Assembly (NCBI GenBank): GCA_019090615.1
Contig: JAHRVQ010000004.1
Location: forward strand, 1-50,010
Reading direction: 5' to 3'
Source of the DNA: Pseudomonadales bacterium
GTDB lineage: Bacteria > Pseudomonadota > Gammaproteobacteria > Pseudomonadales > Azotimanducaceae
Length of the DNA stretch: 50,010 nucleotides
The notes below the pieces were generated by a model. That model had not been told where the DNA came from. It made no database searches and was given only the letters and a program-made list of their open reading frames with translations. Positions 1 through 50,010 of the stretch are shown here, piece after piece (the stretch's first letter is position 1; each line of letters starts with the position of its first letter). The position numbers and the translations under genes were made by a program.

Positions 1-43
1 ACTTCTAGCTTCGTCGGCAGCGTCAGATGTGTATAAGAGACAG
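1..43 (+). other. Illumina Nextera i5 adapter and index (contamination)
   Basis: Bases 11-24 are the Nextera read-1 primer part TCGTCGGCAGCGTC, and 25-43 are the transposon mosaic end AGATGTGTATAAGAGACAG. Bases 3-10 read TTCTAGCT, which I recall as Nextera XT index S515, and bases 1-2 (AC) match the end of the P5 arm. Genomic sequence therefore begins at base 44. A translation started at base 29 would give the spurious N-terminus MYKRQ, a known artefact of this adapter. Confidence 0.98.
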
Positions 44-274
44 ATTTTCATCGCCGCGACAGCCGATAGCTATTTTCGAGCATTTGATATTGATACGGGT
101 GAAATACTGTGGGCGGCGGAATTGCCGACAACGGGCAATGCGGTACCCATGACGTATGTTTATCGTGGTCAGCAATATGTGGTAATTGCTGCGGGGGGGC
201 ATTTTACTTCACCCGCTGAATCAGGGGATCATGTGATTGCCTATCGTTTGCCGGCACAGACGGGCAGCAGATAA
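44..274 (+). CDS. PQQ-dependent membrane dehydrogenase, C-terminal fragment
   Basis: This is the last 76 residues of a quinoprotein, cut at its 5' end by the contig edge and fused to adapter sequence. The segment TADSYFRAFDIDTGEILW, followed by AVPMTYVYRGQQYVVIAAGG and a terminal GDHVIAYRLP, matches the last blades of the PQQ beta-propeller in membrane glucose/quinate-type dehydrogenases, which oxidise sugars or alcohols in the periplasm and pass electrons to ubiquinone. The substrate cannot be told from this piece. It ends at TAA 34 bp before the convergent rdgC stop. Family confidence is high; exact enzyme is unknown. Confidence 0.8.
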   Translation: MFIAATADSYFRAFDIDTGEILWAAELPTTGNAVPMTYVYRGQQYVVIAAGGHFTSPAESGDHVIAYRLPAQTGSR

Positions 275-307
275 GCTTGCTAAGAAGACCTGTTTTGAAT
301 TTGAGAT

Positions 308-1210
308 CTATAGTCCTGGTTTGATCTCACCCCCCAGGGCGCTAAATAATTCGGGTAAAAATCGGCTGAATTCCAGGGTCATATTGACAAATGCGGCATC
401 TAATTTGGCAATTGGGTCTTCATCATGAATATCGTCATCATTAAGGTTCTCCAGTTTGATCTGGCGTAAAACTATTTCCTTGTCCACTGATAATTTTAAG
501 TCGTGCCAGCGGATACCCAATCGAGTACATACTTTACCGGCTTCGAGATGGGTACGAATTTCATGGGTCGCTAGATCCTGGCGTCGACAGGAGATGGTTG
601 AAGTTTCTTCCAGGTCAAGCAGGTCGCATTGATCTCCTAACGCAAAATTTTCCGGTAGTTCACGCTTGAGTAACCAGTGGGTGAAAATATCCTGGGGTTT
701 TTGTTGTACCTGTGGTGGCACCACGGAAAACGTACCGATGGAATCGCGAATACAGTTAATAAATAACTCAGCTTCGGAGGCAGTTGAAGTACCAACCACC
801 AGTAGTTGATCCTTGCGAGAAATATAACCTAATACCTGTTTCGATTTTGCCAATGCCTGCGGGAGTAATTCTGCCAGCGTATTGTCTTTGATATCCTTCT
901 TTTCGTTGGCTCGGATCGAACGATCCTCCGCAGCTTCTAATTTGCGAATTTTAGCTGCAACCGCGTCGTTTAAGGCGCTGGTTGGTACGACCTTTTCTTC
1001 TCGGCGGGCGCAAAGTAACAGGCAACCTGCTACTTCATGCATTAATGGGGCGTCTTCAGCATCTCCAATGGGAGACACCCAGCCAAAGCTTGTTGGTTTA
1101 AACCCGCTGCAGGGGATAAAACACCTGGATTGCATAAGATCCTGGAATTCATCGCTGGGGATTTCAAAAGGTTTCGTGAGGCGGTAGACAATAGCGTTCT
1201 TAAATAACAT
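308..1210 (-). CDS. rdgC: Recombination-associated protein RdgC
   Basis: The 300-residue product has the usual RdgC length and recognisable blocks: the N-terminal MLFKNAIVYRLTKPFEI, the segment SFGWVSPIG, the central ALAKSKQVLGYISRKDQLLVVG, and the C-terminal LEFSRFLPELFSALGGE. RdgC is a nucleoid-associated protein that forms a ring around double-stranded DNA and restrains RecA loading; it is found in beta- and gammaproteobacteria. The gene is convergent with the dehydrogenase fragment and divergent from the serine hydrolase at 1438. The 200 bp upstream shows no clear operator. The reading frame is intact and unremarkable. Confidence 0.95.
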   Translation of the reverse strand: MLFKNAIVYRLTKPFEIPSDEFQDLMQSRCFIPCSGFKPTSFGWVSPIGDAEDAPLMHEVAGCLLLCARREEKVVPTSALNDAVAAKIRKLEAAEDRSIRANEKKDIKDNTLAELLPQALAKSKQVLGYISRKDQLLVVGTSTASEAELFINCIRDSIGTFSVVPPQVQQKPQDIFTHWLLKRELPENFALGDQCDLLDLEETSTISCRRQDLATHEIRTHLEAGKVCTRLGIRWHDLKLSVDKEIVLRQIKLENLNDDDIHDEDPIAKLDAAFVNMTLEFSRFLPELFSALGGEIKPGL

Positions 1211-1437
1211 TTACGGCTGGCAGTTGATCAGGAGCGACTAGTATATCTCATATTGGGCAGGGGAATTATAAAACTCTGTTTTGGTTAGAAATATTTTATA
1301 GTCTGGCCTTGAATTATCAAATTTATGCGCCAAAGTGATGTCGTTGGATTTGTCTTTAGATTTGTTGCAGGTAGTTGGTGACGATCTAGTTTTTATATAA
1401 TGCCTTTAGCTTGCTAAGCTTGAGCAATCAACCTTTG

Positions 1438-2826
1438 ATGTGTAACCTTGCACTAATGCAGTTTTCCTTCTTATTTCTCCCGTCGGTTTCGCCGTTAATC
1501 CATCAGTTGATTCCATCGTTGATCAATCTTGGGGTTAGGTTATGCCAAAAATTAGGCAATAGTCTTTGTCACGACAGCGGATTTTCTGTAGTCCAAACAA
1601 GACCTGTCACCGCAGTGGTGTTGGCTTTGTTGTTTGGCTGTTTACCGCAGACTTTACTGGCTGAGTCTGCGGTTACGCCAGGTGCACAATTCGCGCAGCA
1701 GGTGGAGCAGAAATTGTTGGCTTCTATCATTAAACAGGCACCGGGTGCAGCGGTGGTTATCGTTGTTGATGGCAAGGTTATACTTGAGAAAACCTGGGGT
1801 GTGCGGCGAGCGGGTGAACCAGATCCGGTGACACCCTATACGTTATTCAGAATCGCATCTCTGTCGAAAACCTTTGCTTCAGCGGCGGCCTCGATACTGG
1901 TAGAAGAAACGCCAGTTTCGTGGCAAACCCCAGTTATTGATAGTATCGAATCGCTTACTTTTAAGCGTATGGATTATGGCAATAAGATTAATCTGTCTCA
2001 TCTTATGTCTCAGACCAGTGGTTTGATGCCCCATGCTTATACCAATCTGGTTGAAGACAATATGTCATATAAGCGTATTCTTGGGCGTCTTCATAAAGTG
2101 GACTTTGTTTGTGAGCCAGGTAAATGTTATGGCTATCAAAATGTTGTTTTTAGCCTGGTGGGGGATGTGGTTGCGGCTAACACCGGTATGGATTATACGG
2201 CTTTTGTTGAAAACAAAATATTTACCCCGTTGAAGATGATTCGGGCTTCATTTGGGCGTGATTCTTTTATCAATGATAGTGATCATGCAGAACCGCATAT
2301 ATGGACCGGCAGTCATTGGCGCCCGACTCGCACCACAGATCATTATTACCGGATTCCTCCGGCTGCTGGCGTTAATGCCAGCATTGATGATATGCGCGCC
2401 TGGTTGCTCGCTCAACTTGGTCATGAACCCGCCGTTTTATCAGAATCAATGCTGGATAAGATGCAGACTGGGGTTATTCGAACTACTCGGCATCAGGCAC
2501 ATTATCGATGGCGGCGGGGAATTTCCAATGTCCGCTATGGTCTTGGTTGGCGCTTGTTTGATTATGCGGGTGATACAGGTTTTGTGCAGCATGGTGGTTA
2601 TGTGCGTGGTATGCGCAGTGAAATGGTTTTTAACCGCAAACTACAAACGGGGATGGTCTTTCTTACTAATTCTGAACCGGGCCGATTAGGCGATCTGGTG
2701 TTCGATTTTCTTGATCTTTATCAGTCGGAGTTGGTGGCTGAGGGTTCTTTATTAAGTGCCGCTGAGGGCTCTTATTGCGAGGCGCTGAGGGCTCTTTATT
2801 GCGAGCCGCTGAGGGCTCTGTTCTAG
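1438..2826 (+). CDS. Serine hydrolase of the class C beta-lactamase family
   Basis: A beta-lactamase-fold serine hydrolase (Pfam PF00144 type). From ATG 1438 the three active-site motifs are S141-L-S-K144 (SxxK), Y233-Q-N235 (YxN) and H385-G-G387 in place of the usual KTG. HGG is common in esterase and DD-peptidase members of the family, so true beta-lactam hydrolysis is not implied. A hydrophobic stretch AVVLALLFGCLPQTLLA lies unusually far in, near residues 59-75, so the real start may be later (a GTG or TTG around 1580-1620), giving a normal secretion signal. TTG 1411 is also in frame. The last 28 or so residues are encoded by tandem repeats (see 2737-2826) and are probably not part of the fold. 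Confidence 0.8.
   Translation: MCNLALMQFSFLFLPSVSPLIHQLIPSLINLGVRLCQKLGNSLCHDSGFSVVQTRPVTAVVLALLFGCLPQTLLAESAVTPGAQFAQQVEQKLLASIIKQAPGAAVVIVVDGKVILEKTWGVRRAGEPDPVTPYTLFRIASLSKTFASAAASILVEETPVSWQTPVIDSIESLTFKRMDYGNKINLSHLMSQTSGLMPHAYTNLVEDNMSYKRILGRLHKVDFVCEPGKCYGYQNVVFSLVGDVVAANTGMDYTAFVENKIFTPLKMIRASFGRDSFINDSDHAEPHIWTGSHWRPTRTTDHYYRIPPAAGVNASIDDMRAWLLAQLGHEPAVLSESMLDKMQTGVIRTTRHQAHYRWRRGISNVRYGLGWRLFDYAGDTGFVQHGGYVRGMRSEMVFNRKLQTGMVFLTNSEPGRLGDLVFDFLDLYQSELVAEGSLLSAAEGSYCEALRALYCEPLRALF
2737..2826 (+). repeat. 24-bp tandem repeat forming the 3' end of the serine hydrolase
   Basis: Units begin GCTGAGGG at 2737 (24 bp), 2761 (23 bp), 2784 (24 bp) and 2808 (partial, running into the TAG stop). 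The second unit has lost one T, so the reading frame shifts: units 1-2 are read as AEGS..., the later ones as LRAL(YCEP). The array encodes the C-terminal tail and the stop codon. Confidence 0.9.
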
Positions 2827-3011
2827 CTGATTGATGTCGCTGGTTCGAGGGTTTTGGGTGCTGGAGATGTTCGGTGTGTGAGAATTTCGATTATTGGTAT
2901 TTTTTGATAGGCCACACCAGGGAATTTAGCATAGAATGTTCGGCTGCTATGGCAAATTAAAACTGGTCTGATTTGTTGCGCAAAAAGTGTCGTCCGGAGT
3001 AAATTACAAGT

Positions 3012-6000
3012 ATGCGTTTGCAAGCAATAAAGCTCGCTGGTTTTAAATCTTTCGTTGATCCTACTACTGTTCCATTTCCTTCCAACCTGTGTGCGGTTGT
3101 GGGGCCAAATGGTTGTGGTAAATCGAATGTAATTGATGCCGTGCGCTGGGTGATGGGCGAATCATCTGCAAAAAATCTGCGTGGAGAATCCATGACAGAC
3201 GTGATATTTAATGGCTCTACCGGTCGTAAACCGGTGGGGCAATCTACTGTTGAATTGATTTTTGATAATACCGAAGGCCACTTGTCGGGAGAATATGCAG
3301 CCTATAGCGAAATTTCCATTAAACGTAAGGTCACTCGGGATAGCCAGTCAACCTATTATCTAAATAGTCAGAAATGCCGCCGCAAAGATATCACCGATGT
3401 TTTTTTGGGTACTGGCCTTGGGCCGCGTAGCTACGCAATTATCGAACAGGGCATGATCAGCAACCTTATCGAGGCTAAACCGGATGAATTGCGGGTATAT
3501 ATCGAAGAAGCGGCGGGTATTTCGAAATATAAAGAGCGACGTAAAGAGACCGAACGCAGAATAGGCCATACACGGGATAATCTGAGTCGCTTGAATGATT
3601 TGCGTGAAGAGCTTGAACGGCAAATTCACCATCTGGAACGGCAGGCAAAATCGGCTGAACGATATAAAGAATTGAAAGCCGAAGAACGTGACGTGCAGTC
3701 ACAATTGCAGGGCTTGAAGTATCAGGCTATTAGTCTTGCTGCAAAAGCTAAAGAAGATAATATCAATCGCCTGCAAGTCGAGCAGGAAGCCCGTATCGCT
3801 GATCAACGTCGGGTGGATGCTGAGGTTGAAGAAAAACGGCAAATCCTTGTCGATCTCACTAGCCAGACGAATGATGTACAAAAACGTTACTACGACTACG
3901 GTACAGAAATAGCCCGTATTGAAGATAGTATCCAGTTTCAGAATGAACGCAGTCAGCAATTAAACCTTGATCTTGAAGAAGCGTCCAATAGTGCCTTTAA
4001 AATCCGCGCTGATCTTGATTCTGATCAATCAAAACTGGCCGAACTCAAATTGGAACTGGAACAGAGTGAGCCGCAACTGGACCAGATTGAAGAAATTAAG
4101 GTTGCCTCGCTGCTGCATCTGGAAGAAACCGAACAGGCGATGGCCGAATGGCAGCAAACCTGGGAGACTTTTAATGAATCCGCAGCACAAGCGCAAAACC
4201 TGGGTCATGTTCAGCAGTCTCGAATTGAATCATTAGAGCAATCTATAGAACGTTTAAACAGTCGTCTGACAGGTCTTAAAGATGATACCCAGAGATTGCG
4301 AGAAGTTAACATTGAACAGGAAATTGAGCCACTTGAGGCAATGCTTGCGACCCAGGAAGAACAGATCGCCAGGATAGAAGATGAAGTGGGTGAATTTATA
4401 GACCGGATTGAAACTCAAAGGCAGGAAAACCAGGCATTTAGTCAGGCACTTGATGATAAGCGCAGTCAGTTGCAAAGCTTGAGAGGGCGGTTTGCCTCCC
4501 TTGAAGCGCTCCAGCAGGCTGCCCTTGGGCAGCAGGCAGATGTGGAGCTGAGTTGGCTTGAGCGGCATAATATGGAGGGCAATACCCGGCTTGGAGAGCA
4601 GATAAAAGTTGATGAAAAATGGGCGATGGCGGTTGAAACAGTGCTCGGTGATTATTTACAGGCAGTTTGTGTTGATGACCTGAATGGTGTTGCTGAGTTA
4701 CTTGAGGATTTTGAGAAAGGCGCTTTGAGTTTTTATACCGCAGCAAATACCAGTGATGGGATAGCGGGTATCGAGACATTGCTCAGTAAGACCAGTGGCG
4801 CTCTGGATTTACAGCATTTATTGAATGGCGTATTTGTCGCTGAAGATTTATTAGCGGCCTGTGCAATGCGCGCGCAGCTTAAGCCCGGAGAGTCAGTGAT
4901 CACGGCTGAAGGTATATGGCTCGGTTATTCCTGGTTGCGATTGAGCAAAGACCAGGATGCAACCGCTGGGGTACTGAGCCGTCAGACAGAACTGGAATCG
5001 TTAGTGGTGACCATCGAAGACCTCGAAGCTGAAGTTGCTGAGTTAAATGATGCCCTGGATGACGGCGTTAGCAACTTACAAATGGCTGAGAGCGAAAGAG
5101 AGCAACAGGCCGTTCGGCTGGCCGAATATCAGCAATCTCATAGTGAAACTCGGGCTCAGCTGGGGGCAAAACGTATCCAGGCTGATCAGGTCAGGACAGA
5201 TTTACAACGAACCAATGATGAAATTCAGCAAAGTGAAGATCATTTGCTACAGGATCAGGGACAGCTAAAACAACATAGAAATGAGTTGCAGGGTGCGATG
5301 GATCAAATGGAGCAAGATACGTTGCAACGAGAGCAATTACAGGCTGCTCGACATGATATGCAACAATCCCTTGAGGATGCGCGGGCAAGTGCTAATCGAG
5401 GTCGGGATGCGTCACATCAACTGGCGCTAAAAATTCAGACGCTCTCCTCCCAGGTGTCTGCCACGGAGCAGGCAATGGCACGACTGCAGGATCAGCAGCA
5501 GATATTGGCAGAACGCAAACTTACTCTGGAGAGCAGTATCAGCGACAGTGAAGCGCCCCAGGGTCAGCTACGAGAAGATCTGGAGATACAGCTTGAACAA
5601 CGGTTGATAGTAGAAACTCAATTGACCGAGGCGCGTCAGCGCTCTGATGCAATCGAACATGATATTCGAGGTTTTGAGCAACAAAGAGTCAAGCATGAGC
5701 GCGAGGTAGAGGACTTGCGAACTAGTTTGAATCAAGTGAGAATGGATTGGCAGGCTTTAGAGGTCCGACGTATTACCATTAAAGAACAATTTGAAGCGGA
5801 CGAACTTGAGCTTGAGCAGGTGTTGAACAATTTACCGGCTGCAGCCAATGAACAGGAATGGGAAGAGAACCTTAAGGGCCTTGGTCAGCGTATTCAACGA
5901 CTGGGTGCTATTAATCTTGCGGCCATTGATGAATATAAAGTGCAATCTGAGCGTAAGCAATATCTGGATGCCCAGAATGATGATCTTGAGAAGGCGCTGA

Positions 6001-6515
6001 ATACGCTTGAAAATGCCATTCGAAAAATTGATATTGAAACACGAACCAAATTTAAGGAAACTTTTGATATCGTCAACAGCAAATTACAACAGCTGTTTCC
6101 CAAAGTTTTTGGTGGTGGACACGCCTATCTTGAAATGACCGGCGAAGATTTACTCGATACAGGTGTTGGGCTTATGGCAAGACCGCCGGGTAAGAAAAAT
6201 TCCAGTATCCATCTTTTGTCGGGTGGTGAAAAAGCCTTAACGGCTATTGCGCTGGTATTTTCTATTTTCAGTTTGAATCCAGCACCGTTTTGTATGCTTG
6301 ATGAGGTTGATGCACCTTTGGATGATGCAAATGTCGCGCGTTATTCTGAGTTGGTGAAGGAGATGTCTCGGACTGTTCAATTTATATACATAACACATAA
6401 TAAAGTGGCCATGGAAATGGCAGAGCAGCTAATGGGTGTGACTATGCATGAGCCCGGCGTATCGCGACTAGTTGCGGTTGATGTAGCCGAAGCTGTAGCG
6501 ATGGCAGCTGTGTAA
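3012..6515 (+). CDS. smc: Chromosome segregation ATPase SMC
   Basis: A 1167-residue SMC protein, full length for the family. It acts with ScpA/ScpB (not in this window) to compact and segregate the chromosome. Seen in order: Walker A GPNGCGKS at residues 31-38; a long coiled coil; a hinge domain around 520-640; a second coiled coil; ABC signature LSGGE at 1069-1073; Walker B ending in the catalytic D1097-E1098; and a D-loop (APLDDANV). The start at 3012 gives the canonical MRLQAIKLAGFKSF. It is followed 29 bp later by zipA and then ligA, the order known from Pseudomonas. Having SMC rather than MukB argues against an enterobacterium or Vibrio. Confidence 0.98.
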   Translation: MRLQAIKLAGFKSFVDPTTVPFPSNLCAVVGPNGCGKSNVIDAVRWVMGESSAKNLRGESMTDVIFNGSTGRKPVGQSTVELIFDNTEGHLSGEYAAYSEISIKRKVTRDSQSTYYLNSQKCRRKDITDVFLGTGLGPRSYAIIEQGMISNLIEAKPDELRVYIEEAAGISKYKERRKETERRIGHTRDNLSRLNDLREELERQIHHLERQAKSAERYKELKAEERDVQSQLQGLKYQAISLAAKAKEDNINRLQVEQEARIADQRRVDAEVEEKRQILVDLTSQTNDVQKRYYDYGTEIARIEDSIQFQNERSQQLNLDLEEASNSAFKIRADLDSDQSKLAELKLELEQSEPQLDQIEEIKVASLLHLEETEQAMAEWQQTWETFNESAAQAQNLGHVQQSRIESLEQSIERLNSRLTGLKDDTQRLREVNIEQEIEPLEAMLATQEEQIARIEDEVGEFIDRIETQRQENQAFSQALDDKRSQLQSLRGRFASLEALQQAALGQQADVELSWLERHNMEGNTRLGEQIKVDEKWAMAVETVLGDYLQAVCVDDLNGVAELLEDFEKGALSFYTAANTSDGIAGIETLLSKTSGALDLQHLLNGVFVAEDLLAACAMRAQLKPGESVITAEGIWLGYSWLRLSKDQDATAGVLSRQTELESLVVTIEDLEAEVAELNDALDDGVSNLQMAESEREQQAVRLAEYQQSHSETRAQLGAKRIQADQVRTDLQRTNDEIQQSEDHLLQDQGQLKQHRNELQGAMDQMEQDTLQREQLQAARHDMQQSLEDARASANRGRDASHQLALKIQTLSSQVSATEQAMARLQDQQQILAERKLTLESSISDSEAPQGQLREDLEIQLEQRLIVETQLTEARQRSDAIEHDIRGFEQQRVKHEREVEDLRTSLNQVRMDWQALEVRRITIKEQFEADELELEQVLNNLPAAANEQEWEENLKGLGQRIQRLGAINLAAIDEYKVQSERKQYLDAQNDDLEKALNTLENAIRKIDIETRTKFKETFDIVNSKLQQLFPKVFGGGHAYLEMTGEDLLDTGVGLMARPPGKKNSSIHLLSGGEKALTAIALVFSIFSLNPAPFCMLDEVDAPLDDANVARYSELVKEMSRTVQFIYITHNKVAMEMAEQLMGVTMHEPGVSRLVAVDVAEAVAMAAV

Positions 6516-6544
6516 ATTCGAGATATTCTATAGTGGGGTTTCTG

Positions 6545-7450
6545 ATGGATTTTGATTTAAGGGACTGGTTGCTGGTATTAGGGCCAATATTAATAATAGG
6601 CGTGTTGATTCACGGCTTCTGGCGTATGCAGCGTAATCGCAGCACGCTTAAGATGGCGCTGGATGAATCTTTTGTCAGTCAGGCTGAAGAACGTCAGCAT
6701 CCCAAGGCTGAGGCGGGTGCGTTTAACTCCGAGCTGCCTAATGGCGGGGCAAGGGTGCGGCAGATTCCGCAGCAGACGTCACTTAATTTAGAAGAAGGTG
6801 TGCCGGTGTTGATGGACCCGGTGGCACGTGAAGAAACTGCTGTGCATGTAGCGGAGAATTCATCCGTTGGTGCTGTTGTTGAAGCCGATCCAGAAGCAGT
6901 GATCGAGAACACCGCTGAAGCAGTCATTGAACAAGCTATTGAAGAACCCATTTATGCAGAAGTGTCTTCATCTGTCGAGCAAGATGGCGGCGATCAGGCT
7001 GTTGTTGCAACCAGGACAGAAACAGTGCAACAGGTAGTGCCTGAAAAGATAATCGTGATCTACGTCATCGCACAGCATGATCCCTTTAATGGTGAACAGT
7101 TGCGTTTGCTCCTCGAAGCACAGAATATGAGCTTTGGTGAGATGAATATATTCCACCGTTATGGTGATGCGTCAGGAGAGTCTTCGTTTAGTCTGGTTAA
7201 TGCGGTAGAACCCGGTTTCTTTGATCCTGAGACGATGGCGGAGCTTGAGACCCCAGGTATTAGTTTGTTCATGCGAGTGCATGAATTGCATGATCCTGAA
7301 CTTGCCTATGAAGATATGGTGACAGTTGCTCAAACCCTGGCGGAGGCATTGGCTGGTGAAGTTAAAGATCATTCGCAATCTATGATGAGTCTTCAGACTA
7401 TCGAGCAGGCTCGGCTAGAGATTCGTCAATTTAAGCATAAATACCTTTAA
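6545..7450 (+). CDS. zipA: Cell division protein ZipA
   Basis: ZipA anchors FtsZ protofilaments to the inner membrane in gammaproteobacteria. The ATG at 6545 is preferred over the in-frame GTG at 6533 because a GGGG Shine-Dalgarno-like run lies 7 bp upstream of it. The 301-residue product has a very short periplasmic N-terminus, one membrane helix at about residues 8-25, a basic stop-transfer patch (RMQRNR), an acidic low-complexity linker rich in E, A and V, and the C-terminal FtsZ-binding domain from about residue 167 (IVIYVIAQHDPFNGEQL to the end). It lies between smc and ligA, probably co-transcribed. Confidence 0.95.
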   Translation: MDFDLRDWLLVLGPILIIGVLIHGFWRMQRNRSTLKMALDESFVSQAEERQHPKAEAGAFNSELPNGGARVRQIPQQTSLNLEEGVPVLMDPVAREETAVHVAENSSVGAVVEADPEAVIENTAEAVIEQAIEEPIYAEVSSSVEQDGGDQAVVATRTETVQQVVPEKIIVIYVIAQHDPFNGEQLRLLLEAQNMSFGEMNIFHRYGDASGESSFSLVNAVEPGFFDPETMAELETPGISLFMRVHELHDPELAYEDMVTVAQTLAEALAGEVKDHSQSMMSLQTIEQARLEIRQFKHKYL

Positions 7451-7464
7451 TTAGATCGGCTACC

Positions 7465-9653
<2,189 letters not shown>

Positions 9654-9657
9654 TGGT

Positions 9658-9688
9658 GAAACAGCTATGATTGCGAAACAGCTATGAT
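9658..9688 (+). repeat. 17-bp-period direct repeat spanning a start codon
   Basis: GAAACAGCTATGAT occurs at 9658-9671 and 9675-9688, so each copy carries an ATG. The ATG of the second copy (9684) opens the lipoprotein gene. The ATG of the first copy (9667) runs only into TGA after six codons. Confidence 0.85.
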
Positions 9689-10382
9689 AAGGCTCAATGG
9701 GCAGGCACTGAAAAGGCTCCTGGTGAACAGATCTTTATTGTATAGGTCGTTGTGTGGATCATTGTGTAGGTCTCGACGAGTCGCACTTTTTTTATCCGCA
9801 TTGGCGATATTCGGTTTAGTGGGTTGTACTTCCAGTACACCCAGACAAACAGATGATTTATGTGAAATATTTGCCGAAAAAAAATCCTGGTATAAACAGG
9901 CAAGGGCCTCACAACGAAAATGGGGATCTAGTATACCGGTAATGATGGCGATTATTCATCAGGAATCCCGGTTTCAGGCGCGGGCTAAACCGCCGCGTAA
10001 AAAAATTCTCTGGGTGATACCAGGCCGTCGTCCGGCAAGTGCCTATGGTTACTCCCAGGCCACTAATGAAACCTGGGATGGTTATAAAAAGTCCACGGGT
10101 AGTTGGGGGGCAGACAGAAATAAATTTGATGACGCGATTGATTTTGTTGGCTGGTATAACAATCAGAGTTATCGGAAAAATAATGTCCAGAAGACCGATG
10201 CCTATAATCTTTATCTTGCATATCATGAGGGCCAGGGTGGTTTTTCAAAACAAAGTTATGCTAAAAAAGTATGGCTTAAAACGGTTGCAAAAAAAGTTTC
10301 TGTAAAGTCTGGGCAGTATGCGACGCAATTGAAAACTTGCGAGAAAAAGTTGCGCCGAGGTTGGTTGAGCTGGTTATTTTGA
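9684..10382 (+). CDS. Lysozyme-fold (SLT-type) lipoprotein
   Basis: A 232-residue predicted lipoprotein. A hydrophobic stretch ends in the lipobox LVGC with lipidated C48. The mature part has a lytic-transglycosylase-like core: AIIHQESRFQARA, with candidate catalytic E94, then ASAYGYSQATNETW and YLAYHEGQGGF. This family follows ligA in Pseudomonas, as here. It probably cleaves or binds peptidoglycan at the outer membrane, but activity is inferred. The N-terminus before the signal is unusually long and built on a 12-bp repeat; TTG 9762 would give a more normal signal peptide (LCRSRRVALFLSAL). Start uncertain. Confidence 0.8.
   Translation: MIRLNGQALKRLLVNRSLLYRSLCGSLCRSRRVALFLSALAIFGLVGCTSSTPRQTDDLCEIFAEKKSWYKQARASQRKWGSSIPVMMAIIHQESRFQARAKPPRKKILWVIPGRRPASAYGYSQATNETWDGYKKSTGSWGADRNKFDDAIDFVGWYNNQSYRKNNVQKTDAYNLYLAYHEGQGGFSKQSYAKKVWLKTVAKKVSVKSGQYATQLKTCEKKLRRGWLSWLF
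9737..9772 (+). repeat. 12-bp tandem repeat in the lipoprotein N-terminus
   Basis: Three degenerate 12-bp units (ATTGTATAGGTC, GTTGTGTGGATC, ATTGTGTAGGTC) lie at 9737-9748, 9749-9760 and 9761-9772. They keep frame and encode a repeated Ser-Leu-Tyr/Cys-Arg/Gly motif. Confidence 0.8.
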
Positions 10383-10431
10383 CCCAGGCGTATTGTTATA
10401 TTGGGTAATGGGTCAGATAACTGCTTAAGTA

Positions 10432-10467
10432 ATTGACCGAATACTTGACCGAATAATTGATTGAATA
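10432..10467 (+). repeat. 12-bp tandem repeat before dinG
   Basis: Three units, ATTGACCGAATA, CTTGACCGAATA and ATTGATTGAATA, sit at 10432-10443, 10444-10455 and 10456-10467 in the 157-bp gap between the lipoprotein gene and dinG. Confidence 0.85.
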
Positions 10468-10539
10468 ATAAAGAGTGTCTGAAAATATCGCGCTGATAAA
10501 AAGCTCAATTTTCAGGCCCCGGCAGATATTGGCAGCCTA

Positions 10540-12651
10540 ATGTTAGAAGATGCGCTTAAAAAGGAAATCCAGACGGCTTATTCAAGTTTGTTGTCCGCGA
10601 AAGGCTATAAGGCGCGTGCCTGTCAAAAACAGATGGTTGCGGATATTGCTAATAGCATAGGTAATATTGAAGTTGATGACGAAGGCCAGAGGATTACAGA
10701 AGAGAATATATGTGTTGTTGAGGCGGGTACAGGCACAGGTAAAACCATTGCCTATGCGATAGCGGCGTTACCTATTGCCAAGGCATTATCTAAACGCCTG
10801 GTGATTTCAACCGCAACCATTGCTCTGCAGGAACAGATCGTCTACGTCGATTTGCCAGATATCATGCAGCACTCGGGACTAGAACTTAGCTTCGCCCTGG
10901 CGAAGGGGCGCAGGCGTTATTTATGTTTGTCTAAACTAGATCAGGTATTGCAGGCAACTCAGTCAGGTAGTCAGATGCTGGCCTTTTATGATGAACAAAT
11001 GATCGCTTCTGATGAATCTCATCAAGTATTATTTGAAGCCATGTTGACTGAGCTGGGGCGCGGTCAGTGGGACGGCGACCGTGATAACTGGCAGGATGAA
11101 ATAGATAATGGGGCCTGGCTACAGGTAAGTACAGATCACGTGCAATGCACGGGTCGACGCTGTTCCCATTATGATAATTGCTATTTCTATAAAGCGCGGG
11201 AACAGATCCATCGTGTGGATTGTATTGTTACTAATCACGATTTGGTGATGGCCGATATGATGATGGGTGGCGGCGCTGTATTGCCTGCACCAGAGGAGAC
11301 AATTTATATATTTGACGAAGGTCATCATCTACCGGATAAGGCCCTGAATCATTTTGCCGGTTTTCTTCAGGTACGCTCGACGCAAACCTGGCTTGAGCAG
11401 ATCCCTGGCCATTTAAAACAATTAACAGAGCAGTTGGGCACTATTGGCGGCTTGCCGATGGCGCTGCAGCAATACGCAGATACGGCCGCCAATCTGGTCC
11501 AACAGCTGGAGCAGGTCTTACAGCTTTTTGGTGCTTTACGGCCGCAGGCAGAAGGTAAAGACGATGATTTGAGTTATCGCTTTCCCGGCGGTCAGGTTGA
11601 GCCTGCCGGTCGCGAAATTAGCGAGCACCTGTACCAGGAAAATAAACGCCTGTTGAACCATCTGACGTTGCTTTTTCAGGCTATTGAAGATGACCTTGGT
11701 GAAACCGACGCAGGTACCAAAGAGCGTTTGGAATACTGGTTGCCAGTGGTAGCAGCAATGATGTCAAGAACAGAAGCTGCTACCAGTGTCTGGCAGGCGT
11801 ATAAAACTCAGGATGTTGCTGGATCGCCGCCAACAGCGCGTTGGATAAATTTTCGCGAAGCTGATGAGTTACTTATTCAATCAAGCCCGATCACCGTGGA
11901 CGATTTATTATATGAATCTTTATGGTCTCGCTGTTTTGGCGCAGTGATCACATCCGCGACACTGTCGATGGATGGCGATTTTAGCCGCTATCGAAATAAA
12001 ATAGGTATATCAGAGAAGAATCATTTTCGGGCTCTGGCGAGTCCTTTTAACTATGCTCAACAGGCGGTATTAAATGTACCGCCGATGAATGTAGACCCGC
12101 GAAATGCTGACGCCCATAGTGATGCCGTGGTTGAAATGCTGCCCGAATTATTGACCGCTGCCAAAGGTGGGCTGGTTTTATTTGCTTCGTGGCGGCAGAT
12201 GTATCGTATCAGCGATGGCTTGCCTGAGGGTTTTATGCGTAAGGTACTTAGTCAGGGTAATTATGCCAAAAGCGAAATTTTAGCGCAGCATAAATCGCAG
12301 GTTGATCAGGGCCAGCAGAGCATTATATTTGGCCTTGCCAGTTTTGCCGAAGGAATAGATTTGCCCGGTGATTATTGTGATCATGTGGTGATAATCAAGA
12401 TCCCATTTGCCGTGCCCAATGATCCAGTTGGGGCGACCTTGAGCGAATGGATTGAATCAAAAGGCGGAAATTCATTTCAGGAGGTGATGGTTCCAGATGC
12501 AGCATTACGTATGGTGCAGGCCTGTGGCCGTTTATTAAGAACAGAGCAGGATACGGGTTATGTCTCGATTCTTGATCGTCGATTGCTAACGCAGCGGTAT
12601 GGTAATTTGTTGCTTAATGCTTTGCCGCCTTTCAAAAAAACATTTGGCTGA
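10540..12651 (+). CDS. dinG: ATP-dependent DNA helicase DinG
   Basis: A 703-residue XPD/Rad3-type superfamily 2 helicase. Visible features are Walker A AGTGTGKT at residues 62-69, four cysteines for a 4Fe-4S cluster (C129, C203, C208, C214), a DEGH box at 259-262 and C-terminal helicase motifs ending in QACGRLLRTEQDTG. DinG unwinds DNA-RNA hybrids and D-loops, helping forks pass transcription. Length and cysteine spacing resemble DinG rather than YoaA; no LexA-like operator was recognised in the 157-bp upstream gap. The P-loop kinase gene starts 35 bp downstream on the same strand. Confidence 0.93.
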   Translation: MLEDALKKEIQTAYSSLLSAKGYKARACQKQMVADIANSIGNIEVDDEGQRITEENICVVEAGTGTGKTIAYAIAALPIAKALSKRLVISTATIALQEQIVYVDLPDIMQHSGLELSFALAKGRRRYLCLSKLDQVLQATQSGSQMLAFYDEQMIASDESHQVLFEAMLTELGRGQWDGDRDNWQDEIDNGAWLQVSTDHVQCTGRRCSHYDNCYFYKAREQIHRVDCIVTNHDLVMADMMMGGGAVLPAPEETIYIFDEGHHLPDKALNHFAGFLQVRSTQTWLEQIPGHLKQLTEQLGTIGGLPMALQQYADTAANLVQQLEQVLQLFGALRPQAEGKDDDLSYRFPGGQVEPAGREISEHLYQENKRLLNHLTLLFQAIEDDLGETDAGTKERLEYWLPVVAAMMSRTEAATSVWQAYKTQDVAGSPPTARWINFREADELLIQSSPITVDDLLYESLWSRCFGAVITSATLSMDGDFSRYRNKIGISEKNHFRALASPFNYAQQAVLNVPPMNVDPRNADAHSDAVVEMLPELLTAAKGGLVLFASWRQMYRISDGLPEGFMRKVLSQGNYAKSEILAQHKSQVDQGQQSIIFGLASFAEGIDLPGDYCDHVVIIKIPFAVPNDPVGATLSEWIESKGGNSFQEVMVPDAALRMVQACGRLLRTEQDTGYVSILDRRLLTQRYGNLLLNALPPFKKTFG

Positions 12652-12686
12652 CTTTTAGAAATTTTGTCGCTGATTTAGCGTTGTAG

Positions 12687-13589
12687 ATGAGGCTAAACAA
12701 TATGTTCGATGTTACTTCTAAAAATAAGTTATTGCGTCAATTTCAGGACTATTGTCGGGCAAAAAATATACACCTGGGGCAGGATTATTTTGACATACTT
12801 TGCCTTGTCGCCGCTAAACTCCGAGACCATCTGCGAGCGCAGGTTGTTCCTGAGAGTAAGACCGGTGGCTGTATGCTGGTGGGAATTTCTGGTGCACAAG
12901 GCAGCGGCAAGTCGACATTTGCAGCGCTGTTGGCTCAAACCCTGGAGGTAGGGTTTGACCTTTCAACACTGGTTTTATCGTTGGATGATTTCTATTTGAG
13001 CCGAGCACAACGATTAACACTGGCAGCCTCTGTGCACCCCTTGTTAAAAACTCGCGGTGTACCCGGAACCCATGATATCGAGCTGCTGCGAGATGTTATT
13101 CAGGCCGTGGTTGATACCAGGGGTACAGATATCCCGTTATTTAATAAAATGGAAGATGACAGGCAGGGCAGCAGGTATTTTGCACCACAGCCTGTGCGAA
13201 TAATTATACTGGAAGGCTGGTGCTGGGGAGCAACACCCTGTGCGCCGCAGTTATTAGAACCGCCGATTAATGCACTTGAGGCAGAAGCAGACCCCTCAGG
13301 AATCTGGCGTATTTATGTCAATGATCAGCTCGGGCGTTACCAATCCGTATTTAGGACCGATTATTCTATATTCCTTAAAGTGCCCGATATGCAGTCGGTG
13401 CTCCAATGGCGTTGGCAACAGGAACAACAGGGCAGTGGCAGCCAGGCGATGTCTCAGCCAGCTATAAGCCGGTTTATTATGGCATATGAGCGTATAACGC
13501 TGCGTATGTTGCAGGACATGCCAGCGCAGGTGGATTTAACGTTGGCGCTGGACAGGGCGCATAAAATTGCCCTGTTGCCCACCCGGTAA
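12687..13589 (+). CDS. P-loop kinase, D-glycerate 3-kinase-like
   Basis: A 300-residue P-loop kinase of the uridine kinase/phosphoribulokinase superfamily. It has Walker A GAQGSGKST at residues 69-77, the strand VLSLDDFYLSRAQR, the substrate-loop segment LLKTRGVPGTHDIELL, IPLFNKMEDDRQG and VRIIILEGW. These are characteristic of the plant GLYK / yeast Tda10 group, whose plant member phosphorylates D-glycerate to 3-phosphoglycerate. Bacterial members are usually annotated glycerate kinase, but the substrate is not proven by sequence. ATG 12702 is an alternative start. Same strand as dinG, 35 bp apart. Confidence 0.8.
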   Translation: MRLNNMFDVTSKNKLLRQFQDYCRAKNIHLGQDYFDILCLVAAKLRDHLRAQVVPESKTGGCMLVGISGAQGSGKSTFAALLAQTLEVGFDLSTLVLSLDDFYLSRAQRLTLAASVHPLLKTRGVPGTHDIELLRDVIQAVVDTRGTDIPLFNKMEDDRQGSRYFAPQPVRIIILEGWCWGATPCAPQLLEPPINALEAEADPSGIWRIYVNDQLGRYQSVFRTDYSIFLKVPDMQSVLQWRWQQEQQGSGSQAMSQPAISRFIMAYERITLRMLQDMPAQVDLTLALDRAHKIALLPTR

Positions 13590-13614
13590 AACCTGAGTAA
13601 AGATATTTTGCTGG

Positions 13615-13636
13615 TTCAGGCGTTATTCAGGCGTAG
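13615..13636 (+). repeat. Two 11-bp direct repeats
   Basis: TTCAGGCGTTA (13615-13625) is followed directly by TTCAGGCGTAG (13626-13636), 25 bp after the kinase stop. Confidence 0.75.
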
Positions 13637-13681
13637 TTATCTATTCTGGAAACCATATTGAACAGAATAGGTGAAGAGGAT

Positions 13682-14239
13682 ATGTCCAGGATGTATTTCG
13701 TATTAAGAAGCAGGATGTTTTTTTTGGTCCAGGCTGGGCTTGCCTTGCCGGCATTATTGATCTGTACGTTGACTGCTTATGCTGAGCGGCAAGTGGTGTA
13801 TGAACACGCGCCGGTAGTTGCGAGTATTCCAATTGTTAAGCATGTGCGTGTTTCAACCCCCAGAGAGGAATGCTGGCAACAGGAAGTTGCTTATCGACCG
13901 GGGCATCGGCAAACCGGTGTCAGTACCGTGGTAGGTGCGTTGGTGGGTGGCGCGATTGGTAATGCGGTGGGTCATCACAAGAAGAACAAGCAGGTTGGTG
14001 CTGTTTTGGGAGCTGTTTTAGGCGGCACCGTTGGACATGCTGTGGGCAGGAAAAATCGACCCATTGTGAATAATAGCGAAGAAGTGTGCAGGGTTTATCA
14101 TGACTCCTATCAGGAAGAACAGATTATAGGCTATCGAGTGCAGTATCAATTTAATGATCGCATTTATACCACACGAACCCGTACCGACCCCGGTGAGAGT
14201 ATAAAATTGCGGCTGGCGATTTCGCCCGTCGCGACCTGA
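13682..14239 (+). CDS. Glycine-zipper 2TM envelope protein
   Basis: A 185-residue secreted protein with a signal peptide ending near AYA-E, and two glycine-zipper helices (VVGALVGGAIGNAVGHH and VGAVLGAVLGGTVGHAVG). These are followed by a C-terminal domain with IGYRVQYQFNDRIYTTRT, typical of rickettsial 17-kDa-antigen-like proteins of the outer membrane or periplasm. Molecular role unknown. ATG 13682 is chosen because AGGTGA lies 7 bp upstream; ATG 13691 and TTG 13658 are in-frame alternatives. Confidence 0.85.
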   Translation: MSRMYFVLRSRMFFLVQAGLALPALLICTLTAYAERQVVYEHAPVVASIPIVKHVRVSTPREECWQQEVAYRPGHRQTGVSTVVGALVGGAIGNAVGHHKKNKQVGAVLGAVLGGTVGHAVGRKNRPIVNNSEEVCRVYHDSYQEEQIIGYRVQYQFNDRIYTTRTRTDPGESIKLRLAISPVAT

Positions 14240-14548
14240 GTTTGTGGCTGAAGGCGATATACTCAGATTAAAAGTACCCAATCAGAAACTGCTCGATAAG
14301 GAATGCGAGTAATATAAAGCTTTAGTATTTGGGTATTAGAACCGAAGGGATAATTCCAGAATAAGCGGTCAATAAAATAGTCATGCTACAATAACAGGCC
14401 AACACCTTATATAACGCGGCTGGATGACAATTTCCCTGTATCGGTTTAACTGGGAGAGAGTTGGGAGAGTGCTGGTTTGATAGTAGGTGTGCTATTGAGT
14501 CTATTTGAGCGTTGAACATGTCTGCGAAATTAAGCAAAAGAGATTCGC
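14240..14548. other. Intergenic region with an orphan coding-like frame
   Basis: There is no confident gene in these 309 bp. Just after the glycine-zipper stop, another frame reads MAEGDILRLKVPNQKLLDKECE from GTG 14244 to TAA 14312. It looks protein-like but is only 22 codons and may be a remnant or a frameshifted extension. The rest is AT-rich, with a weak GGGAGAG duplication near 14451-14468. It presumably contains the promoter of the PepSY-regulator-sensor operon. Confidence 0.4.
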
Positions 14549-14860
14549 ATGGTTAGGTTGATAATTTTATGTTTTATGTTGTCACAATTGGCTATTGCTC
14601 CAGGTATATCAGCAGATATGAAACGGGGGGATCGTTCATCCAAGGGCATGAAACATATCTTTAGGACGAGCCAAAAAGTTCGTATGGGTAATCAGCAGGC
14701 TGCGCGCAAAGCGAAAAGAAATTTCCCTGGTAATAAGATACTGGGGGTAAAGTTGATGCAAAGCGGAGGGCCGCCAGTTTATCGAATAAAAATGTTATCT
14801 GCCAAAGGCATCGTTAAGTTCGTATTTGTTGATGCTGTTAATGGCGAGGTAATTAAATGA
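14549..14860 (+). CDS. Small periplasmic PepSY-domain protein
   Basis: A 103-residue protein with a signal peptide (MVRLIILCFMLSQLAIAPGISA), then a basic segment and a C-terminal PepSY-like unit: AARKAKRNFPGNKILGVKL, YRIKMLSAKGIVKFVFVDAVNGEVI. Small PepSY proteins are commonly encoded next to two-component systems and are thought to modulate the sensor's periplasmic domain. Its TGA overlaps the ATG of the response regulator (ATGA at 14857-14860), so the two are translationally coupled. Confidence 0.8.
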   Translation: MVRLIILCFMLSQLAIAPGISADMKRGDRSSKGMKHIFRTSQKVRMGNQQAARKAKRNFPGNKILGVKLMQSGGPPVYRIKMLSAKGIVKFVFVDAVNGEVIK

Positions 14861-15531
14861 GCAAGCGGCTATTGCTGGTTGAAGATGAATCTAAATTGCG
14901 AGAACAGTTAAGCGAGATTTTGCTTCGACATCATTACGAAGTTGATGCCTGTGCGGATGGCCTGGAGGGTTTGTATCTTGCTGAAAGGAATCAGTATGAT
15001 GTTGCCATAATAGATTTGGGTTTGCCAAAACTGTCTGGAATAGAGTTAATTGGTAAGGTCAGAGAAGCGGGCCAGGAATATCCAGTCCTTATTCTCACCG
15101 CCCGCGGCGACTGGAAGGATAAAGTTGATGGCCTGGCTGCTGGCGCTGACGATTACCTGGTTAAACCTTTTCATGTTCAGGAGCTACTCGCCAGATTAGA
15201 GGCTTTGATCCGGCGTGCGTCCGGAAAATTAAAACCTGCCATACATCTCGGTCCAGTCTACCTTGATGTGCGAGGTAAGCGGGTACAGGTGAGCAATATG
15301 GATGTTGACCTGACCGCATTCGAATTTAATCTACTTGAATATCTGATGTTAAAACCGGGACAGGTTATCTCCAAGGCGGAACTGACTGACCACCTTTACG
15401 ATCAGGATTTTGATCGGGACAGTAACGTGATAGAAGTATTTGTTGGTCGTTTACGGAAAAAGCTTGATCCAGAAAGCGCCATTAAACCGATAGAAACTGT
15501 TCGTGGCCAGGGCTACCGGTTTAGTCTATAG
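14857..15531 (+). CDS. OmpR/PhoP-type response regulator
   Basis: A 224-residue regulator. The receiver domain has acidic D10, phospho-acceptor D53 and conserved K103; the C-terminal OmpR/PhoB winged helix (about 125-224) includes LTAFEFNLLEYLMLKPGQVIS and VIEVFVGRLRKKLD. It should bind DNA as a dimer when phosphorylated by the sensor encoded 40 bp downstream. Similarity is closest in feel to PhoP, QseB or PmrA regulators that respond to envelope stress or divalent cations, but the target genes are not shown by the window. Confidence 0.92.
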   Translation: MSKRLLLVEDESKLREQLSEILLRHHYEVDACADGLEGLYLAERNQYDVAIIDLGLPKLSGIELIGKVREAGQEYPVLILTARGDWKDKVDGLAAGADDYLVKPFHVQELLARLEALIRRASGKLKPAIHLGPVYLDVRGKRVQVSNMDVDLTAFEFNLLEYLMLKPGQVISKAELTDHLYDQDFDRDSNVIEVFVGRLRKKLDPESAIKPIETVRGQGYRFSL

Positions 15532-15570
15532 AATTAAATCCTTAAAGCCTCGGCAAACAGAGACAATAGC

Positions 15571-17007
15571 GTGCCGGCGATAATACAAAAAAACTTCAGT
15601 CTGCGTGATCGCTTGTTGTTTACAGCAACTTTAGTGCTGTTCGTTTTTCTTGGTCTTATGGGCCTGGTGCTCGACCGAGCCTTCCAACAAAGTGCAGAAG
15701 AAAGTCTTTGTGAGCGACTACTGGTGCAGATATATGGTTTGTTATCAGTTGTGGAAATGGAGGCAGACGGACTGATGTTGCCTGAATTATTGCAGGAGCC
15801 TCGTTTTAATAATCCGGGTTCAGGTTTGTTCGCGTTGGTGCTAGACAAAAATGGTCGCGAGTTATGGCGTAGCCCCTCGGCTCTGGACCTGGAATTGCGG
15901 CAGCAGGATAGGATAAGTTTATATTCTGATCTTGAACCAGGTAAGGAACGGTTTGGTCGGGTTGAACAACCAGATAATGGTCAGAAATTCTTCTTAAGCT
16001 ATAAAATTCTTTGGCAAGGCAGTGCTGAAACTACGACACCCTATACTTTTGTAGTAATTCAGAATATGGCGGCTTTTGATGTGGTGATAGCCAGTTATAG
16101 AAGTAATTTATGGGGCTGGTTGGTAGCCGTAGTGGTGGTGCTTATCATTATGCAGGGACTGGTAATGACCTGGGGTTTGTTGCCCCTTAGAAGGCTTGCT
16201 GAGGACTTGAAGGCAATAGAAGACGGTAAACAGGAATATCTTGATGGAAATTATCCGGCTGAAATCACGGGTGTTACCCATAACCTTAATTTACTGTTGG
16301 CAAGTGAGCGACAACAACGAGAAAAGTACCGTACCACGCTTGCAGACTTGGCCCATAGTTTGAAAACACCATTGGCTATTCTTCGAGGTGCGGCTGTTCA
16401 GCCTGGCGAACAACCGCAGAGCGCGCTGAAGCAGGGGAATAATCTCAGGGTGATAGATATTCAGAAAAAAATCACCGATATTCAGCAAACCATAGATGAG
16501 CAGGTGGTGCGTATGGACCAAATTGTTGGTTATCAGTTAGAGCGCGCAGTCATTCGTTCGTCGACCCTGGTTAAGGCGCCCATTGCAGTAGAAGGTACAG
16601 TCAGAAAATTGGTTGTGGCACTGGAAAAAGTATATCTCGAAAAAGGCATTAAAATCGTGTTAGATTCGGCGGTGAATGGGTGTTTCCTGGGCGATGAACG
16701 CGACTTCCTGGAGGTGCTGGGTAATCTTATTGATAATGCCTGCAAATATGGATGCAGGCAGGTTAATGTGAGTGTCAATCTGCAACCGGACACAGCATTA
16801 ACCCTGATCATAGAAGATGATGGTCAGGGTATTGAAGAAAATCAGCGTGATCAAATTCTTACCCGAGGCTTAAGGCTAGATAGTCAGGAGTCGGGGCAAG
16901 GCATTGGGCTGGCAATTGTGGTTGAAATTGTAGAGCGTTATGGCGGTAGCATCGCCTTTGGCGAATCGATTTTAGGTGGGTTAAAGGTCAAACTGGCGTT
17001 GCCGTAA
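15571..17007 (+). CDS. Sensor histidine kinase, PhoQ-like
   Basis: A 478-residue membrane kinase pairing with the upstream regulator. It starts at GTG 15571. Membrane helices lie at about residues 16-35 and 180-204, enclosing a periplasmic sensor of about 145 residues. A HAMP-like stretch follows, then the H-box AHSLKTPLAI with phosphorylated H262, the N-box NLIDNACKYG, G1 DDGQGI and G2 GQGIGLAIV. The ALAHSLKTPL-type H-box and domain sizes resemble PhoQ, so divalent cations or antimicrobial peptides are plausible signals; that is inference only. Confidence 0.9.
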   Translation: MPAIIQKNFSLRDRLLFTATLVLFVFLGLMGLVLDRAFQQSAEESLCERLLVQIYGLLSVVEMEADGLMLPELLQEPRFNNPGSGLFALVLDKNGRELWRSPSALDLELRQQDRISLYSDLEPGKERFGRVEQPDNGQKFFLSYKILWQGSAETTTPYTFVVIQNMAAFDVVIASYRSNLWGWLVAVVVVLIIMQGLVMTWGLLPLRRLAEDLKAIEDGKQEYLDGNYPAEITGVTHNLNLLLASERQQREKYRTTLADLAHSLKTPLAILRGAAVQPGEQPQSALKQGNNLRVIDIQKKITDIQQTIDEQVVRMDQIVGYQLERAVIRSSTLVKAPIAVEGTVRKLVVALEKVYLEKGIKIVLDSAVNGCFLGDERDFLEVLGNLIDNACKYGCRQVNVSVNLQPDTALTLIIEDDGQGIEENQRDQILTRGLRLDSQESGQGIGLAIVVEIVERYGGSIAFGESILGGLKVKLALP

Positions 17008-17044
17008 TTTGTAAATAAAACCCCTGGTTGAGCTCCACCAAATT

Positions 17045-17064
17045 AGTCAATTTGACTGTTTTTT
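17045..17064 (+). terminator. Weak rho-independent terminator after the sensor kinase
   Basis: A short hairpin AGTCA-ATT-TGACT (17045-17057) is followed by G and six T residues. The stem is only 5 bp, so its efficiency is doubtful, but it is well placed after the sensor kinase stop. Confidence 0.4.
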
Positions 17065-17090
17065 ACCTCAGTTCGTTGTAACAAAGTTGT

Positions 17091-17170
17091 TTATATCAGC
17101 CCTAACTTTTTTATATAAGTCCTAGCTTATTTAGATCAGTCCTAACTTTTTTATATCAGTCCTAACAGCG
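17091..17170 (-). repeat. Four 20-bp tandem repeats covering the 3' end of the DUF349 gene
   Basis: Exact-phase 20-bp units start at 17091, 17111, 17131 and 17151, with consensus TTATATCAGTCCTAACTTTT. The fourth unit contains the stop codon and last codons (LLGLI) of the minus-strand DUF349 gene. The other three are degenerate copies beyond the stop. Confidence 0.92.
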
Positions 17171-19907
17171 AGGCGGCCAGGTTGAAACGTGTTTCTACTT
17201 TGTCTTTTAAATCGCTGTAAGGCAAGCAGTACCAGTCGATTTGTAGTTCCTGCGCCTGTTCATGTTTGCTGCGGGTTTCTTTTTGCCCCTGGGATAATTC
17301 ACGCGTAAGGCGTTCTACCTGGTAGCTAAGGCGTGCTGTTTTACTTTCTGCAGGGGATTCAATATCAGCTAATATTTCAAGCTGAATACATAAGCGCTCG
17401 GCTTCATCGGCCTTCGATTGTGCTTTGCCTTCGCGGCGTTGTTGAATTTTTTTCAGGATGTTCTTTTTGAGGGTGATTTCACCTGGCCAGTCTGAATCAA
17501 GCGCTGTACTTGTTAATTTTCCTGATTCAAAGGCGGTGCATAGGTCACCGAGTCGTTTTAACTCAAGCATTAATTGTTTGTCGGTTGCTGCGGCCTGCTG
17601 GGCAACGATGCTGAGACCGGCTTTGACTAGTTTGTTAAAATCTCTGGTTACAGGTGCTAATTGACCTTTGGCAGAAGTTGTATGTAAAGCCAGGGCGGCA
17701 AAGGTCTTTTTAAAACGATTGACATCGGCAGAGTGAAGCGGTGCTTCGCTGTCCAGGCCGTCGGAAAATTGCTTGAATAGCGTGCGCGCTTCCTGGATAT
17801 GTGAGTTGGACTTTTGTTGTTCAGCCGTTTTGATTTCTTCCCGCCTGGCAAAAACTTTGTCGCACTCTGCGCGAAACTTTTTCCATAATTTTTGATCGAC
17901 TTTATGTTGGGTAATACCAATTTTTTTCCAGTCTTGCTGGCACCGTTTGGTCTGGTCAATTATTTGTGCGATAGAAAGATCGGAGCTATGCAGATCGCTA
18001 ACGGTTTGAATTAATGTGGACTTGAGATTATGGTTCTTATCTTGCTCGCCGTGAAGTTTGGCCTGTAATGCCCGGGTTGCACTATGGAATTGCGCCTGGA
18101 TTGATTTGTGGCTGGCACGAGGGATATCTTTATATTGACGCCATTCTTTTTGTGCGGTTCGGAGAATCTCGGCGGCAGCTTTCCAGTCTGTATCCAGCCA
18201 GTCATTCACAGCTACGTATTGCTCTAGTGACAGGCAGATTTTTTTCTTCTGCGCCAGGTTTTGTTCCCTTAGCTGGTTTTGTTGCTTAAAGAAAACTGCG
18301 CAGGGTTCAAAGGCAATATCACCTTGTTTTTTGAATTGTGACCATAGTTGTTGACCCTGTTTAGAGTCGGAAGCGCCGAGTTTTTTCCATTCGTCCTGTA
18401 ATTGTTTGATTTTGCTAGCTTTGTTTTGCGGTTTTATTTCCGTATCTTCGGCTAAGCGTGTCATTTTTTGGCAAAGCTCTTCACGTTTCGGGTTTGTTGC
18501 AAAACCCTGCCAATCTTTAAGTTCGATGAGTTTTTTTTCCGCCAGACTTATGCGATTTATCAGGCCCTGAGGGGCTGGTTTATTTGCTGTTGAGTCGCCG
18601 GATGTTATTAAATCGCCTGACGACAGAAGTTTTGCGGCCTGTTTGAGGTTAGATAGTAATTTGGTGGCTTTTTTAAGATGGCCTTCCTCAATACTGGCGG
18701 TTAGTTTTGATAGTTGGTTTTCAAGTTCTCCAAGGTTCGTCTGGTAAGTTTTTTCCGAATTTTTCTGTAACTTAATTTGATCCTTTAAAGTGGTCATTAA
18801 TGGCTCAATTTCAGCCGGTACGAGGAAGTTATCTGGCCATCGAATCTCTTTGAGCTGCGACAATTGCTGCTGTGGGTTCAGGTTATGTTTTTGTTTTTGA
18901 AACTCGGACCATAGTGTGTTTTGTTGCGCAAGCAGGTTTAATGGGTGACATAGGGCATCCAGAGGGGCGATATCTTCATCTGCCGGCCAGATAGCTTTAG
19001 TATTGTTTAGTACCTGGTTAATGGAGTTGATGGCATCGAGTGATGTAACTAATTTTGTTGTTAACTCGTTTACCTGGGCCAAGGCGTTGCTTATAGCCAG
19101 GTTTTTGTCTGCCTTTTGTTGCTCAAGGTTGCTGATATGGTTTTGGCAGTTATCAAAGGCCTGTTTAAACCGAGTGTTGGATTCCCGGCTTAAGGCTTGC
19201 TCGGCATTCAGTTTTTGCCAGGTCTCATTAAGCACGGAAATCCGGCGTGAGAATCCATCAGCGTGGGTGTTTTTACTTAGATCTTCAATCGCTACCAGGG
19301 TTTGTTGCCATGCAGTCTTAAACGCAACTTCCTTTTCACGTTGGTGTTTAATATCCTGCAGTTTACCTTTGATGATACGAACAACATTTTTATCTTTATC
19401 TAAAAATGCCTTATGGACTCGGGTCAGTAAAATCTCATCTTCAAGTTTAGTGGCGCAGAGTTGGTAAAGTTTGGAATGATTGTTACTCAGAAGGAGCTTT
19501 TCAAGGGCCAGATCGTCGTTCACCAGTTCGGCAGCTTTACACCTGATATCCAGGTGTTCTGCATCGCCCGCTAACAGTACGAGTAAATCGAGTGGCAATT
19601 GGTCGGTAATTTTGTCGAAATTTGCTAAATCAGAGCCCATAAGGGCAACCCAACGGGCTGCAGCAGTCGTTTTTATGGTGTTGTTGCCCGTTGTGTCAGT
19701 TATTTCTTTCAGGTTGATTTCCAACAGGAGTTGTAGATCCGTAGTCAGGCCTATTGCAGCGCTGCGGACATCTTGATCAGGGTCGGTAAGCGCCAGTTTA
19801 TAGACCATTTCTGCTGTGATAGCGGGAGACTGCAGTGCCTTGAGACGAATCTTGGCATCTTTATGGTCCCATTTGGGGGTGCTTTCAAGTAGTTTGCTGA
19901 GTTTCAT
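17151..19907 (-). CDS. Large DUF349-domain protein
   Basis: A 918-residue, largely helical, soluble protein. The N-terminal 200 residues look HEAT-like (ALTDPDQDVRSAAIGL, ICRKAAELVNDD-type spacing). The remainder is coiled coil carrying several DUF349 units recognisable by W-x(5-8)-F patterns such as QQLWSQFKKQGDIAFEP and QKLWKKFRAECDKVFARR. DUF349 proteins are widespread in Pseudomonas relatives, and their biochemical role is not established as far as I know. No signal peptide or catalytic motif is visible. It is convergent with the sensor kinase gene, and its stop codon lies inside a tandem repeat. Confidence 0.85.
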   Translation of the reverse strand: MKLSKLLESTPKWDHKDAKIRLKALQSPAITAEMVYKLALTDPDQDVRSAAIGLTTDLQLLLEINLKEITDTTGNNTIKTTAAARWVALMGSDLANFDKITDQLPLDLLVLLAGDAEHLDIRCKAAELVNDDLALEKLLLSNNHSKLYQLCATKLEDEILLTRVHKAFLDKDKNVVRIIKGKLQDIKHQREKEVAFKTAWQQTLVAIEDLSKNTHADGFSRRISVLNETWQKLNAEQALSRESNTRFKQAFDNCQNHISNLEQQKADKNLAISNALAQVNELTTKLVTSLDAINSINQVLNNTKAIWPADEDIAPLDALCHPLNLLAQQNTLWSEFQKQKHNLNPQQQLSQLKEIRWPDNFLVPAEIEPLMTTLKDQIKLQKNSEKTYQTNLGELENQLSKLTASIEEGHLKKATKLLSNLKQAAKLLSSGDLITSGDSTANKPAPQGLINRISLAEKKLIELKDWQGFATNPKREELCQKMTRLAEDTEIKPQNKASKIKQLQDEWKKLGASDSKQGQQLWSQFKKQGDIAFEPCAVFFKQQNQLREQNLAQKKKICLSLEQYVAVNDWLDTDWKAAAEILRTAQKEWRQYKDIPRASHKSIQAQFHSATRALQAKLHGEQDKNHNLKSTLIQTVSDLHSSDLSIAQIIDQTKRCQQDWKKIGITQHKVDQKLWKKFRAECDKVFARREEIKTAEQQKSNSHIQEARTLFKQFSDGLDSEAPLHSADVNRFKKTFAALALHTTSAKGQLAPVTRDFNKLVKAGLSIVAQQAAATDKQLMLELKRLGDLCTAFESGKLTSTALDSDWPGEITLKKNILKKIQQRREGKAQSKADEAERLCIQLEILADIESPAESKTARLSYQVERLTRELSQGQKETRSKHEQAQELQIDWYCLPYSDLKDKVETRFNLAASLLGLI

Positions 19908-20159
19908 TAATTTGTAGAGATCGGTAAATGGTGGTCGAAGGGTGAAAGATATTATTCATTACGACAAATTTAATACCCAGGACGCCTGGTAATCCGTAAA
20001 TAGCCCTATGTATATTCAAAGGATTATCTGGATGGCGGATGGCAGTATGTATCATAGCGCTATATTAATGGGTTGTGTTGAATTGCAGCATTATTTTATT
20101 GTCCTGTTATTGACCTGAACAGTCTGAGCTAATGGTAAATTATAACTGTATTGGATTTA

Positions 20160-20207
20160 CTCAGGCTGTTTAGTATTCGCTCAGGCTGTTTATTGTTCGC
20201 TTAGGTT
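20160..20207 (-). repeat. 20-bp tandem repeat at the 3' end of the CDGSH gene
   Basis: CTCAGGCTGTTTAGTATTCG (20160-20179) is followed by CTCAGGCTGTTTATTGTTCG (20180-20199) and a partial CTTAGGTT (20200-20207) that reaches into the CDGSH stop codon. The rest of the 19908-20205 gap shows no gene. Confidence 0.9.
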
Positions 20208-20445
20208 AAAGTGAATTATGTGAGCCGTCGCATAAAGGTTGTTTTTTGCTGAATTTGCAGCCGCAAAAGAAAACCGTCCTGGTTTTTTCAGCCTTATATT
20301 TTGTCGGCGTGAATGCTGAACCGCTATGGGAGCCGTCACAAAATGGTTGTTTGGCACTCTTCCCACAGGCACACCAGAAATAGGTTTTGCCCTCAACTAC
20401 ATCCGTTGCATAAGGTGATTTTTGTGCGATGACTGGATCTTCCAT
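20206..20445 (-). CDS. Dual CDGSH iron-sulfur protein
   Basis: A 79-residue protein with two complete CDGSH signatures: C25-A-C27...C36-D-G-S-H40 and C61-G-C63...C72-D-G-S-H76. Each should hold a 2Fe-2S cluster by three cysteines and one histidine, as in mitoNEET-type proteins. This tandem soluble form is common in bacteria, with a proposed role in electron transfer or iron-sulfur handling. A GGAG element lies 8 bp before the ATG. The gene is monocistronic. Confidence 0.93.
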   Translation of the reverse strand: MEDPVIAQKSPYATDVVEGKTYFWCACGKSAKQPFCDGSHSGSAFTPTKYKAEKTRTVFFCGCKFSKKQPLCDGSHNSL

Positions 20446-20703
20446 GATTAATTCTCCGGTTATAAAGTTATTGTGTCAGATTTCAGCAACTTGCCAGAGG
20501 CAGAATAAGTGAGGCTTAATGTGTGGTCAATAGGCATCGTTACTACCTTAAAGGACCAGTGTGCAAATTTTTTTTGCGCGCTGCATTTTATTCGTAATTA
20601 GCCGGCTTGAATTAGCAGGCGAAGCTTTCTATTATCGTTGCACTGCGCCCTTGTGTAAAAGGGTAGTTAACAATTTGGCCAGAACCAGTACAGAGAGCAG
20701 CTG

Positions 20704-21837
20704 ATGGATTTCGCATTTTCGGATGAGCAAACATTACTACAGGATAGTGTGCAGCGGTTTATACGCAACGATTATAGTTTTATTGAACGTCAGAAATTAC
20801 TTCTAACTGATTGCGGTTTCTCTAGAGAAAATTGGCAATCATTTGCTGACCTTGGGTGGTTAGGCCTGTCTTTTGATGAGTCCAGTGGTGGATTTGGCGG
20901 CGGCGCTATTGAAACAATGATCGTAATGGAAGAATTTGGTAAAGGGCTGGTAGTCGAACCCTATATTAGTTGTGTAATTCTGGCAGGAAAATTAATTGAA
21001 TCGGCAGCAACGGCGGCACAAAAAGAAGCCTATCTAGCGGCGATTATCAGTGGTGATTTAATGGCAGCATTCGCTTTTGTAGAGCCAAAAGCTAGATACA
21101 ATTTAGCGGATATATCTACTCGGGGCGAAGAAACCGCAACGGGGTATATCATAAACGGCCACAAAGGTGTGGTGCTTGGTGGGCCTTCAGCAGATTTTTT
21201 GATTGTACCGGTAAGAACATCTGGAGCCCAGCAGGATACTGACGGAATTAGCCTGTTTATAGTTGATAAGGCGCATGGGGGTATTGCCTGCCGAGACTAT
21301 ATAACCATTGATGGTATGCGTGCGTCGGAAGTTGTTTTTGCAGACGTTGATGTTGGTGTTGATGCGATATTAGGCGAAGTGGGGCAAGCCTATAGTCTAA
21401 TTGAACAGGTAATTGATTATGCTATCATGGCCATCGGTGCTGAGGCAGTTGGCGCGATGGATGTACTTTATCAGGCAACTGTTGAGTACTGTAAGTCCAG
21501 GCAGCAATTTGGTCAGCCGATCGGCAAGTTTCAGGTTTTGCAGCACCGTATGGTTGATATGTTCGTTGAATATGAGCAAACCAAATCGTTAGTTTATATG
21601 GCAGCGATGCGATTAGACGAGGGCTACGGTGTATTGACGAAAAAATCAGTGTCGGGTCTAAAAGTACAGGTGGGTAAAGGTGGGCGCTTTGTTGGTCAGG
21701 GCGCGGTCCAGCTTCATGGTGGCATGGGTATGACAGATGAGTTGAATGTGGGGCATTATTTTAAACGTCTCACGGCTATTGATACCCTGTTTGGTAATGT
21801 TGATTTCCACCTGCAAAAATATGCAACCCTGATGTGA
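20704..21837 (+). CDS. Acyl-CoA dehydrogenase
   Basis: A 377-residue FAD-dependent acyl-CoA dehydrogenase that would introduce a 2,3-double bond into an acyl-CoA. The N-terminus MDFAFSDEQTLLQDSVQRF is typical of the group often named pimeloyl-CoA dehydrogenase small subunit. The C-terminal domain contains CKSRQQFGQPIGKFQVLQHR and QLHGGMGMTDE, with E346 as candidate catalytic base. Members often work with a second subunit, which is not in the window. The 258-bp upstream gap holds no gene. Substrate unknown; an acyclic, ring-derived or branched acyl-CoA is possible. Confidence 0.9.
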   Translation: MDFAFSDEQTLLQDSVQRFIRNDYSFIERQKLLLTDCGFSRENWQSFADLGWLGLSFDESSGGFGGGAIETMIVMEEFGKGLVVEPYISCVILAGKLIESAATAAQKEAYLAAIISGDLMAAFAFVEPKARYNLADISTRGEETATGYIINGHKGVVLGGPSADFLIVPVRTSGAQQDTDGISLFIVDKAHGGIACRDYITIDGMRASEVVFADVDVGVDAILGEVGQAYSLIEQVIDYAIMAIGAEAVGAMDVLYQATVEYCKSRQQFGQPIGKFQVLQHRMVDMFVEYEQTKSLVYMAAMRLDEGYGVLTKKSVSGLKVQVGKGGRFVGQGAVQLHGGMGMTDELNVGHYFKRLTAIDTLFGNVDFHLQKYATLM

Positions 21838-22003
21838 AATTGTTTTAACTGGGCTGGGATGTTGAATGGCTATCATCGGCGGACCAGGTGAATGTTTAAG
21901 GCGTGTTTATTGGCGTGTGGGGTTGATCGACAGAGTTCAATTAAGTTCTAATCAACTTGTGCATACGTTTCGAATTTGAATCAAAGTTTATAAGGGGATC
22001 AGA

Positions 22004-22891
22004 ATGTCAGAAACACCCGAGTGGTTTTGGGAAGCGATTGATATAAAGCCCGAATCAGGTTTTGTGGAAGTGGAAGATTGCGATGTTAATTATTTATCCT
22101 GGAAGGCGGCATCGGATGAGGCGCTTAATAACGGTTTATTATTTGTTCACGGGCATAATGCACATGCTCACTGGTGGGATTTTATTGCGCCGTTTTTTAA
22201 GGACGAATACAAGACAGTGGCGTTGGATTTGACCGGCATGGGTGATAGTGATCATCGCGACGCCTACTCGAATGATATTTATGCCAAAGAAATTATAGCC
22301 GTGGCAGGTGCTGCTGAATTACCTGATAAGACTGTTTTGGTTGCACATAGTTTCGGTGGGATGATGGCCATACGTACGGTGGCGCAGCATCCGGAGCGGT
22401 TTAAAGGGTTAATTTTGGTGGATACTGGCGTGCGGCACCCAGAAGATATTAAAGAACGGGAAATGCAGGTTGATCGCCTGGCAAGGGCGAAATTTTATCC
22501 GACCCGTGAAATTGCTCATGCGCGTTTTCGACTTCAACCGCCGCAACAATGTGATAATCAATATATCGTGGATCATATTGCCCGAAATTCTATTGAATAC
22601 GATAGTGACGAGGAAGGTTGGTCCTGGAAATTTGATGAGGAATTAAATTCAAGGATGACCCATGAGGGAAGCCTGGAGGCGGATTATAAGAATATTGGCA
22701 TACCCGCAGCGTTAATCTATGGCGCGCAGAGTGAGTCATTTAAGGCGCGATCAGCGGGTTATATGAAAGAGTTAAATAGCGATCTAACGGTACTTGAAAT
22801 AGCGGATGCTCGGCATCATTTGTTTTTAGATCAGCCGATGGCCTTTGTAGAAAGCGTTAAAGCCATTCTAGCAGGTTGGGATGCTAGCTGA
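22004..22891 (+). CDS. Alpha/beta-hydrolase
   Basis: A 295-residue alpha/beta-hydrolase. The oxyanion-hole region is FVHGHNAHAHWWDF; the nucleophile elbow is AHSFGG with S116; the C-terminal H271 or H272 (DARHHLFLDQP) completes a likely Ser-Asp-His triad. LTGMGDSDHRDAYS fits the standard strand-4 region. No signal peptide, so it is cytoplasmic. Its position 166 bp after an acyl-CoA dehydrogenase suggests ester or acyl-CoA catabolism, but the substrate cannot be named. A GGGGATC element precedes the ATG. Confidence 0.88.
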   Translation: MSETPEWFWEAIDIKPESGFVEVEDCDVNYLSWKAASDEALNNGLLFVHGHNAHAHWWDFIAPFFKDEYKTVALDLTGMGDSDHRDAYSNDIYAKEIIAVAGAAELPDKTVLVAHSFGGMMAIRTVAQHPERFKGLILVDTGVRHPEDIKEREMQVDRLARAKFYPTREIAHARFRLQPPQQCDNQYIVDHIARNSIEYDSDEEGWSWKFDEELNSRMTHEGSLEADYKNIGIPAALIYGAQSESFKARSAGYMKELNSDLTVLEIADARHHLFLDQPMAFVESVKAILAGWDAS

Positions 22892-22898
22892 TTGAAGG

Positions 22899-22937
22899 GA
22901 GGCCCGATGCGGGATAGGAAGCCTGATGCGGGATAAG
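22899..22937 (+). repeat. 19-20-bp direct repeat after the hydrolase gene
   Basis: GAGGCCCGATGCGGGATAG (22899-22917) is followed by GAAGCCTGATGCGGGATAAG (22918-22937) and a short degenerate remnant TAAGCCGAG. Confidence 0.85.
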
Positions 22938-22970
22938 TAAGCCGAGTTTAGGGGTATTAAACAAGTTTGT

Positions 22971-23001
22971 AAAAAAAGGGAGCTACTTGCTCCCTTTTTT
23001 T
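22971..23001. terminator. Bidirectional rho-independent terminator
   Basis: The stem GGGAGC (22978-22983) and GCTCCC (22989-22994) closes a 5-nt loop. Seven A residues lie on the left and seven T on the right, so it can end transcription of both the hydrolase (+) and the thiolase (-). Confidence 0.93.
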
Positions 23002-23087
23002 ATTTATCGTTATTTAGTTGTGCCGATCGTTAAATATTCTGTTTGTTAAATATTTATTAGGTCGGTTGGCTAAAGTTCGATGCTGGC

Positions 23088-24275
23088 TTAGCAAGCTTCA
23101 AAAAGACCCGCTGCGCCCATACCGCCACCGATGCACATGCTAACGATACCATATTTGCCGTTGGTGCGTTTTAGTTCGCGTACGATGTGCCCTGTTAACC
23201 GTGAGCCAGTCATACCGAATGGATGTCCGATTGAAATAGAACCGCCATTAACGTTATATTTATCTGGGTCGATTTCTAAAAAGTCTCGACTATAGAGGCA
23301 CTGAGAAGCAAAAGCTTCATTCAGTTCAACCAGGTCAATATCAGACATTTTCAGGCCTTTTAGTTTGAGTAACTTGGGAATGGCGAAAATCGGGCCGATG
23401 CCCATTTCGTCAGGTTCGCAACCAGCTACAGACCAGCCACGGAAATAAGCCATTGGCTCAAGACCCAGTTGTTCGGCCCGTTCAGCACTCATAACTAGCG
23501 TCATAGAAGCGCCGTCTGAAAGTTGTGATGAATTACCCGCAGTGACACTACCGTCATCTTCAAAGACAGGCTTTAATGACGCCAGGCCTTCGATTGTGGT
23601 GCTGGCACGGTTACACTCGTCCTTGTCGCAAACGCCGTCAACCACTTCAGTTTCTTTGGTTTCTTTGTTAACGATTTTTTGGTATTTGGTTTTCATTGGT
23701 ACGATTTCGTCGTCAAATAAACCGTTTTCCTGGCCCGCTGCCGTACGCAACTGAGATTGCAGAGAGAATTCATCCTGCGCTTCTCTGGAGACATTATAAC
23801 GTCTTGCAACTACCTCAGCGGTATTGCCCATCGCCATAAAGATAGCGGGAGATTTTTCTTCAATGAAAGGGTGCTTGGCTGATTTGCCAGCCTTTTGACG
23901 AGTATTGGCAGAAATCGATTCTACCCCGCCCGCTATCATTATTTCAGAACAACCACTAGCAATCTGGTTCGCTGCGAAGGCAATTGAATTTAGGCCAGAA
24001 GAGCAAGCTCGACTGATTGTGGTGCCAGCTGTGGTGATGGGTAATTCTGATAATATTACCGCCAGGCGTGCCAGGTTGCCGCCCTGTTCGCCGATTTGGC
24101 TGGCGCTACCAACAATAACATCTTCAACTTCTGCTGGGTCCATTTTCGGGTTTCTGGAAATCAACGCATCAATACAATGCGCGACCATGTCATCGGGCCG
24201 AGTTAAATTAAATGTGCCTCGGAAGGACTTCGCCAACCCTGTTCTTACACTGTCTACCACCACTACATCGCGCAT
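23088..24275 (-). CDS. Acetyl-CoA acyltransferase (thiolase)
   Basis: A 395-residue thiolase. The acyl-carrying C91 lies in [14 protein letters not shown], and the other active-site residues are H351 in [10 protein letters not shown] and C381 in [10 protein letters not shown]. It would cleave 3-ketoacyl-CoA in beta-oxidation or catalyse the reverse condensation. It contains the family signature [14 protein letters not shown]. An AAGGAG element is 9 bp before the ATG. Together with the acyl-CoA dehydrogenase nearby and the bifunctional hydratase/dehydrogenase at 39953, the window contains the main catalytic steps of beta-oxidation except acyl-CoA synthetase. Confidence 0.93.
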
Positions 24276-24607
24276 GGATAACTACTCCTTTCGGTTATTG
24301 AAAATGTCATAAACACATCTGTTTTTGGGTCGTAATTAGGCCGCGGCCATTAATGAGAAATTGCCATTCGTAAAATACCCTGCGAAATTATTTGTCGCAA
24401 ACTATCTCTCATCATATCTATTAACAAGCGAAAAGCTGCACCGCGATGCTGTTTAGCGCTTCTTGATGTGTTTTAAAGAGTGGCTATTGTGCACTCTTAT
24501 GTCCTGAAGATACAGTCTCTAAAGCGCCGGATTTAGAGAAAATGGCGACACCTTGATGAAAATCACCAATAAATTAGAACTTCGTCACCCTATGGGTCAG
24601 GCTGGTA
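24276..24607. other. Intergenic region between thiolase and GH20 genes
   Basis: These 332 bp contain no supported gene. They should hold the promoter of the minus-strand thiolase gene (divergent sequence from 24276) and the 3' flank of the GH20 gene. A 29-codon frame from ATG 24556 overlaps the GH20 end and is not considered real. Confidence 0.5.
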
Positions 24608-24617
24608 TCAGCCTGAC
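24596..24617. other. Perfect inverted repeat over the GH20 stop codon
   Basis: GTCAGGCTG (24596-24604) and CAGCCTGAC (24609-24617) form a perfect 9-bp stem with a 4-nt loop. The TGA stop of the GH20 gene (24608-24610) lies inside it. No T run follows on either strand, so it is not a classical intrinsic terminator; it may stabilise the mRNA 3' end. Confidence 0.75.
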
Positions 24618-26713
24618 CGAGCTTGTGCTTTGTTCAGGTGATTAATACTCTCAGCCAGACCACCGAGTCGATTTCTTGCCAGCCATAATTGGTTATGTTG
24701 TTTGATAATTGTTTTGAGTTCCTGTTTTAATTGCTTTTTTGTTGGTGGTCGCTGCTTTGTTTGTGTCTGTTTGTGTCTGATGAACTGTAGACGATGTATT
24801 CCGTGGCGTGCCATGGCAATAGCATTTTCTAATTCCTGCAATATTAGTAGCTGTTCCTTGCCAGACTTAATGGTGGCCTTGTTGGCAGCGGTGGCTGCTA
24901 GTAGTTTGGCACGCTGTTTTAAAACGACATAATGTTGCTGCAGATCTGAGCGTATATGGTCGAATTCGATAAGGCAGGTGCGGAGTGTGGCATCAGAAAT
25001 TTCGGCTGTGGTTTTTGGTTCGACCTGCATATCCCAAAAAAGTAGCTGATTAAATATTGTTGCATTTTTGATTTTTGTTGGTGCTAGTTCGGGCACCTGA
25101 CCTAACCTGGCTAACAAGTTGGCAATGACAGGTTCAGGTTCCCGTATAAAAAACCGGTTCATTAGTTCAGTTAGCGAGATTGCGCGACTGCCCTGGTGAT
25201 TCCAGCTATGGCAGGCACCCAGCGCAAAACCTGGATAACTGATGGGTAAATACTGATGATGACCGTGATCACCCCAGTCGGTGACCAGATAACCCTGGGC
25301 ACCGTACCGAAGTCCATTTCTGGCGGCATTGGCAAGGTTGAGTCGTGCGTTCTTTAACCTGCCAGTGAGGGCGTTCCAGCTTGAGGTGCCTGGACAGACA
25401 TAAAATGGTATTTTTGCTGTAGCTAGTTGCTGACATTCCTTTTTAAAGGGATGGTAGGCCTCATAACCCCAGTTGAGTGCGATCATATCTCTTGATAATA
25501 GTTTTAGAGAAGCCGGTTGTTGTAAAACAATGTCACTCCAGAACATCATGGTGCGATTGCGCTTGCGGACCAATTTTTTAATTTTGGCCATAAAATTTAT
25601 ATAGACATTGGTTGTTCCTTTTTTAGCGCAGTGTAGTTTGCTACGTCCCTGCCCCAGTTCCCAGGGTTCATCGCCACCGACATTAAAATAGTCGCTGGCA
25701 AATAGTGGTAGATATTCTGCGTGTAGATCATTAATGAGTTGCAGACTTTTGCGGTCAGGTTTCAGGGTGCTGCCATGGGGGACTGGAATATTGGTCAGAG
25801 GATGTATAAAGCCATTTGGACATTCAGCGTATTGCTGATATTCAGGGTGTTGCAGCCAGCGTTCAAAATGGCCAAAACAGTTCAGGTTAGGCACTAAATC
25901 GATAAAGCGGGCAAGACAATAGGATTGAATTTCTAACATATCTGCCGCATCATAAGGAGAAGCGTCAGACCAGATATGCGGGTGCTGGGTAAAAGCAAAC
26001 GTATGTTCTGTATATAGCTGGAGCTGGTTGTATTTTAAACGGGCAAAAGTATCGATAAGTTTTTTCAGGGTGCAGAGGGTAGGCACCTTGCAACGACTGA
26101 CATCTAACATCACACCTCTGTGTGGAAAGTCTGGCTCGTCTTCAATCTTGATATAGGGAAGTCCTAGTCCATCTTGTTGAGCTAATATTTGTTCCAGGCT
26201 GGCGAGACCTCGAAACAGGCCTGTTTCGCTATGCGCCGTGACCAGATAGCCAGCACTAGAGGTGCTAAGCTGGTAGGCTTCCTCGGCCATTTTCTGGCGG
26301 CTTAATTGCAGTGTAATTAAAGTGCTGTCAGGGTCGGTGGCGGCATATGTGATACATAAATCTACTGCGCGCAGGTTGCCAGGAGCTACTTTGCCGGGAG
26401 TTACGTTACCGGGGGCTACGTTACCAGGAGCTACGTTACCAGGAGCTACGTTATCAGGGGCAGGGGCTACGTAAATAGTGTCTTCGTTACCATTGCTTTG
26501 GCTTGAAAGGTCTTGCTGCCCAGGTGTTGATGACCTAAAAACTGGGTCCTGGGTTAGTGAATGCTGCGTATACGTTGATACAAATCGTCTAATTGCATTG
26601 AGGAACCTGTTTGAAAATTGTTCAGATAACTTTAGATAACGTCGGTTGTCACAGTTTAGAATTGCTGAGCTGGTTTTGATTTTCTTTGGCGGGGGATAAA
26701 TTGAGAAACCCAT
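24608..26713 (-). CDS. GH20-family beta-N-acetylhexosaminidase-like protein
   Basis: A 701-residue protein with a glycoside hydrolase family 20 barrel. The catalytic pair D348-E349 is in DYFNVGGDEPWELG, preceded by FPHRGVMLDVSRCKVP (about 196-211) and an N-terminal GH20b-like domain. Family members release terminal N-acetylglucosamine or galactosamine from chitin, peptidoglycan or glycans by substrate-assisted catalysis. No signal peptide is seen, so a cytoplasmic location is likely. Residues 89-113 are a VAPGN pentapeptide repeat inserted in the N-terminal domain. The last 130 residues are helical and rich in K and Q. GGAGAG lies just before the ATG. Exact substrate unknown. Confidence 0.82.
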   Translation of the reverse strand: MGFSIYPPPKKIKTSSAILNCDNRRYLKLSEQFSNRFLNAIRRFVSTYTQHSLTQDPVFRSSTPGQQDLSSQSNGNEDTIYVAPAPDNVAPGNVAPGNVAPGNVTPGKVAPGNLRAVDLCITYAATDPDSTLITLQLSRQKMAEEAYQLSTSSAGYLVTAHSETGLFRGLASLEQILAQQDGLGLPYIKIEDEPDFPHRGVMLDVSRCKVPTLCTLKKLIDTFARLKYNQLQLYTEHTFAFTQHPHIWSDASPYDAADMLEIQSYCLARFIDLVPNLNCFGHFERWLQHPEYQQYAECPNGFIHPLTNIPVPHGSTLKPDRKSLQLINDLHAEYLPLFASDYFNVGGDEPWELGQGRSKLHCAKKGTTNVYINFMAKIKKLVRKRNRTMMFWSDIVLQQPASLKLLSRDMIALNWGYEAYHPFKKECQQLATAKIPFYVCPGTSSWNALTGRLKNARLNLANAARNGLRYGAQGYLVTDWGDHGHHQYLPISYPGFALGACHSWNHQGSRAISLTELMNRFFIREPEPVIANLLARLGQVPELAPTKIKNATIFNQLLFWDMQVEPKTTAEISDATLRTCLIEFDHIRSDLQQHYVVLKQRAKLLAATAANKATIKSGKEQLLILQELENAIAMARHGIHRLQFIRHKQTQTKQRPPTKKQLKQELKTIIKQHNQLWLARNRLGGLAESINHLNKAQARSG
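26375..26464 (-). repeat. 15-bp in-frame tandem repeat inside the GH20 gene
   Basis: Units of 15 bp (GTTACCAGGAGCTAC type) start at 26375, 26390, 26405, 26420 and 26435, with a degenerate sixth at 26450. On the minus strand they encode VAPGN, VAPGN, VAPGN, VTPGK, VAPGN at residues 89-113. Confidence 0.93.
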
Positions 26714-26983
26714 GGTCTCTCCACTAAGATTTAGGTCATAATGCCAGAGGCGGATTACTAAAACCAGTGGGTCGGCTGTCTACTAATACAAGGATATATT
26801 TCCGGGCGTTGTTGCCGTAGATTTTGGCTCAATGCCTTTGGGTCTCGCTACCTCTGAGGGTAGCCTCAGTTAATGGCAATGGGGGTCAAAGGTTGGGTGG
26901 TTGATACAATCCTGTTACATCTTGATACAGATAGATATGTTACAAATATCAATAGTTAATCTTCAATCTTTAAGTGGTCCTCA

Positions 26984-28144
26984 ATGTTAAATGAACAAAT
27001 CGGCAATCAAGGATCTTCATTAGTGCATTCACCAGTAGATTCATCCGTACATTCATCCGTGCAGGGGGCAAGAACTTATCGCGTTGCGACACTTGGGGTT
27101 GGTCTTATTGTCCATCTCATGGTTTGCTGGGTGGTTTTGTCAATTGGGTATCTGGACATTTCACCGATGCAATTCCTGGCCCTGGTGGTTGTCGCAGTGG
27201 GCGGGTTTTTGGCCTTCGGTATCGCTGTTTTAATGGAGTGGAATCTAAGATTCAAAGATCCCGATATGAATCTTTCGCAGATGATATGGGCCATGAGTAT
27301 CGTGACCTTAACTTCTTTTTTTGCTGAGCAGTTGAAACCTGCGGTAATACTGTCTGGCCTGGCAATGATTGTGGTGGGTGCAAATCGTCTCAGTAAAAGG
27401 CAGTTGCTGCTATTTGCAATCTACAGCTTTGGTATCTATCTAATTTCAATTTTCTACCGAGATCAGTATTTTTCTGTTTCGTGGGTGAGCGAAATTGTGA
27501 TTATGCTTGCCTTTGGTCTAGTGCTGTTTTTTGGTCCAATCTTGCATCGGTTTGAGACTGAAATGATGCAAAATGTACTGCTGAGCAAAAATGCAGAGCT
27601 GACACGAGCACTGAAAACGATCCGTGAACTGGCGGTCAAAGATGAGCTAACAGGTCTGTTCAATAGGCGCTATTTGATAGACGTGCTTTCGCAACAAAAG
27701 GCCATGGCCGAACGTCGCAAAGATTATCAATTTACTCTGTGCTTTGTTGATTTGGATCATTTTAAGCGGGTCAATGATAAGTTTGGCCATAGCACTGGAG
27801 ATAATGTGCTGATTAGTTTTGCGAAAATACTTCGCTCAGAGCTGCGCGAAACAGATTGTGGGGCGAGAATTGGCGGTGAAGAATTTATTTTGATGTTAGG
27901 CGGAACTGATCAAATGAATGCCTTAATAGTGTCGGAGCGAATTGCCGGAAAGCTTGCCAGGTTGCAGATTAGTAACAACGAGGCAGACTATCGAATTACT
28001 ACGTCTATTGGAATTGCCGGTTTCCGCCAAGGTGAAGACGTTAGTGTGCTTATGGATCGTGCCGATAAGGCGCTCTATAGCGCCAAACGTACCGGCAGGA
28101 ATAAGGTGGTTTTTGCGGACGCGGATGAAGACGTTTCTGCATAA
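26984..28144 (+). CDS. Membrane diguanylate cyclase (GGDEF)
   Basis: A 386-residue protein that should make cyclic di-GMP from GTP. Five or six membrane helices span about residues 35-185, followed by a short linker and a GGDEF domain beginning DELTGLFNRRYL. The active site is GGEEF at 297-301, a functional variant, and a product-inhibition I-site R288-E-T-D291 lies five residues ahead, so it is likely an active, feedback-regulated cyclase. The N-terminal 29 residues before the first helix are a repeat-derived segment (VHSPVDSSVHSSVQG). The 270-bp upstream gap has no gene. Confidence 0.93.
   Translation: MLNEQIGNQGSSLVHSPVDSSVHSSVQGARTYRVATLGVGLIVHLMVCWVVLSIGYLDISPMQFLALVVVAVGGFLAFGIAVLMEWNLRFKDPDMNLSQMIWAMSIVTLTSFFAEQLKPAVILSGLAMIVVGANRLSKRQLLLFAIYSFGIYLISIFYRDQYFSVSWVSEIVIMLAFGLVLFFGPILHRFETEMMQNVLLSKNAELTRALKTIRELAVKDELTGLFNRRYLIDVLSQQKAMAERRKDYQFTLCFVDLDHFKRVNDKFGHSTGDNVLISFAKILRSELRETDCGARIGGEEFILMLGGTDQMNALIVSERIAGKLARLQISNNEADYRITTSIGIAGFRQGEDVSVLMDRADKALYSAKRTGRNKVVFADADEDVSA
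27017..27064 (+). repeat. 12-bp in-frame tandem repeat at the cyclase N-terminus
   Basis: Four degenerate units (TCATTAGTGCAT, TCACCAGTAGAT, TCATCCGTACAT, TCATCCGTGCAG) at 27017-27064 encode a repeating H/D-S-S/P-V motif in the cytoplasmic N-terminus. Confidence 0.85.
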
Positions 28145-28236
28145 GGTTCTGCATAAATAGTAGTCTCGACAGGCATGCGTCTGGCTCAAAACCTTGCGCT
28201 GTCTAGCGAGTCTGGTGCCTGCTGGGATTGGATAGT

Positions 28237-28270
28237 AAAACATCGCCTGTTGAATGGCGGCGATGTGTTT
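28237..28270. terminator. Probable bidirectional terminator between the cyclase and argD
   Basis: CATCGCC (28241-28247) pairs with GGCGATG (28259-28265) around an 11-nt loop. AAAA lies to the left and TGTTTT to the right, between two convergent genes. Confidence 0.65.
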
Positions 28271-28306
28271 TAGTTGTAGATATTTTAGTTGCAGATATTT
28301 TAGTTA
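28268..28306 (-). repeat. 15-bp tandem repeat 3' of argD
   Basis: TTTTAGTTGTAGATA (28268-28282) and TTTTAGTTGCAGATA (28283-28297) are followed by a partial third unit TTTTAGTTA. They lie between the terminator hairpin and the argD stop. Confidence 0.88.
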
Positions 28307-28330
28307 TAAAAGAAAGGGCCGTGGTGTTAT

Positions 28331-29497
28331 TTATTGCTGCGCTAATAGGTCACAGATAGTGTCAACAATCTGGTCTGCTTCAGCATCGGATATAGTCAGG
28401 GGCGGTAAAAGCCTGATGACATTATCCACTGCAACATTGATTAAAAGTCCTTTGGCCATGGCCCTGGCGACCAGGTCAGTGCAGGGTGCGTCAAGCTCGA
28501 TGCCTATCATCAGGCCCTTGCCGCGAATATTTTTAACATGATTATGTCCGCTCAAACGTTGCTCGAAAGCTTTCAGCATACGCTCTCCCACTACGGCAGC
28601 ACGATCAGCAATGTTATGTTTTTCGATGTATTTGACCACTGTGGTGGCGACTGCACAGGCTAGCGGGTTGCCACCAAAGGTGGATCCATGATTGCCCGGG
28701 ACAAATACTTCAGCTGCCTTGCCGCGAGCCAGACACACGCCGATGGGTACGCCGTTAGCTAGTCCTTTCGCTGTGGTCAGCAGATCAGGTGTTATACCAC
28801 TTTGTTGATAGTTGAAATAGGAACCTGTGCGACCATTGCCTGTCTGGACTTCATCGAGGAACAGGAACCAGTCATTTTCATCACAAATTTTTCTTATTTG
28901 TGGCAAGTAGTCAGCTTCAGGGATTTGTATTCCGCCTTCGCCCTGAATGGGTTCAATCATAATTGCGACAATATTGTTGTTGTTTTTAGCGATAGTTTTA
29001 ATGGCTTCTATATTGTCAAACGGTGCCCGCACAAAACCGTTTAACAGTGGTTCAAAACCTGCCTGGACTTTGCGCGTGCCCGAGGCTGTGAGCGTTGCCA
29101 TGGTGCGGCCATGGAAGGCGGCGTCGGTTACGATTATGGTCGGATTACTGATACCTTTTTGCTGGCCGTAAAGGCGACTGATCTTGATCGCACATTCATT
29201 GGCTTCGGCGCCTGAATTAGCAAAAAAAGCATTATCCATACCCGATATTTTTGTTAACAAGGTAGCGAGTTCTGTTTGGGCTGGAATCTGGTATAAATTT
29301 GAAGTGTGTAGTAGTTGGTTTGCCTGTTGTTCGATGGTTTTGGTCACTTCAGGGTGGGCGTGCCCTAGCGAGATAACACCAATGCCGGCCAGGGCATCAA
29401 GATAACGTTTGCCATTCTGGTCGGTTAACCAGGCACCATCGCCTTTGACGAATGCAACATCTGCTCGACCATAGGTGTTCATGATTGGATTGGTCAT
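28331..29497 (-). CDS. argD: Acetylornithine aminotransferase ArgD
   Basis: A 388-residue class III PLP aminotransferase. It converts N-acetylglutamate semialdehyde to N-acetylornithine in arginine synthesis, and some members also serve lysine synthesis or arginine catabolism. PLP lysine K244 is in TTAKGLANGVPIG; D215 in LDEVQTGNGRTG contacts the pyridine ring; FFANSGAEANECAIK and GEGGI match ArgD. AGGAG lies 5 bp before the ATG. The usual neighbour argF is absent here; a divergent hydantoinase-B gene occupies the position instead. A GABA or ornithine aminotransferase role is less likely from the sequence. Confidence 0.92.
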   Translation of the reverse strand: MTNPIMNTYGRADVAFVKGDGAWLTDQNGKRYLDALAGIGVISLGHAHPEVTKTIEQQANQLLHTSNLYQIPAQTELATLLTKISGMDNAFFANSGAEANECAIKISRLYGQQKGISNPTIIVTDAAFHGRTMATLTASGTRKVQAGFEPLLNGFVRAPFDNIEAIKTIAKNNNNIVAIMIEPIQGEGGIQIPEADYLPQIRKICDENDWFLFLDEVQTGNGRTGSYFNYQQSGITPDLLTTAKGLANGVPIGVCLARGKAAEVFVPGNHGSTFGGNPLACAVATTVVKYIEKHNIADRAAVVGERMLKAFEQRLSGHNHVKNIRGKGLMIGIELDAPCTDLVARAMAKGLLINVAVDNVIRLLPPLTISDAEADQIVDTICDLLAQQ

Positions 29498-29682
29498 ACG
29501 ATCTCCTGATTTGCTGGCTGCGATTTATTTCAGTGTTCTGTCGCGGTATGGCGAAAAGAATAGCCCACTGTAGTAAAAGAATAAATACAAAAAGGGGCGA
29601 TGATAAACCAGATTGGTTAAACTCGAAACCAGTAATTGGGTATATCTACTTAACGCCAGTGAGGCGAATTAGCAGGAGTTTT

Positions 29683-31350
29683 ATGACTGCCATTGAATTG
29701 GCTGTGTTTATCAGCCGAGTTGAGTCAATTTGTGCGGAAATGGGCGCGATTCTGCAGCGAGCGGCCTTTTCGCCGAATATTAAAGATCGGCTGGATTTTT
29801 CCTGTGCGTTATTTGATGCCGAAGGCGAACTATTTGCTCAGGCGGCGCATATTCCTGTGCATCTTGGCAGTATGGCCTTTGCCATGCGGGATATCGTTGG
29901 CCAGGTTGTTTGGCAACCGGGTGATATGCTGATCGTTAACGATCCTTTTCTCGGCGGTACACATTTGCCAGATGTGACCTTAATTGCGCCGCTGTTCGTG
30001 CCACTTGTAGGACCAATAAGCGTACCATTAAGTGCGCCAGAAAAACCGCAATTAGGTATGCAGTCTGATGACACCGATCAGCAACTAGTGTGTTTCGTGG
30101 TAAATCGCGCCCATCATGCCAATATTGGCGCTGCGACACCTGGCTCAATGCCTTTGTCCAGTTCGATTGAGCAAGAAGGGTTGTTAATACCACCAACATT
30201 GATTGTTCGTAACGGGGAGCTTGAGACAGTGGTATTCGAGCAATTATTCGGTGCCCAAACTGGGCGCACTCTCGGCACCGATACGTCGGCAGATATTGCT
30301 GCGCAACTCAGTGCTAACAGGGTTGGCATAACTCGATTAACAGAACTGATAGCAGCATCAACGGTGGCACTTTTCCAGGCTGGTATTGAAGCGATCAATC
30401 GCTATGGTGAAACTATCGCAGCCTCAATATTGGCAAAAATTCCCGTCGGAAGCTATGCGTTTGAGGATGTAATGGATAATGATGGCTATCAGGCGCAGAA
30501 CATTCCTATGAAAGTTAGCATCACCGTTAGCAAATCTGTTGGTGATGGCCAGGAGGCGCAGAGAAATGAAGTGGCTGAGATGCAAGTGGATTTTTCTGGT
30601 TCCGCGATGCAGGTTAAAGGCAATATTAATTGCCCGCTATCAGTTGCCGCTGCGGGGGTGTTCTATGTGTTTCGCTGTTTATTGCCTGCTCGGACGCCAA
30701 ATTGTGCAGGTATCTTTAAAAGCATCAAAGTCATTGCGCCTGCAGGGTCTTTGCTTAACGCGCAAAGACCCGCGGCTACTGCTGCCGGCAACGTTGAAAC
30801 TTCAATGCGGGTGGTAGACCTTGTGTTGGGTGCTTTGGCTAAAGCAATACCCGCGCAGATCCCAGCGGCGAGTCAAGGCACAATGAATAATGTTGCCCTG
30901 GGCGCACGGGGTAATCAGGTATGGGATTATTATGAAACAGTCGGTGGTGGAATGGGGGCTAGTCGCATTAGTGAAGGTCTGTCAGGTGTTCAATGTCATA
31001 TGACCAATACACTAAATACGCCTATAGAAAGTCTTGAAAGCCATTTCCCTGTTCGAGTGATGAGCTATGGTTTGCGTCGTGGCTCTGGTGGTGAGGGTGA
31101 ATTTAAGGGTGGCGATGGCATTATAAGAGAGTTCGTATTTCTTGAGTCGGCTGAATTGACCTTGTTAACAGAGCGCCGTATCAATTCGCCCTGGGGGTTA
31201 GAGGGTGGCGCAGCCGGTCAACCAGGAAGAAATCTGCTAGATGGCAAGGAGTTACCAGCGAAATGTAATTTAAGCGTCAAAGCTGGGCAGGTGCTGAGGA
31301 TAGAGACGCCGGGTGGCGGTGGTTATGGCAGATGGCCAGAGAATCCATAA
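29683..31350 (+). CDS. Hydantoinase B / oxoprolinase B-type protein
   Basis: A 555-residue HyuB-family protein, the size of N-methylhydantoinase or 5-oxoprolinase B subunits. Diagnostic blocks are ILQRAAFSPNIKDRLDFSCA, FAQAAHIPVHLGSMAFAM, GDMLIVNDPFLGGTHLPDVT and the C-terminal GGGGYGRWPENP. ATG 29683 is the start because AGGAG sits 4 bp upstream and homology begins there; longer in-frame sequence to 29485 is not conserved. These enzymes normally need an ATP-using HyuA partner, but none is nearby. Substrate unknown, possibly a cyclic amide such as 5-oxoproline. Confidence 0.88.
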   Translation: MTAIELAVFISRVESICAEMGAILQRAAFSPNIKDRLDFSCALFDAEGELFAQAAHIPVHLGSMAFAMRDIVGQVVWQPGDMLIVNDPFLGGTHLPDVTLIAPLFVPLVGPISVPLSAPEKPQLGMQSDDTDQQLVCFVVNRAHHANIGAATPGSMPLSSSIEQEGLLIPPTLIVRNGELETVVFEQLFGAQTGRTLGTDTSADIAAQLSANRVGITRLTELIAASTVALFQAGIEAINRYGETIAASILAKIPVGSYAFEDVMDNDGYQAQNIPMKVSITVSKSVGDGQEAQRNEVAEMQVDFSGSAMQVKGNINCPLSVAAAGVFYVFRCLLPARTPNCAGIFKSIKVIAPAGSLLNAQRPAATAAGNVETSMRVVDLVLGALAKAIPAQIPAASQGTMNNVALGARGNQVWDYYETVGGGMGASRISEGLSGVQCHMTNTLNTPIESLESHFPVRVMSYGLRRGSGGEGEFKGGDGIIREFVFLESAELTLLTERRINSPWGLEGGAAGQPGRNLLDGKELPAKCNLSVKAGQVLRIETPGGGGYGRWPENP

Positions 31351-31450
31351 CCGTCCTTGCGTTATAGGGCGTATAATAAGTTATTTAATCCTGATCATTC
31401 GACAAAAAGGCGTTAGAATAACGTCCCTGAATTTTAGCGAGAAAAAGCCA

Positions 31451-31777
31451 ATGGATATCATGCAAACTATCAAAGAACAGGTAGAGGGTAATCCGATTCT
31501 TATTTATATGAAGGGATCACCCGATGCACCCCAATGTGGTTTTTCATCGCAGGCAACCCAGGCATTAATGGCCTGTGGGGAAAAATTCGCCTATATCGAT
31601 ATTCTGTCCAATCCGGAAATCCGAGCAAATTTACCGCAATATTCAGAATGGCCAACTTTCCCACAGTTATTTGTTGCCGGTGAGCTAGTGGGTGGCTGCG
31701 ACATTATTATGGAAATGCACCAAAGCGGTGAATTGTTGCCAATCATCAAGGCTGCTGCCCCAGCTGAACAGCCTTGA
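31451..31777 (+). CDS. grxD: Monothiol glutaredoxin GrxD
   Basis: A 108-residue Grx4-type monothiol glutaredoxin with the active site CGFS at 29-32 and the glutathione-binding WPTFPQLFVAGELVGGCDI. It carries glutathione-ligated 2Fe-2S clusters and helps iron-sulfur assembly and iron sensing, often with BolA. ATG 31451 is the right start; upstream in-frame sequence runs into hyuB. The stop codon falls inside the first copy of a tandem repeat. Confidence 0.96.
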   Translation: MDIMQTIKEQVEGNPILIYMKGSPDAPQCGFSSQATQALMACGEKFAYIDILSNPEIRANLPQYSEWPTFPQLFVAGELVGGCDIIMEMHQSGELLPIIKAAAPAEQP

Positions 31778-31819
31778 GCGCAAAACATAAACAGCCTTGA
31801 GCGGATAACAGCCTTGAGC
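31767..31819 (+). repeat. Direct repeats including the grxD stop codon
   Basis: AACAGCCTTGAGCG occurs at 31767-31780 (its TGA is the grxD stop) and at 31790-31803, and AACAGCCTTGAGC at 31807-31819. Spacing is 23 then 17 bp, so the copies have drifted in length. Confidence 0.88.
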
Positions 31820-32142
31820 AACTGAACAATAGCTCAGGGCTAAACACCGTAGCGTACATTTCGGGGACAAACTCTACGGTTAGCGTCAATTGTCTTCAAT
31901 CGGCCTTTTTATCTAACTGCCTTACTTAAGTTAACCTGCGTTCGATGTCCTTCTTCTTGCACGTTTATTTGTCTGGCCTATCTTTTGCCTATGTCTATTT
32001 TTGTGTATATGTCTACTTAATAGTCTGAATATTTGGTGGTCCCTCCTGCTGTTCCTGCGGTTTTTACTTTGCCAGAACTTTGCCTAAGGGCGCATGGACT
32101 ATTAATCGGTGCTAGTTGATGAAAGCTAAAACACATACTTAA
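31820..32142. other. Intergenic region between grxD repeats and Fur boxes
   Basis: About 320 bp with no supported gene on either strand. It is AT-rich with pyrimidine-rich stretches (31930-32060). It must carry the porin promoter near its right end. Confidence 0.5.
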
Positions 32143-32180
32143 TGAGAATGATTTGCATTAAATATAGGGAATGGTTATCA
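32143..32180 (+). promoter_or_regulatory. Two predicted Fur boxes upstream of the porin
   Basis: TGAGAATGATTTGCA (32143-32157) matches the 7-1-7 Fur consensus TGATAATNATTATCA at 11 of 14 defined positions by my count. AGGGAATGGTTATCA (32166-32180) matches at 10 of 14. They lie 31-69 bp before the porin ATG, a typical position for iron-dependent repression. This is prediction from sequence only. Confidence 0.65.
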
Positions 32181-32211
32181 TCCGTGCTCTATTGTGTATT
32201 TCAGGTTAATT

Positions 32212-33492
32212 ATGACTATATCTAAACGACTGGTAATGGGGATTACCTGTCTTATCGGTTCCCAAACAAGTGTTGCTGCAGCGCCTACAATGGAAGAAGT
32301 ATGGCAATTATTGCAAGCGCAGCAGGCTCAGATCGAGCAGCTTCAGGAGGCGTTAACAAGTAGTCAACGGCGGTTGGAAGATGCCCAGTCGCGCATTGCA
32401 TCGCAGAGTGCTAACCAGTCTGCACGCCTAACCGTGGCAGAAAATGCCATAGAAGCCACTGCAAACTCCATAGAAACTGTGGCCTATAATAACGAAGGCT
32501 CTGATACCCACATTGGCGGTTATGGCGAGCTTCATTATAATAATCTCGATAGTGGTGACGAGTTTGACCTGCATCGGTTTGTGTTATTTTTTAATCATAA
32601 ATTTAATGATCAATTTTCTCTTTATTCAGAATTAGAAGTTGAGCACAATATTGCCGGCGAAGGTCAAGTGGGTGAAGTTGAGGTAGAACAGGCATTTATC
32701 CGCTGGGATTATAATGCCAATCATCATGCTGATATGGGTGTTTTCCTAGTTCCAGTCGGTATTTTGAATGAAACCCATGAGCCGGATACCTTTTATGGGG
32801 TGGAGCGTAATTCAGTTGAAAAACAGATTGTTCCGGCCACCTGGTGGGAAGCTGGGGTGTCCTTCGCAGGCGAAATTGCACCAGGCTGGGGTTATGATTT
32901 AGCGGCCCATTCAGGACTTAATCTGGATACAGATAATGATAAAGGGTCTAAACGAAGCAGTATTCGGTCTGCACGACAAAAAACCGGTAAGGCCAATGGC
33001 GATAGTTTGGCTTATACCGCACGGTTGCGTTTTAACGGTATAGCGGGTTTGCAATGGAATGCCACTATTCAGTATCAGGCCGATCTTGCGCAAGGTGATG
33101 CTGATGCCGTGGGTATTGATGAGATAGATGCGATGCTGTTTGAAACTAATCTTAATTATCAAGTGGGTAGTTTTGGCCTGAGAGCGCTTTATGCCCGGTG
33201 GGATATAGATAACGAAATTGAAATCCTTAATGCCGGCGCTGATGAGCAGGAAGGCTGGTACCTGGAGCCATCCTATAAATTTGGTGACAGCTTTGGCTTG
33301 TTTGCACGATATAGCAGTTATGATTTGACTGCAGGTGACAGCGCTGCCAGTAATGAAAAGAAACAATTTGATATTGGTTTTAACTATTGGCCGCAGGAAA
33401 ACGTAGTGATCAAGGTTGATGTCCAGCGTCAGGATAACGATAACGGCGATGATAATGATGGCTTTAACGTAGGTGTTGGTTATAGCTTCTAA
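32212..33492 (+). CDS. Outer-membrane porin with coiled-coil N-terminus
   Basis: A 426-residue protein. It has a signal peptide (cleavage near VAAA), a coiled coil of about 60 residues (MEEVWQLLQAQQAQIEQLQ onward), then repeated amphipathic beta strands ending in aromatic GVGYSF, the outer-membrane insertion signal. It resembles OprO/OprP-like or Fur-regulated putative porins of the DcaP/OprP kind. ATG 32212 (AGG 6 bp upstream) is preferred to GTG 32194. The flavoprotein gene overlaps its end by 20 bp, so they form an operon. Cargo is unknown; iron-related regulation is inferred from the upstream Fur boxes. Confidence 0.85.
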   Translation: MTISKRLVMGITCLIGSQTSVAAAPTMEEVWQLLQAQQAQIEQLQEALTSSQRRLEDAQSRIASQSANQSARLTVAENAIEATANSIETVAYNNEGSDTHIGGYGELHYNNLDSGDEFDLHRFVLFFNHKFNDQFSLYSELEVEHNIAGEGQVGEVEVEQAFIRWDYNANHHADMGVFLVPVGILNETHEPDTFYGVERNSVEKQIVPATWWEAGVSFAGEIAPGWGYDLAAHSGLNLDTDNDKGSKRSSIRSARQKTGKANGDSLAYTARLRFNGIAGLQWNATIQYQADLAQGDADAVGIDEIDAMLFETNLNYQVGSFGLRALYARWDIDNEIEILNAGADEQEGWYLEPSYKFGDSFGLFARYSSYDLTAGDSAASNEKKQFDIGFNYWPQENVVIKVDVQRQDNDNGDDNDGFNVGVGYSF

Positions 33493-34060
33493 TTTTATAA
33501 TCCGCCGGATTAAAATCCTGCCACTATCGCGATTTGCGGTGGTGGCAAGTTTTTTTTGCTTATGTCAGTGGTCCTTACAGGCAACTGCAATGGTTTACCT
33601 GACGGCGAGCGACTTCCTGCAGCAAAACCTGGGTGAGCAGAGGCAACTTAAAACCTTATGGCTTAAGGATTATCACCAGCAGGCAGCGCAGCAGATTTTT
33701 GGTCATAGGTATCGTGGCCTGAGAATTAGATATTGGCAGCAGGCAGGCACAACTGCCTGGATACTGGATGAAATTGGCAAAGATCTGCCCATTACCATCG
33801 GTATCGTCATCGACGATGATAAAATACGGCGGTTAAGTATCCTTGAGTTTCGCGAGTCTCGCGGTGGCGAGGTCCGTCATCCCTTTTTTACTCGCCAGTT
33901 TGATGATCTCTGGCTTAAGCCAGATTATCGGTTAAGCGGATCTATCGATGGTATTTCTGGCGCCACCTTGTCGGTAAGGGCGGTTTCAAAAGTAAGTCGT
34001 TTTGCACTCTTTTTACAGCACAGCCTTAAGCGTGATCTGGTGAAAGCTAGTGTCCCTTAA
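33473..34060 (+). CDS. Periplasmic FMN-binding (flavinylated) protein
   Basis: A 195-residue secreted protein: basic n-region (RRIKILPLSR), hydrophobic core, then an FMN-binding domain. The sequence DGISGATLS at residues 159-167 matches the ApbE flavin-transferase motif, in which the Thr (T165) receives FMN covalently. Such proteins move electrons outside the cytoplasm, as NqrC, RnfG and NosR domains do. The start is uncertain: GTG 33473 overlaps the porin end by 20 bp, and TTG 33476 is close. Following gene is a PepSY membrane protein. Partner ApbE is not in the window. Confidence 0.85.
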   Translation: MLVIASNFIIRRIKILPLSRFAVVASFFCLCQWSLQATAMVYLTASDFLQQNLGEQRQLKTLWLKDYHQQAAQQIFGHRYRGLRIRYWQQAGTTAWILDEIGKDLPITIGIVIDDDKIRRLSILEFRESRGGEVRHPFFTRQFDDLWLKPDYRLSGSIDGISGATLSVRAVSKVSRFALFLQHSLKRDLVKASVP

Positions 34061-34123
34061 CGTTGTTTATGCGCAAAAATTGTGCCGATGTATATGTCGC
34101 CTAAAACCCGTCTGAGTTGCTGA

Positions 34124-34151
34124 TTTTGGCGGCACGTTTTTGCTGCCAAAA
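34124..34151. other. Stem-loop between flavoprotein and PepSY genes
   Basis: TTTTGGCGGCA (34124-34134) pairs with TGCTGCCAAAA (34141-34151), an 11-bp stem with one G-T wobble and a 6-nt loop. No T run follows, so termination is uncertain; it could be an attenuator or an RNA-processing site separating expression of the two genes. Confidence 0.6.
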
Positions 34152-34220
34152 ATACCTATATTCAGTTAATCAGGGTTTATCTACCTTCTGCGGCCACAAG
34201 CCGATAAAATCGAGTCAAAA

Positions 34221-34243
34221 TGATGCCGATTATGATTCGGCAT
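34221..34243. promoter_or_regulatory. Palindrome overlapping a possible weak Fur box
   Basis: ATGCCGA (34223-34229) and TCGGCAT (34237-34243) form a 7-bp palindrome with a 7-bp spacer, 38 bp before the PepSY ATG. The overlapping TGATGCCGATTATGA (34221-34235) matches the Fur 7-1-7 consensus at about 10 of 14 positions. It is either a separate operator or a second iron-responsive site. Confidence 0.4.
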
Positions 34244-34280
34244 ATCAGTCCATGTCTTTAGAATCTGTTAATTAAGTCTC

Positions 34281-34982
34281 ATGTTGAAAGAATCCAGCCA
34301 AAAATTACTGCGCAAAATACATAAAAAAATCGGAGTATTTTTCTCCCTGTTTTTAATACTACTAGCTGTTACCGGTATCCTGCTTAATCATACAGAGACT
34401 CTGCAATTGAATAAGCATACTGTGCCTGCAGCGGTTGCGGCGCGCTATTATGATAGCGGTGAAGCGGTATTTGGCTATCAACTACTGGGTCAGTATTATT
34501 ACACTCTGAGCGGGTTCTTATATCAGGATCAATTAACGCTGGGGCCCTGTGAACAACTTCAGGGGGTTGCGTCGTCGGCTGGGGGATTGCAGGCCTTATG
34601 TGCAGGCGAGTTGCTGATTTTTACAGATCAACAACAACTGGTGGAGCGATTAGGTAGTGTGCATGGATTACCAGCCAATATTAGCCGATTGGGGGTATAT
34701 AATGGCGGGTTGTTACTTGAGAGTAATCTGGGTGTTGTTGGCTTAAACCTGGAGAGTTTAGAAATCGCCTCTGTGGATTTGCCCGAAGCCAATTGGCCAG
34801 TGCTGGTCAAGGTGCCAACGGTGGCGATGCTTGATAACAGCATTCAATGGCAGCAGTTTATTCTGGACTTACATAGTGGTGCTTATCTGGGCGAAATGGG
34901 TAAGCTGTTGGTAGATATTGTTGGTGTATTTGTTATCGGCATAATAATTTCTGGCTTGGTAATGTGGCGAAATCCACGATAA
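34281..34982 (+). CDS. PepSY-associated membrane protein
   Basis: A 233-residue protein with membrane helices at about 17-36 and 206-228 around a large periplasmic loop. HKKIGVFFSLFLILLAVTGILLNH and the C-terminal LDLHSGAYLGEMGKLLVDIVG are hallmarks of the PepSY_TM family, which includes ferric-siderophore and periplasmic flavin-linked reductases. Conserved-looking H14 and H37 flank the first helix. With the FMN-binding protein and Fur-box porin upstream it plausibly passes electrons from the membrane quinone pool to periplasmic iron; that function is inferred. Confidence 0.82.
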   Translation: MLKESSQKLLRKIHKKIGVFFSLFLILLAVTGILLNHTETLQLNKHTVPAAVAARYYDSGEAVFGYQLLGQYYYTLSGFLYQDQLTLGPCEQLQGVASSAGGLQALCAGELLIFTDQQQLVERLGSVHGLPANISRLGVYNGGLLLESNLGVVGLNLESLEIASVDLPEANWPVLVKVPTVAMLDNSIQWQQFILDLHSGAYLGEMGKLLVDIVGVFVIGIIISGLVMWRNPR

Positions 34983-35045
34983 AGTTTATACTGTTCGCCC
35001 ATTTCACATTAACCTGAAATCATTAGACTGAAAAGGACACTACTC

Positions 35046-35465
35046 ATGGGTTTGAAAGATAGCAAAACCGAACAAAATTTAAAGGATGCTTTTGCTGGCG
35101 AGTCTCAGGCGAATCGTCGGTATCTGTATTTTGCAGCAAAAGCAGATGTCGAGGGTTATAACGACGTTTCAACTGTATTTCGTTCTACTGCTGAAGGTGA
35201 AACGGGTCATGCGCACGGGCATCTGGAATATCTTGAAGAAACAGGTGATCCAGCTACTGGTTTGCCAATTGGCGCGACCGCTGATAACTTGAAAGCGGCT
35301 GTTGCAGGCGAAACTCATGAATACACGGATATGTATCCTGGTATGGCCAAGACTGCACGAGAAGAAGGCTTTGATGAGATTGCTGACTGGATGGAAACGC
35401 TGGCTAAGGCCGAGCGCTCTCATGCTAACCGATTCCAGAAAGCTTTAGATTCTTTGGATAGCTAG
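35046..35465 (+). CDS. Rubrerythrin-family diiron protein lacking rubredoxin domain
   Basis: A 139-residue ferritin-like four-helix protein with likely diiron ligands E19, E52, H55, E89, E123 and H126 in the motifs [36 protein letters not shown] and [10 protein letters not shown]. Rubrerythrins reduce hydrogen peroxide or handle iron. The usual C-terminal rubredoxin domain is absent, so it needs an external electron donor or works otherwise. It lies 63 bp after the PepSY gene on the same strand, linking it to the iron-related set. Confidence 0.92.
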
Positions 35466-35697
35466 TATTTGCTGCCCAGGGGATTAGTTAGGGGTTGGAT
35501 TGCTGTGATAGATTGCAACCCCACACTGGGCATACGCAAGCTGGATATTCGTAAAAATCTGGTTGGTTATAACCCCCCGAGGGTTCATAGCTGGAACCTT
35601 TTGCTGCCAGGTTTCTGTCGATGCCGGTTTTTATCGGCCTAGATTTTGTTGACAAAAGGGGTTCTGGTTCAGTGCTATTTACGCCGCCATTACAGGG

Positions 35698-36324
35698 TTA
35701 AATTCCTTCAAGCCCGCCCAGCTCCTTCCAACGGTTGACAATTTCGCAAAATATCTCGGCAGTCTTGTCGCAGTCATATAATGCTGAATGTGCCTCGTTG
35801 GCATCAAATTCGATATTCCCGACCTCACAGGCTCTTGCCAGCACGGTCTGTCCAAATGCGAGACCGCAGAGAGTGGCGGTATCAAATGAAGAAAACGGGT
35901 GGAAAGGGTTACGTTTAATGCCGCAACGATTCACCGCTTCATTCAGAAAACCCTGGTCGAAAGCTGCATTGTGGGCAACAATAATTGCTCGTTGGCAGCC
36001 AGTCTCTCGAATTTGCTTTCTAATGCCGGTAAATGCTTCGCCCAGTGCAATTTCTTCTGGAACTGCCTGGCGTAACGGGTTTTCAGGGTCGATACCGGTA
36101 AAGTCAAGTGATGATTGTTCGATATTGGCGCCATCAAAGGGTTCAACATTAAAGAAAAACTTTTCTCCAGGGACCAGTTGGCCCTGATCGTTCATATCAA
36201 CAATCACCGCTGCAAATTCCAGCAGGGCGTCAGTTTTAGCGTTGAAGCCGCCAGTTTCGAGATCAACCACAACGGGTAGATATCCTCTGAATCGGTGTGC
36301 TATAGGGCTTTTGGGGTTGCTCAA
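35698..36324 (-). CDS. rnt: Ribonuclease T
   Basis: A 208-residue DEDDh 3'-5' exonuclease that trims tRNA and other stable RNA 3' ends. Active-site residues are D21 and E23 ([11 protein letters not shown]), D123 ([14 protein letters not shown]), H179 and D184 ([17 protein letters not shown]). The start is TTG 36324, supported by AAGGA about 6 bp upstream and by the pyrC stop only 8 bp away. It is downstream of pyrC in the same operon, as in Pseudomonas. Confidence 0.95.
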
Positions 36325-36332
36325 GAGATTCC

Positions 36333-37370
36333 TTAGGGTTTTACTTTCCAGGTGATTGTCTCACCGTTACGAATAGGTATTAGCCAGTCATTGCCAAATT
36401 GTAATCTGTCTGGGCCTGACCATGATTCCTGACTCAGTGTGATACGGTCTGGGTTCCGTGGCAAGCCATAAAAGTCAGCACCAAAAAAACTACTGAAACC
36501 TTCAAGCTTATCCAGAGCATTAACCTTATCAAAAACTTCCGCATATAATTCAATGGCAGCATGTGCGGTATAGCTGCCTGCGGCACAACCGCAAGCATTT
36601 TCCTTGGCGGATTTTGGATGAGGTGCAGAATCAGTACCCAGGAAAAATTTACTATTTCCTGATGTTGCAGCTTTGATTAATGCGTTTTGATGGATATTAC
36701 GTTTAAGTACTGGTAGGCAGTAATATAACGGCTTAAGGCCACCAACCAACATATGGTTGCGGTTAAATAACAGGTGATGAGCGGTGATGGTTGCCGCTAC
36801 CTGGTCGTTTGCCTTAAGCACAAAATCTACCGCTTCGCTGGTTGTGATATGTTCTAGAATGACTTTTAGTGCAGGGAAAGCAGCGCAGACAGGTTTGAGA
36901 TAAGATTCAATAAATACGGCTTCACGATCATAAATATCCACTGTTTCAGTAGTAACTTCGCCATGCACACAAAGTGGCATATTCGCCTTTTGCATGGTTT
37001 CAAAAATCGGATACAAGCTTTCAATGGCTTCAATACCGGCTTCGCTATTGGTGGTGGCGCCGGCAGGATATAGCTTGAAGGCATGTATCAGGCCGCTTTC
37101 GCTGGCCTCGATAATTGTTTCAGGTCGGGTATTCTGAGTGATATAAAGCGTCATGAGTGGTTTAAACGCTGAACCGTCGGGAATATTGGCGACAATACGT
37201 TGATGATACTCAGTAGCCGCCTGGACATTGTCAATCGCGGGCACAAGATTAGGCATGACAATGGCTCTGCCGAAGTATCGAGCACTGTCTGTGATAGTGC
37301 GCCTGAGGTATTCATCATCTCTCAGGTGTACATGCCAATCATCAGGGCGGGTCAAAGTAATATTGCGCAT
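36333..37370 (-). CDS. pyrC: Dihydroorotase PyrC
   Basis: A 345-residue class II dihydroorotase of pyrimidine synthesis, cyclising carbamoyl-aspartate to dihydroorotate. Zinc ligands and catalytic residues are H13 and H15 (DDWHVHLRD), carboxylated K99 (HAFKLYPAG), H136, H174 and D247 (LGTDSAPH). Length is normal for the family. It starts an operon with rnt and diverges from motY across a repeat-rich 305-bp gap. Confidence 0.97.
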
Positions 37371-37447
37371 AGTTAGAGGTTAATAGGGTTAATTACATGG
37401 GTTACTGATTTATTAAAAGTATTCGATGATCCTGCATAAGGGTTGGC

Positions 37448-37489
37448 CAGTGTTTGTAGATCAGTGTTTGTAGATCAGTGTTTGTGGAT
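37448..37489 (-). repeat. Three 14-bp tandem repeats upstream of pyrC
   Basis: CAGTGTTTGTAGAT occurs at 37448-37461 and 37462-37475, and CAGTGTTTGTGGAT at 37476-37489, in the pyrC-motY divergent region (37371-37681). That region otherwise shows no gene. Confidence 0.93.
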
Positions 37490-37570
37490 CAGTCTAAGTG
37501 AATCTGTAACGGTCTGAGGTTTATGAGTGAATTATACTACAGTTCTGCATCTTGTCGGTGCTTAATGTAA

Positions 37571-37609
37571 CTATGGGTTAGCGCTATGGGTTAGCGCTAT
37601 GGGTTAGAG
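37571..37609 (+). repeat. Three 13-bp tandem repeats upstream of motY
   Basis: CTATGGGTTAGCG is exactly duplicated at 37571-37583 and 37584-37596, with a slightly altered third copy at 37597-37609. A second, unrelated array (37448) lies in the same gap. Confidence 0.93.
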
Positions 37610-37681
37610 CGCGCCTTATCGATAAATAAAAGTCATAGATCGGTTTGGAATGCTAATCTAAATAAAGGAGTTCTGTTGTTG

Positions 37682-38584
37682 ATGCCCTTTATTATTTCTA
37701 TATTTACTGTGCCCTTAATCCGCTGGTTTTATTTGTTTTTATTGTTTGTGCCCTGTTGCGCGATCGGTTTTGAATTTATTACGCCGATGGAAAATAGTCG
37801 CTGGGAATTAGATAGTAGCCGTTATGTGTGTCGCCTGGAGCATGTAATCGCTGGTTATGGCAAGGGTACTTTCGAACACATCGCGGGTGAAAAGCAAAAA
37901 TTATTCATTGTAGGGCAAGGTTACGGGTTTGATTCGCATAGTGTCAAGGTCGGTGCCGATCCGCCAGAATGGCGGCCGAATCGAACGCGAAAGAACCTGT
38001 TCGAAATTTTTCCTGAGCGCGGTGAAATAATAGTCGTTAAAGAAAATGTGACTGAGCTTTTGGCTGAACTTGATGCGGGCATGCAGGTGGCCTTCAGGGG
38101 TGTGTTGCAGGAGAGCAATCACCAACCGTCAGATGTATTCCTGTCTGCGGTTGGATTTCAGTCAGCCTTTGACCGGTATAAGCGCTGCGAACATCGGCTG
38201 TTACCGGTCAATTTTAGTCAGGTTCGACGCAGCAGGGTGCAGTACAAGGTAGGCGTTAGCGAGATACCTGCGAGGGGCCTTGTGACGCTTGGCAAAATCG
38301 CTACCTATCTCAAAGAAGATAAGTCGATTAAACAGATCTTTGTCGATGGGCATACCGATAATCAGGGGTTGAGCCGTGATAATGTGACTTTATCCCAGAA
38401 TCGGGCGGCAGGCGTTGCGAGCTATTTGATTGATCTGGGGGTTGCAGAAAGCAAAATAGTCACTCGCTATCACGGTGAAAAGTACCCCGTGAAAGCCAAT
38501 GATACGCCAGCGCACCGGGCAGTTAACCGACGTACTACGATACGTTTGAGTCGCGAGGTGGTTGAGTTAGATACTGAACAATGA
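37682..38584 (+). CDS. motY: Flagellar motor stator-ring protein MotY
   Basis: A 300-residue secreted protein: signal peptide to about CCAIG, then the MotY N-terminal domain FEFITPMENSRWELDSSRYVC and CRLEHVIAGYGKGTFEH, which binds the flagellar basal body. A C-terminal OmpA-like peptidoglycan-binding domain follows (FVDGHTDNQG, LSQNRAAGVASYLIDLGV, NRRTTIRL). It helps anchor stator units. AAGGAG lies 5 bp before TTG 37676 and 11 bp before ATG 37682; either start is possible. Its place beside pyrC and argG matches Pseudomonas and implies a flagellated cell. Confidence 0.9.
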   Translation: MPFIISIFTVPLIRWFYLFLLFVPCCAIGFEFITPMENSRWELDSSRYVCRLEHVIAGYGKGTFEHIAGEKQKLFIVGQGYGFDSHSVKVGADPPEWRPNRTRKNLFEIFPERGEIIVVKENVTELLAELDAGMQVAFRGVLQESNHQPSDVFLSAVGFQSAFDRYKRCEHRLLPVNFSQVRRSRVQYKVGVSEIPARGLVTLGKIATYLKEDKSIKQIFVDGHTDNQGLSRDNVTLSQNRAAGVASYLIDLGVAESKIVTRYHGEKYPVKANDTPAHRAVNRRTTIRLSREVVELDTEQ

Positions 38585-38698
38585 AGACTGGCAATGATCG
38601 TGCGACGCATTAACGCTACGCGGGGTGATTAAGCGTAAAATCCCACTAGTTGAACCAGGAGCGGTTTGTTAATATATCGGCTTTTTCGCGAGGCTGGC

Positions 38699-39922
38699 AT
38701 GTCAGATATTGCAAAAATTGTCCTATCCTATTCTGGGGGGCTCGATACCACTGCCATTCTGAAATGGCTGCAGCAAACTTATCAGTGCGAAGTGGTCACT
38801 TTTACCGCTGATCTTGGTGATGGTGATGATTATTCGCCAGTGCGTAAAAAGGCCCTGGATTCTGGCGCTACCGAAGTTTTTATCGATGATGTACGTGAAG
38901 AATTTGTTAAAGACTTTGTATTTCCCATGTTTCGCTGCAATACCATCTATGAAGGCGAGTATCTGCTGGGTACATCCATTGCGCGACCCTTAATAGCCAA
39001 ACGTTTGATAGAAATCGCCAATGAGACCGGCGCTGATGCGATATCCCATGGCGCAACCGGTAAAGGCAACGATCAGGTACGTTTTGAACTTGGTGCCTAT
39101 GCGCTTAAACCAGATATTAAAGTGGTGGCTCCGTGGCGTGAGTGGGATTTGACCTCACGGGAGTCGTTGATGAAATTTTGTGAACAACATCAGATCCCAG
39201 TGGATCGAAAACATGAAGGTGATCGCTCGCCCTACTCAATGGATGCGAATTTACTCCATATATCGTATGAGGGAGGAATTCTGGAAGATCCGAATGCAGA
39301 ACCAGAGGAGTCAATGTGGTTATGGTCCGTATCGCCTGAAGCGGCGCCAGATTCGCCAACTTATATGGAATTGACGTATCAACAGGGTGATATCGTAGCC
39401 ATCGATGGTAAGCGCCTGAGCCCAGCTAATGTACTGACCTACCTGAACAAGGTGGGCGGCGATAATGGTATTGGCAGGGTTGATATTGTTGAAAATCGAT
39501 ATGTTGGTATGAAAGCGAGGGGCTGTTACGAAACCCCGGGTGGCACGATTATGTTAAAAGCGCATCGCGCCATAGAATCTATTACTCTGGATCGTGAGTT
39601 GGCTCACCTTAAAGATGAATGGATGCCGCGATACGCAAGCCTGATTTATAATGGTTACTGGTGGTCTCCTGAGCGTAAGGCCATGCAGCTAATGATCGAT
39701 GAATCTCAGTCGCATGTTAATGGCAAGGTGAGCTTGAAGCTATATAAAGGTAACGTTATTGTTGTGGGGCGAGAATCCACCACAGATAGTTTATACGATG
39801 GTAATATTGTTACTTTTGAAGATGATGCCGGTGCTTATGATCAAAAAGACGCAGCTGGTTTTATTCAGTTGAATGCGTTGCGGTTGAAGGTTGCGAGTAA
39901 AAAAGGCCGCAAACTTGTTTGA
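38699..39922 (+). CDS. argG: Argininosuccinate synthase ArgG
   Basis: A 407-residue enzyme that joins citrulline and aspartate using ATP. The PP-loop SGGLDT is near residues 12-17; [17 protein letters not shown] and [19 protein letters not shown] are conserved. ATG 38699 is the start, with GAGG 5 bp upstream; in-frame sequence from TTG 38666 is not homologous. Followed 30 bp later by the beta-oxidation gene on the same strand. Confidence 0.98.
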
Positions 39923-39952
39923 TTGTTGCTGAATAAATATCAGGAGAATGTT

Positions 39953-42061
39953 ATGAAAGGTACTGTGCATTACCAACTCAAAGGCGAAGTCGCGCTACTT
40001 AGCATTGATAACCCGCCGGTGAACCCACTTTCTTCGGGTGTACGCCTTGGGTTATTCGAACAGGTAAACCGGGGGCTGCAGGATGGCGCGGTTAAAGCTA
40101 TCGTATTGACGGGTATGCATCGGGCCTTTATTGCCGGTGCGGATATTTCAGAACTGGGGTCGGCCAATACAGATAGTATTAGTCTTCAGGAGACCTTGCA
40201 GAATATGGAAGCTAGTAGCAAACCTATTATTGCTGCTCTAAATGGCACGGCTTTTGGCGGTGGTCTTGAAGTCGCTTTGTGTTGCGATTATCGAATTGCT
40301 GCGGCAACAGCGCCAGTTGGTTTGCCAGAGGTAAAACTCGGCTTGTTACCAGGTGCCGGCGGCACTCAACGCTTGCCACGGTTAATTGGCGCTGAGGCTG
40401 CGCTTACGGCGATAATTTCGGGCGAACCGATACTTGCAGCCGAAGCGTGGAAATTGGGTATAGTTGATGAAGTTGTGTCAGCTGATACTGATTTTGTTGC
40501 GGCGGCAATTAAATATGCTGAAAATATTATTGCCAGTGGTGCACAGACCCGCAAGGTGCGTGATTTGGAAGATAAGATTGCTGCTGACCGAGGTAATGCC
40601 GAGATATTCGCCAGGGCCGCCAGCCAACTAGATAAAACCCATCGCAATCAATTGGCACCCAGGCAAATCCTTAAATGTATTGATGCCGCCGTTAATTCCA
40701 GCAGTTTTGATGCAGGTCTGGAAATTGAACAGCAGCTATTTAATGAATGTATGACGGATCCGCAACGAGAAGCATTAATCCATATTTTCTTTGCCGAGCG
40801 GGCTGCGAATAAAATACCAGGGCTTGATAAATCAACTAACAAAATTAATATCACTAAAGGTGCGGTGATTGGATCAGGGACTATGGGCGGCGGAATTGCC
40901 ATGTGTTTCGCAAATGCCGGTTTACCAGTGCATATCTATGATAATAATGAAGAAAATTTGTCCAGAGGAATGCAGGTAATTGCCGACAATTATAAACGCA
41001 CGGTAAGCCGTGGTCGGTTGACGCAAGCCCAGATGAATGCTCGTATAGCGCTTATATCGCCTGTTAAAGACCTTGATGAAATAGCTGATGCTGACGTTGT
41101 TGTAGAGGCTGTATACGAAAATCTTGATTTGAAAAAGGACATATTTCGCCAGTTAGATAAGATTATGAAGCCGGGTGCCTTGCTGGCTACTAATACCTCG
41201 GGGTTAGATGTTGATGCGATTGCAGCCGTAACCTCGCGGCCTGATTTTGTTTGTGGGTTACATTTTTTTAGTCCAGCTAATGTCATGCGATTGCTTGAGG
41301 TTGTGAAAGCGAAACATACCTCGCCTCTGACCCTGGCATCAGCTATGTCGCTGGGCAAACAACTAAACAAGGTTGCGGTGGTGGCTGGAAATTGTCCCGG
41401 TTTTATTGGCAACCGTATGTTGGGCGGTTATAGTCGGCAGGCTAATCTAATGATTCTTGAAGGTGCCACGCCAACTCAGATTGATGAGGTGTTATATGAT
41501 TTCGGCATGGCTATGGGGCCTTTTGCCATGGCCGATATGGTCGGGCTCGATTTAGGCTGGCGAGCCAGGAAAATGGTTGGCGGCTCAAATGAGGTAACCA
41601 CTCGGATAGCTGACGCATTATGTGAATTAGGTCGCTATGGACAGAAAAATTTCAAAGGTTATTACCAGTATATTGAAGGCGACCGTAGCCCCCGCCCGGA
41701 CCCAGATGCTGATGCTGTAATTAAGCGGGTTGCACTTGAAACAGGGTTCCCGCAAAAACAATTTACTCCGGATGAGATTCTAAAACGTTGTATTTATCCG
41801 CTGGTTAATATTGGCGCCAGGTTACTCGAAGAAGGTCATGCTTATCGAGCCAGTGATATTGATACGGTATATGTGAATGGCTATGGTTTTCCGGCTCATA
41901 TTGGTGGGCCGATGTGGTATGCCGATCAACAGGGGCTGGATAAGGTGCTGGTAGATATAGAAAACTTCTACAGTGCAAGCGGTGATGACCTATGGCGGCC
42001 TTCTGCTTTACTCAAGCAACTGGTAGCGGAAAATAGCACCTTTGCTGATTATGTTGGTTAA
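39953..42061 (+). CDS. Bifunctional enoyl-CoA hydratase / 3-hydroxyacyl-CoA dehydrogenase
   Basis: A 702-residue multifunctional beta-oxidation enzyme of the single-polypeptide EHHADH-like type. The N-terminal crotonase part has oxyanion-hole sequence FIAGADISEL and catalytic E106 (FGGGLEVALCCDYRIA) and E126 (GLPEVKLGLLPGAGG). An NAD-binding Rossmann domain follows (AVIGSGTMGGGIAMCFANAG), then the dehydrogenase domain with LHFFSPANVMRLLEVV and the C-terminal repeat. CAGGAG lies 6 bp before ATG 39953. Its thiolase partner may be the one at 23088 or elsewhere. It is shorter than E. coli FadB by about 25 residues. Confidence 0.92.
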   Translation: MKGTVHYQLKGEVALLSIDNPPVNPLSSGVRLGLFEQVNRGLQDGAVKAIVLTGMHRAFIAGADISELGSANTDSISLQETLQNMEASSKPIIAALNGTAFGGGLEVALCCDYRIAAATAPVGLPEVKLGLLPGAGGTQRLPRLIGAEAALTAIISGEPILAAEAWKLGIVDEVVSADTDFVAAAIKYAENIIASGAQTRKVRDLEDKIAADRGNAEIFARAASQLDKTHRNQLAPRQILKCIDAAVNSSSFDAGLEIEQQLFNECMTDPQREALIHIFFAERAANKIPGLDKSTNKINITKGAVIGSGTMGGGIAMCFANAGLPVHIYDNNEENLSRGMQVIADNYKRTVSRGRLTQAQMNARIALISPVKDLDEIADADVVVEAVYENLDLKKDIFRQLDKIMKPGALLATNTSGLDVDAIAAVTSRPDFVCGLHFFSPANVMRLLEVVKAKHTSPLTLASAMSLGKQLNKVAVVAGNCPGFIGNRMLGGYSRQANLMILEGATPTQIDEVLYDFGMAMGPFAMADMVGLDLGWRARKMVGGSNEVTTRIADALCELGRYGQKNFKGYYQYIEGDRSPRPDPDADAVIKRVALETGFPQKQFTPDEILKRCIYPLVNIGARLLEEGHAYRASDIDTVYVNGYGFPAHIGGPMWYADQQGLDKVLVDIENFYSASGDDLWRPSALLKQLVAENSTFADYVG

Positions 42062-42093
42062 TATAAAAATTGCTGGTTTTACCGCGGTGTGGT

Positions 42094-42846
42094 TTAAATA
42101 AGCAGGCTAAGGCAATCTTTGATATTTTTAAGTTCCTTAAAATGCTTGTGTATAACAGGTTCGTCGACCTGCTCGTGAATCCACGTCGTGGGATAAGGAA
42201 TATGAAGCCCGTGGCCGCCTATTTTAAGTACCGGCACAATATCTGATTTTAAGGAATTGCCAATCATCACGAATTGGGCAGGATTTAAATCAAGGTGTTT
42301 TACCAGTTTGCTATAGCCTTCAATGTTTTTTTCGGTAACGATTTCAATATGGTGAAAATAGTCTTCAAGACCTGACCTTATGAGTTTATTCTGTTGGTCA
42401 AGTAAATCCCCCTTGGTTACCAAAACCATGCGGTAATGAGGGGCGAGCGTTTGCAAGACCTCTACAACGTCATCCATCAGTTCGATAGGATGATCGAGCA
42501 TGTCCTTACCATAGTCGATGATTTCGCTAATGGCGTTGGTGCCAATACGCCCTGAGCTTATCCTGATGGCAGTTTCGATCATCGATAGAATGAACGCCTT
42601 GACGCCATAGCCGTAGCGCTTGATGTTTTGCATTTCGGTGGCATTTAATGGGCTTAGATGCCACCGTGGTGAAGATTCAGTTTTTTGTGTCGCAGCGGGT
42701 AAATATTCTTCAATCAGGGCCCAGAATTTTTGCTCTACTTCAAGAAAATAGGGCAGGTTATGCCAAAGGGTATCATCCGCATCAAAGCCGATTACTTCTA
42801 TGTTCGTGATTTTTATATGGGCTGAGGCAGGCGTTTGGTTTTTCAT
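42094..42846 (-). CDS. HAD-superfamily hydrolase
   Basis: A 250-residue haloacid-dehalogenase-type phosphatase. Motif I is FDADDTLWHN with nucleophile D22 and acid D24, motif II is VLVTKGD, and motif IV is MIGNSLKSDIVPVLKIG. The cap helices sit between motifs I and II. It likely hydrolyses a small phosphorylated metabolite; substrate unknown. Convergent with the beta-oxidation gene, 32 bp apart. Confidence 0.88.
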   Translation of the reverse strand: MKNQTPASAHIKITNIEVIGFDADDTLWHNLPYFLEVEQKFWALIEEYLPAATQKTESSPRWHLSPLNATEMQNIKRYGYGVKAFILSMIETAIRISSGRIGTNAISEIIDYGKDMLDHPIELMDDVVEVLQTLAPHYRMVLVTKGDLLDQQNKLIRSGLEDYFHHIEIVTEKNIEGYSKLVKHLDLNPAQFVMIGNSLKSDIVPVLKIGGHGLHIPYPTTWIHEQVDEPVIHKHFKELKNIKDCLSLLI

Positions 42847-42866
42847 AGGTTTGATTTATTAAGACT

Positions 42867-42894
42867 ACAAGGTTTGGTAGACAAGGTTTGGTAG
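42867..42894 (-). repeat. Two exact 14-bp direct repeats
   Basis: ACAAGGTTTGGTAG occurs at 42867-42880 and again at 42881-42894, 21 bp upstream of the HAD gene start. Confidence 0.92.
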
Positions 42895-43028
42895 ATAAGC
42901 GATTGTCTCGCAAAATGATGTTAGGTGCAAAACCTGCTGCCCTGATTTGCTCTATTAGTAAAGGCTAATGACGTCAAAGAAGACGTTGTATACGGTGCTG
43001 GCAGAAATAGGGCTTAAGCAGACTTTAT

Positions 43029-44660
43029 TTAGACTTTAAATTGATCTGAAATAGATTTCAGAGACTGGGATAAACTGGATAGTTCGTCTATGTTTTCAGC
43101 AAGTTTACTGGTTGAGCCATGAGTTTGGTCGGCGCCAGCGCGTATGGTAGAGGCATGTTTTTGCAGTAGTTCACTTAAACTATGTTGATGTTCTGTAGCG
43201 GTAGCGATAGAGACATTGATTTCCCGGTTGCGACTAATATTTTCCATGATCGCCTGGAACCGTTCGCCGGCTTCATTAACACTGTTAACGCAATCGTCCG
43301 TTTTATTGGTATTGGTGCGCATCATATGTACGGCTTTTTCTGTTCCATGTTCAAGGGCGTTGATGGTTTGTTGAATTTCATCTGTAGACTGCTGGGTTTT
43401 ACTGGCCAGGCTGCGTACCTCATCAGCGACCACTGCAAAGCCGCGGCCTTGTTCCCCCGCTCGAGCGGCTTCTATTGCCGCATTAAGCGCTAACAGGTTG
43501 GTTTGTTCGGCAATGCTTTTAATGACGCCTATTACCATTGCGACGCTATTGGTGGTCTTTTCCAGTTCGCCAATCGAAGCTGCAGATTCTGATATGTCTT
43601 TGGATAAGGCTTCCATCTTGTCTACTGTTTCGCTCAGCGATTTTTGTCCTTCGGTCGCAAATTGAACGGTTTCCTCAGCAGTTTTGGTGGCTAATGCGGC
43701 GTGTGCTGATACCTCCTGGACATTATTATTCATTGAGGCGGCTGATTTTTCAACCTCCTGGGTTTGGTTGCGTTGACTATCCAGCATTGTGAGCGTATCA
43801 GCGGTAAAATTATTGAGCGTATTTGATAAGTCTGAAAGCGGTTCAACAGAGGCAATTATCTGCCCAATAACCTGCTGCAATTTGTTGATAAATGTATTGA
43901 ACCAGTAGACCAGGTCGCCAATTTCATCATTTGATGTGCAGGATAATCGAGTCGTAAGGTCGCCATCTTCCTCCGCTATACCGCGTAAAGAAACGACAAC
44001 ATTGTTTACGCTATTTCTAATACCTCGAGAAATAGGTATGGCGGCACCAAATAATATTATTATGGTAACAATGCCGATACCTATACCAATATAAATTGCA
44101 TCGGTGGCATTACTTTTCGCCTGGCGAATAGCCAGCGTAAAACTTTTTAGGCGCCTATCTCTGAATGCGATTAAGGAGGCATCCAGTGCGTCGCCCTTGT
44201 CGTTCATCTCCTGGGCTTTTTCCGCCAGCGTGGAATAGTCTACCGAGCCGTCGGCCATCTTTTTAGACAGTTCAAAGGCGGGTGCGTAATAGACGTCGAA
44301 GTTCGTAGTCAGGAGGTTGATTTCGTTTTCAAGCGCAGGGGCAATAGTGATGGCTTTACTCATATCGAGTTTGAGCGCTTCGGACATTTCATTGGCGGTA
44401 GTCAATAAATCTTCATCGCCAGTGGTTACGGCCGCGGACAGTGTTTCTTTGATACGTTCAACCTGGACGATATTTTTTTCTGCAACCTGGAGAGCTGGAA
44501 ATTGGGTTAGTTCTGCTTCTTCTAGTAATAGTCGGTTGTTCTCAGTGGTGACGGTATTCATCAGTAAGGAAATGATAAGGCTTACTGTACCAAGCAAGGG
44601 TATTATAAGGATCTTTAGGGAAATTCCGAATTTTATGGAAGACTTCATCCGTAAACTCAT
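43029..44660 (-). CDS. Methyl-accepting chemotaxis protein
   Basis: A 543-residue chemoreceptor. Helix TM1 is at about 14-35; an all-helical periplasmic four-helix-bundle sensor of about 150 residues follows; TM2 is at 188-211, then HAMP, then a signalling coiled coil with the conserved tip [20 protein letters not shown] (395-414). No C-terminal CheR-tethering pentapeptide is present. It should report to CheA/CheW, which are not in the window. The ligand is unknown. Together with motY and cheR it implies chemotactic motility. Confidence 0.95.
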
Positions 44661-45193
44661 ACGATAGGGCCAATTTTGCTCGTCTGTAAAAGTAGAGTAT
44701 AGACGAAAATAATGACTGTAAAGCGATGGCCTGGGGTGGATTAATAACCTGTTTTTCTTCGCGGAGTTTCTTGGTATGTATGTGTTCGTGGGTGAAGTTG
44801 GTTTTGTGCCTTCGTAAGCTTATAACCTACGGTATCGATATAATATTGTAGTAATGATAGGTAGCGTATTGGGGGGAAGTTCTTATTTTGATAGGTATTT
44901 GAGTTAGAAATATCAGGTTTATTGTTTATTCTAAAAACTCTGATAGAAAATACAACAATATCATTCAGGGGCATTGTGGGTAATTGGTGTGGGTGTCTGG
45001 GTGTGGGTAGTCGGTGTGGGTAATCGGTGTAGGTGGAAATAGTTGTTGGGTTTTGCATAATAAGATATTTCCCTGGTTTTAAAGAAATCCCTTATTTGTG
45101 TTTTTTTATGGTGCAGGGTTAATAGACTACTATGCCAGGTTGAACTGTATAAATGTATCCTGCCAGACGTTCAATTAAATTTTTATGGTTTTT
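44661..45193. other. Long intergenic region with G-rich repeats
   Basis: This 533-bp stretch separates the chemoreceptor gene from the unknown membrane-protein gene. It contains a G-rich 13-bp array at 44976-45036 and is otherwise AT-rich. A 105-codon minus-strand frame across 44741-45058 is compositionally odd (many P, H, T, N), partly encoded by the repeat, and not accepted as a gene. Confidence 0.6.
44976..45036 (+). repeat. G-rich 13-bp tandem repeat
   Basis: Units beginning GTGGGT lie at 44976, 44989, 45003 and 45016, with a partial GTAGGTGG at 45029. Four GGG runs are separated by 5, 3 and 10 nt between 44991 and 45020, so the plus strand could in principle form a G-quadruplex. Confidence 0.85.
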
Positions 45194-45967
45194 CTAATGG
45201 CTGATATTAGACTGGGCTTGTGTTTGGTCGGGAGTGGGGCTGGGCGTGGCAACCGAGCTGGAGTCAGCTAAGGCGTTATTAATTGAAGGTATTGTAATGT
45301 CATCAAATCCTAATGTCTCGCTGGTGGATGTAATGGTATCGATTAACTTTTGTTGTGCGTCTAAACTGCAATCAGTCAGGATGCTAGCGGCGGCGTCGGC
45401 GAGATTTGCGTAAAGGTTGCGATTGAGCAAATCCTGATTGGCTTCGGTTGCTTCGTTGGTGTCAATATCTGTCCCGGCGCTCGCGGGGTTATCAGATATC
45501 TTTTTCAGGATTGGCTTGAGCCGGGTTTCTAGTGTTTGCCATTTTATCTGTTCGTTCTCTGCTTTTTCTGCAAGTACTTCTGCACATAGAAAAAGGTGCC
45601 GTAGCGACGCGGTGGTGGATTTTGTACAGGCCATATCAAGTGACATCGATTCGCCGGGGGCGATAGACTGAAAATAGATCTGAGTTTTTTTAATCTCTCT
45701 GTAGGTCATTGGTATATATTGGTTTTCGGCCGGAACTTTTTCCTGCTCGTACTCTTTCTTTCTCAGGGGTTCTTTTTTATTGTGGTTTGTTGACCCTTCT
45801 TGTGAAGGGTGACTAAAACCTGGTTTTTTAAGTTGGGCGATGATTTTTTGGCTGTTGGTAATACGCTGGCGTAAGCGGTGATTGTAAAATAGTAGTACCA
45901 GAACACCCAAAAATACCACCAGGAATGCCTCAAATACCCCGACAACAGCAAATTCGGATAACACCAT
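45194..45967 (-). CDS. Unknown membrane protein downstream of GGDEF-EAL regulator
   Basis: I do not recognise this 257-residue protein. One N-terminal membrane helix (about residues 8-28, VVGVFEAFLVVFLGVLVLLF) is followed by a basic region (RLRQRITNSQKIIAQLKK), a charged linker, a helical central domain with SMSLDMACTKSTTASLRHLFL, and an acidic, Ser/Thr/Pro-rich tail. The bulk is probably cytoplasmic. An AAGGAA element precedes the ATG, and the gene starts 17 bp after the stop of the REC-PAS-GGDEF-EAL gene, so they are co-transcribed and may act in the same signalling pathway. Confidence 0.7.
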   Translation of the reverse strand: MVLSEFAVVGVFEAFLVVFLGVLVLLFYNHRLRQRITNSQKIIAQLKKPGFSHPSQEGSTNHNKKEPLRKKEYEQEKVPAENQYIPMTYREIKKTQIYFQSIAPGESMSLDMACTKSTTASLRHLFLCAEVLAEKAENEQIKWQTLETRLKPILKKISDNPASAGTDIDTNEATEANQDLLNRNLYANLADAAASILTDCSLDAQQKLIDTITSTSETLGFDDITIPSINNALADSSSVATPSPTPDQTQAQSNISH

Positions 45968-45984
45968 AAGACGTGTTCCTTAGT

Positions 45985-48261
45985 TTAATGGACCATTTTT
46001 CCAATTAGTGGAGCAATATTATTTTCGTTCATATAAACATGATATTGTTCGAATTTGCTGGCGTAGGATGAGTGAATATTAAGAATCATCTCGGTAGTAG
46101 TACTGACTTCCAGAGCCGCACTAAAAAACCAGCCCTGGATTAGATTGCAACCAATGGATGCAAGAAATCCAAGCTGTACATCAGTTTCTACACCCTCTGC
46201 TATTACATCGATACCGAGTGTGTCAGCAATGGCGACGACTATTTTGATGATGTCCTCGTCATGGCAGTCGTTGCCAATATCCTTGACAAAACTGCGATCA
46301 ATTTTGAGTACATCTATGGGGAACCGTTTGAGATAATTTAGTGAAGAATAACCGGTGCCAAAGTCATCAATCGCAATTTTAACGCCAAGTTCATGAATTG
46401 CATTAAGTTCTTTTACGGCTAGATCTGGATTGGTCATGACCGCGGTTTCGGTGAGTTCCAGTTCAAGGTGTTTGGGGTCAATGTGATATTTTTTGAGGGT
46501 CGATGCCACCAGTTGATGAAAATTGCCTGCTTTAAGTTGAACTGCGGATACATTAACTGATACCACAATATCCTTAAATTCAGCGAGTTTCTGCCATTGA
46601 CTAATCTGTAGACAGACTTTTCTAAATACGAATTCCCCCAGATCCAGTATCTGGCCGGATTCCTCTGCTATGGGTACAAAGATTGCTGGAGATATAGTGA
46701 CACCCTTGTCAGTGGTCCAACGTACCAGTGCCTCCAAACCTACAACTTTGTCGTCTTTAAGTGATACCTTTGGCTGATAGTGTACTTGCAGGTCGTCATT
46801 TTTGATGGCTTCTAGTAGCGCGTTTTGAATCTGGTTACGTTCCTCGGCTTTCTTTTGCATTTCCGTTTCAAAAAACTGATATTTATTTCGGCCGTCCATT
46901 TTTGCGGCATACATCGCTATATCCGCGGCTTTTAAGAGGTCGTCTACGGACCAGTCGAAATCATTATAGATGGTAATGCCTATGCTGGTGCTGGGAGTAA
47001 TTGTATTGCCATTGATTTTGAGCGGTTGGCGTATGGCATTAATTAGTTTGTTGGCAATGATGGTGATGTCAGTAATAGGCCCCAAAGTGACATCTGATTG
47101 AACACCCTCGGACAGTTTATGGGTCGCCTTCGCGTCTGGGACTCGAATATCATGGATAATGACAGCGAATTCGTCGCCGCCAATTCTAGCGGCGATATCT
47201 TCCGCGCGAATATTTTCGTTGAGGCGGTTGCTGATTTCCTTGAGTAGTGCATCACCGGCATCGTGTCCCAGGCTATCATTGATATTCTTGAAGTGATCCA
47301 GGTCAAGAAATAATAGTGCGAATGGTTTCTGCAGTCGTTTAGAGCCTGAAATAGAACGCACCAGAGCGTCATGGAAGTAGGCACGGTTTGCCAGGCTGGT
47401 TAGTGGGTCGTAATTGGCTAGCTGGAGTAACCTGGCTTCGGTAATTTTACGTTCAGATATATCCTGAAAGGTAATTACAGCGCCATCTTCGTGGTTTTGG
47501 TCGTCTCGAATTATTTCAAAACTATACTCAACATCAAATGCTGTGCCTTTGTTTGTCAACCAACGTTCGCTATTCAGTGCTAGTTTATTACTCCGGTCAA
47601 GGAATTCGATTAGATTACTTTTAGGTATAATGTCGACCGATAATTCAGGATTGTCGGGGTCGTTTGTTTTGCTAGGGCAGATGAAGTTTTGAATCGATTG
47701 GCCTATCAAGCTGTCCTGGTCAATATTAAGTAGCTTACAGGCATTTGGGTTGGCAAAACTGATCCTGCCTATATGATCAATACCGAGTATGCCTTCGGCA
47801 ACTGCGTTAAGTAGGCTTGTCATTCGAGATGATATTTTGGCCTGCTGTTTTTCAGATGCCTCTGCTGCACAACGCTGGTTATTCATTTGCACAAATTGTT
47901 TGATTTTGGTGGTCAAAATGATTTCTTCGATCGGTTTGGAGACATAATCAACAGCGCCGGCTTTATAGGCCTCGGTATAATTCTCTCTTGAATTATGATT
48001 GGCAGTCACCATGATAATAGGAGTCTCGGCAAACTTTTCATTTTGGCTGATGCGCCGGGTTACTTCATAACCGTCCATTTCCGGCATCATTACGTCCATT
48101 AATATTACCGCAAATTCATGTTCCTCCACTGCGGCCAGTGCTTCCTTGCCCGAGTAGGCATGGACTAACTCAAGGTTAAGAGAGTCCAGCATGTAGGTGA
48201 TAAGCGTATGATTGTCCGCCTTGTCATCTACGACAAGGAGCTTTGTTTGGTTACTGAGCAT
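45985..48261 (-). CDS. REC-PAS-GGDEF-EAL response regulator
   Basis: A 758-residue soluble cyclic di-GMP enzyme. A receiver domain (phospho-acceptor D56, K109 in SKP) is followed by a PAS domain (about 145-265), a GGDEF domain with intact GGDEF at 361-365 and I-site R352-x-x-D355, and an EAL domain with EAL at 510-512 and DDFGTGYSSLNYLKRFPID. Both catalytic halves look intact, so it could make or degrade cyclic di-GMP depending on phosphorylation. An extra stretch of about 25 residues after GGDEF (VPDAKATHKLSEGVQSDV) is unusual. No cognate kinase is adjacent. The cheR gene is divergent. Confidence 0.93.
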   Translation of the reverse strand: MLSNQTKLLVVDDKADNHTLITYMLDSLNLELVHAYSGKEALAAVEEHEFAVILMDVMMPEMDGYEVTRRISQNEKFAETPIIMVTANHNSRENYTEAYKAGAVDYVSKPIEEIILTTKIKQFVQMNNQRCAAEASEKQQAKISSRMTSLLNAVAEGILGIDHIGRISFANPNACKLLNIDQDSLIGQSIQNFICPSKTNDPDNPELSVDIIPKSNLIEFLDRSNKLALNSERWLTNKGTAFDVEYSFEIIRDDQNHEDGAVITFQDISERKITEARLLQLANYDPLTSLANRAYFHDALVRSISGSKRLQKPFALLFLDLDHFKNINDSLGHDAGDALLKEISNRLNENIRAEDIAARIGGDEFAVIIHDIRVPDAKATHKLSEGVQSDVTLGPITDITIIANKLINAIRQPLKINGNTITPSTSIGITIYNDFDWSVDDLLKAADIAMYAAKMDGRNKYQFFETEMQKKAEERNQIQNALLEAIKNDDLQVHYQPKVSLKDDKVVGLEALVRWTTDKGVTISPAIFVPIAEESGQILDLGEFVFRKVCLQISQWQKLAEFKDIVVSVNVSAVQLKAGNFHQLVASTLKKYHIDPKHLELELTETAVMTNPDLAVKELNAIHELGVKIAIDDFGTGYSSLNYLKRFPIDVLKIDRSFVKDIGNDCHDEDIIKIVVAIADTLGIDVIAEGVETDVQLGFLASIGCNLIQGWFFSAALEVSTTTEMILNIHSSYASKFEQYHVYMNENNIAPLIGKMVH

Positions 48262-48379
48262 ATAGAAATTCAGTTGGTTAAGCAGGTAGATACTCTTAAG
48301 TATATCCAGAAGTATTTATGCGCTTCGAACAAGTGGTTCCTGGTAGGGGTTTTTTATCGCGTTGAGCAATTTGACTAGT

Positions 48380-48409
48380 GAATTGTTGCGAATTGTTGTG
48401 AAATGTTAA
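48380..48409 (+). repeat. 10-bp tandem repeat in the regulator-cheR gap
   Basis: GAATTGTTGC, GAATTGTTGT and GAAATGTTAA lie head to tail at 48380-48409, in the 239-bp divergent promoter region. No gene is seen there. Confidence 0.75.
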
Positions 48410-48500
48410 AGGCGGGGGTAAATATATTTGGTATTTCCAGCCGATTTTGTCTCTATTGTCATGGCTTTTGACTAGACTCAAGTGACCACCGGAATTTGGA

Positions 48501-49388
48501 ATGACTGTGCCTGGCACTACTCGATCAACTTTTGACGTAGGTTCTGTAAAAGGCAGTAATACGTTTCTAAACAAAGAATTCCCGATGTCGGGTAAAAATT
48601 TCCAGCAGATATCGGAGCTTGCCTATCAACATAGTGGCATTGTTCTAATAGACCGCAAGCAGGATATGATTTATGGCCGGTTGGCAAGACGGTTACGAAA
48701 ATTGGGCATAGCCAATTTTGATTTATATCTGCAACAACTGGATGAAAATTGGGAAGCTGAAGGTACGTCATTTCTAAATGCGATTACAACCAACAAAACA
48801 GCCTTTTTTCGGGAAAACCATCATTTCGAGCATCTCGCTAAAACAATAATTCCTAATTTGAAGATCAAGTATAAAACCAGTAAACGTATTAGAGTCTGGT
48901 CCGCTGCGGCGTCAACCGGAGAGGAACCGTACTCTATCGCGATGGTTTTCAAAGAAGCATTCCCCGGTAAGGCCTGGGATATTAAAATCCTTGCTACCGA
49001 TATTGACTCTGACGTATTGGCCAAAGCCCAGGCTGGTGTTTATACCAACGAAAGAGTAGAAGGAATCGAAGCTGCACGCTTGAGAAAGTGGTTCAAAAAG
49101 TACGATGCTGAACATTATCAGGCCAATGATTCGCTGAAATCTATATTACAGTTCAAACAGCTTAACCTGCTTGAACCCTGGCCGATACGGGGTCAGTTTG
49201 ATGTAGTGTTTTGTCGTAATGTTATTATTTACTTTGATTTAAAAACACAAAAAACATTATTTCAAAATATACACCAGCATATGGTGGATGACGCCTGTTT
49301 GTATATTGGTCACTCAGAGACTCTATTGAATGTTTCGGAGCAGTTTAAATCTTACGGATTAACCATATATAAGCGCCTGCAGTCATAA
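48501..49388 (+). CDS. cheR: Chemotaxis methyltransferase CheR
   Basis: A 295-residue SAM-dependent methyltransferase that methylates glutamates of chemoreceptors. The N-terminal helical domain has YGRLARRLRKLGI and TTNKTAFFRENHHFEHL; the SAM-binding motif is VWSAAASTGEEPYSIAM; further motifs are ILATDIDSDVLAKAQAGVY, FDVVFCRNVIIYFD and YIGHSETL. ATG 48501 is used; ATG 48585 (MSGKNFQQI) is possible and would remove a non-conserved 28-residue head. No cheB is adjacent. It diverges from the GGDEF-EAL gene. Confidence 0.94.
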   Translation: MTVPGTTRSTFDVGSVKGSNTFLNKEFPMSGKNFQQISELAYQHSGIVLIDRKQDMIYGRLARRLRKLGIANFDLYLQQLDENWEAEGTSFLNAITTNKTAFFRENHHFEHLAKTIIPNLKIKYKTSKRIRVWSAAASTGEEPYSIAMVFKEAFPGKAWDIKILATDIDSDVLAKAQAGVYTNERVEGIEAARLRKWFKKYDAEHYQANDSLKSILQFKQLNLLEPWPIRGQFDVVFCRNVIIYFDLKTQKTLFQNIHQHMVDDACLYIGHSETLLNVSEQFKSYGLTIYKRLQS

Positions 49389-49462
49389 GGTATGTCGGAC
49401 TAATAACCTACAATTTCAGCAGCCTCTGTCAATGCGACGAGCTGGCCGTTAATCTTGTCGGC

Positions 49463-49903
49463 GTGGATAAATATCTTTTGCAATCGACGTCAGGAACTTA
49501 TGTTGTCATTTATCGTTGTGAAACAACAAATTCTGTTGTCGTTGGTCGCTGGGGTCAGGTTAAGCTGCAAATGGGTTATTACCTCTATGTAGGCAGTGCG
49601 TTTGGTCCGGGTGGGGTAAAAGCAAGAGTTAGCCGCCATTGTCGAAAAAATAAAAAATTGCATTGGCATATCGATTATCTAACGGCATATTTTACACCCA
49701 TTAGCGTTTGGTTTAATCACGGGGATGTTCGGTTGGAGCATCAATGGGCCGGTTGCCTTGCAACCAGGTTTGATTTTCAATCAGTGCCACGATTTGGTAG
49801 TTCTGATTGTCATTGCGCTTCACATCTATTTTACAGCGCATCCCGACCGGATTTTGAATCCTTTAGCGAACGCGCTGAAGGCATCGTAGAAATGTGCCGA
49901 TAG
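49463..49903 (+). CDS. GIY-YIG nuclease-fold protein (DUF123)
   Basis: A 146-residue stand-alone DUF123 protein. It has the variant GIY-YIG signature GTYVV...YYLYVGSAFGPGG, the conserved Arg in ARVSRH, and KKLHWHIDYL. In archaea the same domain occurs fused to endonuclease III. Its role in bacteria is not known to me; a DNA repair nuclease is suggested by the fold. The start is GTG 49463, the only good option because a stop lies just upstream. Its last codons and TAG stop are part of the first unit of the terminal tandem repeat. Confidence 0.85.
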   Translation: MDKYLLQSTSGTYVVIYRCETTNSVVVGRWGQVKLQMGYYLYVGSAFGPGGVKARVSRHCRKNKKLHWHIDYLTAYFTPISVWFNHGDVRLEHQWAGCLATRFDFQSVPRFGSSDCHCASHLFYSASRPDFESFSERAEGIVEMCR

Positions 49904-50010
49904 CGGTTCTTAGAAGGAAGTGCCGATAGCGGTTCTTAGAAGGAGGTGCCGATAGCGGTTCTTAGAAGGAGGTGCCGATAGCGGTTCTTAGAAGGAGGTG
50001 CCGATAGCGG
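49895..50010 (+). repeat. 26-bp tandem repeat at the window end
   Basis: Units begin TGCCGATAGCGG at 49895, 49921, 49947 and 49973, with a fifth cut off at 50010. Units 2-4 are identical; unit 1 differs by one base near its end. The TAG stop of the DUF123 gene lies in unit 1. Each unit from the second onward contains AAGGAGGTG, a near-perfect match to the anti-Shine-Dalgarno sequence. The true copy number is unknown because the sequence stops here. Confidence 0.95.

Follow-up and report, generated by a model that had tools for sequence, protein, structure and literature searches.

The window analysed here, a stretch of 50,010 nucleotides from a Pseudomonadales bacterium of the family Azotimanducaceae, carries three open reading frames on the plus strand, at the positions claimed for them in an earlier note on this DNA. 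They encode a porin (positions 32212–33492), a secreted FMN_bind protein (33473–34060) and a half-size PepSY_TM protein (34281–34982), and lie downstream of a Fur operator (32140–32160). The flanking genes encode a glutaredoxin (31448–31777, plus strand; PF00462), which is a recurrent neighbour, and a rubrerythrin (35046–35465, plus strand; PF02915, 102.6 bits), a possible accessory that starts 63 nt after the PepSY_TM gene. An Rfam scan of positions 31300–36000 gave no match.

The first protein (426 amino acids) is predicted to form an outer-membrane porin barrel of 16 strands and to have a helical segment at its N terminus. Its profile matched no PDB chain by sequence, so a fold search was needed; the AlphaFold2 model (pLDDT 85.2) has the 16 strands of such a barrel, and Foldseek matched it to OmpC, OmpF and OprP at E values of about 1e-14. 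The Porin_O_P family (PF07396) was recognized at E ≤ 0.01 in 59 of 66 aligned porins, with no match for the window's own protein. The label ExtI, from selenite/tellurite operons, was rejected, as the NCBIfam model scored 19.3 bits with a cut-off of 150. Translation more likely starts at ATG 32212, which is favoured by a ribosome site and a signal peptide (both judged by eye), than at GTG 32194, which is also possible. The overlap with the FMN gene described in the earlier note amounts to 20 nt and holds only for an FMN start at GTG 33473, which is plausible by eye. After the porin stop, and within the start of the FMN reading frame, there is a terminator-like hairpin followed by a T-run (33519–33547, plus strand; 13-pair stem, fold z −3.6), and 26 of 70 relatives likewise have a terminator-like site after the porin gene, against a dinucleotide-shuffle mean of 0.95. 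This post-porin hairpin probably raises porin levels above those of the redox proteins.

The second protein (195 amino acids) belongs to the FMN_bind family (PF04205, 33.9 bits; cut-off 22) and contains the stretch DGISGATLS, in which T165 is encoded by codon 33965–33967. The flavinylation motif is described as [S/T]GA[S/T] (PMC8238504), and the ApbE motif previously read at T165 is present, with G163-A164-T165 invariant in all 81 aligned sequences, the window's included. The protein thus has the domain and the motif of an ApbE substrate, and an ApbE is available to it in the window's genome, where four matches were found, none of them on the window's contig.

The third protein (233 amino acids; PF03929, 51.9 bits, cut-off 28.8) starts 220 nt past the FMN stop, a longer distance than in 77 relatives, where the gap between the reading frames has a median of −4 and a maximum of 154 nt. 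Its model (pLDDT 93.5) consists of two long transmembrane-type helices, residues 2–36 and 205–230, and an all-beta ectodomain. The earlier description as a PepSY membrane protein is right as to the PepSY_TM family; a PepSY domain proper, of the alpha/beta type, is absent from this model, on which the idea of such a domain was rejected. Three histidines are conserved among relatives (His14 in 67/67, His37 in 65/67, His198 in 67/67), and at position 201 the window has alanine where 65 of the 67 have arginine.

The operator was identified by training a motif de novo on the porin promoters of 69 relatives, with the window held out; this motif is a Fur box. Its top site in the 50 kb is at 32140–32160 (TAATGAGAATGATTTGCATTA), which scores 29.9 bits against 10.5 for the next different site. 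At least 10 bits are reached in 63 of the 69 training promoters, compared with 1.4% of 976 control windows, and the motif recurs in 24 of 27 additional porin loci; among the 20 that have 150 nt or more of upstream sequence, 19 carry it. At least one of these additional loci, L007, shares a contig with a training locus, L063. When compared with the E. coli Fur consensus, the operator is unremarkable (13/19, equalled by 65 of 1000 shuffles), and 14/19 matches occur at three other positions of the window; the consensus alone is thus a poor Fur detector, and it was the de novo motif that told the sites apart. Of two Fur-like boxes proposed earlier, one is this strong site, whereas the second (about 32161–32188) matches 12/19 of that consensus, reaches about 4 bits when scored with the family motif and was rejected as strong evidence. 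The second-best site of the window, at 34218–34238 (plus strand) in the gap between the FMN and PepSY_TM genes, is doubtful, its 10.5 bits lying under the 99% level of the control windows (10.9). A consensus scan also placed a sigma-70-like promoter, TTTGCA-18-TATCAT (9/12), at 32152–32181 on the plus strand with its −35 element inside the operator; it is weak alone, since the region holds 10 such sites with 7.2 expected. A Fur-type operator over a promoter, as in members of the Fur regulon, is present. Elsewhere in the window's genome the motif recurs at the start of a TonB-receptor reading frame on contig 45 (20.8 and 20.7 bits), and a locus chosen for other reasons (L135) also has an 11.1-bit site. 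Scores are weak in a locus from the same family (L136; 13.2 and 11.8 bits), one locus, L033, lacks a site (−6.3), and no site reached 9 bits in six loci where genes of the FMN–PepSY type have other partners (L127–L129, L132, L133 and L072).

The conserved neighbourhood that had been predicted was examined in 80 relatives, retained from an alignment-based contig scan after a scan with the single FMN protein had given none, and in genomes of the class Gammaproteobacteria, and the trio clearly co-occurs. With enough flank to judge, the porin gene is the immediate upstream neighbour of the FMN gene in 68 of 75 loci, and the PepSY_TM gene its immediate downstream neighbour in 72 of 74. One locus with all three genes, L047, is from Spongiibacter pelagi, a culturable environmental bacterium. 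Among 369 genomes of the class, including the window's own, 77 have the FMN gene, 84 the porin and 74 both, and in 70 of these 74 the two genes are neighbours (a Fisher test gave p of about 2e-62, uncorrected for kinship). The operator, the three-gene unit and the synteny exceed chance expectation. Within the family, the FMN gene is found in one of the six genomes listed (L136). In the remaining seven of the 75 loci a different gene takes the position of the porin gene, encoding a CCP/MauG-like protein in five (Pfam on L042 only), from which it follows that the FMN–PepSY pair does not strictly depend on the porin and may serve another acceptor. The pair also occurs beside imelysin/DHOR genes, a DUF3034 protein gene and a LolB-MPAB_Lcp fusion. 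Conversely, 10 of the 84 porin-bearing genomes gave no FMN match; among the five such loci fetched (L138–L142), one (L139) has a porin homologue, another type of FMN_bind protein and ApbE in a row. At a further locus, L146, the porin stands under a 19.3-bit site without FMN or PepSY_TM genes.

A link to ferrous iron import comes from feoB genes, whose identity Pfam confirmed. They lie beside the cassette in three of the 80 loci (L048, L075 and L104), the other 77 having none within the fetched flank. In the same-family locus L136 the row is fur-feoB-porin-FMN-PepSY, and in L142 feoB is divergent from a porin gene, the DNA that separates them holding sites of 30.2 and 23.0 bits; this locus ends at a contig edge. 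The window's genome has one FeoB_C match, on a contig other than the window's. Other neighbours are class-III aminotransferases (13/80), which no other flanking family exceeds, glutaredoxin homologues (11/80 within the fetched flanks) and a downstream rubrerythrin (2/80; L040 and L070).

The individual parts are of known kinds; for the combination itself we found no published description. The closest relatives are the PepSY-like flavinylation clusters of Meheust et al. 2021 (PMC8238504), which are linked there to iron and Fur and in which, as in the window, a secreted flavinylation substrate is encoded no more than five genes away from a PF03929 or PF16357 gene (for the window's protein, the signal peptide was assessed by eye). 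In contrast to the cassette, with its FMN_bind protein, dedicated porin and no ApbE in the operon, 2833 of those 3220 clusters have DUF2271, often with ApbE and DUF4198; their PepSY-like proteins are described with three transmembrane helices, compared with two in our model, and the word porin does not occur in that paper. The ferrisiderophore reductase FoxB (PDB 7ABW), also a PepSY_TM protein, has helices similar in sequence (E 1.2e-7 for the whole sequence), but with four transmembrane helices and two PepSY domains it is of a different type from the two-helix, all-beta model, and it was not among the matches listed for that model, the best 50 of 857 from Foldseek. VciB of Vibrio cholerae, compared by description only, reportedly stimulates the reduction of Fe(III) so that Fe(II) can be transported (cited to this effect in PMC8238504 and PMC12004947), was modelled with at least four transmembrane segments (PMC13038864) and is described as not associated with flavinylation components (PMC8238504). 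Imelysin operons that are regulated by Fur and include a di-heme peroxidase, of the P. aeruginosa PA4370-4373 type (PMC3143127), show a further likeness: in L120–L125 and L145, the gene immediately after a row of imelysin-DHOR-DUF1513-imelysin genes encodes a paralogous porin, and the FMN–PepSY pair lies near such genes in five loci. The window's cassette has no imelysin gene, and the imelysin loci L121–L123 had no Fur motif site. In the titles and passages covered of the open-access literature, no description of a porin, FMN_bind and PepSY_TM set was found; in the portions covered of the Shewanella Fur literature (PMC3790847, PMC12442407, PMC8891985, PMC7732582) the trio did not appear; the inner-membrane protein SO_3344 is listed there as having a Fur motif.

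We consider it roughly 65% probable, on the genomic evidence, that the unit serves periplasmic iron reduction under Fur repression, independently of TonB, and feeds FeoB. The iron-reduction reading of the earlier note is supported in part, by comparative evidence on four points: the operator, the grouping of the three genes, the motif for flavinylation and the ferrous-import link. Counting against this reading are the 77 loci with no feoB in the fetched flank, the seven that lack the porin, the ten porin-bearing genomes with no FMN match and the lone porin of L146. Further points against it are the single FMN gene among the six family genomes, the weak or missing sites at L136, L033 and the imelysin loci, the site at L135, an ectodomain unlike FoxB's and, in the window itself, Ala201 and the long gap before the PepSY_TM gene. 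In the proposed model, Fur would leave the operator 32140–32160 at low iron and the operon would be read; the porin would admit small ferric complexes to the periplasm by diffusion. By analogy with its family, the PepSY_TM protein, probably a homodimer, would bind b-type hemes on His14, His37 and His198 and carry electrons through the inner membrane, drawn from quinol or from a donor in the cytosol. The FMN_bind protein, presumably flavinylated on T165 by a genomic ApbE, would hand them to ferric iron, and the resulting Fe(II) could then be imported by FeoB. More tentatively, at somewhat below even odds, this could be an unnamed, widespread gammaproteobacterial route of TonB- and siderophore-independent iron uptake, comprising a dedicated iron porin, a flavinylated periplasmic shuttle and a new, propeller-capped half-size PepSY_TM heme protein that would pair up to form an electron wire like FoxB; an attenuator inside the operon would set the porin excess, and FeoB would be the recipient.

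An unlikely alternative is that the FMN–PepSY pair supplies electrons to the periplasm in general, as an iron-sparing or repair module induced at low iron that feeds, for example, di-heme peroxidases or peroxide defence, and that the same operon also encodes a general porin for low-iron conditions. The pair's occurrence beside CCP/MauG-like, imelysin/DHOR, DUF3034 and LolB-MPAB_Lcp genes would fit this, as would the rubrerythrin that follows in the window and two of the 80 loci and the ability of a porin of this family to stand alone (L146); the porin's place upstream in 68/75 loci and its adjacency in 70/74 genomes, the feoB neighbours and the rarity of rubrerythrin as a neighbour speak for the iron-reduction cassette. 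Less probable still is action on another metal or a small redox shuttle, the porin passing copper, or oxidized and reduced flavins, for the pair to reduce. Although CrpH, a PepSY_TM protein, can serve copper (PMC13038864) and the porin has its weak match to ExtI (19.3 bits, cut-off 150), the recurrence of the Fur-type operator across loci and the feoB neighbours point to iron; a flavin shuttle for iron may also be compatible with these operator and feoB data. Lineage-wide synteny without a functional link, suggested by the other recurrent neighbours (aminotransferases 13/80, glutaredoxin 11/80), is highly improbable, given that the trio stays together in most loci across many families and no other flanking family exceeds 13/80.

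To our knowledge, it is not well established how non-siderophore iron passes the outer membrane of Gram-negative bacteria and is reduced before Feo. A unit that joins, behind a Fur-type operator, a porin to a likely flavinylated shuttle and a heme-type protein spanning the membrane would name the parts of that route. The cassette also points to a two-helix form of PepSY_TM protein with a propeller-like ectodomain, as the model suggests. The three-gene unit would make the question of non-siderophore iron testable with three deletions, in a class where 77 of 369 sampled genomes carry the FMN gene.

The cassette consists of a porin gene (32212..33492), an FMN_bind protein gene (33473..34060) and a PepSY_TM protein gene (34281..34982), all on the forward strand. 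These open reading frames lie where the earlier note had placed them, and its FMN-binding and PepSY assignments were borne out by FMN_bind and PepSY_TM matches that both exceed Pfam cut-offs. The window porin falls below every cut-off in the Pfam scan; its structural model (pLDDT 85.2) combines 16 strands with a helical segment at the N-terminus (residues 27-93, with 72-92 at low confidence), and OmpC, OmpF and OprP are fold matches.

The genome search for conserved porin, FMN and PepSY neighbourhoods that the earlier note had proposed was run: an alignment-based contig scan confirmed at least 544 relatives, of which 80 were kept, and where flanks were long enough to judge, 68 of 75 loci have the porin immediately upstream on the same strand and 72 of 74 have the PepSY gene immediately downstream. 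Among 369 genomes of the class (own genome included; thresholds E <= 1e-10 for the FMN protein and E <= 1e-20 for the porin), 77 have the FMN protein, 84 the porin and 74 both, adjacent and in the same order in 70 of these 74; the Fisher value for this co-occurrence is not corrected for relatedness. Within the order (194 genomes) the counts are 48, 41 and 38, and the ten FMN-only genomes comprise five weak matches (E 1e-9 to 4e-4) and five that belong to, or resemble, types with different partners. Loci were taken from 30 of the 48 FMN-matching genomes, own included, and the 29 others (L006-L034) contain a PepSY homologue in every case (L032 at threshold) and a porin in 27. Only one of six listed same-family genomes, G133, has the FMN gene, and the cassette is thus patchy in the window's own family. 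Two cassettes (L075, L116) sit on contigs titled Klebsiella pneumoniae metagenome bins, titles that look misassigned.

The ApbE motif noted earlier at T165 is present (codon 33965-33967, within DGISGATLS), and G163, A164 and T165 are invariant in 81 of 81 aligned sequences, the window and 80 relatives; the ApbE site motif is given as [S/T]GA[S/T] in the available text of PMC8238504. The FMN protein probably carries a flavin. The model of the third protein, the PepSY_TM protein (pLDDT 93.5), has 13 strands between two long helices. No solved fold reaches E 0.001 against it, and the nearest, beta-propeller and hemopexin domains, match weakly (best E 0.0027, TM about 0.3), so that we call the predicted ectodomain propeller-like only tentatively. 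Likeness to FoxB is confined to the helices, whereas the ectodomain is unlike. Since the two-helix unit corresponds to half of a FoxB-like bundle, a homodimer would be the simple inference, as likewise proposed for FezC in the available text of PMC11334425. In the PepSY_TM protein, His14 and His198 never vary among 67 aligned sequences, 65 of which keep His37.

Upstream of relatives' porins, 40 of 68 loci have a stretch that agrees with the E. coli Fur consensus at 13 or more of 19 positions; shuffled sequence would give 4.4 such loci, and 646 control upstream regions, after scaling, 4.0. A motif learned from 69 upstream regions without prior consensus, AAATGCAAATcATTaTCATTT, can be read as a Fur box. 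At 10 bits or more it is found in 63 of the 69 regions, which also built it, versus 1.4% of 976 control windows, taken from flanks and largely coding. The window, held out of training, has a site of 29.9 bits at 32140-32160, its second-best place scoring 10.5. Further porin loci reach 10 bits in 24 of 27 cases, and in 19 of the 20 whose upstream sequence spans 150 nt or more; some genomes may overlap the training set and L007 seems to be the same contig as L063. Porins elsewhere also have the motif (L142, 30.2 and 23.0; L144, 27.4; L146, 19.3; L139, 23.4). Counting against it are low scores in L136 (13.2 and 11.8), the lack of a site in the family-motif scan of L033 and of the imelysin loci L121-L123, and an 11.1-bit site in L135, taken for a weak porin match. 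Before the window porin, promoter-like sequence places a -35 element within the operator, the usual geometry for repression. The cassette would respond to iron.

A 13-pair hairpin with a T-run follows the porin gene (33519-33547, fold z -3.6), at a point where the FMN gene probably encodes its signal peptide. Of 70 relatives, 26 have a terminator-like site within 150 nt after the porin stop, against 0.95 on average and never more than 3 in dinucleotide shuffles; a stretch of the same length after the FMN stop has one in 5 of 68. Across the whole region, 7 such sites were counted versus 3.4 expected. The hairpin may act by attenuation. The 220-nt gap between the FMN stop and the PepSY gene (34061-34280), longer than in all 77 relatives, contains terminator-like sequences as well as a questionable Fur site of 10.5 bits.

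The main rival reading takes the FMN-PepSY pair as a general periplasmic electron donor turned on at low iron, and the pair does occur with other partners. In five of seven porin-less loci (L042, L053, L062, L085, L102; two are titled Oceanobacter and one Thalassolituus) a CCP/MauG-like lipoprotein, assigned by Pfam on L042 only, takes the porin's place, with an imelysin operon opposite; L072 has a LolB-MPAB_Lcp oxygenase fusion before FMN-PepSY type genes, and in L084 nothing was recognised in that place. Similar-looking ORFs to the fusion precede such genes in L127-L129 (Pfam in L072 only), and in L132 and L133 the pair's partners are a DUF3034 protein and a small protein of no assigned family (Pfam on L132 only). 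None of L072, L127-L129, L132 and L133 has the motif at 9 bits.

Iron-related neighbours are also found. Fur, FeoB, porin, FMN and PepSY genes are consecutive on one strand in L136, a same-family locus, and the cassettes of L048, L075 and L104 have a Pfam-confirmed FeoB close by (3 of 80 loci; about 0.25 expected by chance in 835,960 bases, assuming one feoB per ~3.3 Mb genome). In L142 a Pfam-confirmed FeoB adjoins a porin, and the contig is cut off before an FMN gene would come into view. A second porin copy (40-44% identical) stands immediately behind an imelysin, DHOR, DUF1513 and second imelysin series in L120-L125, the six loci chosen for such copies (imelysin-type genes Pfam-scanned in L120 only), and in L145, where a ferritin-like gene adjoins. 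In L139 (5751-8992) the 23.4-bit site precedes a porin homologue, then FMN_bind and ApbE genes and one for a membrane protein whose b561-type match is below threshold. In the own genome FeoB_C was matched once, on contig 58. On its contig 45, a second iron-type locus (L134, 1113-11850) contains two TonB receptors, a periplasmic binding protein and a DUF6662, FMN_bind, ApbE and small membrane protein series, and has Fur-motif sites that score 20.8, 20.7 and 14.4 bits, the first two marking a TonB-receptor ORF start.

Flavinylated PepSY-like iron systems are already known (PMC8238504, available text); in the open-access papers searched we found no description of a dedicated porin, a half-size PepSY_TM protein with beta ectodomain, a recurrent operator or an attenuator-like hairpin. 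Our best reading is that low iron would induce entry of small ferric complexes, the probable substrate, that a relay of flavin and presumably heme would pass electrons towards the iron and reduce it, and that FeoB would import the reduced iron.
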